A stretch of 47,717 bases of DNA. Origin: Bacteroidota bacterium (GTDB lineage: Bacteria; Bacteroidota; Ignavibacteria; UBA10030; UBA8401). Where the stretch lies: the NCBI GenBank assembly GCA_020052095.1, contig JAGVPT010000270.1:1-47717 (forward strand), read 5' to 3'. The position numbers were made by a program, and so were the translations under genes. This document shows, piece after piece, positions 1 through 47,717 of this stretch. Below the pieces are notes generated by a model. It was not told the DNA's origin, made no database searches, and saw only the letters and a program-made list of their open reading frames with translations. Positions within the stretch are counted from its first letter, which is position 1. Every line of letters begins with the position of its first letter.

Positions 1-95
1 CTCCTCGACGCAAGCGTCGAGGTATCTTGGTTGAATAAAAAATCCGATCGTACTTTATGACCCCGATGCAAGCATCGAGGAATTCTTTAGATTAA
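1..95. repeat. Left arm of a 95-bp perfect inverted repeat
   Basis: Positions 1-95 are the exact reverse complement of 47619-47713; I compared them base by base (position i pairs with 47714-i) and the match fails at position 96. The arm carries two small hairpins: 3-22 (9-bp stem, AA loop) and 61-80 (9-bp stem with one mismatch, same AA loop). They are near-copies of each other differing at a few bases. This looks like a dispersed palindromic repeat. Because both copies lie at the very ends of the window, the ends may simply be where assembly stopped in a multi-copy repeat. Confidence 0.95.
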
Positions 96-114
96 AAAGT
101 AAGTTGGAGAAATT

Positions 115-504
115 ATGAAACTGAAAGATCGGTTTCAAGCACTGATTGATAAATACAAGGATGATCCCGAGTATATTGCTGAAGGCATGTTGTTGGAAAT
201 CCGCGACCAGTTTTTGGGAGCCATGGAATCACAAGGCATTAATCGGAGTCAACTTGCAGAAAAGCTCGGATGCTCGAACGCCTATGTTACTAAGCTCTTC
301 AACGGCTCCGAAAATCTTACCATAAAAAAAGCGGTGCAAATTGCAAATGTGTTAGGAGCAATGTTGGATATCGCCGTTGTGCCCAATGAGTACGATGTGA
401 AACGCTATTACACGTACTCCTCGAAAAAGATCGACCTTAGCAATAAGACAAAAGGAATAAATTTCACAAATAATTATGAACCCAATTTCTCAGTTGCAGC
501 TTAG
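115..504 (+). CDS. XRE/HigA-like HTH antitoxin with aromatic C-terminal tail
   Basis: 129-residue DNA-binding protein. A Cro/C1-type helix-turn-helix spans about residues 40-92, with the recognition segment SQLAEKLGCSNAYVTKLFNG. The segment after it, from about residue 93, is hydrophilic and rich in tyrosine and phenylalanine (KRYYTYSSKK, then NFTNNY). A GGAG ribosome site lies about 6 nt before the ATG at 115. The 3' end overlaps the SecB-like gene by 29 nt, so the two are probably translated together. In toxin-antitoxin-chaperone modules such as HigBA-Rv1957 or CmdTAC, the antitoxin is an HTH protein whose C-terminal tail binds a SecB-like chaperone. The tail here fits that role by position and composition, which is inference. 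No toxin gene is visible; only 19 nt separate the start codon from the terminal repeat. It could instead be a solitary regulator. Confidence 0.85.
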   Translation: MKLKDRFQALIDKYKDDPEYIAEGMLLEIRDQFLGAMESQGINRSQLAEKLGCSNAYVTKLFNGSENLTIKKAVQIANVLGAMLDIAVVPNEYDVKRYYTYSSKKIDLSNKTKGINFTNNYEPNFSVAA

Positions 505-928
505 AGACTATTCTCTTGTTTCACTTCATGTGGATGCTAATCCTAACTATGAAGAACCCAAAGATGGCGTCAGTAAAGAGCAATTAGGGGTAGATTTTGA
601 TTTTGGTAAGCAAGAAAAAGCTCGTGTTTATAAAATTGACATAAAAATACAATGCAATTTCACTCAATCGGCATTTCATCGTAATAAATATAGAATCAAG
701 ATTCATCTCCAGTCCTTTTTTGAGTTTGATCCGTCTTTTCCGGAACAAGATGTCCCAAAGATGCTAATCCCGAATGGTCTTGCCATGTCTTATTCGATAG
801 CACGAGGTATCGTGGCTCAAGCTACGGGGACTTCTCTGTATGGGAAGTTTGTACTTCCAACCGTGAATTTTGTTGAGATCTTTAAAGAGAAGGTTGCTAA
901 GTTGAAAAAGAAAAGATTAAACAGCTAA
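476..928 (+). CDS. SecB-like chaperone (TAC-type)
   Basis: 150-residue protein that I assign to the SecB-like fold from its C-terminal half: the run SIARGIVAQATGTSLYGKF followed by VLPTVNF matches the conserved SecB pattern of an RxxI helix, a small-residue turn and an LPxxN strand. The N-terminus, starting MNPISQLQLRDYSLVSL, is also typical of these short SecB relatives. SecB proteins are tetrameric cytosolic chaperones that hold unfolded clients. The relatives found beside HTH antitoxins protect the antitoxin from proteolysis. The start at 476 lies inside the upstream antitoxin gene and has no clear ribosome site, which suggests coupled translation. The housekeeping role in Sec export is less likely given the partner gene. 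The assignment rests on motif memory, not a profile search. Confidence 0.75.
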   Translation: MNPISQLQLRDYSLVSLHVDANPNYEEPKDGVSKEQLGVDFDFGKQEKARVYKIDIKIQCNFTQSAFHRNKYRIKIHLQSFFEFDPSFPEQDVPKMLIPNGLAMSYSIARGIVAQATGTSLYGKFVLPTVNFVEIFKEKVAKLKKKRLNS

Positions 929-1014
929 GCTGCACTGTAGCTGAAATTTTGTTTTAGGGGGAAAGAAATCAAGGTTCCGGCGCAGTTTAAGCCGGAGTAA
1001 AATGAATGCGCAAG

Positions 1015-1052
1015 GACCCCCGAAGTCTTTAAGACTTCGGGGGTCTTATTTT
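1015..1052 (+). terminator. Rho-independent terminator after the antitoxin/chaperone pair
   Basis: A perfect 15-bp stem (1015-1029 with 1031-1045), GC-rich at its base, is followed by TTATTTT. An 8-bp outer stem, 969-976 with 1057-1064, encloses this hairpin and a smaller one at 976-996. It would end transcription of the SecB-like gene and insulate lon. Confidence 0.85.
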
Positions 1053-1060
1053 GTGCAACC

Positions 1061-1091
1061 TTGACATCCCTTCAAATTATCAGTACCTTTT
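1061..1091 (+). promoter_or_regulatory. Candidate promoter for lon
   Basis: TTGACA at 1061-1066 is followed 20 nt after the TTG by TACCTTTTT (from 1084), close to the Bacteroidota pattern TTG-N19/21-TAxxTTTG. It lies just after the terminator and about 100 nt before lon. The match is by eye; the -10 region is weak by sigma70 standards. Confidence 0.45.
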
Positions 1092-1193
1092 TACTACAAA
1101 CGAAACCAAGTACGAAGCTGTTAGACTAAGCGGACATTTTATTACCGCTTTTTCTGTTTTTATTTACTCTCATGAGATGAATCGAAGTATTTG

Positions 1194-3608
1194 ATGGCTA
1201 CCGAAAAAATAAAAGAAAAAGAATCCAAGATTCAAACCGTCGAATCAATTCCCACAACGCTGCCGGTTCTTCCGCTCCGCGATGTCGTGATCTTTCCCTA
1301 CATGATCTTTCCGGTGCTTGTCGGTCGCGAATCTTCCTTGCGGGCTGCGAACTTTGCACTTGAAGGCGACAAATACATTTTCCTTGCCGCCCAGCAAGAT
1401 CCATCAATCGACGACCCCGGCGCGGACGACATCTATAAAGAAGGCGTCATTGCCAAGATCATTCAGATCCTCAAGCTCCCCAATGGGTTATTGAAAATTT
1501 TGGTGGACGGCACCGTGCAGGCAACGGTTAAGCAATATCTGCCGAATGAAAAATTCCTCCAAGCCGAGATCGAAATTCACGCCGATGTCCCGGAGAAAAA
1601 CACTGAAATGGAAGCAATTGTCCGGCATGCGTCGACGTTATTTTCGGAGTATGTGCGCGCGAACCGTACGATCCCTCCCGAAGTGCTATCTGCATACGAA
1701 AACATCAAAGACGCACAGCGGCAGCTCTATTATATTGCGGCAAATATTGTGCAGAGCGTGGAAGTGAAACAGAAGCTTCTGCGCATTCACAATGCCCGCG
1801 AACAATTCATGGAAGTGATCCGCATTCTCAACTCCGAAATCAGCATGCTGAAAATAGAACGCGAGATCGATTCGAAGGTGCACGATAACATTCAAAAATC
1901 GCAGCGCAAATTTTTCATCCAGGAACAAATAAAAATTTTGCAGGATGAGCTTGGCGATGACGAATCATCTCCCGAGCTGGCGAAGATAAGGCAGAACATC
2001 GATAAAGCCAAAATGCCGAAAGAAATCCACGCGAAAACGATGGAGGAGTTCAACAAACTGAAGAAAACCCCGGCGATGTCGCCCGAGTTTACCGTAACGC
2101 GCAATTATCTGGATTGGCTCACCGACGTACCCTGGTATAAACGGACGAAAGATAACTTGAAAGTAGAGCATGTAAAGGGAATTCTCGATGAGGATCATTT
2201 CGCTCTGGAAAAGCCGAAGGAGCGAATTCTCGAGCACATTGCGGTGCTCAATCTCGTGAAAGAGATGAAGGGTCAGATTCTCTGTTTTGTCGGACCACCC
2301 GGAGTCGGCAAAACTTCGCTGGCGAAATCTATTGCACGCGCCCTCGGGAGAAAATTTGTGCGCATTTCACTCGGCGGCATCCGGGATGAAGCAGAAATTC
2401 GGGGCCATCGGCGAACGTACATCGGCTCGATGCCGGGGAAAATAATCCAATCGATGAAACGCGCGGGCGTAATTAACCCTCTGTTGTTGATGGATGAAGT
2501 TGATAAAATGAGCATGGATTTTCACGGCGATCCTGCTTCGGCATTGCTTGAAGTTCTCGACCCGGAACAAAATAGCACGTTTAGTGACCATTACCTCGAC
2601 GTCGATTACGACCTCTCGCACGTCATGTTCATTACGACGGCAAATGTGCGGTACACAATTCCGCTTCCGCTTCAGGATAGAATGGAGATTATTGAGCTTT
2701 CGGGCTACCTCGATTTCGAAAAGCGGGAAATCGCGAAGCGCCACATCATTCCGAAACAATTGACCGAGCATGGATTGAAAGAAAAGGATATTGAGCTACC
2801 GGATGACTCGATTACGAAGATCATTCAAGAATACACGCGGGAAGCTGGCGTTCGGAATCTCGAGCGGGAAATTGCATCGGTATCCCGGAAGGCGGCTAAG
2901 GAGATCGTGCTGGGGAAACAAAAGAACGGACACAAGCACGCGGGGGCCGAGAAAAAACACTCTGCGAAGATCATCGTTGACGCGCTTCGTATCGAAAAAT
3001 ATTTGGGCGTGCCAAAATTCCGTTCGCGCGCTGCGGAGCGGAAACCCCGCATAGGTTCCGTGACGGGTCTGGCATGGACGAGCGTCGGCGGAGAAATTCT
3101 CGAGGTGGACGTCACAATGATGCGGGGACCAGAAAAGTTGACACTTACCGGACAGCTCGGCGATGTGATGAAAGAATCGGCGCATGCCGCGCTGAGCTAC
3201 ATTCGATCCAACGCGAAATCGTTGAATTTGAATCCGGACTTCTTTACCAAGAAGGAGATCCATATTCATCTTCCGGAAGGTGCGATTCCGAAGGACGGCC
3301 CTTCGGCCGGTATCACAATGGCAATGGCAATGATCTCGGCGATCAGCGGAAAAGCGGCGCGCAGCGATATCGCGATGACCGGCGAGATCACTTTGCGGGG
3401 CAACGTTCTTGCAATAGGCGGTTTAAACGAAAAACTTCTTGCCGCAAAACGGAGCGGCATTAAGACTGTTCTTATTCCAAAAGAGAACGTCAAGGATTTG
3501 ACAGAGATACAAGAGAAAGTAAAAGAAGGTCTGAAGATCGTGCCGATTGAAAAGATCGAAGACGCCGTGCCGTACGTTTTTGCGGGGAAAAAAAGAGAAA
3601 AGAGATAA
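1194..3608 (+). CDS. lon: ATP-dependent protease Lon
   Basis: Cytosolic AAA+ serine protease that degrades misfolded and regulatory proteins, about 804 residues, full length for the bacterial LonA family. Order of domains: N-terminal substrate-binding LAN domain (about 20-225), coiled-coil segment, AAA+ module with Walker A GPPGVGKTS near residue 367 and Walker B LLLMDEVDK, then the protease domain with the catalytic serine in PKDGPSAG (near 704) and the lysine in GGLNEKLLAA (near 747). I chose the ATG at 1194; a TTG at 1191 directly before it is an alternative and no strong ribosome site decides. Linker residues around 580-595 are rich in His and Lys (KQKNGHKHAGAEKKHSAK), a small charged insertion before the protease domain. 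It follows its own candidate promoter and precedes dnaX by 66 nt. Confidence 0.97.
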   Translation: MATEKIKEKESKIQTVESIPTTLPVLPLRDVVIFPYMIFPVLVGRESSLRAANFALEGDKYIFLAAQQDPSIDDPGADDIYKEGVIAKIIQILKLPNGLLKILVDGTVQATVKQYLPNEKFLQAEIEIHADVPEKNTEMEAIVRHASTLFSEYVRANRTIPPEVLSAYENIKDAQRQLYYIAANIVQSVEVKQKLLRIHNAREQFMEVIRILNSEISMLKIEREIDSKVHDNIQKSQRKFFIQEQIKILQDELGDDESSPELAKIRQNIDKAKMPKEIHAKTMEEFNKLKKTPAMSPEFTVTRNYLDWLTDVPWYKRTKDNLKVEHVKGILDEDHFALEKPKERILEHIAVLNLVKEMKGQILCFVGPPGVGKTSLAKSIARALGRKFVRISLGGIRDEAEIRGHRRTYIGSMPGKIIQSMKRAGVINPLLLMDEVDKMSMDFHGDPASALLEVLDPEQNSTFSDHYLDVDYDLSHVMFITTANVRYTIPLPLQDRMEIIELSGYLDFEKREIAKRHIIPKQLTEHGLKEKDIELPDDSITKIIQEYTREAGVRNLEREIASVSRKAAKEIVLGKQKNGHKHAGAEKKHSAKIIVDALRIEKYLGVPKFRSRAAERKPRIGSVTGLAWTSVGGEILEVDVTMMRGPEKLTLTGQLGDVMKESAHAALSYIRSNAKSLNLNPDFFTKKEIHIHLPEGAIPKDGPSAGITMAMAMISAISGKAARSDIAMTGEITLRGNVLAIGGLNEKLLAAKRSGIKTVLIPKENVKDLTEIQEKVKEGLKIVPIEKIEDAVPYVFAGKKREKR

Positions 3609-3674
3609 GAATAAGGCGACACTCCTCTTCCTTCAATGTTTTCCATTTTAACTTTTAACTTTTCATTTAGCACC

Positions 3675-5426
3675 ATGTCCTATCAGGTTACAGCGCGCAA
3701 ATGGCGGCCGATGGTGTTCGAAGATGTCATCGGACAAGCGCATGTCTCGAACACGCTCCGCAACGCTATTTCCACAAACCGGCTCGCCCACGCATTTATC
3801 TTCAGCGGCGGACGCGGATGCGGTAAGACAACCACCGCGCGCATTCTTGCCAAAGCTGTCAACTGTCTCCGTCCGAAAGATTCTAATCCGTGCAACGAGT
3901 GCGAAGTATGTGAAGAGATCACAAACGGCCGGAGCCTCGATGTGATCGAAATCGATGGTGCGTCGAATCGCGGCGTGGACGAGATTCGGAATCTGCGCGA
4001 ATCGGTTCGCTATGCTCCCGCACGAGGCAAGTACAAGGTGTATATCATCGATGAAGTGCACATGCTGACGAAAGAAGCGTTCAACGCGCTTCTCAAAACG
4101 TTAGAGGAGCCGCCCCCTCATGTGCTGTTCATCTTTGCGACAACGGAAGTCCACAAAGTGCCGGCGACAATTCTCTCGCGCTGCCAGCGGTACGATTTTC
4201 GACGAATCACCATTGAAGATATTATTTCCCGCCTGCGGTTCATCGCGGGTGAAGAAAAAATCGCGATTGATGACGACGCATTGATGATTATCGCAAAAAA
4301 GGGAGACGGCTCGATGCGCGACTCGCAGAGTATTTTCGACCAGGTTGTCTCCTATTGCGGAACGACAATTACTGTCCCGCAAATCATCAGCCTGCTGAAC
4401 GTTGTCGACCAGGAGTTCTTTTTCCGCATTACAGAGTGCATCACGGCACACGACACGAAAGCCGGCCTGGCGCTCGTCGAGGAAATTGTCCGCAACGGAT
4501 ATGACATCAAAGAGTTCTTGTCGGGACTTGCCGAGCATTTTCGCAACATCCTCATCGCACGCGCGACACAATCAGTTCACCTCATCGAAGCGTCGGAAAT
4601 CTATCGCAAGAGGTACGCAACCGACGCACTGCTGTTCAGTGAACAAGACATCCTCCGATTGATCAAGCTGACGACGGATATGGAATCCTCCGTTCGCTAT
4701 AGCACACAACCAAGATTGAGGCTTGAAGTCGGCATCATCCAGATGACGAAAATGGAACAGTCTGTGAAGATCGATGACCTTCTTCGACAGCTCGATGAGT
4801 TGAAAAAAAAACTTGATTTGGGAGCTCACACGTCCGCCTCGTCGATCACGCTAAGCGCCCATTCCTCGATGTCCCGGCCTGCCGTATCGGAGCCGGCGGT
4901 CGATGAGAAAAGGACAACGTACACTGTTGTTCCGCCGCTAAAAATCGCCGAGCTGTCAAAGCTTTCTCTCTCTGCACCGCAAAAGGACTCCGTACCAACT
5001 CCGGTTGCCGCGCCTGAGCCATCGTTGAATCATTTTGCCGTCGAGGAAGTCCAAAGAGAGTGGGATAAAATTGTCGACGATGTGCGCAGGAAAAAAATTT
5101 CCGTCGGGACAATATTAGGCGAGAGCGTTCCCGTCAGCGTTACCGATCAGACTCTGCAAATTGCCTGTTCTGATGACTTTCATTTCTCCTCGCTTAAACG
5201 CAATCAGATGTTTCTTACTGAGGCAATCAACACCCTATTAGGCTCCAAGCTTCGTATTGAACCGGTCCTTCGACCATCGGTTGCTTCGCCTTCACCGCTC
5301 CCGGCAAAAACAGGGTTACCCAAACCGAATGAGGCTCCCTACACGAAGATAGATGGGTCAACTCCCCCCAAGGAACATCCCCTTATTGAGACTCTGTACA
5401 GAGATTTTGGCGCCGAACGAATTTGA
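3675..5426 (+). CDS. dnaX: DNA polymerase III subunits tau/gamma
   Basis: Clamp-loader ATPase of the replicative polymerase, 583 residues. AAA+ motifs are intact: Walker A GGRGCGKTTTAR, a four-cysteine zinc site (C-x8-C-x2-C-x2-C) right after it, Walker B YIIDEVHML and the sensor SRC motif ILSRCQRYDFRR. Clamp-loader domain III runs to about residue 375. The tau-specific tail (about 380-583) is Pro/Ser/Ala-rich and then contains a folded-looking segment, VQREWDKIVDDVRRKK onward. The ATG at 3675 gives the canonical MSYQVTARKWRP start; an upstream in-frame ATG at 3636 would add 13 hydrophobic residues that the family lacks. An A9 run at 4803-4811 falls exactly between domain III and the tail and probably yields the short gamma form. 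Confidence 0.96.
   Translation: MSYQVTARKWRPMVFEDVIGQAHVSNTLRNAISTNRLAHAFIFSGGRGCGKTTTARILAKAVNCLRPKDSNPCNECEVCEEITNGRSLDVIEIDGASNRGVDEIRNLRESVRYAPARGKYKVYIIDEVHMLTKEAFNALLKTLEEPPPHVLFIFATTEVHKVPATILSRCQRYDFRRITIEDIISRLRFIAGEEKIAIDDDALMIIAKKGDGSMRDSQSIFDQVVSYCGTTITVPQIISLLNVVDQEFFFRITECITAHDTKAGLALVEEIVRNGYDIKEFLSGLAEHFRNILIARATQSVHLIEASEIYRKRYATDALLFSEQDILRLIKLTTDMESSVRYSTQPRLRLEVGIIQMTKMEQSVKIDDLLRQLDELKKKLDLGAHTSASSITLSAHSSMSRPAVSEPAVDEKRTTYTVVPPLKIAELSKLSLSAPQKDSVPTPVAAPEPSLNHFAVEEVQREWDKIVDDVRRKKISVGTILGESVPVSVTDQTLQIACSDDFHFSSLKRNQMFLTEAINTLLGSKLRIEPVLRPSVASPSPLPAKTGLPKPNEAPYTKIDGSTPPKEHPLIETLYRDFGAERI
4803..4811 (+). other. Slippery A9 run, probable tau/gamma frameshift or transcript slippage site
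   Basis: Nine adenines are read as three Lys codons (residues 377-379 of DnaX). A -1 shift is followed by ACT and then TGA, so the product would be a 380-residue protein ending in Lys-Lys-Lys-Thr. Loss of one A also reaches a stop within about 14 codons. The site sits at the end of clamp-loader domain III, where gamma ends in E. coli and Thermus. I see no clear downstream stem-loop, so RNA polymerase slippage is as likely as ribosomal shifting. Confidence 0.7.
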
Positions 5427-5485
5427 GGAACTGATGTGACGCACAACTGATACTTTTGCATCTGTTGCTCAAGGAAAAACAATAT

Positions 5486-5529
5486 GACCCCCTGCGTGGC
5501 GCTTGTATAGACCAGGGAGGTCAGCTTTT
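5486..5529 (+). terminator. Possible terminator after dnaX
   Basis: 5486-5494 can pair with 5513-5522 through a 9-bp stem with one bulge, followed shortly by a short T run (CTTTTA). It lies 60 nt after the dnaX stop. The loop of 18 nt and the short T tract make it a weak call. Confidence 0.4.
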
Positions 5530-5581
5530 ACTCTCTTGCGTAGCATCAGTGAGGAAATATTCCACTCGTAGTGTCTCTACA

Positions 5582-6853
5582 ATGAAATTTCTGATCAGAA
5601 TATCCCTGCTGTGCGCAATTGCTCTCGGAGAACTTTCCGCCCAGCAGAAGCTTCTTGTGCCGATGGATCTGAAGCAGACAAATCACCTGAAAGCGTACGG
5701 GATCGCGTTTTGGGCGCTGCAGCGGGGGATCGAGATTGACTGGCTACTGAATTATCGGGGGGGATCGTTTATGTTGGATTATGCTTCGACAGCGGCAAAC
5801 GAATGCCGCATTCGCGGCGTTGCATTTGAAGGAATCAGCGGAGCCGATGCGGCCCGGATATATGCCGATGTTGGGAACGACAATAACAATATGGATGTGA
5901 TCCGGCTGGAAAAGACGCCGAAGATCGCCGTGTACGTTCCGCCGAATTTCAAACCGTGGGATGACGCCGTCACGCTGGCGCTGGAGTACGCTGAAATACC
6001 GTACAAAAAAGTATGGGACGACGAAGTGCTGCAGGGAAAGCTCTCGGAATATGACTGGCTCCATTTGCATCATGAAGATTTCACTGGACAATACGGAAAA
6101 TTCTATGCAACACACCGCAACTCGCAATGGTACATCGAGCAGCAGATCCTGTACGAGCGGAAAGCGAAAGAACTGGGATTCAAAAAAGTCTCCGATGAAA
6201 AGAAAGCCGTTGCACGTGGCATTAAGAGCTTTGTTGCTGCCGGCGGCTTTATGTTCGCGATGTGTTCCGCAACCGATAGCTACGATATTGCCCTCGCGGC
6301 GGAGAACACTGACATTTGCGATGTGATGTTTGACGGCGACCCGCCGGATCGAGATGCGCAGAAACAACTCGATTTTTCGAAGACGTTTGCTTTCCAAAAT
6401 TTTATGCTGGATATGAACCCGCTTCGGTACGAATACTCTGATATCGATATTCCCCCGAGCGACCCTGTTCCTGTGCGCGACCCGAACACCGATTACTTCA
6501 CCCTGTTCGAATTCTCAGCGAAGTATGATCCCGTCCCGACAATGCTGACGCAGAACCATATCAACATCATTAAGGGATTCATGGGGCAAACCACTGCATT
6601 TAAGAAAAGCCTGATCAAGTCGAGCGCCACAATTTTGGCAGAACGCGAAGGAACAGAAGAGGTGAAGTACCTTCACGGCAATTTCGGCCGAGGGACATTT
6701 ACCTATTACGGCGGGCATGACCCCGAAGATTACCAGCATGCTGTCGGCGATCCTCCCACAGACCTGAGCCTCCACAAAAATTCTCCTGGTTACCGACTCA
6801 TCCTCAACAATATTTTGTTTCCAGCAGCGAAGAAAAAGCAACAAAAAACGTAA
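5582..6853 (+). CDS. Exported protein of unknown function
   Basis: 423 residues from the ATG at 5582, chosen because it begins a clear signal peptide (MKFLIRISLLCAIALGELSA, cleavage likely before QQK); the open frame extends 42 codons upstream, but that stretch has no signal-like start. The mature part has conserved-looking blocks rich in aromatic and charged residues, such as KTPKIAVYVPPNFKPWDDAV, YDWLHLHHEDFTGQYGKFY and a Gly-rich GRGTFTYYGGHDPEDYQH near the end. The pattern suggests an alpha/beta fold acting in the periplasm. From memory, relatives in the FCB group carry the database name asparagine synthetase B, but I see neither an N-terminal nucleophile cysteine nor the PP-loop of that enzyme, so I do not use the name. 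It stands alone between dnaX and the hairpin-rich spacer. Confidence 0.85.
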   Translation: MKFLIRISLLCAIALGELSAQQKLLVPMDLKQTNHLKAYGIAFWALQRGIEIDWLLNYRGGSFMLDYASTAANECRIRGVAFEGISGADAARIYADVGNDNNNMDVIRLEKTPKIAVYVPPNFKPWDDAVTLALEYAEIPYKKVWDDEVLQGKLSEYDWLHLHHEDFTGQYGKFYATHRNSQWYIEQQILYERKAKELGFKKVSDEKKAVARGIKSFVAAGGFMFAMCSATDSYDIALAAENTDICDVMFDGDPPDRDAQKQLDFSKTFAFQNFMLDMNPLRYEYSDIDIPPSDPVPVRDPNTDYFTLFEFSAKYDPVPTMLTQNHINIIKGFMGQTTAFKKSLIKSSATILAEREGTEEVKYLHGNFGRGTFTYYGGHDPEDYQHAVGDPPTDLSLHKNSPGYRLILNNILFPAAKKKQQKT

Positions 6854-6941
6854 CTTTCAGGTCTTCTTTTCATTAGCGTTTTCCTTACCTTGGCAGAGAG
6901 AGTCTCGTGGCCGTGCTTATCGAATACTGACAAACAACGTC

Positions 6942-7365
6942 ACTTTCTTTCCGAGAAAGAAAGTAACCAAAGAAATCTTGTCGAAATCGTAACGCTTGGA
7001 TTCAATCCCAGCCGCACGTGCCGACAATTTCGGTGCACCAATGAATCTGAGATCCCGTGCATTGGGTTAGAGCACCGAAATTGAAACCCTTCGATTGAAT
7101 CCTTCCCCCCCGCGCACCCGACAATTTCGACGTCAGTTGACCAACGCTGAGTCGATGAACTCGGAATCGGCGGCGGTATGCGAAGGAGGCGATGCGTGCG
7201 TTAAGAAAACGGCAGCCATGTGCAGAAGGCTTGTGCGAGCCGTTTTCTTCGGCATGTGTGGTGGCAAGCATCGCAAGGGTTCCGATTCCGAGAAGCTCTC
7301 TTTTGAGCCGGAGGCTCATCAGCCTTTGGCTGAGCTTCTACTCTTTCTCTGGCATCAGAGAAAGA
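6942..7365. repeat. Array of hairpins in the spacer upstream of mfd
   Basis: The 634-nt gap between 6854 and 7487 has no convincing gene but contains many inverted repeats. They are 6942-6951/6955-6964 (10 bp); a nested set 6980-6987/7124-7131, 6998-7007/7093-7102, 7025-7036/7072-7083 and 7038-7043/7060-7065; then 7203-7213/7239-7249 (11 bp); 7291-7298/7332-7339, which encloses two adjacent 6-bp hairpins at 7304-7318 and 7319-7333; and 7342-7350/7357-7365. No transposase is present. Candidates are a structured RNA, a palindromic mobile element, or a decayed cluster of such elements. Short open frames here are not supported as genes. Confidence 0.75.
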
Positions 7366-7487
7366 AGAGACCCCATGAAACCTCTTCTTTTGAACTCTCT
7401 CTAATTCTTCATATCTTTAGACAGCCTTGCTGATGAATTTGTCTGAGATTCACCGGCAGGGATTCGTGCGTTTATAAATGATGAACA

Positions 7488-10400
7488 GTGATATCTGACT
7501 TAAAAAAGAAAATATTCTCCACCGAAGAATTTTCACGGCTTAGCACAACGAAAACTACAGTGTCGGCGCCGGTGATCCTTCGGGGCATCTCGGGATCGAT
7601 GTGGGCATTCATCGCTGCATATTTATTTGAAGAGTATCAAGGGCAAATTCTTCTACTCGTCCCCGAAAAGGACGCCGCAGAAAAAATGCGGGATGACTGC
7701 GCACAATTGCTTTCAAACGCAAACGTCCGGTTGTACGCCAGAGAATCAATTCATGCCGGTCAAGCCCTTGATATGACAGCGACAATCAGCCAAGTCGAAA
7801 CGTTGAAAGCGCTCTCCGCAAAGCTCCCGGGAATCTACATCACCCATGCTTCTGCGCTGTCGTTTAGCGTACCACCGAAAGAGGTATTCACACAATCGAT
7901 TATAGAACTCTCTGCCAATTCCGACACAAGTTTTGAAGGATTGCTTTCAACGCTTGCCGCGCGCGGTTTCGAACGCAAACTGCTGGTCGAAACGTACGGT
8001 GATTTCGCAGTTCGCGGCGGCATCGTCGACATTTTTCCATTTATCGGGGAAAATCCCATCCGTTTAGAGTTCTGGGGCGATACCGTTGAATCCATCCGCG
8101 AATTTGATGTCCTGTCGCAACGTTCCATCCGTGAACTAGAGAGGGTGAGCATTATTCCCGATCTGTCGGCAATGCAAAACGACGTCAATCCAAAAGTGTC
8201 CATGGTTGATTTTTTCTTACCCGATATGATACTTCTCACGGATGACCTACAACTCATCGAAAAGGAAATTCAAGAATTAGAGTCAGAAGGGATCGACGTC
8301 GATTTTTCATTCGGCCAGATTTCTAAGATCATCGGGAAGTTTCCGTCGTACATTCATTCCGTCATCGGCAAATCTTCCGCAGGGCCAGGAATAGAATTTC
8401 ATTCATCGCCGCAGCCGTCAACCAACGGCAGTGTCAAAATACTCGTGGAGCAGATCAAAAAACTTTCGAGCGTGAATCAGGATATCGTTATCGCCTCGGA
8501 CACGGAAGAAGAATCGCAGCGCATCCGGGAATTGATTGAGGAGATAGGATCGCAGGAGGAGCAATCAGGTCAGAACGAGGCAGAACGTGACTCTGTATCC
8601 GAGGTAGACGTTGAAAGTGAATCGCCCCACTCTGATCTGCCAGCGATCGAGTACATTCCTGAGACATTCCACTCAGGCTTTATTTATCCGTCTGCGCACA
8701 TTGCTCTCTTCACTGAGCATCAGATTTTCGGACGGCTGAAGCGCCGTGGATTGGCGAAGCACAGGCGATTCAAAGGGATCTCTCCAAAGGAATTGCATGC
8801 GCTTCGGTACGGGGATTATGTTGTTCACATCGATCACGGGATTGGAAAATTTCTGGGATTGAAAAAAATTTCACTTCTGGGGACGGAACAGGAAGTTGCG
8901 AAGATCGAATATGACGAGAAGGGAGTTCTGTTCGTCAACCTGAATTACGTCAATCGTATCCAAAAATATTCTTCCGCGGAAGGGCATACGCCCAAGCTCA
9001 ATAAACTCGGCGGCGGCGAATGGGAGAAACTGAAAGCGCGCGCGAAGAAGAAGATCAAAGATATCGCGCGCGACTTGATACTTCTCTATGCAAAACGAAA
9101 AAAAGAAGCGGGAGTGGCATTCTCTCCGGACACGCACTGGCAGAAAGAGATGGAAGCATCGTTCATGTTTGAAGATACTCCCGACCAGACATCGGCCACC
9201 GCCGACGTGAAAAAGGACATGGAGAGTGCAAGTCCGATGGATAGGTTGATTTGCGGCGATGTGGGGTTTGGCAAGACGGAAGTTGCGGTGCGTGCGGCAT
9301 TCAAAGTTGTTCTCAACAATAAACAAGTTGCCCTGCTCGTGCCGACGACCATTTTGGCACAACAACATTATTCGACATTTTCGGATAGGCTCGGCAGATA
9401 TCCGGTCCGCATTGCAGCATTGTCTCGTTTCAAGAGCGCGAAGGAACAAAAAGCGATTGTGCAAGGATTGAAGGAGTGTACCGTCGACATAGTTATCGGG
9501 ACACATCGACTATTATCGAAGGATGTTGTGTTCAAAGACCTCGGCCTCTTGGTGATCGATGAAGAACAACGTTTTGGCGTCGCGGCGAAAGAAAAGCTTC
9601 GAGCGTTGCGCACAAATGTCGATACTCTCACACTTACGGCGACACCGATTCCACGTACCCTTCATTTCTCCTTAATGGGCGCGCGCGATCTCTCCATTAT
9701 CAATACAGCACCGCGAAACAGGCTTCCCATTTACACTGAAATTACCCAATTTGACAAAAAAATAATCCGAGAAGCGGTGCTGAGGGAATTGCACCGAGGT
9801 GGACAAGTGTACATCGTGAATGACCGTGTTGAGAACATTGATACGTTCACATCAATGTTGCACGCAATTATTCCCGAAGCAAGATTCCAGGTGGCGCACG
9901 GGCAATTGAAAGGACATGAGCTTGAAAAGGGAATGTTGGATTTTCTTGAAAAGAAGTGTGATGTCCTTGTTGCGACGAAAATCATTGAATCGGGTCTGGA
10001 TATCCCCAATGTGAATACTATTATCATCAATCGCGCGGACCGATTTGGCCTGGCGGAACTGTATCAACTTCGCGGCCGCGTCGGGAGGTCGAATGTTCAG
10101 GCGTATGCGTACCTCCTCGTTCCGCCGATCTCCATTTTGCCGAAGGCCACGCTGCGCCGATTGCAGGCAATCGAAGAATTCACGGAATTAGGATCGGGCT
10201 TCAATCTTGCCATGCGCGACCTTGAGATCCGCGGAGCCGGAAACATGCTCGGCGGTGAACAGAGCGGGTTCATTTTGGAAATGGGGTTCGAGATGTACAC
10301 AAAAACCCTTGAAGAAGCTGTCGCCGAGCTGAAGCAACAGGAGTTTTCCGCATTGTTTTCTGCAGATCAAAAGAAGCAACCGCAGGCTCGGACGGACACA

Positions 10401-10859
10401 ATTATTGAAGCGGATGTTGACGCCTATATTCCGGAGTACTATGTTCAAGATGATTCAGAACGGTTGGATATTTACCGACGATTGTACAGGACGCAAACCA
10501 TTGAAGCCGCGGATGATATCCACTTAGAGCTTGTAGACCGATTCGGTTCTTCTGTGGAGGAAGTAGAGAGTCTTTTCATGCTTTCGAATCTTCGGGTGCT
10601 TGGGGCTCTCGTTGGTTTTCGAAAAATAGAATTAAGCAAACGTACGCTGCGACTGCTCTTCCCGCCCGATACTGAAAAAGAATTCTATGAAACAGGTGTG
10701 TTTCAATCCAGCATGGTGAAGGCTGGAAAAGTGCAATCGCATATACTTCAGCTGAAGCAGGAAGGGAAACAATTGTTGCTCCACACGGTGCTCCTAAAAG
10801 AGGAGGATCATGAGCGGATTCTTGAAGCAGAGGAATTATTGAGACAATTACTCAATTGA
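7488..10859 (+). CDS. mfd: Transcription-repair coupling factor Mfd
   Basis: DNA translocase that removes RNA polymerase stalled at lesions and recruits UvrA; 1123 residues, normal length. Domains in order: UvrB-like N-terminal region (about 1-330), a low-complexity acidic linker near 345-385 (EEIGSQEEQSGQNEAERDS and onward), the CarD-like RNA polymerase interaction domain starting LRYGDYVVHIDHGIG near 439, the RecG-like helicase with Walker A GDVGFGKTE near 590 and DEEQ box near 691, the TRG motif region including GLDIPNVNTIIINRADRFGL, and the C-terminal TRCF domain. The GTG at 7488 is the only plausible start; the ATGs at 7478 and 7481 run into a stop after a few codons. Nine nucleotides separate it from the HAD gene, so the two are probably cotranscribed. 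Confidence 0.97.
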   Translation: MISDLKKKIFSTEEFSRLSTTKTTVSAPVILRGISGSMWAFIAAYLFEEYQGQILLLVPEKDAAEKMRDDCAQLLSNANVRLYARESIHAGQALDMTATISQVETLKALSAKLPGIYITHASALSFSVPPKEVFTQSIIELSANSDTSFEGLLSTLAARGFERKLLVETYGDFAVRGGIVDIFPFIGENPIRLEFWGDTVESIREFDVLSQRSIRELERVSIIPDLSAMQNDVNPKVSMVDFFLPDMILLTDDLQLIEKEIQELESEGIDVDFSFGQISKIIGKFPSYIHSVIGKSSAGPGIEFHSSPQPSTNGSVKILVEQIKKLSSVNQDIVIASDTEEESQRIRELIEEIGSQEEQSGQNEAERDSVSEVDVESESPHSDLPAIEYIPETFHSGFIYPSAHIALFTEHQIFGRLKRRGLAKHRRFKGISPKELHALRYGDYVVHIDHGIGKFLGLKKISLLGTEQEVAKIEYDEKGVLFVNLNYVNRIQKYSSAEGHTPKLNKLGGGEWEKLKARAKKKIKDIARDLILLYAKRKKEAGVAFSPDTHWQKEMEASFMFEDTPDQTSATADVKKDMESASPMDRLICGDVGFGKTEVAVRAAFKVVLNNKQVALLVPTTILAQQHYSTFSDRLGRYPVRIAALSRFKSAKEQKAIVQGLKECTVDIVIGTHRLLSKDVVFKDLGLLVIDEEQRFGVAAKEKLRALRTNVDTLTLTATPIPRTLHFSLMGARDLSIINTAPRNRLPIYTEITQFDKKIIREAVLRELHRGGQVYIVNDRVENIDTFTSMLHAIIPEARFQVAHGQLKGHELEKGMLDFLEKKCDVLVATKIIESGLDIPNVNTIIINRADRFGLAELYQLRGRVGRSNVQAYAYLLVPPISILPKATLRRLQAIEEFTELGSGFNLAMRDLEIRGAGNMLGGEQSGFILEMGFEMYTKTLEEAVAELKQQEFSALFSADQKKQPQARTDTIIEADVDAYIPEYYVQDDSERLDIYRRLYRTQTIEAADDIHLELVDRFGSSVEEVESLFMLSNLRVLGALVGFRKIELSKRTLRLLFPPDTEKEFYETGVFQSSMVKAGKVQSHILQLKQEGKQLLLHTVLLKEEDHERILEAEELLRQLLN

Positions 10860-10868
10860 TGAACTCAA

Positions 10869-11471
10869 ATGACTACAATTTCTGTTATCGTGTTTGATCT
10901 CGGCAGGGTTCTTATCGATCTCGATTTTGACGCTTTTCCCCGGATACTTGGATTTGAACGCAGTCACGCAAGCCCCTCTGTCAAATCATCGATCGAGCGG
11001 TTGGCAATTCAATACGAGACAGGAAAAATTACGACCGAGCAATTCTTCAATTCGCTGGACGAAATCCTTCATCACAAGTTCCGTCGGGAAGAGTTGCTGA
11101 ACGCATGGAATACAATTATCGGAGAAGAAAATTCAGCTATCGCCCCGATTGTTGATGCAGTGCAGTTGCGCTACAGGACCGCAATTCTGAGCAATACCAG
11201 CCCTACGCATTTTCAGAAAGCACTAGATAACTCACCGATACTTCGAAAATTTTCGAAACGCTATTTATCGTACGAACTCGGAGCGATGAAACCGGATTTG
11301 GCGGTATTCCGTCATGTCATTGAAACTCTAAACGTGGACCCATCAACGATTCTGTTTATAGACGATATTTCCGAAAATATTATTGCCGCTCAGCAATGTG
11401 GTATGGTGGGGATTCTATTCACAGACCCCTTCCAACTGAGAGGCGAATTAGAGGCTCGGAGAATTTTGTAG
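10869..11471 (+). CDS. HAD-superfamily phosphatase (YihX-like)
   Basis: 200-residue cytosolic haloacid-dehalogenase-family hydrolase. Motif I is VFDLGRVLIDLD: the nucleophile Asp is present, but the usual second Asp of DxD is replaced by Gly (DLG), as in the YihX/HAD-IA-like subgroup. Motif II is AILSNTS, motif III includes the lysine in GAMKPD, and motif IV is LFIDDISENI. A small helical cap lies between motifs I and II. Family members dephosphorylate sugar phosphates or similar metabolites; the substrate cannot be told from sequence. It follows mfd by 9 nt and is the last gene before the cell wall cluster promoter. Confidence 0.88.
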   Translation: MTTISVIVFDLGRVLIDLDFDAFPRILGFERSHASPSVKSSIERLAIQYETGKITTEQFFNSLDEILHHKFRREELLNAWNTIIGEENSAIAPIVDAVQLRYRTAILSNTSPTHFQKALDNSPILRKFSKRYLSYELGAMKPDLAVFRHVIETLNVDPSTILFIDDISENIIAAQQCGMVGILFTDPFQLRGELEARRIL

Positions 11472-11575
11472 CCCTTTCGTTCCCGAAATGAACCGTTCCA
11501 TCCCAAGGAATCGTTCAATAAGCGCCATTCTGCGTCACATCCTTCAAAAAACCCTCAATTTTGTTCAGTTTTCAC

Positions 11576-11606
11576 TTGACTTTAAATCTTAATTCCATAA
11601 ATTTCG
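11576..11606 (+). promoter_or_regulatory. Promoter of the division and cell wall cluster
   Basis: TTGACT at 11576-11581 and TAAATTTC at 11598-11605, with exactly 19 nt between TTG and TA, match the Bacteroidota-type pattern TTG-N19-TAxxTTTG. Transcription would begin near 11612, directly in front of the MraZ boxes. Confidence 0.65.
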
Positions 11607-11616
11607 TGCATCATTG

Positions 11617-11641
11617 TGGGTAAAAGTGGGGAATTTTGGTA
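11617..11641 (+). promoter_or_regulatory. MraZ operator (three TGGG-type boxes, 10-bp period)
   Basis: TGGGT at 11617, TGGGG at 11627 and TGGTA at 11637 are direct repeats spaced exactly 10 bp apart. This is the arrangement known for MraZ, which binds TGGGN repeats separated by 5 nt upstream of its own gene. They lie between the promoter and mraZ, so MraZ binding would repress the cluster. A further TGGGT at 11680 is out of phase and close to the start codon. Confidence 0.8.
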
Positions 11642-11688
11642 ATTAAATTGAGCCGTTTTCGGCGCTTTTATGAATTCTGTGGGTTCTT

Positions 11689-12147
11689 ATGTCATCGTTC
11701 AAAGGTTCCTATTCATACTCTGTAGATAGCAAAGGAAGGATTAACATACCCGCAAAAATGCGGAAGAATCTTTCTCCCGATGCAAACGATCTATTTATCA
11801 TTACGAGAGGGTTTGAAACGTGTTTGTTTCTTTATCCCAATGATGAATGGATTAAGGTGGAGCACTCTTTACGCCAACTCTCACCCGCCGATCCGCGCCA
11901 TCGATACGTAACGCGAACGCTTCTCCAGTATGCAACAGAGAGCCAGCTTGATGGGCAATTCAGAATTATTATTCCAAAAGAGCTTCTTCAGTTTGCCAAG
12001 ATTGAAAACGAAGTTTTGATTCTTGGGATGCTGGAACGCATCGAGGTGTGGAATCCAAAAGTCTACAGCGATTACATGACAGCCCAATCGCAGAATGAGA
12101 GCTACGAAAGCGTAGCCGCGACAGTGTTCAAACCGTCGCAGGAGTAA
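11689..12147 (+). CDS. mraZ: Transcriptional regulator MraZ
   Basis: 152-residue AbrB-fold DNA-binding protein that controls the division and cell wall cluster. Two swapped-hairpin repeats are visible: the first around SKGRINIPAKMRKN (residues 14-27), the second around LDGQFRIIIPKELLQFAKI. Both carry the DxKGR/DxxGR-like turn followed by an IP motif. The C-terminus ends in a short flexible tail (SVAATVFKPSQE). Its predicted operator lies 48 nt upstream of the start. The stop codon overlaps the rsmH start by one base (TAATG), indicating coupled translation. Confidence 0.96.
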   Translation: MSSFKGSYSYSVDSKGRINIPAKMRKNLSPDANDLFIITRGFETCLFLYPNDEWIKVEHSLRQLSPADPRHRYVTRTLLQYATESQLDGQFRIIIPKELLQFAKIENEVLILGMLERIEVWNPKVYSDYMTAQSQNESYESVAATVFKPSQE

Positions 12148-13091
12148 TGCGGCAGGCACATGTGAAGATTGCCTATCATATTCCTGTTTTGAGAGATGAT
12201 GTTCTGGAGTTTCTCGTCACCGAGCCCCGAGGAGTGTACGTAGATGGGACTCTCGGCGGGGGAGGACATGCCGGCCGCATCATAGAGAGAATTTATCCCA
12301 ACGGAACGCTCGTCGGAATTGATGCCGATGCCGACGCGCTGAAGGCGGCAAAAAATACATTGCAGCGTTTTACTTCGAATCTCATTTTTGTCCATGACAA
12401 TAACGCCAACATCCGAGCCATTCTTCAAGCGCTCAATATTTCCACGATTAGCGGTTTACTCCTCGACCTCGGCGTTTCATCGTTTCAATTGGATGAAGCG
12501 GGCAAAGGGTTCTCGTTTCGGGCGGACGATGCACTGGACATGCGGATGGACCGGCGTCAATCTCTGGATGCGAGGGCCATTATCAATACGTATTCCGGTG
12601 AACAGCTCGCGGATGTTTTATGGAAATTTGGGGAGGAAAGAAATTCCCGGCGTATTGCCCGCGACATTGTTGATTGCCGCGGGACCAAAGAGATAGGAAC
12701 TACCGGTGAACTCGCTGCGATCATCGGGAAAAGAGTCCATGAGCCATTTTTGACGAAGACCCTGGCGCGAGTTTTCCAGGCATTGCGGATTGAAGTGAAC
12801 AATGAGCTCTCTTCGCTTGCGCGCACTTTGGGTGACGCAATGGGATTTCTTGCAAGCGGTGGACGAATTGTCGTGATTTCGTACCACTCGCTGGAAGACA
12901 GAATTGTGAAGAATTTTTTTCAAGAGAAATCGGCCAAAAGCATTCCCTCCGGGCACAAATTGGTGCCGGATGTGCCGGTGATCCCCTTACTGAGAGTTTT
13001 GACGAAGAAGCCCATCGTAGCTTCGCGGGAGGAACAAATATCAAATCCCCGTTCACGAAGCGCGAAAATGAGAGTGGCGGAAAAAATCTGA
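12147..13091 (+). CDS. rsmH: 16S rRNA m4C1402 methyltransferase RsmH (MraW)
   Basis: S-adenosylmethionine-dependent methyltransferase that modifies N4 of C1402 in 16S rRNA; 314 residues. The start HIPVLRDDVL is diagnostic, and the SAM-binding loop VDGTLGGGGHAG is at residues 32-43. Other family blocks are GLLLDLGVSSFQLDEAGKGF, the dimer/insert helical region in the middle, ALRIEVNNEL, and the C-terminal ISYHSLEDRIVKNFF and PRSRSAKMRVAEK. It overlaps mraZ by one base and ftsL by one base, so mraZ-rsmH-ftsL behave as one translational unit. Confidence 0.97.
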   Translation: MRQAHVKIAYHIPVLRDDVLEFLVTEPRGVYVDGTLGGGGHAGRIIERIYPNGTLVGIDADADALKAAKNTLQRFTSNLIFVHDNNANIRAILQALNISTISGLLLDLGVSSFQLDEAGKGFSFRADDALDMRMDRRQSLDARAIINTYSGEQLADVLWKFGEERNSRRIARDIVDCRGTKEIGTTGELAAIIGKRVHEPFLTKTLARVFQALRIEVNNELSSLARTLGDAMGFLASGGRIVVISYHSLEDRIVKNFFQEKSAKSIPSGHKLVPDVPVIPLLRVLTKKPIVASREEQISNPRSRSAKMRVAEKI

Positions 13092-13537
13092 TGGCAAGAA
13101 CTTATCGGGAACAATCTTCTTCGTTGAACAATGCGACCGTTTCCGACGGTCGGTACATTTACAATGGAGATGTTGTCGCCGACCTGCACATTGCACCATC
13201 CTCACAGACCCTGCGATCCAACAAAAAAGCGGTCCAAAGGAAGCATTCAACGTTTAATATCGTCAGCGGATTGTTTTTGCTGGCCGTTGCAAGCCTGCTC
13301 TACACGGGCAACGTGATAGCAGTGAACCAGTTGATGAAAGAAGTAAATGACTTGAACAACCGTTACAACACGATCATCAGCGGAAACGAGGTATTAAAGG
13401 CTGAAATTGCACGCAAATCAAGCCTTGATCGCATCAGCACTATGGCATCACAAGAAGTCGGATTGACGAATCCAAAAGAGCCACCTGTCTGGTTTGAAGT
13501 TGACGAGGAGAAGCTCCAAGAATTGACAAAGAAATAA
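13091..13537 (+). CDS. ftsL: FtsL-like cell division protein
   Basis: 148-residue single-span membrane protein. About 54 polar N-terminal residues would be cytoplasmic, followed by a transmembrane helix (FNIVSGLFLLAVASLLYTG, about 55-74) and a periplasmic coiled coil (VNQLMKEVNDLNNRYNTIIS and on). FtsL forms the FtsQLB complex that activates FtsWI. Sequence conservation is low in this family, so the call rests on topology, length and position between rsmH and ftsI. The tail ILASQEVGL-type motif seen here as MASQEVGLTNPKEP is common in FtsL/LytB-like proteins near the membrane-distal end. It starts within the rsmH stop (TGATG). Confidence 0.85.
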   Translation: MARTYREQSSSLNNATVSDGRYIYNGDVVADLHIAPSSQTLRSNKKAVQRKHSTFNIVSGLFLLAVASLLYTGNVIAVNQLMKEVNDLNNRYNTIISGNEVLKAEIARKSSLDRISTMASQEVGLTNPKEPPVWFEVDEEKLQELTKK

Positions 13538-13541
13538 CATC

Positions 13542-15728
13542 ATGGCTGGTTTCGAAGAACAAGAGAGAGCGGGGGCGGCTGGTGAAGTACAGCGTGTGCA
13601 GCAGTCGCACTCCCCGGGACGATTGTTGACGGTGAAGACCCTCCTCCTCCTCGGTTTTCTTGCTGCCGCGCTTCGTTTGATACAGATTCAAATCCTGGAC
13701 TCGAACAAATACCAAGCGATAGCCCGAAAACAGTACGAGGTTAGGATTCTCCTCCCATCGACGCGTGGAAACATTTATGACCGCCAGGGAAGTATTCTTG
13801 TCTCCAATTCGATGTTTTTTTCATACGCGGCTGATCCGAAAATTGTCGGCGACGGAGCGAATGCTGTTGCGAAAAGATTTTCCCGAGTATTTGGGAAGCC
13901 GGAACAAATATATCTGCAGAAGCTGGAGAGCGAGAAGCGATTTGTCTGGTTGGAACGCCATGTGAACCCCGAGATTGCGAAGAGACTTCAGGCCAACACC
14001 TTGGAAGGCGTCGCCGAATTGAACGAGCCGAAGAGACTCTATCACTACGACAACATCGGTGGACAGGTTATCGGTTGTACAAATACTGACAATGTTGGAA
14101 TCAGCGGAATTGAATTCTCACGTGATGCTCAATTACGGGGAAGAGATGGCTTCGTGGTGATGCAGCGTGACGGTATGGGACGCAAGCGGCCGTCTGCGGA
14201 TTATCCACGGCAAGATCCGGTCCACGGTCATTCAATCGGATTGACAATTGACGTCAGGTACCAGTCGATTGTTGAAGACGAATTGAAAAAGGGTGTTGAT
14301 CGCACGACGGCGATTGCCGGTCTCGCGGTAATTCTCAACCCATCCACCGGGGAAGTGCTCGCCATGTCGCATTATCCGAGCCTGAATCCGTACAATGTAG
14401 GACAGACCGATATTCAAACGCTGAGAGCGCGCGCAGTCTCCGATATGTACGAACCGGGCTCGGTCTTCAAAATCGTCACCGCCTCTGCGGCGTTGGAAAA
14501 TAAGTTGGTCGAGCCGACTCAAATGTTCTTTGCCGAGCACGGAAAGTACAAAGTTCCGCTCAACCGCGGGAAATTTCGCCTCATCACCGATACGCATGAG
14601 AGCGGCAATATCACCTTCCAACAAGGAATGGAATTGTCCAGTAACATTGTGATGGCAAAGGTAAGCGACATCATCGGTGCAGAACGGCTCTACACACAAG
14701 CACGAGATTTTGGATTTGGCATGCCGACGGGAATCGAACTTTCGGGCGAGGCAAGCGGAGAGTTGAAGAAACCTGTCGAATGGTCGGGGGCGACGCTTAA
14801 TTCGATCGCCTATGGTTACGAAATTGCAGCCACACCCTTGCAGATTGCCGCCGCGTATTGTGCGGTGGCGAATGATGGCGTTCTCATGAAGCCGTACGTC
14901 ATCTCGAAAGAAATGGATGAGAACGGCGAAATTATTCATAGCGGCCGGCCCGAAAAAATACGGCGCGTTATCTCCGAAGAGACAGCGAGAACCCTTAAAG
15001 ATTTTTTCATTGGTGTTGTCGAACGGGGCACAGGACAACTGGCACGAATTCCCGGTATCACTATCGCGGGGAAGACAGGGACATCACGGAAATTCGTTGA
15101 CGGGAAATATGAAACCGGAAGCTACAACGCGTCGTTTGTTGGATTTTTCCCGGCGGAAAAGCCGGAGATCGTGTGCCTTGTGATTCTCGAAAATCCCAAG
15201 ACAGGCGGATACACGGGCGCGATGGCGAGCGCGCCGATCTTCAAGGCGATTGCGCAGCAAATCATCAATAATAATGGGCTCTTTTCGAAGACCGCGATTG
15301 CCAAGAATGATGAAAAGGAGGATCGGCCTCTCGCGACAGTACCGAATGTTTCCCACATACAACGAGATATTGCAGAAGGGATTTTGGAAAATAGCGGATT
15401 ACGCGTTAGCGTGCTCGGCGATGGCGACATTGTCTATCGTCAAATTCCCGAAGCCGGAAAGAAGGTTCTTCGTGGAGAATCGGTGCAGTTGATTCTCAAT
15501 CAATCCAATGCCGCCGCTGTGAATGGCGCAATTGCAGTTCCTGACCTTCGCGGGATGAGTGTTCGGCGTGCGATCAACAGGTTGACGGCTGAAAAACTCG
15601 ACGTTGCCGTGGTGGGGTCCGGTGTTGTCGTTCACCATTATCCGTGGGCGAATGAATTTGCGGCGCCTGGAACAAAAGTGACATTGATCTGTGAGCCGAG
15701 ACCGCTTGCGTCGGCTCAGCTCTATTGA
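13542..15728 (+). CDS. ftsI: Division-specific penicillin-binding protein (FtsI/PBP3) with PASTA domains
   Basis: Septal peptidoglycan transpeptidase, 728 residues. A cytoplasmic N-terminus of about 30 residues precedes one membrane helix (TVKTLLLLGFLAAALRLIQI). A dimerisation domain follows (STRGNIYDRQGSILVSN). The transpeptidase has the active-site serine S307 in EPGSVFK (S307-x-x-K310), SSN at 366-368 and KTGT at 511-514. Two PASTA repeats form the C-terminus: about 590-655 (VPNVSHIQRDIAEGILENSG) and about 665-725 (VPDLRGMSVRRAINRLTAEK). PASTA repeats on FtsI are common in FCB bacteria and Gram-positives but absent from E. coli FtsI. Four nucleotides separate it from ftsL. Confidence 0.96.
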   Translation: MAGFEEQERAGAAGEVQRVQQSHSPGRLLTVKTLLLLGFLAAALRLIQIQILDSNKYQAIARKQYEVRILLPSTRGNIYDRQGSILVSNSMFFSYAADPKIVGDGANAVAKRFSRVFGKPEQIYLQKLESEKRFVWLERHVNPEIAKRLQANTLEGVAELNEPKRLYHYDNIGGQVIGCTNTDNVGISGIEFSRDAQLRGRDGFVVMQRDGMGRKRPSADYPRQDPVHGHSIGLTIDVRYQSIVEDELKKGVDRTTAIAGLAVILNPSTGEVLAMSHYPSLNPYNVGQTDIQTLRARAVSDMYEPGSVFKIVTASAALENKLVEPTQMFFAEHGKYKVPLNRGKFRLITDTHESGNITFQQGMELSSNIVMAKVSDIIGAERLYTQARDFGFGMPTGIELSGEASGELKKPVEWSGATLNSIAYGYEIAATPLQIAAAYCAVANDGVLMKPYVISKEMDENGEIIHSGRPEKIRRVISEETARTLKDFFIGVVERGTGQLARIPGITIAGKTGTSRKFVDGKYETGSYNASFVGFFPAEKPEIVCLVILENPKTGGYTGAMASAPIFKAIAQQIINNNGLFSKTAIAKNDEKEDRPLATVPNVSHIQRDIAEGILENSGLRVSVLGDGDIVYRQIPEAGKKVLRGESVQLILNQSNAAAVNGAIAVPDLRGMSVRRAINRLTAEKLDVAVVGSGVVVHHYPWANEFAAPGTKVTLICEPRPLASAQLY

Positions 15729-15743
15729 TTGTCGAAGAGCCGT

Positions 15744-17267
15744 ATGACGTTATCATCATTATTGCAGGGCGTAACAGTTGCGAAAATGTTTCAAACGATG
15801 TACGGTCGGATGGTAACCACCCATGAAATTGAAGTGCGCGCCGTTCACTATGACTCGCGCAAAATACAAAAAGGCGATCTGTTTGTAGCAATCAAGGGAA
15901 CACTGGCGGATGGCCACAAATTCATCGATATGGCGATCGCGAACGGAGCAAAAGCAGTGGTAATAGAGAACGATGCGGTGCTTCCCGATTCCTTCTTTAT
16001 GCATGCCGGGGTTGTGAAGATCGTTGTCGGCGACACGCGACGGGCGCTCGCAATTATCTCGGGAAATTTCTTTGGACATCCGGCAAGAAAACTAACACTT
16101 ATCGGCGTAACCGGCACGAATGGAAAAACTACGACGACGTATCTTATTAAGCAATTATTGGAATCGAGCAGTCCATCACTGCGCGGCAAAGTCGGCATGA
16201 TCGGAACCATAGAATACATAGTCGGCGATGAACGCATCCCGGCGACACACACGACGCCGGAGTCTCTTGAGTTGAACCAGCTTTTCGTCCAGATGGTCGA
16301 GAAACAGTGCACTCACGTTGTTATGGAAGTCTCATCGCACTCTCTTCAACAAAATCGCGTGCACGGACTAGAGTTCGCCGCCGCTGTTTTTACCAACTTG
16401 ACGCAAGACCATTTAGATTATCACGGAACAATGGAGCGCTATTTTGCATCAAAGAAGATCTTGTTTGATAACCTGCCAGCGTCAAGCTCTGCGGTGACAA
16501 ATGCGGATGATGCGTGGGGAGTGAAAATTATTGGCAACACAAATGGCTCTACTCTGACGTACGGAATCGTTCAAAATTCAGATGTTCACGCATCAAATAT
16601 ATCGTTGTCGATCGACAGTACAAAATTCGTAATTGAGCATCAGAACGAAAAAATGGAGATCCATTCGCAGTTGGTTGGCCGCTTCAACGTCCAGAATATC
16701 CTTGCAGCATGCTCTGTCGGCATCGCTCTCGGCATCCCGAAGTCTGCGATTCGGAGCGGCGTTGCTTCGCTTACCTCTGTTTCGGGACGCTTTGAGCGGG
16801 TTGTTTCTCCGGCAGGATGGTCGGCGATCATCGACTACGCACACACGCCCGATGCTTTGGAAAAATGCCTCAGCACTATTCATGATGTCCTTCCGCCGAA
16901 CCGTTCGAACAAAATCATTACGGTTTTCGGCGCCGGCGGTGACCGCGATAAAACGAAGCGTCCGCTTATGGGCAAGGTCGTTGATACGCTGAGCGACGTC
17001 ATAATCGTGACATCCGACAATCCACGCACCGAAAATCCTCAAACAATTATCGACGATGTGCGCGCGGGGATACAAAGAAACGAGAATGTCTATACGGATG
17101 TCGATCGTCGCAGTGCAATTACCAAGGCACTTTCAATGGCGCAGCGAGGTGATGTGGTGCTCATCGCTGGTAAAGGACACGAAGATTATCAAGTGATCGG
17201 AACAACGAAGCGTCATTTTAGCGACCGCGAAATCGTAGGTGAAGTCATTGCGGCATATGTTCGATGA
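15744..17267 (+). CDS. murE: UDP-MurNAc-tripeptide synthetase MurE (meso-DAP adding)
   Basis: Cytosolic ATP-dependent ligase that adds the third peptide residue to UDP-MurNAc-L-Ala-D-Glu; 507 residues from the ATG at 15744. A TTG at 15729, right after the ftsI stop, would add five residues and cannot be excluded. The ATP loop GVTGTNGKTTTTY starts at residue 121, the carbamylated-lysine region follows, and DNPR is at 425-428 with TENPQ after it. DNPR is the established signature of ligases that take meso-diaminopimelate, so the cell wall should be of the DAP type. The stop overlaps murF by 4 nt (ATGA). Confidence 0.96.
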   Translation: MTLSSLLQGVTVAKMFQTMYGRMVTTHEIEVRAVHYDSRKIQKGDLFVAIKGTLADGHKFIDMAIANGAKAVVIENDAVLPDSFFMHAGVVKIVVGDTRRALAIISGNFFGHPARKLTLIGVTGTNGKTTTTYLIKQLLESSSPSLRGKVGMIGTIEYIVGDERIPATHTTPESLELNQLFVQMVEKQCTHVVMEVSSHSLQQNRVHGLEFAAAVFTNLTQDHLDYHGTMERYFASKKILFDNLPASSSAVTNADDAWGVKIIGNTNGSTLTYGIVQNSDVHASNISLSIDSTKFVIEHQNEKMEIHSQLVGRFNVQNILAACSVGIALGIPKSAIRSGVASLTSVSGRFERVVSPAGWSAIIDYAHTPDALEKCLSTIHDVLPPNRSNKIITVFGAGGDRDKTKRPLMGKVVDTLSDVIIVTSDNPRTENPQTIIDDVRAGIQRNENVYTDVDRRSAITKALSMAQRGDVVLIAGKGHEDYQVIGTTKRHFSDREIVGEVIAAYVR

Positions 17268-18643
17268 ATCTGACACTGAAAGATTTAGAGAAGTTGAAGT
17301 CCGTTGAGATCGTTAATACACAGTATTTGAAAGGGAAAAAACCCAGCGGTGTTTCGACCGATTCGCGCACGGTCAAGGCTGGGAATCTTTTTTTCGCGCT
17401 ACGGGGTGAAAAGTTCGACGGTCATCAATTTGTGCCGGATGTCGCTGCCCGAGGAGTGTTCGCGGTCGTTGTAGACGCGCAATGGAGCAAGAATAATCCC
17501 GATTTGACAGGCAGGTTGAAGAGTTGCGCGGCAATCGTTCCAGACACGACGAAGGCCTTGGGAGAGTTAGCGGCACTGTACAGAAGGAAGTTTTCAATTC
17601 CGATTATTGCCGTCGGGGGAAGCAATGGCAAAACAACGACAAAAGAAATGATTAGCGCAGTATTAAAAACGAAATACTCCGTGCTAAGCACGGAAGGCAA
17701 CCTCAACAACCACATCGGTGTGCCGCAGATGGTATTCCGGCTTACGCCGAAAGACGACATCGCCGTTCTTGAACTTGGCACGAATCATTTCGGCGAGTTG
17801 AAAAACCTGTGCGCCATTGTCGAACCGACGCATGTATTGATCACAAATATCGGCAAAGAACATCTCGAATTCTTTGGCGATGAGGAGGGTGTATCGAAGG
17901 AAGAGACAGAGTTGTTTCGTTCAGCTCAAACGAAAGGGTTTGCGTTCATCAACATAGACGATGAACATCTTCTGAAAGCGGGAAGGAAGGTTACTCGTTC
18001 AATGACGTACGGCTCGGGCACCATGGGTGAAGTTCGGGCAACGAACGTTAGAATCACCGCTCTCGGACAACCGATATTTGATTTGGTACAGAAGAAGAAA
18101 AAGAAAAAAAGCACAATCCATCTTTCCGTTACCGGGATGCACAACATTTCGAACGCGCTCGCAGCGGCAGCGGTAGGAATTAAATTCAATGTCCCGAAAA
18201 AAAAAATTCTTCATGCCCTTCATGGGTGGACTGCAGCAAAAAAGCGTATGGAAATCGTCTCACGTAACGGCATCACGATTCTTAACGACACGTACAACGC
18301 GAATCCCGACTCAATGCTTGCAGCGCTCAAAACACTCCAGTCGATAAAAGTCGCAGGGAAAAAAATTGTCGTTCTGGCGGATATGCTTGAACTTGGCGAG
18401 AAAGCCGAGCATGAACATGCTAAAATAGGACTCGCAGTCTCGGATTTGGAGTTTGAATTCCTGTTGACTTTTGGTCCGCTGTCACGGTTCACGCACGAAG
18501 CCTCGAAACTTGCGTTTGCCGAACACTTTGATTCAAAAGAAGCGCTCATCGCCTCCTTAAAGAGCCGGCTCATTGCGGGCGATGCAGTGCTCGTGAAAGG
18601 CTCTCGCGGAATGAAGATGGAAGATGTCGTAGTACAACTATGA
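17264..18643 (+). CDS. murF: UDP-MurNAc-pentapeptide synthetase MurF
   Basis: Adds D-Ala-D-Ala to the UDP-MurNAc tripeptide in the cytosol; 459 residues. Recognisable blocks are STDSRTVKAGNLFFALRG near the N-terminus, the ATP loop GGSNGKTTTKEM, EGNLNNHIGVP, ELGTNHFGEL, and NDTYNANPDSM in the C-terminal domain. The middle contains a lysine string (about eight Lys around position 18095) and an A10 run at 18197-18206; both are in frame and the protein continues normally. It overlaps murE by 4 nt. No ddl gene for its D-Ala-D-Ala substrate lies in the window. Confidence 0.96.
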   Translation: MNLTLKDLEKLKSVEIVNTQYLKGKKPSGVSTDSRTVKAGNLFFALRGEKFDGHQFVPDVAARGVFAVVVDAQWSKNNPDLTGRLKSCAAIVPDTTKALGELAALYRRKFSIPIIAVGGSNGKTTTKEMISAVLKTKYSVLSTEGNLNNHIGVPQMVFRLTPKDDIAVLELGTNHFGELKNLCAIVEPTHVLITNIGKEHLEFFGDEEGVSKEETELFRSAQTKGFAFINIDDEHLLKAGRKVTRSMTYGSGTMGEVRATNVRITALGQPIFDLVQKKKKKKSTIHLSVTGMHNISNALAAAAVGIKFNVPKKKILHALHGWTAAKKRMEIVSRNGITILNDTYNANPDSMLAALKTLQSIKVAGKKIVVLADMLELGEKAEHEHAKIGLAVSDLEFEFLLTFGPLSRFTHEASKLAFAEHFDSKEALIASLKSRLIAGDAVLVKGSRGMKMEDVVVQL

Positions 18644-18690
18644 TAATCGTGGGCAATGCATTTACGCATTCCCTGCAAGGTGAAGGATAG

Positions 18691-19806
18691 ATGCTCTATT
18701 ATTTTCTCAATCTTATTGAAAAGACGTATCATCCGCCTGGGTTCGGCGTTGTCCGCTATTTGACATTTCGTTCGGCCGCAGCGGCAGTTACAGCGCTCGT
18801 AATCAGCTTCTGGATCGGGCCGAAAATAATCGAACTCTTGAGAAGGCATCAAATAGGCGAAGCGGCAAAGGTGGACGCGCCGAAGACTCATCTCAGCAAA
18901 GCAGGAACACCGACAATGGGGGGGCTTATCGTGCTCGGCTCGGTGCTCATTCCGACGCTCTTGTGGGGCGACCTCAAGAACATGTACGTCGTGCTCATAA
19001 TTTTTGTCACGACCGGGTTAGGCATCGTGGGATTTTTGGATGACTATTTAAAAGTCGTGAAGAAAAAACCGAAGGGACTTATCGGTTGGTACAAGATTGT
19101 CGGACAAGTCACCGTTGGACTTGTGCTCGGAGCGGCGCTGTATTTCTCACCGGAATTAAAAGTCATCGGGGCAAACACAATCACCACTGTTCCGTTTTTT
19201 AAGAACCTAAATTTTGATTTTGTCTTCATGTACATCCCAGTTGTCGTCTTCATTATTGTCGCGACTTCGAATGCAGTAAACCTTACCGACGGCCTCGACG
19301 GTCTGGCTATCGGGACGGTGGGTATTGTTGCGTTGACGCTGGCCGTAATCAGTTACATCTCAGGGAATATTGAGTTCAGCCGTTACCTCAACATCATCTA
19401 TCTCCGAGGCAATGGAGAATTGGTCATTTATTGCGCGGCATTAGTGGGGGCCGCGCTCGGATTTCTGTGGTTCAATTCGTATCCGGCGCAAGTTTTCATG
19501 GGCGACACCGGTTCACTTGCTCTCGGCGGTGCGATCGGGGCAATTACGATCATGATTAAGAAAGAACTCATCCTTCCGATTCTCGGCGGTATTTTTTTTA
19601 TGGAAACGGTCTCCGTAATCATTCAGCGGTTCTATTTCAAATACACAAAGAAGAAGTACGGCGAAGGTCGCCGCGTGTTCCGCATGGCGCCTCTCCATCA
19701 TCATTTTGAAATGCTCGGAGTTCCGGAACCGAAAATTGTCATGCGCTTTTACATTGTCGCAGTCATGTTGATGATTGTGAGTTTGGCGACGTTCAAAGTG
19801 CGATAG
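18691..19806 (+). CDS. mraY: Phospho-MurNAc-pentapeptide translocase MraY
   Basis: Integral membrane enzyme that transfers phospho-MurNAc-pentapeptide to undecaprenyl phosphate, giving lipid I; 371 residues, about ten membrane helices. The catalytic acidic residues are present: D117 and D118 in FLDDYLK, and D200/D203 in NLTDGLDGL, plus the histidine-rich APLHHHFEM near the C-terminus. KAGTPTMGG near the N-terminus is also typical. The start at 18691 follows a GGTGAAGG-like ribosome site. A 47-nt spacer separates it from murF. Confidence 0.97.
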   Translation: MLYYFLNLIEKTYHPPGFGVVRYLTFRSAAAAVTALVISFWIGPKIIELLRRHQIGEAAKVDAPKTHLSKAGTPTMGGLIVLGSVLIPTLLWGDLKNMYVVLIIFVTTGLGIVGFLDDYLKVVKKKPKGLIGWYKIVGQVTVGLVLGAALYFSPELKVIGANTITTVPFFKNLNFDFVFMYIPVVVFIIVATSNAVNLTDGLDGLAIGTVGIVALTLAVISYISGNIEFSRYLNIIYLRGNGELVIYCAALVGAALGFLWFNSYPAQVFMGDTGSLALGGAIGAITIMIKKELILPILGGIFFMETVSVIIQRFYFKYTKKKYGEGRRVFRMAPLHHHFEMLGVPEPKIVMRFYIVAVMLMIVSLATFKVR

Positions 19807-20007
19807 TGATTTCGCTGATTACTCAGATTAAGCGCAGATTGCAGATTAGCGCAGATTGCAGATTGCAGATTGCAGATTGCAGATTAAGCGCAGATTGCAG
19901 ATTAGCGCAGATTGAGAATTGAAATCTGAAGGCAACTTAAGAAGAGACACACACATAGAATGATGACATCTGCGGAATCTGCAATCTGCGTAACATCAGC
20001 GAAATCA
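19807..20007. repeat. Heptamer GCAGATT array inside a 13-bp inverted repeat
   Basis: The mraY-murD spacer holds ten copies of GCAGATT between 19834 and 19913, mostly tandem, and two inverted copies (AATCTGC) at 19976-19989. The whole is bounded by a perfect 13-bp inverted repeat, 19807-19819 with 19995-20007. It can fold into a long hairpin between two genes of the cluster. Confidence 0.85.
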
Positions 20008-20018
20008 GATCAATCACC

Positions 20019-21413
20019 ATGGATGTATTACAGATTCGTAACAAGAAGATTTCTGTTATCGGAGCCGCACGCAGCGGCATCGGCGTCTCAAAATTGCTCA
20101 ACCATAGCGGCGCTCATGTTTTTGTCAGCGACACACAAAACGCCTCAAAGCTCGAAAAGAGCATTGCAGATCTTCGTGCCGAAAAAATTGAGTTTGAAAC
20201 AGGACAACATACCGAGCGCATCTTTGATTGTTCTTTGATTGTCTTAAGTCCGGGCGTACCGAGCGATACTCCCGTTGTTCTCGAAGCGAAAAAACGCGGC
20301 ATCACCATCGTCAGCGAGTTAGAAGTAGCAAGCTGGTTTTGTAAAGCGCCGATTGTTGCTATCACCGGCAGCAACGGTAAAACAACAACAACCACACTGG
20401 TAGGAAGGATTTTCGGCGATGCAAAGAAAAAACATGTTGTTGCGGGCAACATTGGCGAGGCATTCTCAAATTTCGTTTTGGATGTGGCTGAGGCAGATGT
20501 TGTCGTTCTGGAAGTGAGCAGTTTCCAGCTCGATTGTATCGATACGTTTCGCCCGAAGGTGTCGGCCATTCTTAATATCACGCGCAACCACATGGACCGG
20601 TACGAGGACTCGATGGAAAAATACGCAGCGTCAAAAGCACGGATTTTCGAGAATCAATTGGCGGGCGATACGCTCATTTACAACGCCGATGATGAGTGGA
20701 GCCGAAAAGAAATTAAAAGTGCAAAGTGCACAATGATAAGTTTCAGCACCCAGAGGAAATTGTCAGAAGGGGCGTTCGTAGAGGATGGAATCCTGAAGAC
20801 GATTATTGACAACAAGCGATCGGATGTCATCGACGTACCGCTGGTGAGCATACAAGGCGAACACAATCTGCAAAATGCGATGGCGGCGACTCTTGCAGCG
20901 CAGCTCATGGGAATCAGCCCGGCGCACATTCGCTCCACACTGAAAAATTTCAAGGGAGTCGAACACCGTCAGGAATTTGTCCGCGAGTTGAACGGAATAA
21001 AGTACGTCAACGACTCCAAAGCGACAACAGTCGAGGCAGTGAGGCGGGCGCTCGGCGCATTTTCAGATCCGATTGTGTTGATCCTTGGCGGCAAAGATAA
21101 AGGAAATGACTATTCACAGATATTCGATACAGTGAAAAAGAAAGTGCGTGCAATTGTCGCGATTGGACACTCGGCGGAGAAAATAGTAAGCAATTTTTCC
21201 GATAAGGTTCGCGTAGAACGTGTCGACACAATTGGCACTGAGATGCCCAATAATGCTTCAATGGAAAAAACGATTGCCGTTGCAACATCGCTTGCACAGC
21301 GCGGCGACGTTGTTCTTCTTTCTCCTGCCTGTACTTCGTTTGATTGGTTCACGGATTTTGAGGAACGCGGCAGAATATTCAAATCGATAGTACATAAGCT
21401 CGACTCACAATAA
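20019..21413 (+). CDS. murD: UDP-MurNAc-L-Ala-D-Glu ligase MurD
   Basis: Cytosolic ATP-dependent ligase that adds D-glutamate to UDP-MurNAc-L-Ala; 464 residues. The N-terminal UDP-binding Rossmann segment begins VIGAARSGIGVSKLL, the ATP loop is ITGSNGKTTTTTLVG, and further blocks are LEVSSFQLD, LNITRNHMDRY, EHRQEFV, YVNDSKATT and LSPACTSFDWF. All are canonical for MurD. Start at 20019 fits the family. The stop TAA is followed directly by the ATG of ftsW with no gap. Confidence 0.96.
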   Translation: MDVLQIRNKKISVIGAARSGIGVSKLLNHSGAHVFVSDTQNASKLEKSIADLRAEKIEFETGQHTERIFDCSLIVLSPGVPSDTPVVLEAKKRGITIVSELEVASWFCKAPIVAITGSNGKTTTTTLVGRIFGDAKKKHVVAGNIGEAFSNFVLDVAEADVVVLEVSSFQLDCIDTFRPKVSAILNITRNHMDRYEDSMEKYAASKARIFENQLAGDTLIYNADDEWSRKEIKSAKCTMISFSTQRKLSEGAFVEDGILKTIIDNKRSDVIDVPLVSIQGEHNLQNAMAATLAAQLMGISPAHIRSTLKNFKGVEHRQEFVRELNGIKYVNDSKATTVEAVRRALGAFSDPIVLILGGKDKGNDYSQIFDTVKKKVRAIVAIGHSAEKIVSNFSDKVRVERVDTIGTEMPNNASMEKTIAVATSLAQRGDVVLLSPACTSFDWFTDFEERGRIFKSIVHKLDSQ

Positions 21414-22592
21414 ATGGCTGCACAGCGCAATCATATCGACCGTATCATTTTGTTCGTTGTCCTCTTCTTGATGGTGGCGAGCACCGTTGTAGTGTACAGC
21501 GCTTCATCGACGTGGGCATTGCAGAAGTACGGCGCGACGAGCGGCCTGGTGAATAAACATATTCTCAAAGTGCTGGTTGGCCTTGCTGCAATTTTTGTAG
21601 CAATGAGCATCGACTATCGTTACTACAAAAAGCTGACGAAGATTGCCCTTGCCGCGTGCCTCGTGCTCTTGTTCTTTACTCTGGCCGTCGGAGGTGAAGT
21701 GAAGGGAGCGGCACGATGGCTCAGCGTCGGAGGATTTAGTCTGCAGCCGTCCGAGGCTGCGAAGTTCGCGCTCGTCTTTCATCTCAGCGCGCTCCTTGCC
21801 GCAAAAGGAGCGAAGCTCAACGATTTTAAAACCGGCTTCATGCCGCTCATACTCTGGATCGGCGGGGTTGTTCTTCTTGTGATGTTACAGCCGAATTTCA
21901 GCACCGGCGCAATGATCTTTGTGCTGGGGATGGTGATGGTTTTTGTCGGCGGCGCTCGATTGAAGCACATCGTGCTTTCGATTTCTGCATTAATTCCGGC
22001 GGCGCTCGTTTATTTGGTCAGTGCAGAGTACAGAATGCGGCGCATCTTATCATTTATCGGCAACGGCGACAGTGCAGCAACGCCGACGAAGGCCAACTAT
22101 CAATTGTGGCAGGGAATCATCGGATTCGGCAACGGCGGATTATTCGGCGTCGGGATGGGTGCGAGCAAACAACGAGATCTGTTTCTGCCTGAGTCGTACG
22201 GCGACTTCGTGTTTTCAATAGTCGGCGAAGAATATGGTTTTATTGGTACGATCATTTTTATGGCGCTCTTTCTTACAATACTTCTTCGCGGATTCAGGAT
22301 TGCAAAGAACGCGCCGGACGATTTCGGAAGGTATCTCGCTATTGGAATTACTTCTGCGATTGTAATCTATGCGCTAGGGAACGCGCTTGTGACGCTTGGA
22401 TTGTTCCCCACAACGGGTTTGCCTATGCCGTTTGTAAGCTACGGCGGCTCGGCGATCGTCTTTTCGTCGTTTGCGATCGGTGTATTGCTCAACATTTCTT
22501 CTCAAACCGATTTACATCCGCGGCAAGCGAAAGAAATGGCGAATGCACCGCCGGTTATTATCAATGAACCGGCAGTTGGTAAAATGTACTGA
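21414..22592 (+). CDS. ftsW: Septal peptidoglycan glycosyltransferase FtsW (SEDS family)
   Basis: Polytopic membrane protein, 392 residues, about ten helices, which polymerises lipid II at the septum together with FtsI. SEDS signatures are present: GGFSLQPSEAAKFALVFHLS, the region FGNGGLFGVGMGASKQR, and LPESYGDFVFSIVGEEYGF, which includes the conserved acidic residues of the large periplasmic loop. PTTGLPMPFVSYGGS closes the family pattern. It abuts murD and is separated from murG by 60 nt. Confidence 0.95.
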   Translation: MAAQRNHIDRIILFVVLFLMVASTVVVYSASSTWALQKYGATSGLVNKHILKVLVGLAAIFVAMSIDYRYYKKLTKIALAACLVLLFFTLAVGGEVKGAARWLSVGGFSLQPSEAAKFALVFHLSALLAAKGAKLNDFKTGFMPLILWIGGVVLLVMLQPNFSTGAMIFVLGMVMVFVGGARLKHIVLSISALIPAALVYLVSAEYRMRRILSFIGNGDSAATPTKANYQLWQGIIGFGNGGLFGVGMGASKQRDLFLPESYGDFVFSIVGEEYGFIGTIIFMALFLTILLRGFRIAKNAPDDFGRYLAIGITSAIVIYALGNALVTLGLFPTTGLPMPFVSYGGSAIVFSSFAIGVLLNISSQTDLHPRQAKEMANAPPVIINEPAVGKMY

Positions 22593-22652
22593 GGCAGGGA
22601 AAAGGCGGACGTCTTCGGCGCAAAGGATGAGTGATGAATTGGAAACAACAGT

Positions 22653-23765
22653 ATGTCACATGATGCACAATCGCTTTCGATTCTCTTTGCAGCCGGCGGA
22701 ACGGGCGGACATCTTTTTCCAGCAATCGCCATCGCGGAGGAAATCGAAAAAATGGAGCCCGATGCCCGCATCGCATTCGTCGGCACAAAGAATAAGATCG
22801 AAGCGCGCATTATTCCACAAAAAAGTTTTGCATTCCATACAATTTGGATCAGCGGTTTTCATCGTCGATTGACGGTAGAAAACCTGCTCTTTCCGTTGAA
22901 GGTTGTCGTGTCGTTGTTTCAGTCGTTCTTTCTCATTCAGAAAACAAAGCCCGACGTCGTTGTCGGAACCGGCGGATATGTTTGCGGCCCAGTACTGTAT
23001 GTCGCCACGCTGATGAAGATTCCGACCGTTATTCATGAAAGCAACAGTTATCCGGGAGTGACGACGAGAATGGTGGCATCCAGAGTCTCGAAAGTACTTC
23101 TCACTTTTGAAATCACAAAAAAGTGGCTGCCGAGGGCTGACGCAGACAAGATGGAATTGGTCGGCACTCCGACACGAGACTCGCTAGGAAAAATTTCACG
23201 GGAGGCAGGACTAAAATTCTTCAATCTCAATCCAAAGAAGAAAACACTCCTCGTTTTTGGAGGGAGTCTCGGAGCGACAACCATTAATATGATGATCGAG
23301 AAAATCGTAGACGAGTTGACAAAAACCGGTGTTCAGATCATCTGGCAAACCGGTGAAAAAGAGGCTGAACGATTTGAGTCAAAGAGAAATGAAAATATCT
23401 GGGTCGGAAAGTTCATCGACACAATGGAGTTCGCCTATGCGGCGGCAGATCTCGTTATGTGCCGCTCTGGAGCGACAACGTTGGCGGAGCTGACGCGGCT
23501 GGGTAAACCGGCAATCCTGGTTCCATACCCGCATGCTGCGGCAAATCACCAGGAATTAAACGCGCAGGCAATGGTCAATGCGGGGGCAGCGGTGATGATC
23601 AAAGATTATGAATTGGATGCAAAAGCGTTGCCGACGATAAATGAAATTCTCTTGAATGAACCAACACGAATCGCGATGCACGAGAAAAGTTTACTCCTTG
23701 GAAGGCCGAACGCCGGAAAAGAAATTGCGGAGAAAATTCTAAGACTGAGTTCTCAAAAGTCGTAA
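22653..23765 (+). CDS. murG: Lipid II synthase MurG
   Basis: Peripheral membrane glycosyltransferase (GT28) that adds GlcNAc to lipid I; 370 residues. The N-terminal G-loop AAGGTGGHLFPA carries the conserved GGTGGH at residues 15-20. The second glycine loop FGGSLGATTINMM, the membrane-binding hydrophobic and basic patch, and the UDP-GlcNAc site CRSGATTLAELTRLGKPAIL, followed by PYPHAAANHQ, are all intact. It starts MSHDAQSLSILFAAGG; a GGAAAC ribosome-like site lies about 9 nt upstream. Confidence 0.96.
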   Translation: MSHDAQSLSILFAAGGTGGHLFPAIAIAEEIEKMEPDARIAFVGTKNKIEARIIPQKSFAFHTIWISGFHRRLTVENLLFPLKVVVSLFQSFFLIQKTKPDVVVGTGGYVCGPVLYVATLMKIPTVIHESNSYPGVTTRMVASRVSKVLLTFEITKKWLPRADADKMELVGTPTRDSLGKISREAGLKFFNLNPKKKTLLVFGGSLGATTINMMIEKIVDELTKTGVQIIWQTGEKEAERFESKRNENIWVGKFIDTMEFAYAAADLVMCRSGATTLAELTRLGKPAILVPYPHAAANHQELNAQAMVNAGAAVMIKDYELDAKALPTINEILLNEPTRIAMHEKSLLLGRPNAGKEIAEKILRLSSQKS

Positions 23766-23829
23766 ATCGGCCCGACCGATGGCTGGCAGGCACCTGTGGC
23801 TGAGAAATTGGAAAATCGCAAACAAAACA

Positions 23830-24324
23830 ATGCCTCCGAAAGAATTCAAATATAAGCTCGATTTCTATTACCAGCAGGCGCTGATCTATTTGGTAACACT
23901 TATTCTCTACGCTGGAGTAAGAGGGAGTTTCATCGAGAATGAATTCAAGCTGGTGTTCAGAGACCCGATTCTCTATATCATTGGATTTTTCGTTCTCGTT
24001 GCGTTTATCACCCTGTTGCTGAATAGACTCAGGGACCGCAAGCTCATCCTGGAGAATAGCGCAATCGTGTTTCAGCATAAATTTACCAGGAGAGAAATTT
24101 CGTTCTCCGATATTGAGTGGCTTCACATCGGAAGGGAACGGGCGGTCCAAACAGCAGGAAGGTTCCAGGTAATCGTCTTCAAAGTACAAGGCCGGCGGCG
24201 TCTCTACCGGATCCGTGTGGGAAGATATGAACGAGAAAAAGAACTGATCGCGGAAATGGAGCGGGTCGCCACTCATGTTCCGAAGGGGGAACGGAGAAGG
24301 TTTAGAGTGAGACGAACGAGATGA
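23830..24324 (+). CDS. Small two-helix membrane protein, function unknown
   Basis: 164 residues if translation starts at ATG 23830 (MPPKEFKYKLDF); an in-frame ATG at 23779 would add 17 residues. Two hydrophobic helices (about ALIYLVTLILYAGV and LYIIGFFVLVAFITLLL) are followed by a soluble domain of about 90 residues with alternating beta-like segments (LILENSAIVFQHK, EISFSDIEWLHIG, RFQVIVFKVQ), which resembles bacterial PH-like domains. The C-terminus is strongly basic (RRRFRVRRTR). Its place between murG and murC suggests a link with envelope synthesis, but that is only context. I do not recognise a family. Confidence 0.7.
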   Translation: MPPKEFKYKLDFYYQQALIYLVTLILYAGVRGSFIENEFKLVFRDPILYIIGFFVLVAFITLLLNRLRDRKLILENSAIVFQHKFTRREISFSDIEWLHIGRERAVQTAGRFQVIVFKVQGRRRLYRIRVGRYEREKELIAEMERVATHVPKGERRRFRVRRTR

Positions 24325-24351
24325 AGAGCAAGAGATAAGAGAGAAGAAGCG

Positions 24352-24443
<92 letters not shown>

Positions 24444-24536
24444 AAAGATGTAACAAGTAAAATGAAATTGGTGAGACGGTGCGGGAGAGAATGTCGGCTC
24501 ACTTCTCACTTCTGACTTCCAACGAAACAAGAGACA

Positions 24537-25916
24537 ATGTTCAGCTCAATAAAGAAAATTCATTTTGTCGGTATCGGCGGCATTGGCATGAGCGGCATTG
24601 CGGAGATTTTGATCGATCAGGGTTTCACGGTAAGCGGATCGGACAGGGCTCTCAGCGATATCACCGAACGATTGCATTCGCTTGGAGCAGCCATCTATAA
24701 GGGACATAAGGCTGAAAACCTGGCGCCGGATGTCGATACCCTCGTCTATTCATCAGCGGTTGTGTTAGATAATCCTGAAGTGATCGAGGCTCAGCGGCGG
24801 AAGATTCCGATCGTTCGGCGTGCCGAGATGCTGGCCGAAGTGATGCGCTTGAAATACGGCATTGGCATCGCAGGAACACACGGCAAAACGACAACGACGT
24901 CAATGGTCAGCCTGGTGTTAATGGAGGGTGGATTCGACCCAACCGTGATCGTCGGCGGAAAGTTGAGCGGACTTGGGGGGACGAATGCGCGGCTCGGCAA
25001 GGGTGATTTTATTGTGGTTGAAGCGGATGAATTCGACCGATCGTTTCTTTCCATCACTCCGACCATCGCCGTGTTGACGACCCTTGAGACCGATCACCTC
25101 GATTGTTATCGCGATCTCGAAGATATCAAAGGAGCGTTCATCCAATTCGCGAACAAAGTTCCGTTCTATGGTTTTGTGGTGTTGTGTCTCGACGAGCCAG
25201 CGCTTCAGGATATCATGCCGCAGCTCATCAAGAAAAAACTGCTGACCTACGGATTGACGCCGCAAGCGGACATACAGGCCATCGATATCCGGCATAAAGA
25301 AAACACGAGCACTTTTACCGTTGCGCGTGGATTTGAGGACCTTGGACAAATAACACTTCAGATTCCCGGGAAGCACAACATTCAGAATGCACTTGCTGCG
25401 ATTGCTGTCGGTCTCCAGCTTGGCATTCCGTTCAGTAAGGTGAAGTCCGGCATTGAGAAATTTACGGGCGTCTATCGCCGATGGGAAAAGAAAGGCGAAG
25501 CCGCAGGAATCACAGTATACGACGACTATGCGCATCATCCCACTGAATGCAGAGCAACTCTTTCGGGTGTGAAGTCCGGCTGGCGCCGGCGCGTTGTGTG
25601 TGTGTTCCAACCCCACCTTTATTCGCGCACTCGGGATTTCTACGAAGAATTCGGCAAAGCATTTCTTCTTGCCGATGTTCTTGTCGTGACAGACGTCTAT
25701 CCTGCGCGTGAGGAACCGATCCAGGGCGTAACCGGCGAGCTGATCACCAACGCGGCGAAGCAGTACGGGCACAAAGATGTTCATTATGTTAGCGACAAAA
25801 AAGATATTCCGGGACACTTGAAAAAAATTACGCGCTCAAGCGACATCGTCATAACAATGGGAGCAGGAGATATTTGGAAGTTTGGAGAGGAATTCTTGAA
25901 GGCAATTAAGAATTAG
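24537..25916 (+). CDS. murC: UDP-MurNAc-L-alanine ligase MurC
   Basis: First ligase of the peptide stem, 459 residues, cytosolic. The start IHFVGIGGIGMSGIAEIL is the UDP-binding loop, the ATP loop AGTHGKTTTTSMV lies near residue 110, and the remaining Mur ligase blocks are intact: VVEADEFDRSFL, LTTLETDHLDCY, PGKHNIQNALAA, RRWEKKGE, VYDDYAHHPTE and FQPHLYSRT. Its stop codon lies inside the first unit of the following heptamer array. Two arrays flank this gene. Confidence 0.97.
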   Translation: MFSSIKKIHFVGIGGIGMSGIAEILIDQGFTVSGSDRALSDITERLHSLGAAIYKGHKAENLAPDVDTLVYSSAVVLDNPEVIEAQRRKIPIVRRAEMLAEVMRLKYGIGIAGTHGKTTTTSMVSLVLMEGGFDPTVIVGGKLSGLGGTNARLGKGDFIVVEADEFDRSFLSITPTIAVLTTLETDHLDCYRDLEDIKGAFIQFANKVPFYGFVVLCLDEPALQDIMPQLIKKKLLTYGLTPQADIQAIDIRHKENTSTFTVARGFEDLGQITLQIPGKHNIQNALAAIAVGLQLGIPFSKVKSGIEKFTGVYRRWEKKGEAAGITVYDDYAHHPTECRATLSGVKSGWRRRVVCVFQPHLYSRTRDFYEEFGKAFLLADVLVVTDVYPAREEPIQGVTGELITNAAKQYGHKDVHYVSDKKDIPGHLKKITRSSDIVITMGAGDIWKFGEEFLKAIKN

Positions 25917-25965
25917 GAATTATGAATTAGGAAGTAAGAGGTAGGGAGTAAGAAGTAAAAAAGTA
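25910..25965. repeat. Degenerate heptamer array, GAATTAG/GAAGTAA type
   Basis: Eight consecutive 7-bp units (GAATTAG, GAATTAT, GAATTAG, GAAGTAA, GAGGTAG, GGAGTAA, GAAGTAA and a last variant). The first unit contains the murC stop codon, so the array begins inside the gene. Confidence 0.75.
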
Positions 25966-25990
25966 AACTGAAAGAACTTTATTGATCGTT

Positions 25991-26078
25991 TGTTGTTCAT
26001 TGTTCATTGTTCATTGTTCATTGTTGATTGTTGATTGTTCATTGTTCATTGTTCATTGTTCATTGTTGATTGCTCATT
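25991..26078. repeat. Heptamer array, TGTTCAT type
   Basis: About twelve tandem units of TGTTCAT with TGTTGAT variants, ending 6 nt before the murB start codon. The murB ribosome site would have to lie in the last units or the short stretch after them. Confidence 0.92.
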
Positions 26079-26083
26079 AAAGA

Positions 26084-27004
26084 ATGGTATCTGTCGACGA
26101 CATACGAAAAGTTTTCCGCGGGCATATTGCCGTGGCCGAACCCCTCGGGAAGTATACGTCGTTTCGCATCGGCGGGCCGGCTGATTTCTATTTAGAACCC
26201 TTCGACAAGTTTGATTTGATCGAAGTGGTCCGATTTTTTAAGAAGTTCGATTATCGGTTCATGATTATCGGCAAAGGTTCCAATCTGCTCATTAGCGACA
26301 TCGGGTTTCGCGGTGCCGCGATCAATCTTGAAGAAGGAATGGGAAAAGTAATTTTAGAGAGCGATATCGTCGTTGCGGATGCTGGTGTCCGGCTGAGCAA
26401 ATTCGTCGACTTCTGCATTCAACATGAGAAAAAAGGCGTTGAAATGCTGGCGGGAATTCCCGGGACAATCGGCGGTGCCGTGATCATGAACGCAGGTGCA
26501 TACGGCGGTGAAATTTCCGATCACCTTGTCGAGGTAGAAATTTATCGAGACGATGCGATTCAAAAAGTCAAAAAAGCTGAGGCCGGATTTTCGTACCGGC
26601 GCTCCGGCTTCGCGCGCGATGTAATTCTGAACGCGTCGTTCAAACTTCCCCAGGGAAATCTGGCAGAACTTCTTCAGCGTCGCCGCGAGCTGCTGTTGAA
26701 ACGGAATCAGTCCCAGCCGCTCAACCTGCCGAATTCCGGCAGCATGTTTAAGAATCCCGAAGGGGCATTTGCGGCAAAATTGGTCGAAGACGCTGGATTG
26801 AAAGGAAAGCAGATCGGCGGGGCACAGATCTCCGAGCGCCATGGGAATTTCATTGTCAACCATGGGACCGCAACGGCGCAAGACGTATTGGATTTGGTAA
26901 AACTTGCACGCAAGAAAGTATTTGAACGGTCCGGTATTAAGCTTGAACTTGAAGTGAAGCTCATCGGATTTCAAGAAGAAGAAATTATACAGGCAGTAGC
27001 ATGA
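26084..27004 (+). CDS. murB: UDP-N-acetylenolpyruvoylglucosamine reductase MurB
   Basis: FAD-dependent reductase forming UDP-MurNAc; 306 residues. FAD-binding blocks TSFRIGGPADF, GKGSNLLISDIGFRG and GIPGTIGGAVIMNAGAYGG are present. The catalytic-serine segment is NSGSMFKNPEG and the C-terminal domain contains GAQISERHGNFIVN. The type is the short form (no E. coli-like extra Tyr loop obvious). Only a few bases separate the repeat array from the ATG, with a weak AAAG before it. It overlaps ftsQ by 4 nt (ATGA). Confidence 0.96.
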   Translation: MVSVDDIRKVFRGHIAVAEPLGKYTSFRIGGPADFYLEPFDKFDLIEVVRFFKKFDYRFMIIGKGSNLLISDIGFRGAAINLEEGMGKVILESDIVVADAGVRLSKFVDFCIQHEKKGVEMLAGIPGTIGGAVIMNAGAYGGEISDHLVEVEIYRDDAIQKVKKAEAGFSYRRSGFARDVILNASFKLPQGNLAELLQRRRELLLKRNQSQPLNLPNSGSMFKNPEGAFAAKLVEDAGLKGKQIGGAQISERHGNFIVNHGTATAQDVLDLVKLARKKVFERSGIKLELEVKLIGFQEEEIIQAVA

Positions 27005-27795
27005 ATGAGGATGAGACAATCGAGCAGGCGCGGCATCGGGTACACGGAAGGAATGTCTACGGGATCTTCGCGCTGCTGTTTTTCTTTGCCCTTGCGGCAT
27101 GGTTCGGAACGCTCCAGTGGAAAGAGCATCTCACGGTGAGCGGCATTATCGTCGATGGCGACCGCATCCTCACAAAAGACGAGGTGGTCAAACTTGCGCG
27201 CATTTCTCTGAAAACAAAAATGTACGACATTGATCTACTGTCGGTTCAAAAAAAGATCCAGAAAAATCATTTCGTAAAAAGCGTCACTGTTATGAGAGAC
27301 GCACCATCGACCGTTAGAATTTCTGTGGAAGAGCGAACGCCAATCGCACTACTTTCATTTCCCGGCACGAGCGAGCTTTTGTACATCGATGAGGAAGGCT
27401 ACATCCTCCCGCATGTTGCAACACAGGCGATATTCGACCTTCCGATAATTAGCGGAGCAGATTCAGCAGCGGTTGTTTCAGTCGGTCTGAGAACGCCGCA
27501 CGCCGATCTGCTGGCAGCGCTCGAGGCATTAGAGTCGGCCCAAAACGTGAGCAGCGAACTTTTTCACATGATTTCCGAGGTGAAAATCCGGAGCGGGCAC
27601 GACATGGTCCTTTACTCAGCGGAAGGCGGCGTCCCAATCATTTTCGGTCGAGGCGATGCTGCGAAGAAAATGGTGAAGTTGGATGCCTTCTGGAAAAAAT
27701 TCATCACGGAACAAGGGCCACAGGACATTCGATATATCGACCTGCGGTTTGAAGATCAGGTCATTGTTTCATCCATCACAAAGAAGTCGTCATAA
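27001..27795 (+). CDS. ftsQ: Cell division protein FtsQ/DivIB
   Basis: 264-residue bitopic membrane protein. A short cytoplasmic N-terminus is followed by one helix (YGIFALLFFFALAAWFG, about 20-36) and a POTRA-like domain (LTVSGIIVDGDRILTKDEVV) and then the FtsQ beta domain (DAPSTVRISVEERTPIALL, YIDEEGYILP). It recruits the FtsLB pair and downstream divisome proteins. The family is weakly conserved, but topology, POTRA pattern and position between murB and ftsA agree. It starts within the murB stop. Confidence 0.93.
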   Translation: MNEDETIEQARHRVHGRNVYGIFALLFFFALAAWFGTLQWKEHLTVSGIIVDGDRILTKDEVVKLARISLKTKMYDIDLLSVQKKIQKNHFVKSVTVMRDAPSTVRISVEERTPIALLSFPGTSELLYIDEEGYILPHVATQAIFDLPIISGADSAAVVSVGLRTPHADLLAALEALESAQNVSSELFHMISEVKIRSGHDMVLYSAEGGVPIIFGRGDAAKKMVKLDAFWKKFITEQGPQDIRYIDLRFEDQVIVSSITKKSS

Positions 27796-27829
27796 TTCGA
27801 AGGACTCCTTCGCAGAAAAAGGAAGCAGT

Positions 27830-29068
27830 ATGGAAAATATTTACGTTGGGCTGGATATCGGCACAACAAAGGTATGTGCGATTGTCGCATCGTTGAGTGA
27901 GAACAACGAGATCAATATTCTTGGCATCGGCAAAAGCAAGTCTGAGGGTTTAACGCGCGGCGTTATCACACACATTGAAAAGACCATCGCATCTATCCAG
28001 GCGGCAGTGAGAGAAGCCGAGCTGCAATCGGGTGCAAAGATTCAAACGGTCGTAGCCGGAATCGCCGGCGATCATGTGCAGAGTTTCCAAAGCCGCGGGG
28101 TTATCGCCATCAGCGGAGCGGAACAAGAAATAACCCAGGCGGACGTCGACCGGTTGATAGAGGATACAAAAAAAGTCGCGCTGCCGTCCGACAGAAAAAT
28201 CATCCACGTTATTCCGCAGGAATTTATCGTCGATGGCCAGGACGGCGTGTACGACCCGGTCGGCATGTCCGGCGTGAGAATGGAAGCGAACGTTCACATC
28301 ATCACCGGGCTCGTCTCCGCGGCTCAAAATATTTTGAAATGCGTTCAGCGTGCCGGAGTCTCCGTCAGCGACATCGTGCTTGAACCGATCGCATCGAGCG
28401 ATGCGGTTCTCGATAAGGAAGAAAAGGAAGTCGGCGTAGCGCTGGTCGACATCGGCGGCGGGACGACCGACCTTGCCGTGTTTGAAGACCGCACCATTCG
28501 GCACACCGCAGTTATCGGCATTGCAGGGAAAAAAGTGACAGACGATATTCGCCGCGGACTCGGAATTCTCTCCGACCAGGCGGAGCAGTTGAAGATCACC
28601 CATGGACATGCGCATCTCTCGTCCATTATGGACAATCAACCGATCACTGTTCCCGGCATCGGCGGACGACCTCCACTGGATATTGACCAGCGCCTTTTAT
28701 GCCAAATCATCCAGCCGCGCATGGAGGAAATTTTGGAAATAGCAGCAATGGAGATTAAGCGTTCCGGTTATCAAAAACATTTGTCAGCGGGTGTAGTGCT
28801 GACCGGCGGCGGGTCGCTCATTAAAGGCACGGCCGACCTTGCGCGCGAAGTTCTCGGAATGCCCGTGAAGATCGGGATACCTCAGGGTTTTCGCGGCGGA
28901 CTTGTGCGCGAGATTGAAAATCCGATCTACGCCACCGGCGTGGGACTCGTCCATCACGCAATCAAACATCGTCAGCGTCCGAACATCGAGAACATCACCA
29001 GAACGAAGATGGATGGAAAATTTCCGACGATTTTGAAAAGGATGAAGGGGTGGTTTGACGAATTGTGA
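27830..29068 (+). CDS. ftsA: Cell division protein FtsA
   Basis: Actin-like ATPase that anchors FtsZ to the membrane; 412 residues from the ATG at 27830, where MENIYVGLDIGTTKVCA is the canonical start. The open frame extends upstream only within ftsQ. Phosphate loops (GLDIGTTKV, LVDIGGGTTDLAVF), the 1C subdomain region (HVIPQEFIVDGQDGV) and TGGGSLIKG are intact. The C-terminus ends in a basic amphipathic helix (ILKRMKGWFDEL), the usual membrane anchor. A ribosome site GGAAG lies 5 nt upstream. Downstream, the usual ftsZ is displaced by about 800 bp of heptamer repeats and an inserted gene. Confidence 0.96.
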   Translation: MENIYVGLDIGTTKVCAIVASLSENNEINILGIGKSKSEGLTRGVITHIEKTIASIQAAVREAELQSGAKIQTVVAGIAGDHVQSFQSRGVIAISGAEQEITQADVDRLIEDTKKVALPSDRKIIHVIPQEFIVDGQDGVYDPVGMSGVRMEANVHIITGLVSAAQNILKCVQRAGVSVSDIVLEPIASSDAVLDKEEKEVGVALVDIGGGTTDLAVFEDRTIRHTAVIGIAGKKVTDDIRRGLGILSDQAEQLKITHGHAHLSSIMDNQPITVPGIGGRPPLDIDQRLLCQIIQPRMEEILEIAAMEIKRSGYQKHLSAGVVLTGGGSLIKGTADLAREVLGMPVKIGIPQGFRGGLVREIENPIYATGVGLVHHAIKHRQRPNIENITRTKMDGKFPTILKRMKGWFDEL

Positions 29069-29073
29069 GTGGG

Positions 29074-29179
29074 GTAATCAGTAGGCAGTAGCCAGTAGCC
29101 AGTAATCAGTAATCAGTAATCAGTAATCAGTAATCAGTAGTCAGTAGTCAGTAGTCAGTAATCGGTAGTTAGTAGTTAG
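29074..29179. repeat. Left heptamer array (AGTAATC type) of the IVP cassette
   Basis: About 15 tandem 7-bp units: AGTAGCC, then AGTAATC several times, then AGTAGTC, and GGTAGTT variants at the end. It begins 5 nt after the ftsA stop and ends 38 nt before the next gene. The same heptamers occur in reverse complement at 29610-29820. Confidence 0.93.
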
Positions 29180-29216
29180 AATACAGGTAGCATTACATTA
29201 AAAAGGGGAGGTACGT

Positions 29217-29570
29217 ATGCATCGATTTAGGGAGTTGAAAGTGTATCAAAAGGCGATATCGTTGACCAAAGAGATTCGACAGCTGACAAAAAAATTTCCA
29301 AAGGAAGAGATGTTTTCGCTTATGTCGCAAATGAATCGAGCGGGTGACTCAATCGCATTAAACATCGCAGAGGGTGCCGGAAATTACTCACGAAAAGAAT
29401 TTTCAAAATTTCTTGGATACTCAATTCGTTCGGGGTATGAATGTATTTGTTGTTTAGATATTGCACTGGAGAACACGTTCATTGTCCCGCCCGAGAGAGA
29501 TCGGCTTTTTAAAAAGATCGACGAAGTAATTGCAATGCTCGTCGGTCTGCGCAAAAGTTTGACTAAATAA
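29217..29570 (+). CDS. Four-helix-bundle protein (S23/IVP family)
   Basis: 117-residue all-helical protein. The start HRFRELKVYQKAISLTKEI, the central RAGDSIALNIAEGAGNYSRKEF and the closing ARG/KSL helix are the signature of the family named after the protein encoded in 23S rRNA intervening sequences, also related to Avd of diversity-generating retroelements. The molecular function is unknown; homologues form pentamers and bind nucleic acid in the Avd case. A strong ribosome site AGGGGAGG lies about 6 nt before the ATG. The gene interrupts the ftsA-ftsZ order and is bracketed by inverted heptamer arrays, so it was probably inserted as a unit. No reverse transcriptase or template repeat is near. 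Confidence 0.92.
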   Translation: MHRFRELKVYQKAISLTKEIRQLTKKFPKEEMFSLMSQMNRAGDSIALNIAEGAGNYSRKEFSKFLGYSIRSGYECICCLDIALENTFIVPPERDRLFKKIDEVIAMLVGLRKSLTK

Positions 29571-29609
29571 TTCTCAACCACTCGGTAGCACGAGCTTTCA
29601 CTGATCATT

Positions 29610-29820
29610 GGCTACCGGCTACCGGCTACCGGCTACCGGCTACCGGCTACTGGCTACTGGCTGCTGGCTGCTGACTACTGACTACTGACTACTGACTACT
29701 GACTACTGACTACTGACTACTGACTACTGACTACTGACTACTGATTACTGATTACTGATTACTGACTACTGACTACTGACTACTGACTACTGACTACTGT
29801 CTACTTTCAACTGATTACTG
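29610..29820. repeat. Right heptamer array (GACTACT type), inverted relative to the left array
   Basis: About 30 tandem 7-bp units: GGCTACC five or six times, GGCTACT and GGCTGCT twice each, then GACTACT many times with an inner block of GATTACT. Read in reverse complement these are AGTAGTC, AGTAATC and AGTAGCC, the same set as at 29074-29179. The two arrays could pair over roughly 100 bp. Confidence 0.94.
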
Positions 29821-29876
29821 AAACCAAAATTATTAACAACAAAAACACATCACTCACTAAACACAAAGGAGTCACA

Positions 29877-31052
29877 ATGATAGAACTCGACAACCCCAGA
29901 GACGGCGGCGCGAAGATCCGTGTAGTGGGAGTCGGTGGCGGCGGAAGCAACGCAATCGTCAGCATGATCGACAAGGGACTGAGCGGCGTTGATTTCATCT
30001 GCGTTAACACCGATACTCAGGCTCTTGAGCGCACGAGTGCTCCTAACAAAATTCAGATCGGCAAAAACCTCACACGAGGGCTTGGCGCAGGATCCGATCC
30101 CAACATCGGTCACCGGGCTGCGGAAGAAGACCGCGAGGAAATTGCCCGCGCCCTTGCCGGCAGCGACATGGTTTTTATAACGGCCGGTATGGGAGGCGGT
30201 ACCGGGACCGGAGGCGGCCCGGTTGTCGCGAACATTGCAAAAAGTCTTGGCGCATTGGTAGTCGGGATTGTGACAAAGCCGTTCAACTGTGAAGGGAAGA
30301 AACGACTGATGCAGGCAGAATACGGTATCGAGGAACTAAAGAAGCAAGTCGACACCTTGATAGTCATTCCGAATCAGAAGCTTCTCTCGATCGTCGAGAA
30401 AACGACCCCGCTCGAGGAAGCATTTGAGATCTGTAATCGCGTTCTCCACAATGCAACACGCGGAATTTCGGAATTGATCACCGTTCCGGGCCTCATCAAT
30501 CTTGATTTCGCCGATGTTCGAACCATTATGCGCGAGATGGGCGATGCGTTGATGGGCTCAGGAGTCGCGACCGGAGAGAACCGCGCAGTTGAAGCTGCAA
30601 ACGCTGCGATATCCAGTCCATTGCTTGAAGGCGTGTCGATTTCCGGGGCGCAGGGCGTTCTTGTCAACATCACCGGCGGAAAGAACCTGTCGCTGGTTGA
30701 AGTGGATGAGGCGACGAGCATTATTCATGAAGCGGCCGGAGACGATGCCAACGTTATTCTCGGCGCTGTGATCGACGAGTCGATGACGGAAGAATTAATG
30801 GTGACCGTGATAGCGACCGGCTTTAACAGAAAGCCTTCGACCACAGCACGGCCGGCGAAAAATGTTCGCGTGCTCGATCATATTCCGACCGGAGTACAAG
30901 ACTTAAAGAAGATGGATGAGCCGGCATATATTCGCAAAGGGTACCTAATTCCGACGCCAACAATGCAAGCAAACGAATCGCGTTTCTCGCAATCGACATC
31001 AGATCGGGGCGAAAGCGATAAGCCAGCGTTCTTGCGGAAGATAATGGACTGA
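29877..31052 (+). CDS. ftsZ: Cell division GTPase FtsZ
   Basis: Tubulin-like GTPase forming the division ring; 391 residues. N-terminal VVGVGGGGSNAI, the T3 and T5 loops, and the synergy loop LDFADVRTIM are present. The tubulin signature at 106-115 reads GGGTGTGGGP, where most FtsZ have GGGTGTGAAP. The C-terminal linker is short (about 60 residues) and ends in the FtsA-binding peptide DKPAFLRKIMD. The ribosome site AAAGGAG lies 7 nt before the ATG, in an A/C-rich leader that follows the heptamer array. It is the last gene of the cluster. Confidence 0.97.
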   Translation: MIELDNPRDGGAKIRVVGVGGGGSNAIVSMIDKGLSGVDFICVNTDTQALERTSAPNKIQIGKNLTRGLGAGSDPNIGHRAAEEDREEIARALAGSDMVFITAGMGGGTGTGGGPVVANIAKSLGALVVGIVTKPFNCEGKKRLMQAEYGIEELKKQVDTLIVIPNQKLLSIVEKTTPLEEAFEICNRVLHNATRGISELITVPGLINLDFADVRTIMREMGDALMGSGVATGENRAVEAANAAISSPLLEGVSISGAQGVLVNITGGKNLSLVEVDEATSIIHEAAGDDANVILGAVIDESMTEELMVTVIATGFNRKPSTTARPAKNVRVLDHIPTGVQDLKKMDEPAYIRKGYLIPTPTMQANESRFSQSTSDRGESDKPAFLRKIMD

Positions 31053-31197
31053 AGTTGTTTCAGCCAAGGGCTTCTGCCAGATGTGCATTTCAGCCAGACC
31101 GACGGCTGGCGTCTTTGGCAGAGACGAGCTCAACGAGTCGACCTACGGTCTTGTAGAAGGTCGTCGACCTGTAGCTCAGTAATGAGTGATGTGCAGA

Positions 31198-31245
31198 AAG
31201 CGTCCCGTTTCACCAAACATGTGGGACGGGATGCTTACGTTTTTG
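31198..31245 (+). terminator. Terminator of the division and cell wall cluster
   Basis: An 11-bp stem, 31198-31208 with 31226-31236 (one G-U pair), has a 17-nt loop and is followed by ACG and TTTTT. It lies about 145 nt after the ftsZ stop. Confidence 0.6.
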
Positions 31246-31297
31246 ACCCGACAATTGTGTCGCAGCTAACAATTTTAGGAATTTTCCTCTCCAGGGG

Positions 31298-31326
31298 TTG
31301 ACAAAGCCGGTCGTAATTTGTACACT
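31298..31326 (+). promoter_or_regulatory. Sigma70-like promoter upstream of the T9SS cargo gene
   Basis: TTGACA at 31298-31303, a 17-nt spacer, and TACACT at 31321-31326. The start site would be near 31333, leaving a leader of about 450 nt before the gene at 31781. Confidence 0.5.
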
Positions 31327-31426
31327 CCCTCGCAAATCACAGATCTGAGATACTCTTTTGATGGTGCCACACTTAAGTTCGACAATGCATGCCGCACAAC
31401 GACTTTTCCCCACCGGTTTCCCAGGA

Positions 31427-31519
31427 TCAATCTCTCAGCGAGAAATCGACTTCCTCTTGGTCATTGCTTAGCGTTACGGTGAAGGTAAACGTCGTCGCCT
31501 TTTCATGGGCGATGCGAAC
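31427..31519 (-). pseudogene. Possible 30-codon gene remnant
   Basis: On the minus strand a stop-to-stop frame reads VRIAHEKATTFTFTVTLSND followed by QEEVDFSLRD and a stop. It has the texture of a real protein end but no start codon, and an in-frame stop precedes it. It may be the tail of a decayed gene. Support is weak and I do not recognise a family. Confidence 0.2.
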
Positions 31520-31780
31520 TTAAGAACAAAGGCATAAGAGCTGGGCATCTTCTCCTACTAGTAAAAAACAGAGCGGGGTACTCTCCGAATTACATCGCAG
31601 TACATGAAATTCCCGTGGTTCATCTTTAGCGAATTTATATAAATATGTCCTGTGATATTCAGAGACCATGGTTGTCGGTTTCACGGCGTATTTCCCCCCA
31701 ATATTTCTGCATGGAACCTGGAACGAGAAGACATAAGAGACCTCAGTTGCAAACCACCTCTAATTTGAAAAGGGAATCAT

Positions 31781-34700
31781 ATGAAAAGTATACTACAATG
31801 TCTCAATTGGAAAAAACTCATCGCTGTTATGAGTGTGCTATTTTGGCAATCAATTATTGCTCAGACGACGTCGGGTTCAATAAACGGTACACATCAGGTG
31901 GAAGATCCTCAAATGATTCCGTCGACTCCCCCATCGCTGGTGTCTACCTCATTCCCGGCGCAGAGAATTCCTTCAGCCTCACGAAACCTCGGATCTTTCC
32001 GTTCCGGAACCGTCCAGATAGCAGTTTCGATCATTGAGAGCGAGAGTTACAATTCAGCGCAAGTGATGGACACCATGTGGGCGTTTGCTGCGCGATCGCT
32101 AGGGTACGTTCCCACCATCCGTCCCCAAACAGCCCTGGACGATACGGCGTTTTTCAGCCAGACCAATCTATTAATCATTTCTTCGGGAGTGATTGGTCTT
32201 CCGGCCAATCGCGCCAAGACAATCTTGCAGTTCATCAAAAGCGGCAAACCGGTCTATTTGCAGGGCGAGTATCTCCCCACATACTCCACCAACATGTACT
32301 TTGATGCGTTGGTTGATTCATTGGGCGGAGCATTCACTCCGGGGGGAACCGTCAGCGGGGATCTTGCCCCCATGTCGGTGACGGGGACTCTGTCAACTAC
32401 GCCAAACCCCATTGATTCGCTTGCATATTTCTGGTACGGGTGCAGCGGTACCGGTGATGGCTTGACGTGCATTCCGTTCCTGAGTTACCAAAACAACAAC
32501 TTCGGTTTTATTTTCACGCCGCCAAATCCTGCCCGCGGGAAGGTGATCATGACAACCGATCAGGATTGGGTATGGAATTGGAGTCTATCAGGCGGACTCC
32601 CTTTAATAGAGAACATTCTAGCCTATCTTTCGAACGCAACACAAGGTACTGCTCCCGTCATCACTGTCTCTCCCAGCTCGTTCGATGTCTCGTTGCAGCA
32701 AGGCGACAGCACTACGCGAACACTGACAATCGGGAATCTGGGCACTGCAGATTTGAAGTGGCATTTTTCAAATCTAAGCCAAACGTTGTCGGTCAATCAA
32801 GCTGAGGCGCAAATCCAAGGTGTCAAATCCGCCGCCGAGGTTCGACGCCTTGAGGAGCGTAAGGCAGAGAAACAAAAGCTCATCGAGTTGAAGAACGGTT
32901 CAACGACAGAATTAAGCACTCAAACCGTATCAATGCAACAATCGGTGCGGCGCACGCCTTCAAGTGCGCCGGGGACGTTGACTACTCTGTTTCCAAACGC
33001 GCAATTCTTCGCTCAATTCCCGGATTACTCCGGAAATATTCATCCGATGGGTATAGCATTTGACGGGACATATTATTGGGTTGTCGGGGGTGGAACGAGT
33101 AGCGGCGATGTCGCACAGTTAAACAAAGATTTTTCACTTGTGATAACCAAGAATGTAAACCTGGATTGTCGTTCCATCTTTTATAATCGTGCTGACGGCA
33201 ACGTCTATATAAAAGACTGGTCTTCGAATAGCTTATACCGTTTGCACACTGCGCCGTTCGACGGAACAATTGATCTTGTTCTCAGCAATATTTTTCAAAA
33301 CTCGCAGACCAAAGTTGTTATCACTGAAGACGGGCAATTTTTGTACGACCAGCTTGGGGGAAATGTCCGGAAGTATAGGTTTTCCGACGGGGCAGTCGTA
33401 AGCACATTCACGCTTGCATTGCAGCATACGCTTGATTGGCCGAGAGAAAACTTGTTGGCATTGAGCGGATCATATCTCCTGACTGTTGCCGGAGATACTG
33501 TTTACGCATACGATACGACGAGCGGGGCTTTCCTTTCATCTTCATCGTTGCCCAGTTCTTCATGGTCTGAATGGAGTATGTCTTATTCGAGCGGTCTTTT
33601 CTTTATTACGAACACGGGCGAAGATACCTGGTTCGCCTATCGCATTGATAACGGCAGCCAACTTGGATGGATGACGGCAAATCCGGATTCCGGTTTGATC
33701 TCGCCAGGTTCGAACCAAAACGTTATAATTAAGTTCATTACAAAAAATTTAACTCCGGGAAATTATTCCGACACGATACGTATCGTTAGCAACGATGCTA
33801 TCAACAATCCGAAAAAAGTGCCGGCAACCTTAACGGTTCAGGGGCCAACGATTACTTCAGTTGTCCCCGACTCGGCGGCTCAAGGACAAACGCTGGCGGT
33901 AACAATTACTGGACAAAACACAAACTTCAGAGTTACACAAGGAAGCGTAACATACGATGCAAACCACGTGTGGTTTAGTCAAGGAAGCTCAACAATTAAC
34001 ACGTCCAGCGTTAGCGTGTCGAGCGCAACAGGTTTGACTGCGAACTTCACAATACCGAACAGTGCACCAACAGGTTTGTGGAATGTGAACGTTGAACAGC
34101 CGTTAAGCATGGGAATTGTTACGCTCAATAATGGCTTTACGGTTAACGTCGGCGGGTCGCCAATCCCAACGCCGCGAATTCTTTCCGTTCGCGATGTTCC
34201 GAACGACAACGGCAGGCAAGTCTTCGTGCGATGGAAGGTTGACCAACCTGCAGTCAGCAGCGGTATCGCGAGATTCGGCATCTGGCGAAAGGACAGCGTG
34301 TGGACGTTCCTGAAAGACTCTGTGCTGACGGTGAACGATACGGTGTATCAATTTGTCGCTCCTACGATTTATGATTCAACAAAAGTAAGCGGCATGTGGT
34401 ACAGCGTCTTCCGCATCTCAGCGCATAACGTCAATCCCGCGATATTCACCATGTCGCAGCCGGACAGCGGCTACTCCCTTGATAACCTTGTGCCAAGCGT
34501 TCCGAAAGGCGTGAAAGGCTCGGTCGAAAGCGGCGGAACAATCGCGTTTCTCCAATGGAACAAAGTCCCGGAAAAAGACCTACGCTACTACGCCGTCTAT
34601 CGTTCCGAAACAGCGGGCTTTACTCAAGTTGATTCAACGACATTTGTCGGCGCGTCGGCTGATACCACATACCGCGATACGACAGTTGTGTACGGACAGA

Positions 34701-35092
34701 AATACTATTATCGCATCGTTGCGTTTGATTGGTCGGGCAATCGAAGCGACCCGAGCGATCAATTTACGATAAGTATCTTGTCTGTTGCACGGTACGGAAC
34801 AGAAATTCCGAAAGAATTCTCGCTTGCGCAGAATTATCCGAACCCATTCAACCCCTCAACTATCATCCGCTACGGAGTTCCGACACGAAGTCAAGTGAAG
34901 GTCGATATATATAACTCCATCGGACAACGCGTTGCAACATTATTGGATGATGAAAGAGATGCGGGATATTATGAAGTTGAATGGCGTGCGGCGGTTGCTT
35001 CCGGTATTTACATCTATCGCATTGAAGCAATCGCGTCGGATAACCCGAACAATGCGTTTGTGCAGGTGAAGAAGATGGTGTTGGTGCGGTGA
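31781..35092 (+). CDS. Large secreted multidomain protein with T9SS sorting domain
   Basis: 1103 residues. A signal peptide (about 1-28, ending WQSIIAQ) is followed by a GATase/ThuA-like alpha/beta segment (about 85-290: VQIAVSIIESESYNSAQ, LLIISSGVIGLPANRAK). Next come a BACON/Ig-like segment (VSPSSFDVSLQQGDSTTRTL), interrupted by a charged helical stretch near 350-370 (EVRRLEERKAEKQKLIELK), a beta-propeller-like region with SDG and YDT-type blades, a second BACON-like strand set, an IPT/TIG domain (ITSVVPDSAAQGQTLAVTIT) and a fibronectin III-like domain. The end carries YPNPFNPSTIIRYGVP and the rest of a type IX sorting domain. It is therefore exported across the outer membrane and probably attached to the surface or released. 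Its ligand is unknown. A GGGAATC ribosome site precedes the ATG. Confidence 0.92.
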   Translation: MKSILQCLNWKKLIAVMSVLFWQSIIAQTTSGSINGTHQVEDPQMIPSTPPSLVSTSFPAQRIPSASRNLGSFRSGTVQIAVSIIESESYNSAQVMDTMWAFAARSLGYVPTIRPQTALDDTAFFSQTNLLIISSGVIGLPANRAKTILQFIKSGKPVYLQGEYLPTYSTNMYFDALVDSLGGAFTPGGTVSGDLAPMSVTGTLSTTPNPIDSLAYFWYGCSGTGDGLTCIPFLSYQNNNFGFIFTPPNPARGKVIMTTDQDWVWNWSLSGGLPLIENILAYLSNATQGTAPVITVSPSSFDVSLQQGDSTTRTLTIGNLGTADLKWHFSNLSQTLSVNQAEAQIQGVKSAAEVRRLEERKAEKQKLIELKNGSTTELSTQTVSMQQSVRRTPSSAPGTLTTLFPNAQFFAQFPDYSGNIHPMGIAFDGTYYWVVGGGTSSGDVAQLNKDFSLVITKNVNLDCRSIFYNRADGNVYIKDWSSNSLYRLHTAPFDGTIDLVLSNIFQNSQTKVVITEDGQFLYDQLGGNVRKYRFSDGAVVSTFTLALQHTLDWPRENLLALSGSYLLTVAGDTVYAYDTTSGAFLSSSSLPSSSWSEWSMSYSSGLFFITNTGEDTWFAYRIDNGSQLGWMTANPDSGLISPGSNQNVIIKFITKNLTPGNYSDTIRIVSNDAINNPKKVPATLTVQGPTITSVVPDSAAQGQTLAVTITGQNTNFRVTQGSVTYDANHVWFSQGSSTINTSSVSVSSATGLTANFTIPNSAPTGLWNVNVEQPLSMGIVTLNNGFTVNVGGSPIPTPRILSVRDVPNDNGRQVFVRWKVDQPAVSSGIARFGIWRKDSVWTFLKDSVLTVNDTVYQFVAPTIYDSTKVSGMWYSVFRISAHNVNPAIFTMSQPDSGYSLDNLVPSVPKGVKGSVESGGTIAFLQWNKVPEKDLRYYAVYRSETAGFTQVDSTTFVGASADTTYRDTTVVYGQKYYYRIVAFDWSGNRSDPSDQFTISILSVARYGTEIPKEFSLAQNYPNPFNPSTIIRYGVPTRSQVKVDIYNSIGQRVATLLDDERDAGYYEVEWRAAVASGIYIYRIEAIASDNPNNAFVQVKKMVLVR

Positions 35093-35122
35093 CAAACTGA
35101 GATAAATATTGTCAGGTAGACG

Positions 35123-35173
35123 AGCCGACACTATGGGCGAGAACAAAGCGCTACATAGTGTCGGCTTTTTTTA
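35123..35173 (+). terminator. Rho-independent terminator after the T9SS cargo gene
   Basis: A perfect 13-bp stem, 35123-35135 with 35154-35166, is followed by a run of T. It lies 31 nt after the stop codon and ends just before the next start, so the downstream gene needs its own promoter or read-through. Confidence 0.88.
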
Positions 35174-35187
35174 TTATCATCGTGTGT

Positions 35188-37089
35188 ATGAGTAATAAAC
35201 CTTCATCCACGCATTCGTTTAGTGCGATCCTTCTTGGGATACCCGCATTCGCCGTTCCGCTGTTTCTTCTCGACGCGACAATTGACCCCGCCCTAACCCC
35301 TCGCTTTGCCTTGCTTTCGGTCGCTCTCCTATTTGTTGTTGTATTCGGCTACAAAGATTTTCAGGCCGCAACAGCAAATGGACAGCTGGGATTTTTAAGA
35401 AGAACAATTCTATTACCATTTTTGGTGTATCTTCTCTGTACCATCCTCTCCCTTACACGAGCAGTAAATGTATCGGAAGGAATTTTTGAAGTGCTTAAGA
35501 CGCTCTTGTTCCTGATTTTTCTTCTCGTTGCGACCTTTATTATTCGCACACAACGCGCGAGTCTTGCAGTGCTGACGAAAGGTGTCTCGCTTCTCGCCAT
35601 TGTTGTTTCGGTCATCGGCATCAGCCAGCACTATCATCTCGGTTTTGAATGGATACCCGGTCCCGCCGATGCACAACCGTTTTCAACCTTTGCAAACAAA
35701 AATCTCTTCTCATCGTTTTTATTTCTTACGCTTCCGTTTGTTTTGTTCGGCTTCTTCACGTTCAACGCGAGATGGCACATCACCGCTGGAATATCATTCA
35801 CTCTTGCTCTGTACGCAATTCTTGTCGCACAGACAAGAGCAGTCTGGGTGGCAATGGTTCTTTCGTCCGCTCTCATTATCGTGGCAGCAGTGCTATATTT
35901 TTCCCAAAAGAGACTGCGATTCAGTATCGAGAGTCTTCACATTCACGAACTGCGGATACTTCAATTCTGTGCGTTGGTAGGTGCTGTGATTGCGCTGAAT
36001 TTTCTCCAGCCGCTTCTTTTTAGATCTTCTACAACATCAGATATTTCGACAGTCGAGAAAGCTGCATCAATTTTTGACCCGCAAAACAGCTCTCGTAACG
36101 AACGCATAACCCTGTGGAAAAAAAGTCTACTCATCATTAAGGATTACCCCTTGCTGGGCGTGGGCGCGGGCAATTGGAAAATCGTCTTCCCAAAATATGG
36201 TTTGGTGGGCACGAGAATGGAAATGGGAACGGTGCATTTCCCGCAACCGCATAATGATTTTCTCTGGGTCGCATCGGAGACGGGTATTATTGGATTGGCT
36301 GCTTACGTTGCGATTTTCTTACTCGCGATATATTATTGTGCGAAAATTGTCACCACGTCCGACAATCTCCACGATCAAATCCTTTCGCTTGCAATGGCTT
36401 TCGGAATAATCGGCTACATGACAATTTCGTTTTTTGATTTTCCCAAAGAGAGAATAGAGCATTTGGTTTATGTTGCGTTGATCCTTTCCACAATTCTTGC
36501 AATGTACGACAAGTTATTTCCTTTGCAGATGAAACTTCCGGGGAGGGTAGTTCGGGGTTTGTGTGGAATAATAGTCTTTTTGCTGTTTTTTTCCACGGTT
36601 GTCGGCCTTATCCGGATGCACGCCGAGATGCACACGCGCAGAGCATTGGCTGCGAGACAAGCGTCGGAGTGGGACGGCGTCATTCAGGAAATTGATGAAG
36701 CGTACTCCTACTATGCGGTATTAGACCCGATGGTAACGCCGTTGCCGTGGTACAGAGGCGTCGCATATTTTTCGAAGAATAATACTGTGGAAGCGCTGAA
36801 AGATTTTACAGAAGCATACGCTATCCATCCGCATCATATTCACGTGCTGAACAACCTTGGTTCGTGCTATGAAAGGCTTGGCGACCACTCCAAAGCAATT
36901 GAGTTCTACATCAAAGCTCTCGCCATCTCTCCGCGCTTCGAAGAATCGCTACTGAATCTAACCGCGGTATACTTCAATGTCGGAAAATACGAAGAAGCAT
37001 ATCAAACAATTCTGCAATGCAGCGACAGCAAAGATCCAAGAGCAATGATGTTTCTTGCTGCCGTCAAAGGTAAGCTCAATATCCGGTAG
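35188..37089 (+). CDS. O-antigen ligase/polymerase-like membrane protein with TPRs
   Basis: 633 residues from the ATG at 35188; an in-frame GTG at 35158 lies inside the terminator stem and is unlikely. About twelve membrane helices fill residues 10-470. The Wzy_C/RfaL pattern appears as LGVGAGNWKIVFPKYG and then FPQPHNDFLWVASETGIIGL, with the conserved PHN before a long helix. Family members join or polymerise O-antigen or other glycans on the periplasmic face. The C-terminus is soluble with tetratricopeptide-like repeats (about 525-630: ALKDFTEAYAIHPHHIHVLN, KAIEFYIKALAISPRFEESL). O-antigen ligases with C-terminal TPRs are common in this group. No glycosyltransferase lies next to it, so the glycan is unknown. 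Confidence 0.88.
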   Translation: MSNKPSSTHSFSAILLGIPAFAVPLFLLDATIDPALTPRFALLSVALLFVVVFGYKDFQAATANGQLGFLRRTILLPFLVYLLCTILSLTRAVNVSEGIFEVLKTLLFLIFLLVATFIIRTQRASLAVLTKGVSLLAIVVSVIGISQHYHLGFEWIPGPADAQPFSTFANKNLFSSFLFLTLPFVLFGFFTFNARWHITAGISFTLALYAILVAQTRAVWVAMVLSSALIIVAAVLYFSQKRLRFSIESLHIHELRILQFCALVGAVIALNFLQPLLFRSSTTSDISTVEKAASIFDPQNSSRNERITLWKKSLLIIKDYPLLGVGAGNWKIVFPKYGLVGTRMEMGTVHFPQPHNDFLWVASETGIIGLAAYVAIFLLAIYYCAKIVTTSDNLHDQILSLAMAFGIIGYMTISFFDFPKERIEHLVYVALILSTILAMYDKLFPLQMKLPGRVVRGLCGIIVFLLFFSTVVGLIRMHAEMHTRRALAARQASEWDGVIQEIDEAYSYYAVLDPMVTPLPWYRGVAYFSKNNTVEALKDFTEAYAIHPHHIHVLNNLGSCYERLGDHSKAIEFYIKALAISPRFEESLLNLTAVYFNVGKYEEAYQTILQCSDSKDPRAMMFLAAVKGKLNIR

Positions 37090-37154
37090 CGCGACAACGA
37101 TCGCTGGAGTTCCTTTCTCCTTGCTTCTCCCTCGTCTTTTCCCTAAATTTTTGC

Positions 37155-37844
37155 ATGAAAAAAATCATCCTTGGCGCCCTCTGCGTTTTGTCCCAATGGG
37201 ATCCCTTCGGGAGCGGTTCATTCCTGCATGCGCAGCCCAAGCGAATCGAATCGCAATTCCGGATCGCGCGGCTCAAGTATGCCGGCGGCGGCGATTGGTA
37301 TAACGACCCATCTGCGGAAGTCAATCTGCTGAAGTTTGCACAGCAATCTGCCGGCATCGATGTGGACCCTCAGTACGAATTTACAGAAATCTCAGACGAC
37401 AAATTCTTTTCCTATCCGTTTGTGTTTATGACGGGACATGGCAATATCAATTTTTCCGACTATGAGGTGAGGAGGCTCCGTTCCTATCTTGAGCGCGGTG
37501 GTTTTCTCTATGCCGATGATGATTACGGCATGGACAAGCCGTTTCACCGCGAGATCAAGAAAGTATTTCCCGAAGAACAGATTGTCGAATTACCCTTTGC
37601 ATACGGATTGTATCATTGTGTATTCGATTTTCCGAATGGCGTTCCAAAAACACATGAACACGACGGCAAACCGCCGCAAGGATTCGGGATTTTTCACAAG
37701 GGGCGCCTTGTCGTCTATTATACGTATGAGTCGAACCCAAGCGACGGTTGGGCAGACCCTGAAGCTCACAAAGACCCGGACGAAAAACGTCAGGAAGCCC
37801 TTCGATTCGGGACGAACATTCTTTTCTGGGCGCTGACGCGGTAG
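37155..37844 (+). CDS. DUF4159-domain exported protein
   Basis: 229 residues. An N-terminal hydrophobic stretch (KKIILGALCVLSQW, ending before QPKR) looks like a signal peptide, though an unusual PFGSGSF segment interrupts it. The body matches DUF4159: RIARLKYAGGGDWYNDPSAE, then FSYPFVFMTGHGNINFSD, RSYLERGGFLYADDDYG, PFHREIKKVFPE and the ending RFGTNILFWALTR. The fold is a GATase-like alpha/beta domain. In Bacteroidota such genes travel with DUF4175, MoxR and DUF58 genes; here the DUF4175 gene follows 131 nt downstream. The function is unknown. Confidence 0.87.
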   Translation: MKKIILGALCVLSQWDPFGSGSFLHAQPKRIESQFRIARLKYAGGGDWYNDPSAEVNLLKFAQQSAGIDVDPQYEFTEISDDKFFSYPFVFMTGHGNINFSDYEVRRLRSYLERGGFLYADDDYGMDKPFHREIKKVFPEEQIVELPFAYGLYHCVFDFPNGVPKTHEHDGKPPQGFGIFHKGRLVVYYTYESNPSDGWADPEAHKDPDEKRQEALRFGTNILFWALTR

Positions 37845-37852
37845 TGTAACGG

Positions 37853-37930
37853 AAGAAGGAGATAAGAAGTAAGACGTGAGAAGTAAGACGTAAGAGGTAA
37901 GACATGTGGGGTAAGATGTAGGGGATAAGT
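37853..37930. repeat. Degenerate heptamer array, GTAAGAC type
   Basis: About ten 7-bp units around GTAAGAC, GTGAGAA, GTAAGAG, GTAAGAT and GTAGGGG, filling the spacer between the DUF4159 and DUF4175 genes. Confidence 0.8.
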
Positions 37931-37975
37931 AGCGCAACAATAAACCCCGAAATAATTTTCCACAAATTGAGTTGA

Positions 37976-40900
37976 ATGGCTAACGATTCACCACATAGCA
38001 CGCCGATCTACGACGAAATGCTGCTTCGGCTCTCGATTGCACGTTCGCGACTCTATAAAGAGAGAATTCTGCGTGGAGGCGTCATGTCAGCGACCGCGAT
38101 CGTTGCATTGTCGACCTTTTCATCGATCATTGAGGCTCTATTCAACAGCGGGGTGGGATTTCGCACTTTCTACTTTGCTGTCGCCGCCCTGAGTATAATC
38201 GTCTTCAGTGCCTGGTCCATTGTCGCGCCGGCGTTGCGCTGGAAAAGAATACTTCAGAGTATTTCGGAGAAGGAAATTGCCGAGCGCGTGGGGGAAAAAT
38301 TTCCGGAGATTAGAGATCGCTTGCGGAACATTCTCGAGATTTTTGAAGAACAGAACTCGTCACTCATCGATGGCCAGAGGTTTCGTCCAATCTATTCTCG
38401 AGAGCTTGTCGATGCGTCGTTCAGTGATTTGAAGAAAGCTGCCTCAAATTTCAATTTTTCTGATATTGTCTCATTTGCAGCTCTTCGGAGGGCTCGAAAG
38501 TATTTTCTGCTCGTTGCTGGCTCAGCATTTCTTATGTTTATCATTCCCCAATTTGAGTTGCCGTTCGCTGCATATCGCCTTACTCATTTTCGCACGGATT
38601 TTCGCACGCCGGACGCTTTTGCATTCATCGTCCACCCAGGCAATGCGGAAATCGTGAAGGGCGAATCGGTGCCGATATCAGTTTCGCTTCTTCCGAATGC
38701 CGGAACGGTGAATCATCTTCGCGCCGCACTTCCGAAAACAATTATGATCATGTTCAGGCAAACGGGAGTCAGTTCGAGTGAACAAATTGAAGTGAAGCCC
38801 GACTCAATGGGTCAATTCCGTACCTCGATCCCATCACTCAAACGGTCGGTCGAATATTTTGCGGAAGCGGAGGGCATCCGGAGTTCAACATATGCTATTA
38901 CCGTCATCGATAGGCCCGTTATTCGCTCCCTCAAAGTTCGTCTTACGCCTCCCGCATATTCGCATCTCCAAGAGCAACTTCTTGATGAGAACTTCGGCGA
39001 CGTTCTTGCCCTCCCGGGAACGTTAGTGAGGTGGCAGATCTCTTCCAGCAAAGATTTGCGGCGGGCACAAATCATGTTTAATGATGGGAAGAAAATTTCC
39101 CTGACTCGGCATGAATCGCGCGTGCAGGGAAATACGTATTCGGCAGAGCTCGCAATTCATACCCGGGCGACATATCACGTTGAGGTTGAGGATATGGATG
39201 GTTTCGCCAACCTGAATCCCATCGAATACAAACTCGAGATCATGATCGATGAAACACCGGCCGTTGCCATTGTCTATCCGGGCAAAAACATCGACATCGC
39301 AAATGAAATGCAGCTACCGCTCAGACTAAAAATCCACGACGACTACGGATTCACCTCAGTGAAGATCGCTTACCGTCTTGTCCATTCACGGTATGAAAAG
39401 CCTGTGGAGACTTTCACATTTATCGCCATCCCAATCTCTCAGGAAATGAGGAACTCATCTGACGCCAACGTTGACTTCCTCTGGGATGTTTCGCCGCTCG
39501 GATTGGTTCCCGAAGATGTCATCGAATATCATGCCGAAGTGTTTGACAACGATAACGTCTCGGGACCGAAAAAGGGGATGAGCGAATCGTATCTGTTGCG
39601 CCTCCCTTCGCTGGAAGAAGTATTCGCCGACGCAGACAAGAATCACGAAGACGCCATTGAGAGGCTGGACAAATCGCTGGAAGAAGCCGAAGACTTGAAG
39701 AAGAATCTCGATGAAGTATCGCAAGAGATGAAAAAAAATAGACCGCTTGATTGGCAGCAACAGAAAAAGGCCGAGGAGACACTTAAACGCTACGAAGAGC
39801 TCACGAAAAAGATTGACGACGTAGGCAAGTCCGTGGACGCGATGGCGCAAGAGATGCAAAAGAATAATATTCTCTCGAGCGAGACTGTGCAAAAATACAT
39901 GGAGCTCCAGCGGTTGTTGCAGCAAATCAACTCGCCCGAATTCCAGGAAGCAATGAAGAAAATGCAACAGGCGATGCAGAACGTCTCGCCCGACCAGCTG
40001 CGACAAGCAATGCAGCAAGTCCAATTCTCCGAAGAAGCGTTTCGTCAAAGCATCGAAAGGACGATGGAATTGCTTAAAAGGATACAGGTCGAGCAAAAGA
40101 TGGATGAGTTGGTAAAGCGTTCGAATGAACTTCAACAACAGCAGGAGAAACTGCAGAATGAAACGTCCACTGCAAATCTTTCCGACGCAAAGAACCCGGA
40201 AGAGCTTGCGCGAAAACAGGACGACATCAACAAACAACTGAACGAGCTGCAAAAGCGAATCGAAGAATTACGGAAAAAAATGGCTGAATTTCCGAAAGAC
40301 ATGCCTATGAAGGAACTCGACAAGGCAGAACAGGCGGCTCATGACAGCACGATGGAACAATCGATGCAACAAAGTTCGCAGCAACTTCGCCAGTCGCAGC
40401 GTCAGCAAGCGGCCCAGTCGCAGCAGAAAGCAAGTAAGGGAATGCAGCAATTGTCTCAACGGCTTTCGGAAATGGAGCAGCAATTGCTGAACAGCGAGAT
40501 GGCGGAGACGATGAACACACTCCGTAAGGCGATGAAGGACCTTTTGGAAATTTCGCAGCGTGAAGAAGATTTAAAGAACCAATCGCAATCTCTGGACCCC
40601 AACTCTCAACAATTTCGGGAAAACGCGCAGCAACAATTGAACCTTCAGAGCGATCTTGCGAACGTTACGAACAATCTCGTGGAACTCAGCCAGAAATCTT
40701 TTGCGGTTACGCCGGAGATGGGGAGGGCGATCGGAAAAGCGATGGGGAACATGGCACAAGCGATGAATGGACTGGAGCAGCGCAATGGCCAACAGGCAAG
40801 CGGGCAGCAGGGAGAAGCAATGGCAGCATTGAATAATGCCGCTTCCCTTGTGCAGTCGTCAATGGATGCGATGCAGGAAGGGGGTCAGGGAGGCGGCGCC

Positions 40901-41443
40901 GGCTCGCTCTTGCAGCAACTTCGGCGCATGGCGGGACAACAGCAGAGCATCAATATGCAGACAGAACGACTCTCGCAAGGCAACGGGTTGAGTCAACAGC
41001 AACTGCAGGAAATTGGACGACTGGCAAAACAGCAAGAAGCCGTTCAGAAGTCGCTGGAGGAACTTAACAAAGAAGCGCAAGGAGGCCAGGATCGAAACAG
41101 AATTCTGGGCGACCTTCAGAAAATCGCCGATGAGATGAAAGAAGTCGTCGAGAACCTGCAGCAAAACAACATCAACCCGAACACCATCCAGCAACAGCAG
41201 AGAATATTATCCAGACTGCTCGATGCACAAACATCGATGCGAGAGCGGGATTTCGAGCAGCGCCGGAAGTCGTTGACCGGCACAACACAGATGCGCCGCA
41301 GTCCGGCGGATATTCAGAAAGACCCCGGGCTGGATCAAGTTCGGCGCGACCTGCTCAAGGCAGCAGAAGAAGGCTACTCAAAAGATTATCAGGACTTGAT
41401 CCGGAAGTATTATGATGTGTTGAATAAGACTCAGGGGAAATGA
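37976..41443 (+). CDS. DUF4175-family membrane protein with long Gln-rich coiled coil
   Basis: 1155 residues. Two N-terminal helices (about 38-56 and 62-82) and a third near 178-196 anchor it in the inner membrane. A region of Ig-like beta strands follows (residues about 210-540: SVPISVSLLPNAGTVNHLR, RSLKVRLTPPAYSHLQEQLL, DDYGFTSVKIAYRLV, ending EEVFADADKNHEDA). From about residue 555 to 1090 it is helical and rich in Gln, Met and Lys (QKKAEETLKRYEELTKK, QQSSQQLRQSQRQQAAQS), a coiled coil that likely spans much of the periplasm. The family is usual next to DUF4159, MoxR and DUF58 proteins in Bacteroidota; its task is unknown but is thought to involve envelope integrity. The end is KYYDVLNKTQGK. 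Confidence 0.9.
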   Translation: MANDSPHSTPIYDEMLLRLSIARSRLYKERILRGGVMSATAIVALSTFSSIIEALFNSGVGFRTFYFAVAALSIIVFSAWSIVAPALRWKRILQSISEKEIAERVGEKFPEIRDRLRNILEIFEEQNSSLIDGQRFRPIYSRELVDASFSDLKKAASNFNFSDIVSFAALRRARKYFLLVAGSAFLMFIIPQFELPFAAYRLTHFRTDFRTPDAFAFIVHPGNAEIVKGESVPISVSLLPNAGTVNHLRAALPKTIMIMFRQTGVSSSEQIEVKPDSMGQFRTSIPSLKRSVEYFAEAEGIRSSTYAITVIDRPVIRSLKVRLTPPAYSHLQEQLLDENFGDVLALPGTLVRWQISSSKDLRRAQIMFNDGKKISLTRHESRVQGNTYSAELAIHTRATYHVEVEDMDGFANLNPIEYKLEIMIDETPAVAIVYPGKNIDIANEMQLPLRLKIHDDYGFTSVKIAYRLVHSRYEKPVETFTFIAIPISQEMRNSSDANVDFLWDVSPLGLVPEDVIEYHAEVFDNDNVSGPKKGMSESYLLRLPSLEEVFADADKNHEDAIERLDKSLEEAEDLKKNLDEVSQEMKKNRPLDWQQQKKAEETLKRYEELTKKIDDVGKSVDAMAQEMQKNNILSSETVQKYMELQRLLQQINSPEFQEAMKKMQQAMQNVSPDQLRQAMQQVQFSEEAFRQSIERTMELLKRIQVEQKMDELVKRSNELQQQQEKLQNETSTANLSDAKNPEELARKQDDINKQLNELQKRIEELRKKMAEFPKDMPMKELDKAEQAAHDSTMEQSMQQSSQQLRQSQRQQAAQSQQKASKGMQQLSQRLSEMEQQLLNSEMAETMNTLRKAMKDLLEISQREEDLKNQSQSLDPNSQQFRENAQQQLNLQSDLANVTNNLVELSQKSFAVTPEMGRAIGKAMGNMAQAMNGLEQRNGQQASGQQGEAMAALNNAASLVQSSMDAMQEGGQGGGAGSLLQQLRRMAGQQQSINMQTERLSQGNGLSQQQLQEIGRLAKQQEAVQKSLEELNKEAQGGQDRNRILGDLQKIADEMKEVVENLQQNNINPNTIQQQQRILSRLLDAQTSMRERDFEQRRKSLTGTTQMRRSPADIQKDPGLDQVRRDLLKAAEEGYSKDYQDLIRKYYDVLNKTQGK

Positions 41444-41449
41444 ACCTTC

Positions 41450-41510
41450 GAGCAATGAACAATGAGCAATGATTAATGATTAATGATCAATGATTAATGA
41501 GCAATGACTT
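41450..41510. repeat. Heptamer array, GANNAAT type
   Basis: Nine 7-bp units (GAGCAAT, GAACAAT, GAGCAAT, GATTAAT twice, GATCAAT, GATTAAT, GAGCAAT, GACTTAT). GA and AAT are fixed while positions 3-4 vary. It begins 7 nt after the DUF4175 stop. Confidence 0.85.
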
Positions 41511-41530
41511 ATCAGAAGCCTTGAGTTGAA

Positions 41531-41560
41531 CCTCATCCCTCATCCTTCATCCCTCATCCT
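41531..41560. repeat. Short heptamer array, CCTCATC type
   Basis: Four tandem 7-bp units (CCTCATC three times, CTTCATC once) 20 nt after the previous array but with an unrelated heptamer. Confidence 0.8.
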
Positions 41561-41669
41561 GTTTCCATTCTGACGAATATAACCGGCCACTTTTTACCCG
41601 CAGCTCGTATGTTTTCATTGCCTCTCAGAACGCTTTTCAATATCTTCATAGCAATTCAAATCTGTTGTC

Positions 41670-43409
41670 ATGTCCCTCATCCGCGCATACGTTCGCCTTC
41701 GTCGTTCCGTCGGTTGGATTGACCCGTTAGTCTTCCTCGCGCTCGGCGCATTGTTGTATGGCCTTGTCGGCGTGGGGAAAGAATGGCAGAGCGTCTTGCG
41801 TCCGAAAGTGGAGATTGACCTTTCTCCCTGGGCATTGCCGAAGTACACGTTCTTCTCCCTCGTGCGGGGTTTTGTCGCCTACGCCATCTCTCTTGTTTTC
41901 ACAATTGTGTACGGTTACGTTGCCGCATACAACAAAAAAGCAGAGAAGGTAATGATTCCGCTCCTCGACATTCTCCAAAGTATTCCGGTTCTGGGCTTTC
42001 TGCCGACTCTCGTGCTTGCTCTTGTGGCGGTGTTTCCCCGATCGAATATCGGACTGGAGCTTGCCGCTGTCATCATGATCTTCACCGGACAAGTATGGAA
42101 CATGACGTTTAGCTTTTACAACTCACTCCGGTCAATTCCTACCGAACTTCGTGAGACCGCGCGCGTTTACAAACTCGGCTGGTGGAGGCAGTTTACGAAA
42201 TTGGAATTGCCGTACGCTGCGATCGGGCTGGTCTGGAACAGTATGATGTCGATGGCGGGCGGTTGGTTCTTTCTAACCATCAGCGAAGCGTTCGTTCTTG
42301 GCACAAAGGAGTTTCGTTTGCCCGGGATCGGCTCGTATATGAGCGTCGCAATCTCCCAGGGAAATGTGCCTGCGATGGTGTACGCGATTATTGCCATGAC
42401 GACGATGATAATTGTTGTCGACCAGTTCTTCTGGCGGCCTATTGTTGCATGGGCCCAGAAATATAAATTCGAAGATACCGAAGCATCGGAATCACCAAAA
42501 TCGTTTGTCCTCGATTTGCTGCACCAATCGCGCTTTTTGAAACTCGTGCGCGAAGACGTTTGGCAGCCAATGTATTCTTCGTTATCGACGAGGGTAGCAA
42601 ACGGCGTCGTGGCCATCGAAAAGCAGGAGAGGACCCTCCCGCCATTCATCGGGAAATTCTTCAAGACGCTTTCGGGATGGGTCTTGATGGTTGCCATCAT
42701 TACGGTGATCCTGTTTGGCGCATGGAAGTTGTTCACGCTTCTTTTTGTCATCAATGGCAGCGAGTGGCTCTCTATATTCTTGCATCTTTTGTTCACATTT
42801 GCGCGTGTTCTCGCCGCCGTAGTGCTGGGGACCTTGGTGATGATTCCTATCGGCGTCGCGATTGGATTGAATCCGAAATTATCCCGGGTCCTACAACCGG
42901 TCGTTCAAGTGTGCGCATCGTTTCCCGCGCCGATGCTTTTTCCATTGGTGATACTCGTTCTCTCCAGAGCCGGCATCGGAATTGAACTTGGCGCCGTTGT
43001 GCTGATGCTGCTCGGAACACAGTGGTATATTCTCTTCAACGTGATCGCCGGAGCGATGGCAATTCCGCAGGATCTCCGAGAAGTGGGAAACGTTTCTCGA
43101 TTGACGCAATGGCAAACGTGGAAACGCCTCATTCTGCCGGGAATCTTTCCAAGTTTGGTCACCGGCTGGGTAACGGCGACCGGCGGGGCATGGAACGCCA
43201 GCATCGTTGCTGAATATGTTCACTTTGGAGATCGGGTTCTCATAGCGACGGGTCTTGGTTCGACGATCACGAATGCATCGGACACGGGAAATTTTGGCGT
43301 GCTTACGGCGAGCGTTCTTGTCATGGCAGGGACGGTCGTCATGGTCAACAAGAACTTCTGGAAGAAATTGTATCATATCGCAGAAACCCAATTCAGCCTT
43401 AACAAATGA
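41670..43409 (+). CDS. ABC transporter permease, two permease domains fused
   Basis: 579 residues with two complete inner-membrane permease domains in one chain (about 65-270 and 335-570), each with the EAA loop: ETARVYKLGWWRQFTKLELP in the first and EVGNVSRLTQWQTWKRLILP in the second. They belong to the nitrate/sulfonate/taurine/bicarbonate (SsuC/TauC-like) branch. Most such transporters use a homodimer of one permease; the fusion makes a pseudo-dimer. The stop overlaps the ATPase start by 4 nt. No substrate-binding protein is encoded nearby, so the substrate cannot be named. Confidence 0.92.
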   Translation: MSLIRAYVRLRRSVGWIDPLVFLALGALLYGLVGVGKEWQSVLRPKVEIDLSPWALPKYTFFSLVRGFVAYAISLVFTIVYGYVAAYNKKAEKVMIPLLDILQSIPVLGFLPTLVLALVAVFPRSNIGLELAAVIMIFTGQVWNMTFSFYNSLRSIPTELRETARVYKLGWWRQFTKLELPYAAIGLVWNSMMSMAGGWFFLTISEAFVLGTKEFRLPGIGSYMSVAISQGNVPAMVYAIIAMTTMIIVVDQFFWRPIVAWAQKYKFEDTEASESPKSFVLDLLHQSRFLKLVREDVWQPMYSSLSTRVANGVVAIEKQERTLPPFIGKFFKTLSGWVLMVAIITVILFGAWKLFTLLFVINGSEWLSIFLHLLFTFARVLAAVVLGTLVMIPIGVAIGLNPKLSRVLQPVVQVCASFPAPMLFPLVILVLSRAGIGIELGAVVLMLLGTQWYILFNVIAGAMAIPQDLREVGNVSRLTQWQTWKRLILPGIFPSLVTGWVTATGGAWNASIVAEYVHFGDRVLIATGLGSTITNASDTGNFGVLTASVLVMAGTVVMVNKNFWKKLYHIAETQFSLNK

Positions 43410-44716
43410 ACACAAACAACACTCCGATTGCAGAGTTGAACAACATCTGCAAACAATTCAGACTTCCCACAGGGGCAGAAATAAAAGTGCTGGAAAATAT
43501 TTCGCTCCAGATCCGGTCCGGTGAGATTGTTGCGCTGCTCGGGCCGTCGGGAAGCGGCAAGTCGACGCTCATGCGAATTCTCACCGGGCTCATTGCGCCG
43601 ACCACGGGAGAAGTGCTGGCATATGGAAAACCGTTGCCCGGATTTCATCCGCGCGCGTCGATTGTTTTTCAGAATTTTGCCCTCTATCCATGGCTGACCG
43701 TCTACGAGAATATTGCCATGGGCCTCGAGTGGCTTAAGCTTCCGGACGATGAAGTGCGCAAGCGCGTCCGGCAAGCAGTGGATAAGGTTGGTCTGGAAGG
43801 ATTTGAGGAAGCGTATCCGAAAGAGCTTTCCGGCGGGATGAAACAGCGTGTCGGCATTGCACGTGCAATCGTCGTGCAGCCGGAACTTCTCTGCATGGAT
43901 GAACCGTTCAGTGCGCTCGATGTGCTGACCGCCGAGAACCTCCGTGCAGAAGTGCTTAGTTTATGGCTGGACCACAAAGTAGAAATAACGAGTGTTCTAT
44001 TTGTCACGCATGATATTCGCGAGGCGGTTTTTCTCGCGAACCGCATTGTTGTCCTTGGCAGCAATCCCGGATCGATCCGAATCATTCTACAAAATGACAT
44101 GCCGCACCCGCGCGAGATGCGATCGCCGGCATTTCTCGCAATGATCGACCGTATCCACGACATCATCACCAACGCTATTATTCCCGACGAAATTGCCGCC
44201 GTGACTCCGACGGCGGTTCAACGACACATCGAACCGCTGCCATATGTCTCGCCAGGTGAAATTCTTGGTTTATTGGAAATTCTTGACGACCAGAACGGGT
44301 CGATCGACATGTTTGAGCTCGCTCAAAAGATTGGAAAGGATTTCGGTTCGACGATTTCCGTTGCGAAGGCAGCCGAGCTTCTGGATTTCGTCGACACGCC
44401 GAAACATAACGTCATATTCACCGACATCGGGAAGAAATTTCTTGCGAGTGATATGAATGAGAGGAAAATACTCTTCAAACGACAACTCCTCTCTCTCCGG
44501 CTGTATGTCGTTATTTCCGGAATGCTGCAGAAAAGCGCCAGGCTGAACCTCGATGAAGAAATCATTCTCGAACAACTCGCGATCGTTTTCCCGGATGAAG
44601 ATGTCGAGAAGCTCTTTGACACGATGGTCGGCTGGGCTCGGTACGGTGAGCTGTTCGGGTATAATGCAGATGACAAAGTGCTGTATCTCGACACGGGACA
44701 GGAAACAGCGGGGTGA
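43406..44716 (+). CDS. ABC transporter ATPase with AAA-associated C-terminal domain
   Basis: 436 residues. The ATPase domain (about 8-255) has Walker A GPSGSGKSTLMR, Q loop VFQNFALYPWLTV, signature LSGGMKQRVGIARA, Walker B LLCMDEPFSALD and the H loop FVTHDIREAVFLA, as in the nitrate/sulfonate family. The remaining about 170 residues (LGLLEILDDQNGSIDMFELA, AKAAELLDFVDTP, LRLYVVISGMLQK) match the AAA-associated C-terminal domain, a winged-helix-like regulatory extension known from transporters with fused permeases. It overlaps the permease by 4 nt. It may sense a ligand and gate transport, which is inference. Confidence 0.92.
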   Translation: MNTNNTPIAELNNICKQFRLPTGAEIKVLENISLQIRSGEIVALLGPSGSGKSTLMRILTGLIAPTTGEVLAYGKPLPGFHPRASIVFQNFALYPWLTVYENIAMGLEWLKLPDDEVRKRVRQAVDKVGLEGFEEAYPKELSGGMKQRVGIARAIVVQPELLCMDEPFSALDVLTAENLRAEVLSLWLDHKVEITSVLFVTHDIREAVFLANRIVVLGSNPGSIRIILQNDMPHPREMRSPAFLAMIDRIHDIITNAIIPDEIAAVTPTAVQRHIEPLPYVSPGEILGLLEILDDQNGSIDMFELAQKIGKDFGSTISVAKAAELLDFVDTPKHNVIFTDIGKKFLASDMNERKILFKRQLLSLRLYVVISGMLQKSARLNLDEEIILEQLAIVFPDEDVEKLFDTMVGWARYGELFGYNADDKVLYLDTGQETAG

Positions 44717-44769
44717 GGAAGTAGCAGCGCACAACGCGTTTGTTCCCACGCAGATAGAGTGTGGGAAAA

Positions 44770-44808
44770 CTCTTTTATAGTGTCATCCCCGAAGACACGA
44801 CAAAAGAG
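44770..44808. other. Hairpin in the spacer before ettA
   Basis: 44770-44776 pairs with 44802-44808 (7 bp) and 44780-44784 with 44794-44798 (5 bp). No T run follows on the + strand, so it is not a standard terminator; it may protect the 3' end of the ABC transporter mRNA. Confidence 0.4.
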
Positions 44809-44863
44809 CCATTTGAAACATTCATCAATCCGTTACATCGCTTAATCAGACATTAGGAGCTCA

Positions 44864-46537
44864 GTGGCAGACAACAAAATCATCTTCTCAATGGTCGGCG
44901 TAGGCAAGATCCACACGCCGAACAAACAAGTGCTTAAAGACATCTATCTTTCGTTCTTCTATGGTGCGAAAATCGGCGTGCTGGGTCTGAATGGCGCCGG
45001 CAAGAGCACCCTTCTCCGCATTATCGCGGGGATTGATAAAGAGTACGTCGGCGAAATTACGATGCAGAAAGGCATTACGTTCGGCTATCTTCCACAAGAA
45101 CCGGAATTGGACTCGACCAAAACTGTAAAAGACATCGTCGAGCAAGGCGTGCATGAAATCATTTCACTCCTTAAAGAGTACGAAGCTGTGACAGCGAAGT
45201 TTGCCGAACCCGACGCCGATTTTGATAAGCTTCTTGAGAAACAAGGAAACCTGCAGGAAAAAATTGACCACATCAATGCATGGGACATTGACAGCAAGCT
45301 GGATCAAGCCATGGACGCTTTGCGGTGTCCTCCTGGCGATACGCCCGTAAAGGTTCTATCGGGCGGTGAGCGGAGGCGCGTTGCATTGTGCCGCCTTCTT
45401 CTCCAAGAGCCGGACGTACTCTTGCTCGACGAGCCGACAAATCATCTCGACGCGGAATCTGTCGCGTGGCTTGAGCATCATCTGGCGCAGTACAAGGGGA
45501 CCGTTCTTGCAGTCACGCACGACAGATATTTTCTCGACAACGTCGCCGGATGGATTTTGGAATTGGATCGCGGCGAGGGAATTCCATTCAAGGGAAATTA
45601 CTCCTCATGGCTCGAACAAAAGCATCAGAGGCTTGCAGTGGAAGAAAAACAGGAATCAAAGCGGCAGAAAGCGCTGGCGGAAGAGCTGGAGTGGGTTCGG
45701 ATGAATCCGAAAGGGCGTCACGCAAAGAGCAAAGCGCGCATCGACGCGTACGAAAAAATGCTTGCGGGTGAGTCTGAGAAAAGGGGCGAAGAGATGGAAA
45801 TCTACATTCCTGCAGGACCCCGGCTCGGCGATGTGGCCATCGAAGCGCATCATGTCGCGAAAGCATACGGCGATACCATTTTATGCGAGGACATGAACTT
45901 TGTCCTGCCGCACGGAGGGATTATTGGCGTCATCGGAGCGAACGGCGCGGGCAAGACGACACTGTTTCGCATGATCACGGGACAAGAGAAACCAGACAGC
46001 GGCGATTTCAAAATCGGAGAAAAGGTGAAGCTCGCGTACGTGGACCAGAGCCGCCCGCTCGACCCGGCAAAAACAATCTGGCAGGAAATCTCGGGAGGCG
46101 AAGATCTTCTGAAATTAGGAAATCGGGAAGTGAACTCGCGCGCATACGTTGCGCGATTTAATTTCAGCGGCGGCGATCAGCAAAAAAGGACGGGGGATCT
46201 CTCAGGCGGTGAGCGCAACCGTGTCCATCTTGCGAAAATATTGAAAGAAGGAGCCAACGTGTTCCTGCTCGACGAGCCGACAAACGACCTTGACGTAAAT
46301 ACTCTTCGCGCTTTGGAAGAAGCGCTCATGAATTTTGCCGGATGCGCTGTCGTTATTTCGCATGATCGGTGGTTTCTCGATCGCATTGCAACTCATATCC
46401 TTGCGTTTGAAGGGGAGAGCAAAGTGATCTGGTTCGACGGCAATTATTCAGAGTATGAAGAGAACAGAAAGAAACGGCTCGGCATTGCCGCCGACCAACC
46501 GCACCGGATCAAATACAAGAAATTGATGAGGGGATAA
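44864..46537 (+). CDS. ettA: Energy-dependent translational throttle protein EttA
   Basis: ABC-F ATPase that binds the ribosomal E site and gates the first elongation cycle according to ATP/ADP; 557 residues, full length. Two ATPase domains: first Walker A GLNGAGKSTLLRI, signature LSGGERRRVALCRLLL, Walker B VLLLDEPTNHLD; second Walker A GANGAGKTTLFRM, signature LSGGERNRVHLAKIL, Walker B VFLLDEPTNDLD. The arm insertion in the first domain and the P-site tRNA interaction motif linker (VRMNPKGRHAKSKARI) identify the EttA branch. Start is GTG at 44864 with AGGAG 5 nt upstream. Its stop lies at the start of another heptamer array. Confidence 0.96.
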   Translation: MADNKIIFSMVGVGKIHTPNKQVLKDIYLSFFYGAKIGVLGLNGAGKSTLLRIIAGIDKEYVGEITMQKGITFGYLPQEPELDSTKTVKDIVEQGVHEIISLLKEYEAVTAKFAEPDADFDKLLEKQGNLQEKIDHINAWDIDSKLDQAMDALRCPPGDTPVKVLSGGERRRVALCRLLLQEPDVLLLDEPTNHLDAESVAWLEHHLAQYKGTVLAVTHDRYFLDNVAGWILELDRGEGIPFKGNYSSWLEQKHQRLAVEEKQESKRQKALAEELEWVRMNPKGRHAKSKARIDAYEKMLAGESEKRGEEMEIYIPAGPRLGDVAIEAHHVAKAYGDTILCEDMNFVLPHGGIIGVIGANGAGKTTLFRMITGQEKPDSGDFKIGEKVKLAYVDQSRPLDPAKTIWQEISGGEDLLKLGNREVNSRAYVARFNFSGGDQQKRTGDLSGGERNRVHLAKILKEGANVFLLDEPTNDLDVNTLRALEEALMNFAGCAVVISHDRWFLDRIATHILAFEGESKVIWFDGNYSEYEENRKKRLGIAADQPHRIKYKKLMRG

Positions 46538-46563
46538 TGAGCAATGACCAATGATCAATGAAC
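46534..46563. repeat. Short heptamer array, GANCAAT type
   Basis: Four 7-bp units (GATAATG shading to GAGCAAT, GACCAAT, GATCAAT) beginning at the ettA stop codon. The heptamer resembles that at 41450-41510. Confidence 0.7.
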
Positions 46564-46620
46564 TCCTTGGCGCGAGGCGAAGAACGACGAACCAAGCAAT
46601 AAGTACCACGAACAACAAAC

Positions 46621-46674
46621 TATGGACTATGGACCTCGGACCCAGGACTACGGACCATGGACTCTGGACCACAC
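46621..46674. repeat. Heptamer array NNNGGAC (fixed GGAC, variable triplet)
   Basis: Seven consecutive 7-bp units share GGAC while the other three positions differ almost every time (TAT, TAT, CTC, CCA, TAC, CAT, TCT, then CAC). The array ends directly at the -35 hexamer of the next promoter. Confidence 0.88.
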
Positions 46675-46703
46675 TTGACAATGACCGGCCATATCTCTAT
46701 AAT
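46675..46703 (+). promoter_or_regulatory. Consensus sigma70 promoter for the small membrane protein gene
   Basis: TTGACA at 46675-46680, a 17-nt spacer and TATAAT at 46698-46703: both hexamers and the spacing match the consensus exactly. Transcription would start near 46710, about 48 nt before the start codon. Confidence 0.85.
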
Positions 46704-46757
46704 TGTTCCGTCCAAGAGCCATAATCCGAATTTTCCACCTTACAAACAGGAGGAAGT

Positions 46758-47174
46758 ATGAAGAAAATCTTGATCGGTTTTGCCGCAGTATTTGTCACGC
46801 TGGAGGTGTTGGATGCCATTATTCATGCTGGCATCTTGGCGAGCACTTATACGGCAATGCAGCATACATGGCGTCCAGATATGATGAACAAAATCTGGAT
46901 TCTCCATTTTGTTAAAATCGTGACGGCGTTTTTCTTCGCCCTTATTTTCTCGAAGGGATATGAAAACAAGGGAATCATGGAAGGTGTGCGGTACGGTTTT
47001 TATGTTGGAATGATCGTAAGCTCAGGATTTGCGTTCGGATCTTACGCCAGCTTCCCTGTTCACTATCAACTTGCTCTGCAGTGGTTCTTCTACTCACTCG
47101 TCGAGTACATTATCGCGGGAGTTGTTATCGCGCTCGTCTTCGGTCAGAAGAAAGAGGCTGCTCCCCAGGCATAA
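46758..47174 (+). CDS. Small membrane protein, four predicted helices
   Basis: 138 residues with helices at about 3-30 (ILIGFAAVFVTLEVLDAII), 47-65 (ILHFVKIVTAFFFALIF), 78-98 (YGFYVGMIVSSGFAFGSYA) and 107-130 (WFFYSLVEYIIAGVVIALVF), then a short tail (GQKKEAAPQA). A strong ribosome site AGGAGG lies 5 nt before the ATG and a perfect consensus promoter precedes it, so it should be well expressed. I do not recognise a function. It is monocistronic, ended by its own terminator. Confidence 0.88.
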   Translation: MKKILIGFAAVFVTLEVLDAIIHAGILASTYTAMQHTWRPDMMNKIWILHFVKIVTAFFFALIFSKGYENKGIMEGVRYGFYVGMIVSSGFAFGSYASFPVHYQLALQWFFYSLVEYIIAGVVIALVFGQKKEAAPQA

Positions 47175-47184
47175 TAGTCGCCGC

Positions 47185-47223
47185 GAACCCCGATTTCGAA
47201 AAGGAGTCGGGGTTCTCTTTTTC
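47185..47223 (+). terminator. Rho-independent terminator after the small membrane protein gene
   Basis: A 9-bp GC-rich stem, 47185-47193 with 47207-47215, is followed by TCTTTTT. It lies 11 nt after the stop codon. Confidence 0.88.
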
Positions 47224-47316
47224 CCGGCATTCCCTCGTAATGTCTGCGTCGCGAACAAGTATTGACAACCCCCCATCCTGCCCGATTGCCAATTTACGAA
47301 AATGTGATGCAGAGCC

Positions 47317-47345
47317 TTGGATTAGCTTTTTCCTGTGTGTATATT
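47317..47345 (+). promoter_or_regulatory. Sigma70-like promoter for the lipoprotein gene
   Basis: TTGGAT at 47317-47322, a 17-nt spacer and TATATT at 47340-47345. The start site would be near 47352, about 113 nt before the ATG. Confidence 0.5.
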
Positions 47346-47464
47346 ATTATTATGGGCGGCCTGGCGGGAAGTTGACCGACACGCCTACCCATTGCCCGAA
47401 TTCCATATCGCAGTCCCAAACCGAACTTAATTCTCTTTTTTTCTAAACATTCATTGAGGTCATC

Positions 47465-47659
47465 ATGGTCATGAAAAAATCTCTTACGATGGCGTTAACC
47501 GTTGTTGTGGCAAGCGCGATGTTGTTGGTGACAAGTTGCAACAAGTCTGATAATCCGACCGGCCCTGGAAACACCACAGGTGGATTAACTGCGACTCCGA
47601 CATCGGTCTCATTGCTTGTTAATCTAAAGAATTCCTCGATGCTTGCATCGGGGTCATAA
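47465..47659 (+). CDS. Truncated lipoprotein gene, 3' end replaced by the terminal repeat
   Basis: The frame codes for a lipoprotein signal peptide (KKSLTMALTVVVASAMLLVT then the lipobox cysteine in VTSCNKSD), a Gly/Thr/Pro linker, and the start of a probable Ig-like domain (TATPTSVSLLV). From 47619 the codons lie inside the 95-bp terminal repeat and read NLKNSSMLASGS before a stop, which is not a natural continuation of the domain. The start could also be the ATG at 47471. GAGG lies about 7 nt before 47465. The protein is therefore either cut by a repeat insertion or ends where the assembly collapsed into the repeat. Confidence 0.7.
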   Translation: MVMKKSLTMALTVVVASAMLLVTSCNKSDNPTGPGNTTGGLTATPTSVSLLVNLKNSSMLASGS

Positions 47660-47713
47660 AGTACGATCGGATTTTTTATTCAACCAAGATACCTCGACGC
47701 TTGCGTCGAGGAG
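47619..47713. repeat. Right arm of the 95-bp perfect inverted repeat
   Basis: Exact reverse complement of 1-95, with hairpins at 47634-47653 and 47692-47711. The last four bases of the window (47714-47717) lie beyond the match. It starts inside the lipoprotein reading frame. Confidence 0.95.
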
Positions 47714-47717
47714 ATTC

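Follow-up and report, generated by a model that had tools for sequence, protein, structure and literature searches.

The window analysed here, a stretch of 47,717 nucleotides from a Bacteroidota bacterium, carries an IVP gene between ftsA and ftsZ. The upstream host gene, ftsA (27830-29068, + strand, within an ORF at 27683-29068), was recognised by PF14450 (147 bits) and PF02491 (111 bits), and its presumed start codon was set at MENIYVGLDIG. Six nucleotides past its stop begins the left arm (29074-29179, + strand), which consists of about 15 heptamers of the AGTARYC family and was delimited by a lag-7 run and by TRF (14.7 heptamers at 29074-29176, 88% matches). A leader containing the purine-rich AAAAAGGGGAGG (29180-29216, + strand) precedes the IVP gene itself (29217-29570, + strand), whose 354 nt encode a four-helix-bundle protein of 117 aa with a net charge of +7. 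This protein belongs to the PF05635/TIGR02436 family, with profile matches above the curated cut-off (109.5 bits for PF05635, cut-off 33.8; 104 bits for TIGR02436), and the solved IVPs 2GSC and 2RLD are phmmer matches of it. The right arm (29610-29821, - strand), defined by TRF and by inverted alignment to the left arm, contains about 30 heptamers of the reverse-complement family, in arrays of 7.6 units (29610-29662) and 25 units (29647-29821). Next come the ftsZ leader (29822-29876, + strand), which contains AAAGGAG and whose 3' part is similar to the spacers of the cassette-free relatives with which it was compared (G005, G010 and G001), and the downstream host gene, ftsZ (29877-31052, + strand; PF00091, 169 bits; PF12327, 114 bits).

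Both PF05635 and TRF agree with the preliminary description, in which the gene between ftsA and ftsZ is an IVP gene preceded by about 15 heptamers and followed by about 30 units in inverted orientation. Its proposal that a stem of about 100 bp could form also holds: the inverted arms align over 106 columns, of which 96 are Watson-Crick, 3 GU, 6 AC and 1 other. The inverted score of this pair of flanks is 76, against 13 for the 99th percentile of mismatched IVP flank pairs, and the pairing of the two arrays is far beyond chance. When four consecutive units of this family were searched for in the 3.9-Mb genome, 23 of 23 hits fell inside the two ftsA-ftsZ arrays. The insert is seated between ftsA and ftsZ and not inside an rRNA gene, and Rfam gave no match at 28900-30000. 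We suggest that it may be one copy of an IVP cassette of 0.6-0.8 kb, in which one conserved four-helix-bundle gene stands between inverted arrays of a locus-private 7-9-nt unit.

Other heptamer arrays are present in the window. The junction of mraY and murD has, at 19824-19990, a GCAGATT array and a short inverted partner that enclose no gene and may be a relic cassette. Lone or unmatched arrays without an IVP occupy co-directional gene junctions at 24355-24443, 25904-25961, 25993-26078, 37863-37902 and 41450-41559.

Inverted arrays around IVP genes

The genome of the window contains 13 IVP matches and, in the flanks read, nearly every one has its own inverted array pair with a different unit (TAGGCAA, GTCCRAG, the 8-mer ATTACAAG, AAAGTTGA, GGTATTTG and others). 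Complementarity between left and right flanks was scored at 107 IVP loci of six families of the order. Own pairs reached a median of 12 versus 8 for mismatched pairs, and 39 of the 107 loci exceeded the 99th percentile of mismatched pairs; both controls, direct-repeat scores and 235 neighbouring genes, stayed at a median of 8. A second set of 71 loci was taken from Bacteroidota, Cloacimonadota, Geobacteraceae, CPR bacteria, Verrucomicrobia, Brocadiaceae and others, and its 52 distant loci gave an own-pair median of 13.5 (p=2e-18). The arrays repeat every 7 nt, in some cases every 8 or 9, and the period is the same on the left and on the right at all 17 loci where both were measurable; the unit varies between loci and agrees within one locus. 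IVP loci with an array on at least one side make up 74%; in background windows the frequency of arrays is 1.3%. IVP-free relatives had 0 arrays in 164 kb and IVP-rich relatives 3 arrays in 192 kb (stretches chosen without regard to IVP), lone arrays being more frequent in the genome of the window than in those sampled relatives. The left arm is poor in C (A.35, G.29, T.26, C.10) and the right arm is its mirror, so the ends of the cassette are directional. The IVP gene in its inverted-array frame is a real recurrent unit. The search of related genomes proposed in the preliminary description thus did recover array-flanked IVP genes, and the arrays, being linked to IVP and fixed in orientation, are not the random-orientation simple repeats that it had considered.

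Most copies are sense-oriented between co-directional genes: by a crude ORF call, the IVP gene runs in the same direction as both neighbours at 86 of 107 loci, with median spacings of 74 nt past the upstream stop and 55 nt ahead of the next start. Several of the discordant loci inspected are co-directional by eye (such as lysA-asd, pgk-tpiA and ftsA-ftsZ, gene names being read from the sequences), and a few of these loci are ambiguous. A motif scan of the flavobacterial loci for gmk/nadD neighbours found none. A G-run ribosome site was considered as a mark of the family and rejected, as it is present at only 18% of loci. At least six G stand directly before the IVP start at 14% of loci, for example L008, L010, L059, L060, L092 and L104.

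The gene is widespread, since one IVP query (E<=1e-15) has matches in 177 of 395 genomes sampled from the phylum. On plasmid pANA02 of Anabaena sp. 90 (L324), a type I-D CRISPR locus has a four-helix-bundle gene (1795-2163) with cas6 on one side and cas4 on the other. Orthologues of the IVP have dN/dS values of 0.02-0.09 and the protein is under strong purifying selection. It is therefore not a decaying passenger, unlike the Coxiella IVS gene, which was reported as one (PMC4990558).

Site history and movement of the cassette

Among about 50 relatives, the order ftsA-IVP-ftsZ was found in G000, G002, G017, G018, G020 and G021 and, outside their family, in G040; arm units differ among these genomes, and the arms of G040 are poorly matched (score 7). 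The same order is present in 9 of the 19 nearest named relatives, which may overlap with assemblies already counted, and the remaining named relatives have their IVP mostly before tpiA. Most other relatives have a plain ftsA-ftsZ spacer of 40-110 nt. In G001, of the same genus, the IVP is missing and the 164 nt between the two genes include a short hairpin of inverted heptamers, apparently the relic of a lost cassette. A hairpin of ATCCGTCC-type repeats, with the IVP absent, was also observed in the ftsA-ftsZ spacer of G041 (L155). The idea that lone arrays are in general old IVP sites is not supported, as the lone-array junctions that were sampled fell elsewhere than the IVP sites of relatives; the ftsA-ftsZ junction of G001 does appear to be such a relic.

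Seventeen IVP sites are recurrent between genomes. With 19 changes for these 17 site labels, the IVP tree, into which few columns enter, follows the site. Because of these few columns, and because the IVP of G040 clusters with the tpiA copies, the cassette of G040 may represent a second arrival. Recurrence in many species, together with the loss of the gene in G001 with its hairpin left behind, points to an old resident and not to a fresh insertion. The preliminary description had seen an IVS-like mobile cassette inserted between two divisome genes. Its first half stands insofar as there is a recurrent unit with the ground plan of a 23S IVS (a stem-like frame with the IVP inside); a recent insertion is not supported, as the site is common to several genera of one family (f1), to one genome of another family and to further named MAGs, and the IVP tree follows the site.

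At shared sites, the arms of one copy match each other better than they match the arms of another genome's copy (p=3e-13), so the two arms change together. Paralogues within one genome (the L069 pair, the L092 pair and L084/L104) keep related arm units at new sites, which indicates that arms and gene move as one; in these paralogous copies the inverted ends are carried with the element, as in the definition of a transposon or MITE. The arms are part of the element. They go with it to the sites of paralogues, share their unit and period, change in step where copies are orthologous, and have a fixed orientation. The flanks read contained no transposase and no target-site duplication, and no excised form was seen. 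Nor did any very recent insertion turn up for which there was a matching empty site, and the mobility step therefore rests on the paralogues.

Cassettes within methyltransferase genes

DNA N6-adenine methyltransferase genes host the cassette at three loci (L052, L054 and L075), where it separates the YYTP motif from DPACGSG. Relative to the IVP, the +2 frame is open there through arms and IVP, which gives a single host ORF of 1030-1623 aa; of 153 IVP genes (median 7 stops in this frame), only 4 have a stop-free +2 frame, and these three are among them. Targeted searches raised the number of distinct nested copies to about 14 (L052, L054, L075, L291, L292, L293, L295, L332, L333, L334, L336, L337, L339 and L351), all in the +2 frame and on the same strand as the host, a number that is no share of all IVPs because the searches were seeded with nested copies. 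The +2 frame is open in these roughly 14 nested cassettes versus 1 of about 150 other IVPs. The hosts are of type IIG, DISARM DrmMI-like, BREX PglX, type III, type ISP and DUF1156 kinds. One targeted search returned as its strongest matches stop-free copies, mostly in long open frames, and as weaker ones free-standing copies with 2-8 stops. A comparison of L052 with L054 shows 6 differing positions in the IVP protein and 25 in the linker. At L351 the IVP frame is broken and the host frame is open. No match to the nested linker peptide was found in the plasmids searched.

An open host frame through arms and IVP suggests that reading of the host gene continues across the cassette, with no splicing. 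The simplest reading of these sequences is that host ribosomes would pass through the nested cassette, which argues against routine excision. The PADLOC PglX model PDLC02522 matches a type III methyltransferase (L293, 1079-3343, - strand) only at residues 476-644, which are cassette-encoded; this profile thus seems to contain cassette-derived sequence. The copies in BREX, DISARM-like and restriction methyltransferases are overlapping genes, and annotation can misread them as host protein.

Role of the arms and relation to known systems

A stem kept as RNA should allow G.U above A.C pairs. The two are nearly equal (150:141 in all stems; 100:98 in the order alone), and selection for an RNA stem was rejected on this lack of signal. 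The match mostly stayed as high when the left-arm units were shuffled; 5 of 32 loci (p<0.05) have their unit variants in mirrored order and in register, the outcome expected of pairing or of inverted copying. Computed arm duplexes are slightly more stable for the sense than for the antisense RNA (62 of 109, p=0.03), which is a weak hint of an RNA role. Taken together, the equality of G.U and A.C, the mostly unmirrored order and the slight sense bias suggest two inverted arrays of one unit, rather than a stem under base-pair selection. No YC (Rho-like) enrichment was found in right arms (0.123 observed vs 0.119 expected).

We give roughly an even chance to our best explanation, that the IVP cassette is a small DNA-level element with array ends that rides sense-oriented on host transcripts. 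The arms would act at the DNA level as the ends of the element, and would be recognised or homogenised as arrays of one unit; mobility would then be a rare copying of the gene with its arms. The cassette would persist by riding host transcripts without interrupting host expression, and not by RNA removal, and the ftsA-ftsZ copy would be an old, vertically kept resident of its lineage. Binding of the arms is the first candidate for the role of the IVP.

The alternative closest to the preliminary description is IVS-like RNA processing, in which base pairing between the arms of the ftsA-ftsZ transcript would give RNase III a stem to cut, so that the IVP segment is lost or detached and the ratio of host gene expression altered. 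The sense orientation in operons, the strong stem that is possible at ftsA-ftsZ (a computed arm duplex of -166 kcal/mol) and the slight advantage of sense duplexes would all suit it, as would the RNase III cleavage of the Coxiella 23S IVS with an S23p ORF (PMC4990558). RNase III-type excision is nevertheless hard to reconcile with stems that have no G.U preference, with a unit order that is mostly unmirrored and with nested host frames that stay open through stem and IVP, even at L351 where the IVP itself is broken; we consider it unlikely. Equally doubtful is a locus-specific regulator, each IVP binding its own heptamer (as DNA or RNA) in both arms and regulating the operon, so that the arms would match as the sites of one protein. 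Arms that share a unit rather than a strict register, equal G.U and A.C, IVP subfamilies that follow sites, purifying selection on the IVP and cassettes retained at the same junction across genera are all consistent with such a regulator, but units turn over while orthologous IVPs stay similar (L002 and L047 before metH, 78% identical), net charge in the family core has a median of 0 and the cassette is often missing from the same site in relatives.

Homology between PF05635 and the Avd protein of diversity-generating retroelements (PMC10053308) could suggest a retroelement accessory protein and movement by reverse transcription. RVT_1 was found in only 13 of 60 relatives and is absent from several with 10-16 IVPs (G044, G048, G026 and G024); the one RVT_1 match of G000 is on another contig. 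As the RT is missing in most IVP-rich relatives, RT-driven mobility was rejected and an Avd-like role has very little probability. Finally, lone arrays do exist in the window and in its genome, as they would if ordinary intergenic slippage repeats merely happened to lie beside IVP genes, but arrays are about 50 times commoner at IVP flanks than in the background and are matched and inverted only within a locus; such a coincidence was refuted by permutation tests and is scarcely credible.

The cassette resembles the 23S rRNA IVS of Coxiella and Leptospira, with or without an S23p/IVP ORF, in being a complementary-ended segment with an IVP inside at a place that the host tolerates. It differs in that it sits in a protein operon or within a methyltransferase gene, its arms are locus-private tandem arrays, its copies are many per genome and the evidence on excision is indirect and against it. 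Inverted pairs of heptamer arrays have been described in Xanthomonas as GGGAATC pairs (about 70 in Xcc; Rehm et al. 2015, PMC4692102), with one genome-wide unit and no reported link to IVP, whereas IVP cassettes have a private unit per locus and an IVP in the middle. The TAACTGA repeats of Beggiatoaceae are intergenic heptamer arrays near gene starts (PMC4679880) and, unlike the cassettes, are mostly direct repeats with one unit per genome and no enclosed gene. The protein is a four-helix bundle homologous to Avd (PMC10053308). Unlike diversity-generating retroelements, the IVP cassette has no RT, template repeat or variable repeat. RAYT/REP elements and MITEs have inverted ends, an intergenic seat and vertical persistence with rare copying, features which the cassette shares; it has no transposase domain, and its array ends vary from copy to copy. 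No description of inverted arrays around IVP genes was found in the literature searched, most subscription journals and preprints being outside that search.

The cassette, IVS-like by its ground plan, is not a member of the 23S IVS, and the chance that it forms a class of its own is fair. Somewhat short of an even chance is the broader proposal that IVP-array cassettes are a separate class of element across many phyla, with one protein gene, copy-private inverted 7-9-mer array ends kept alike by some process, and a life inside host transcription units that includes fixed-frame dual-coding insertion in phage-defence methyltransferases. The shared architecture offers a first handle on the common IVP genes, and the free sequence of the arms, combined with their obligatory left/right agreement, raises the question of what keeps them equal. 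If the cassette affects the expression of ftsA and ftsZ, it would be a natural switch in cell division.
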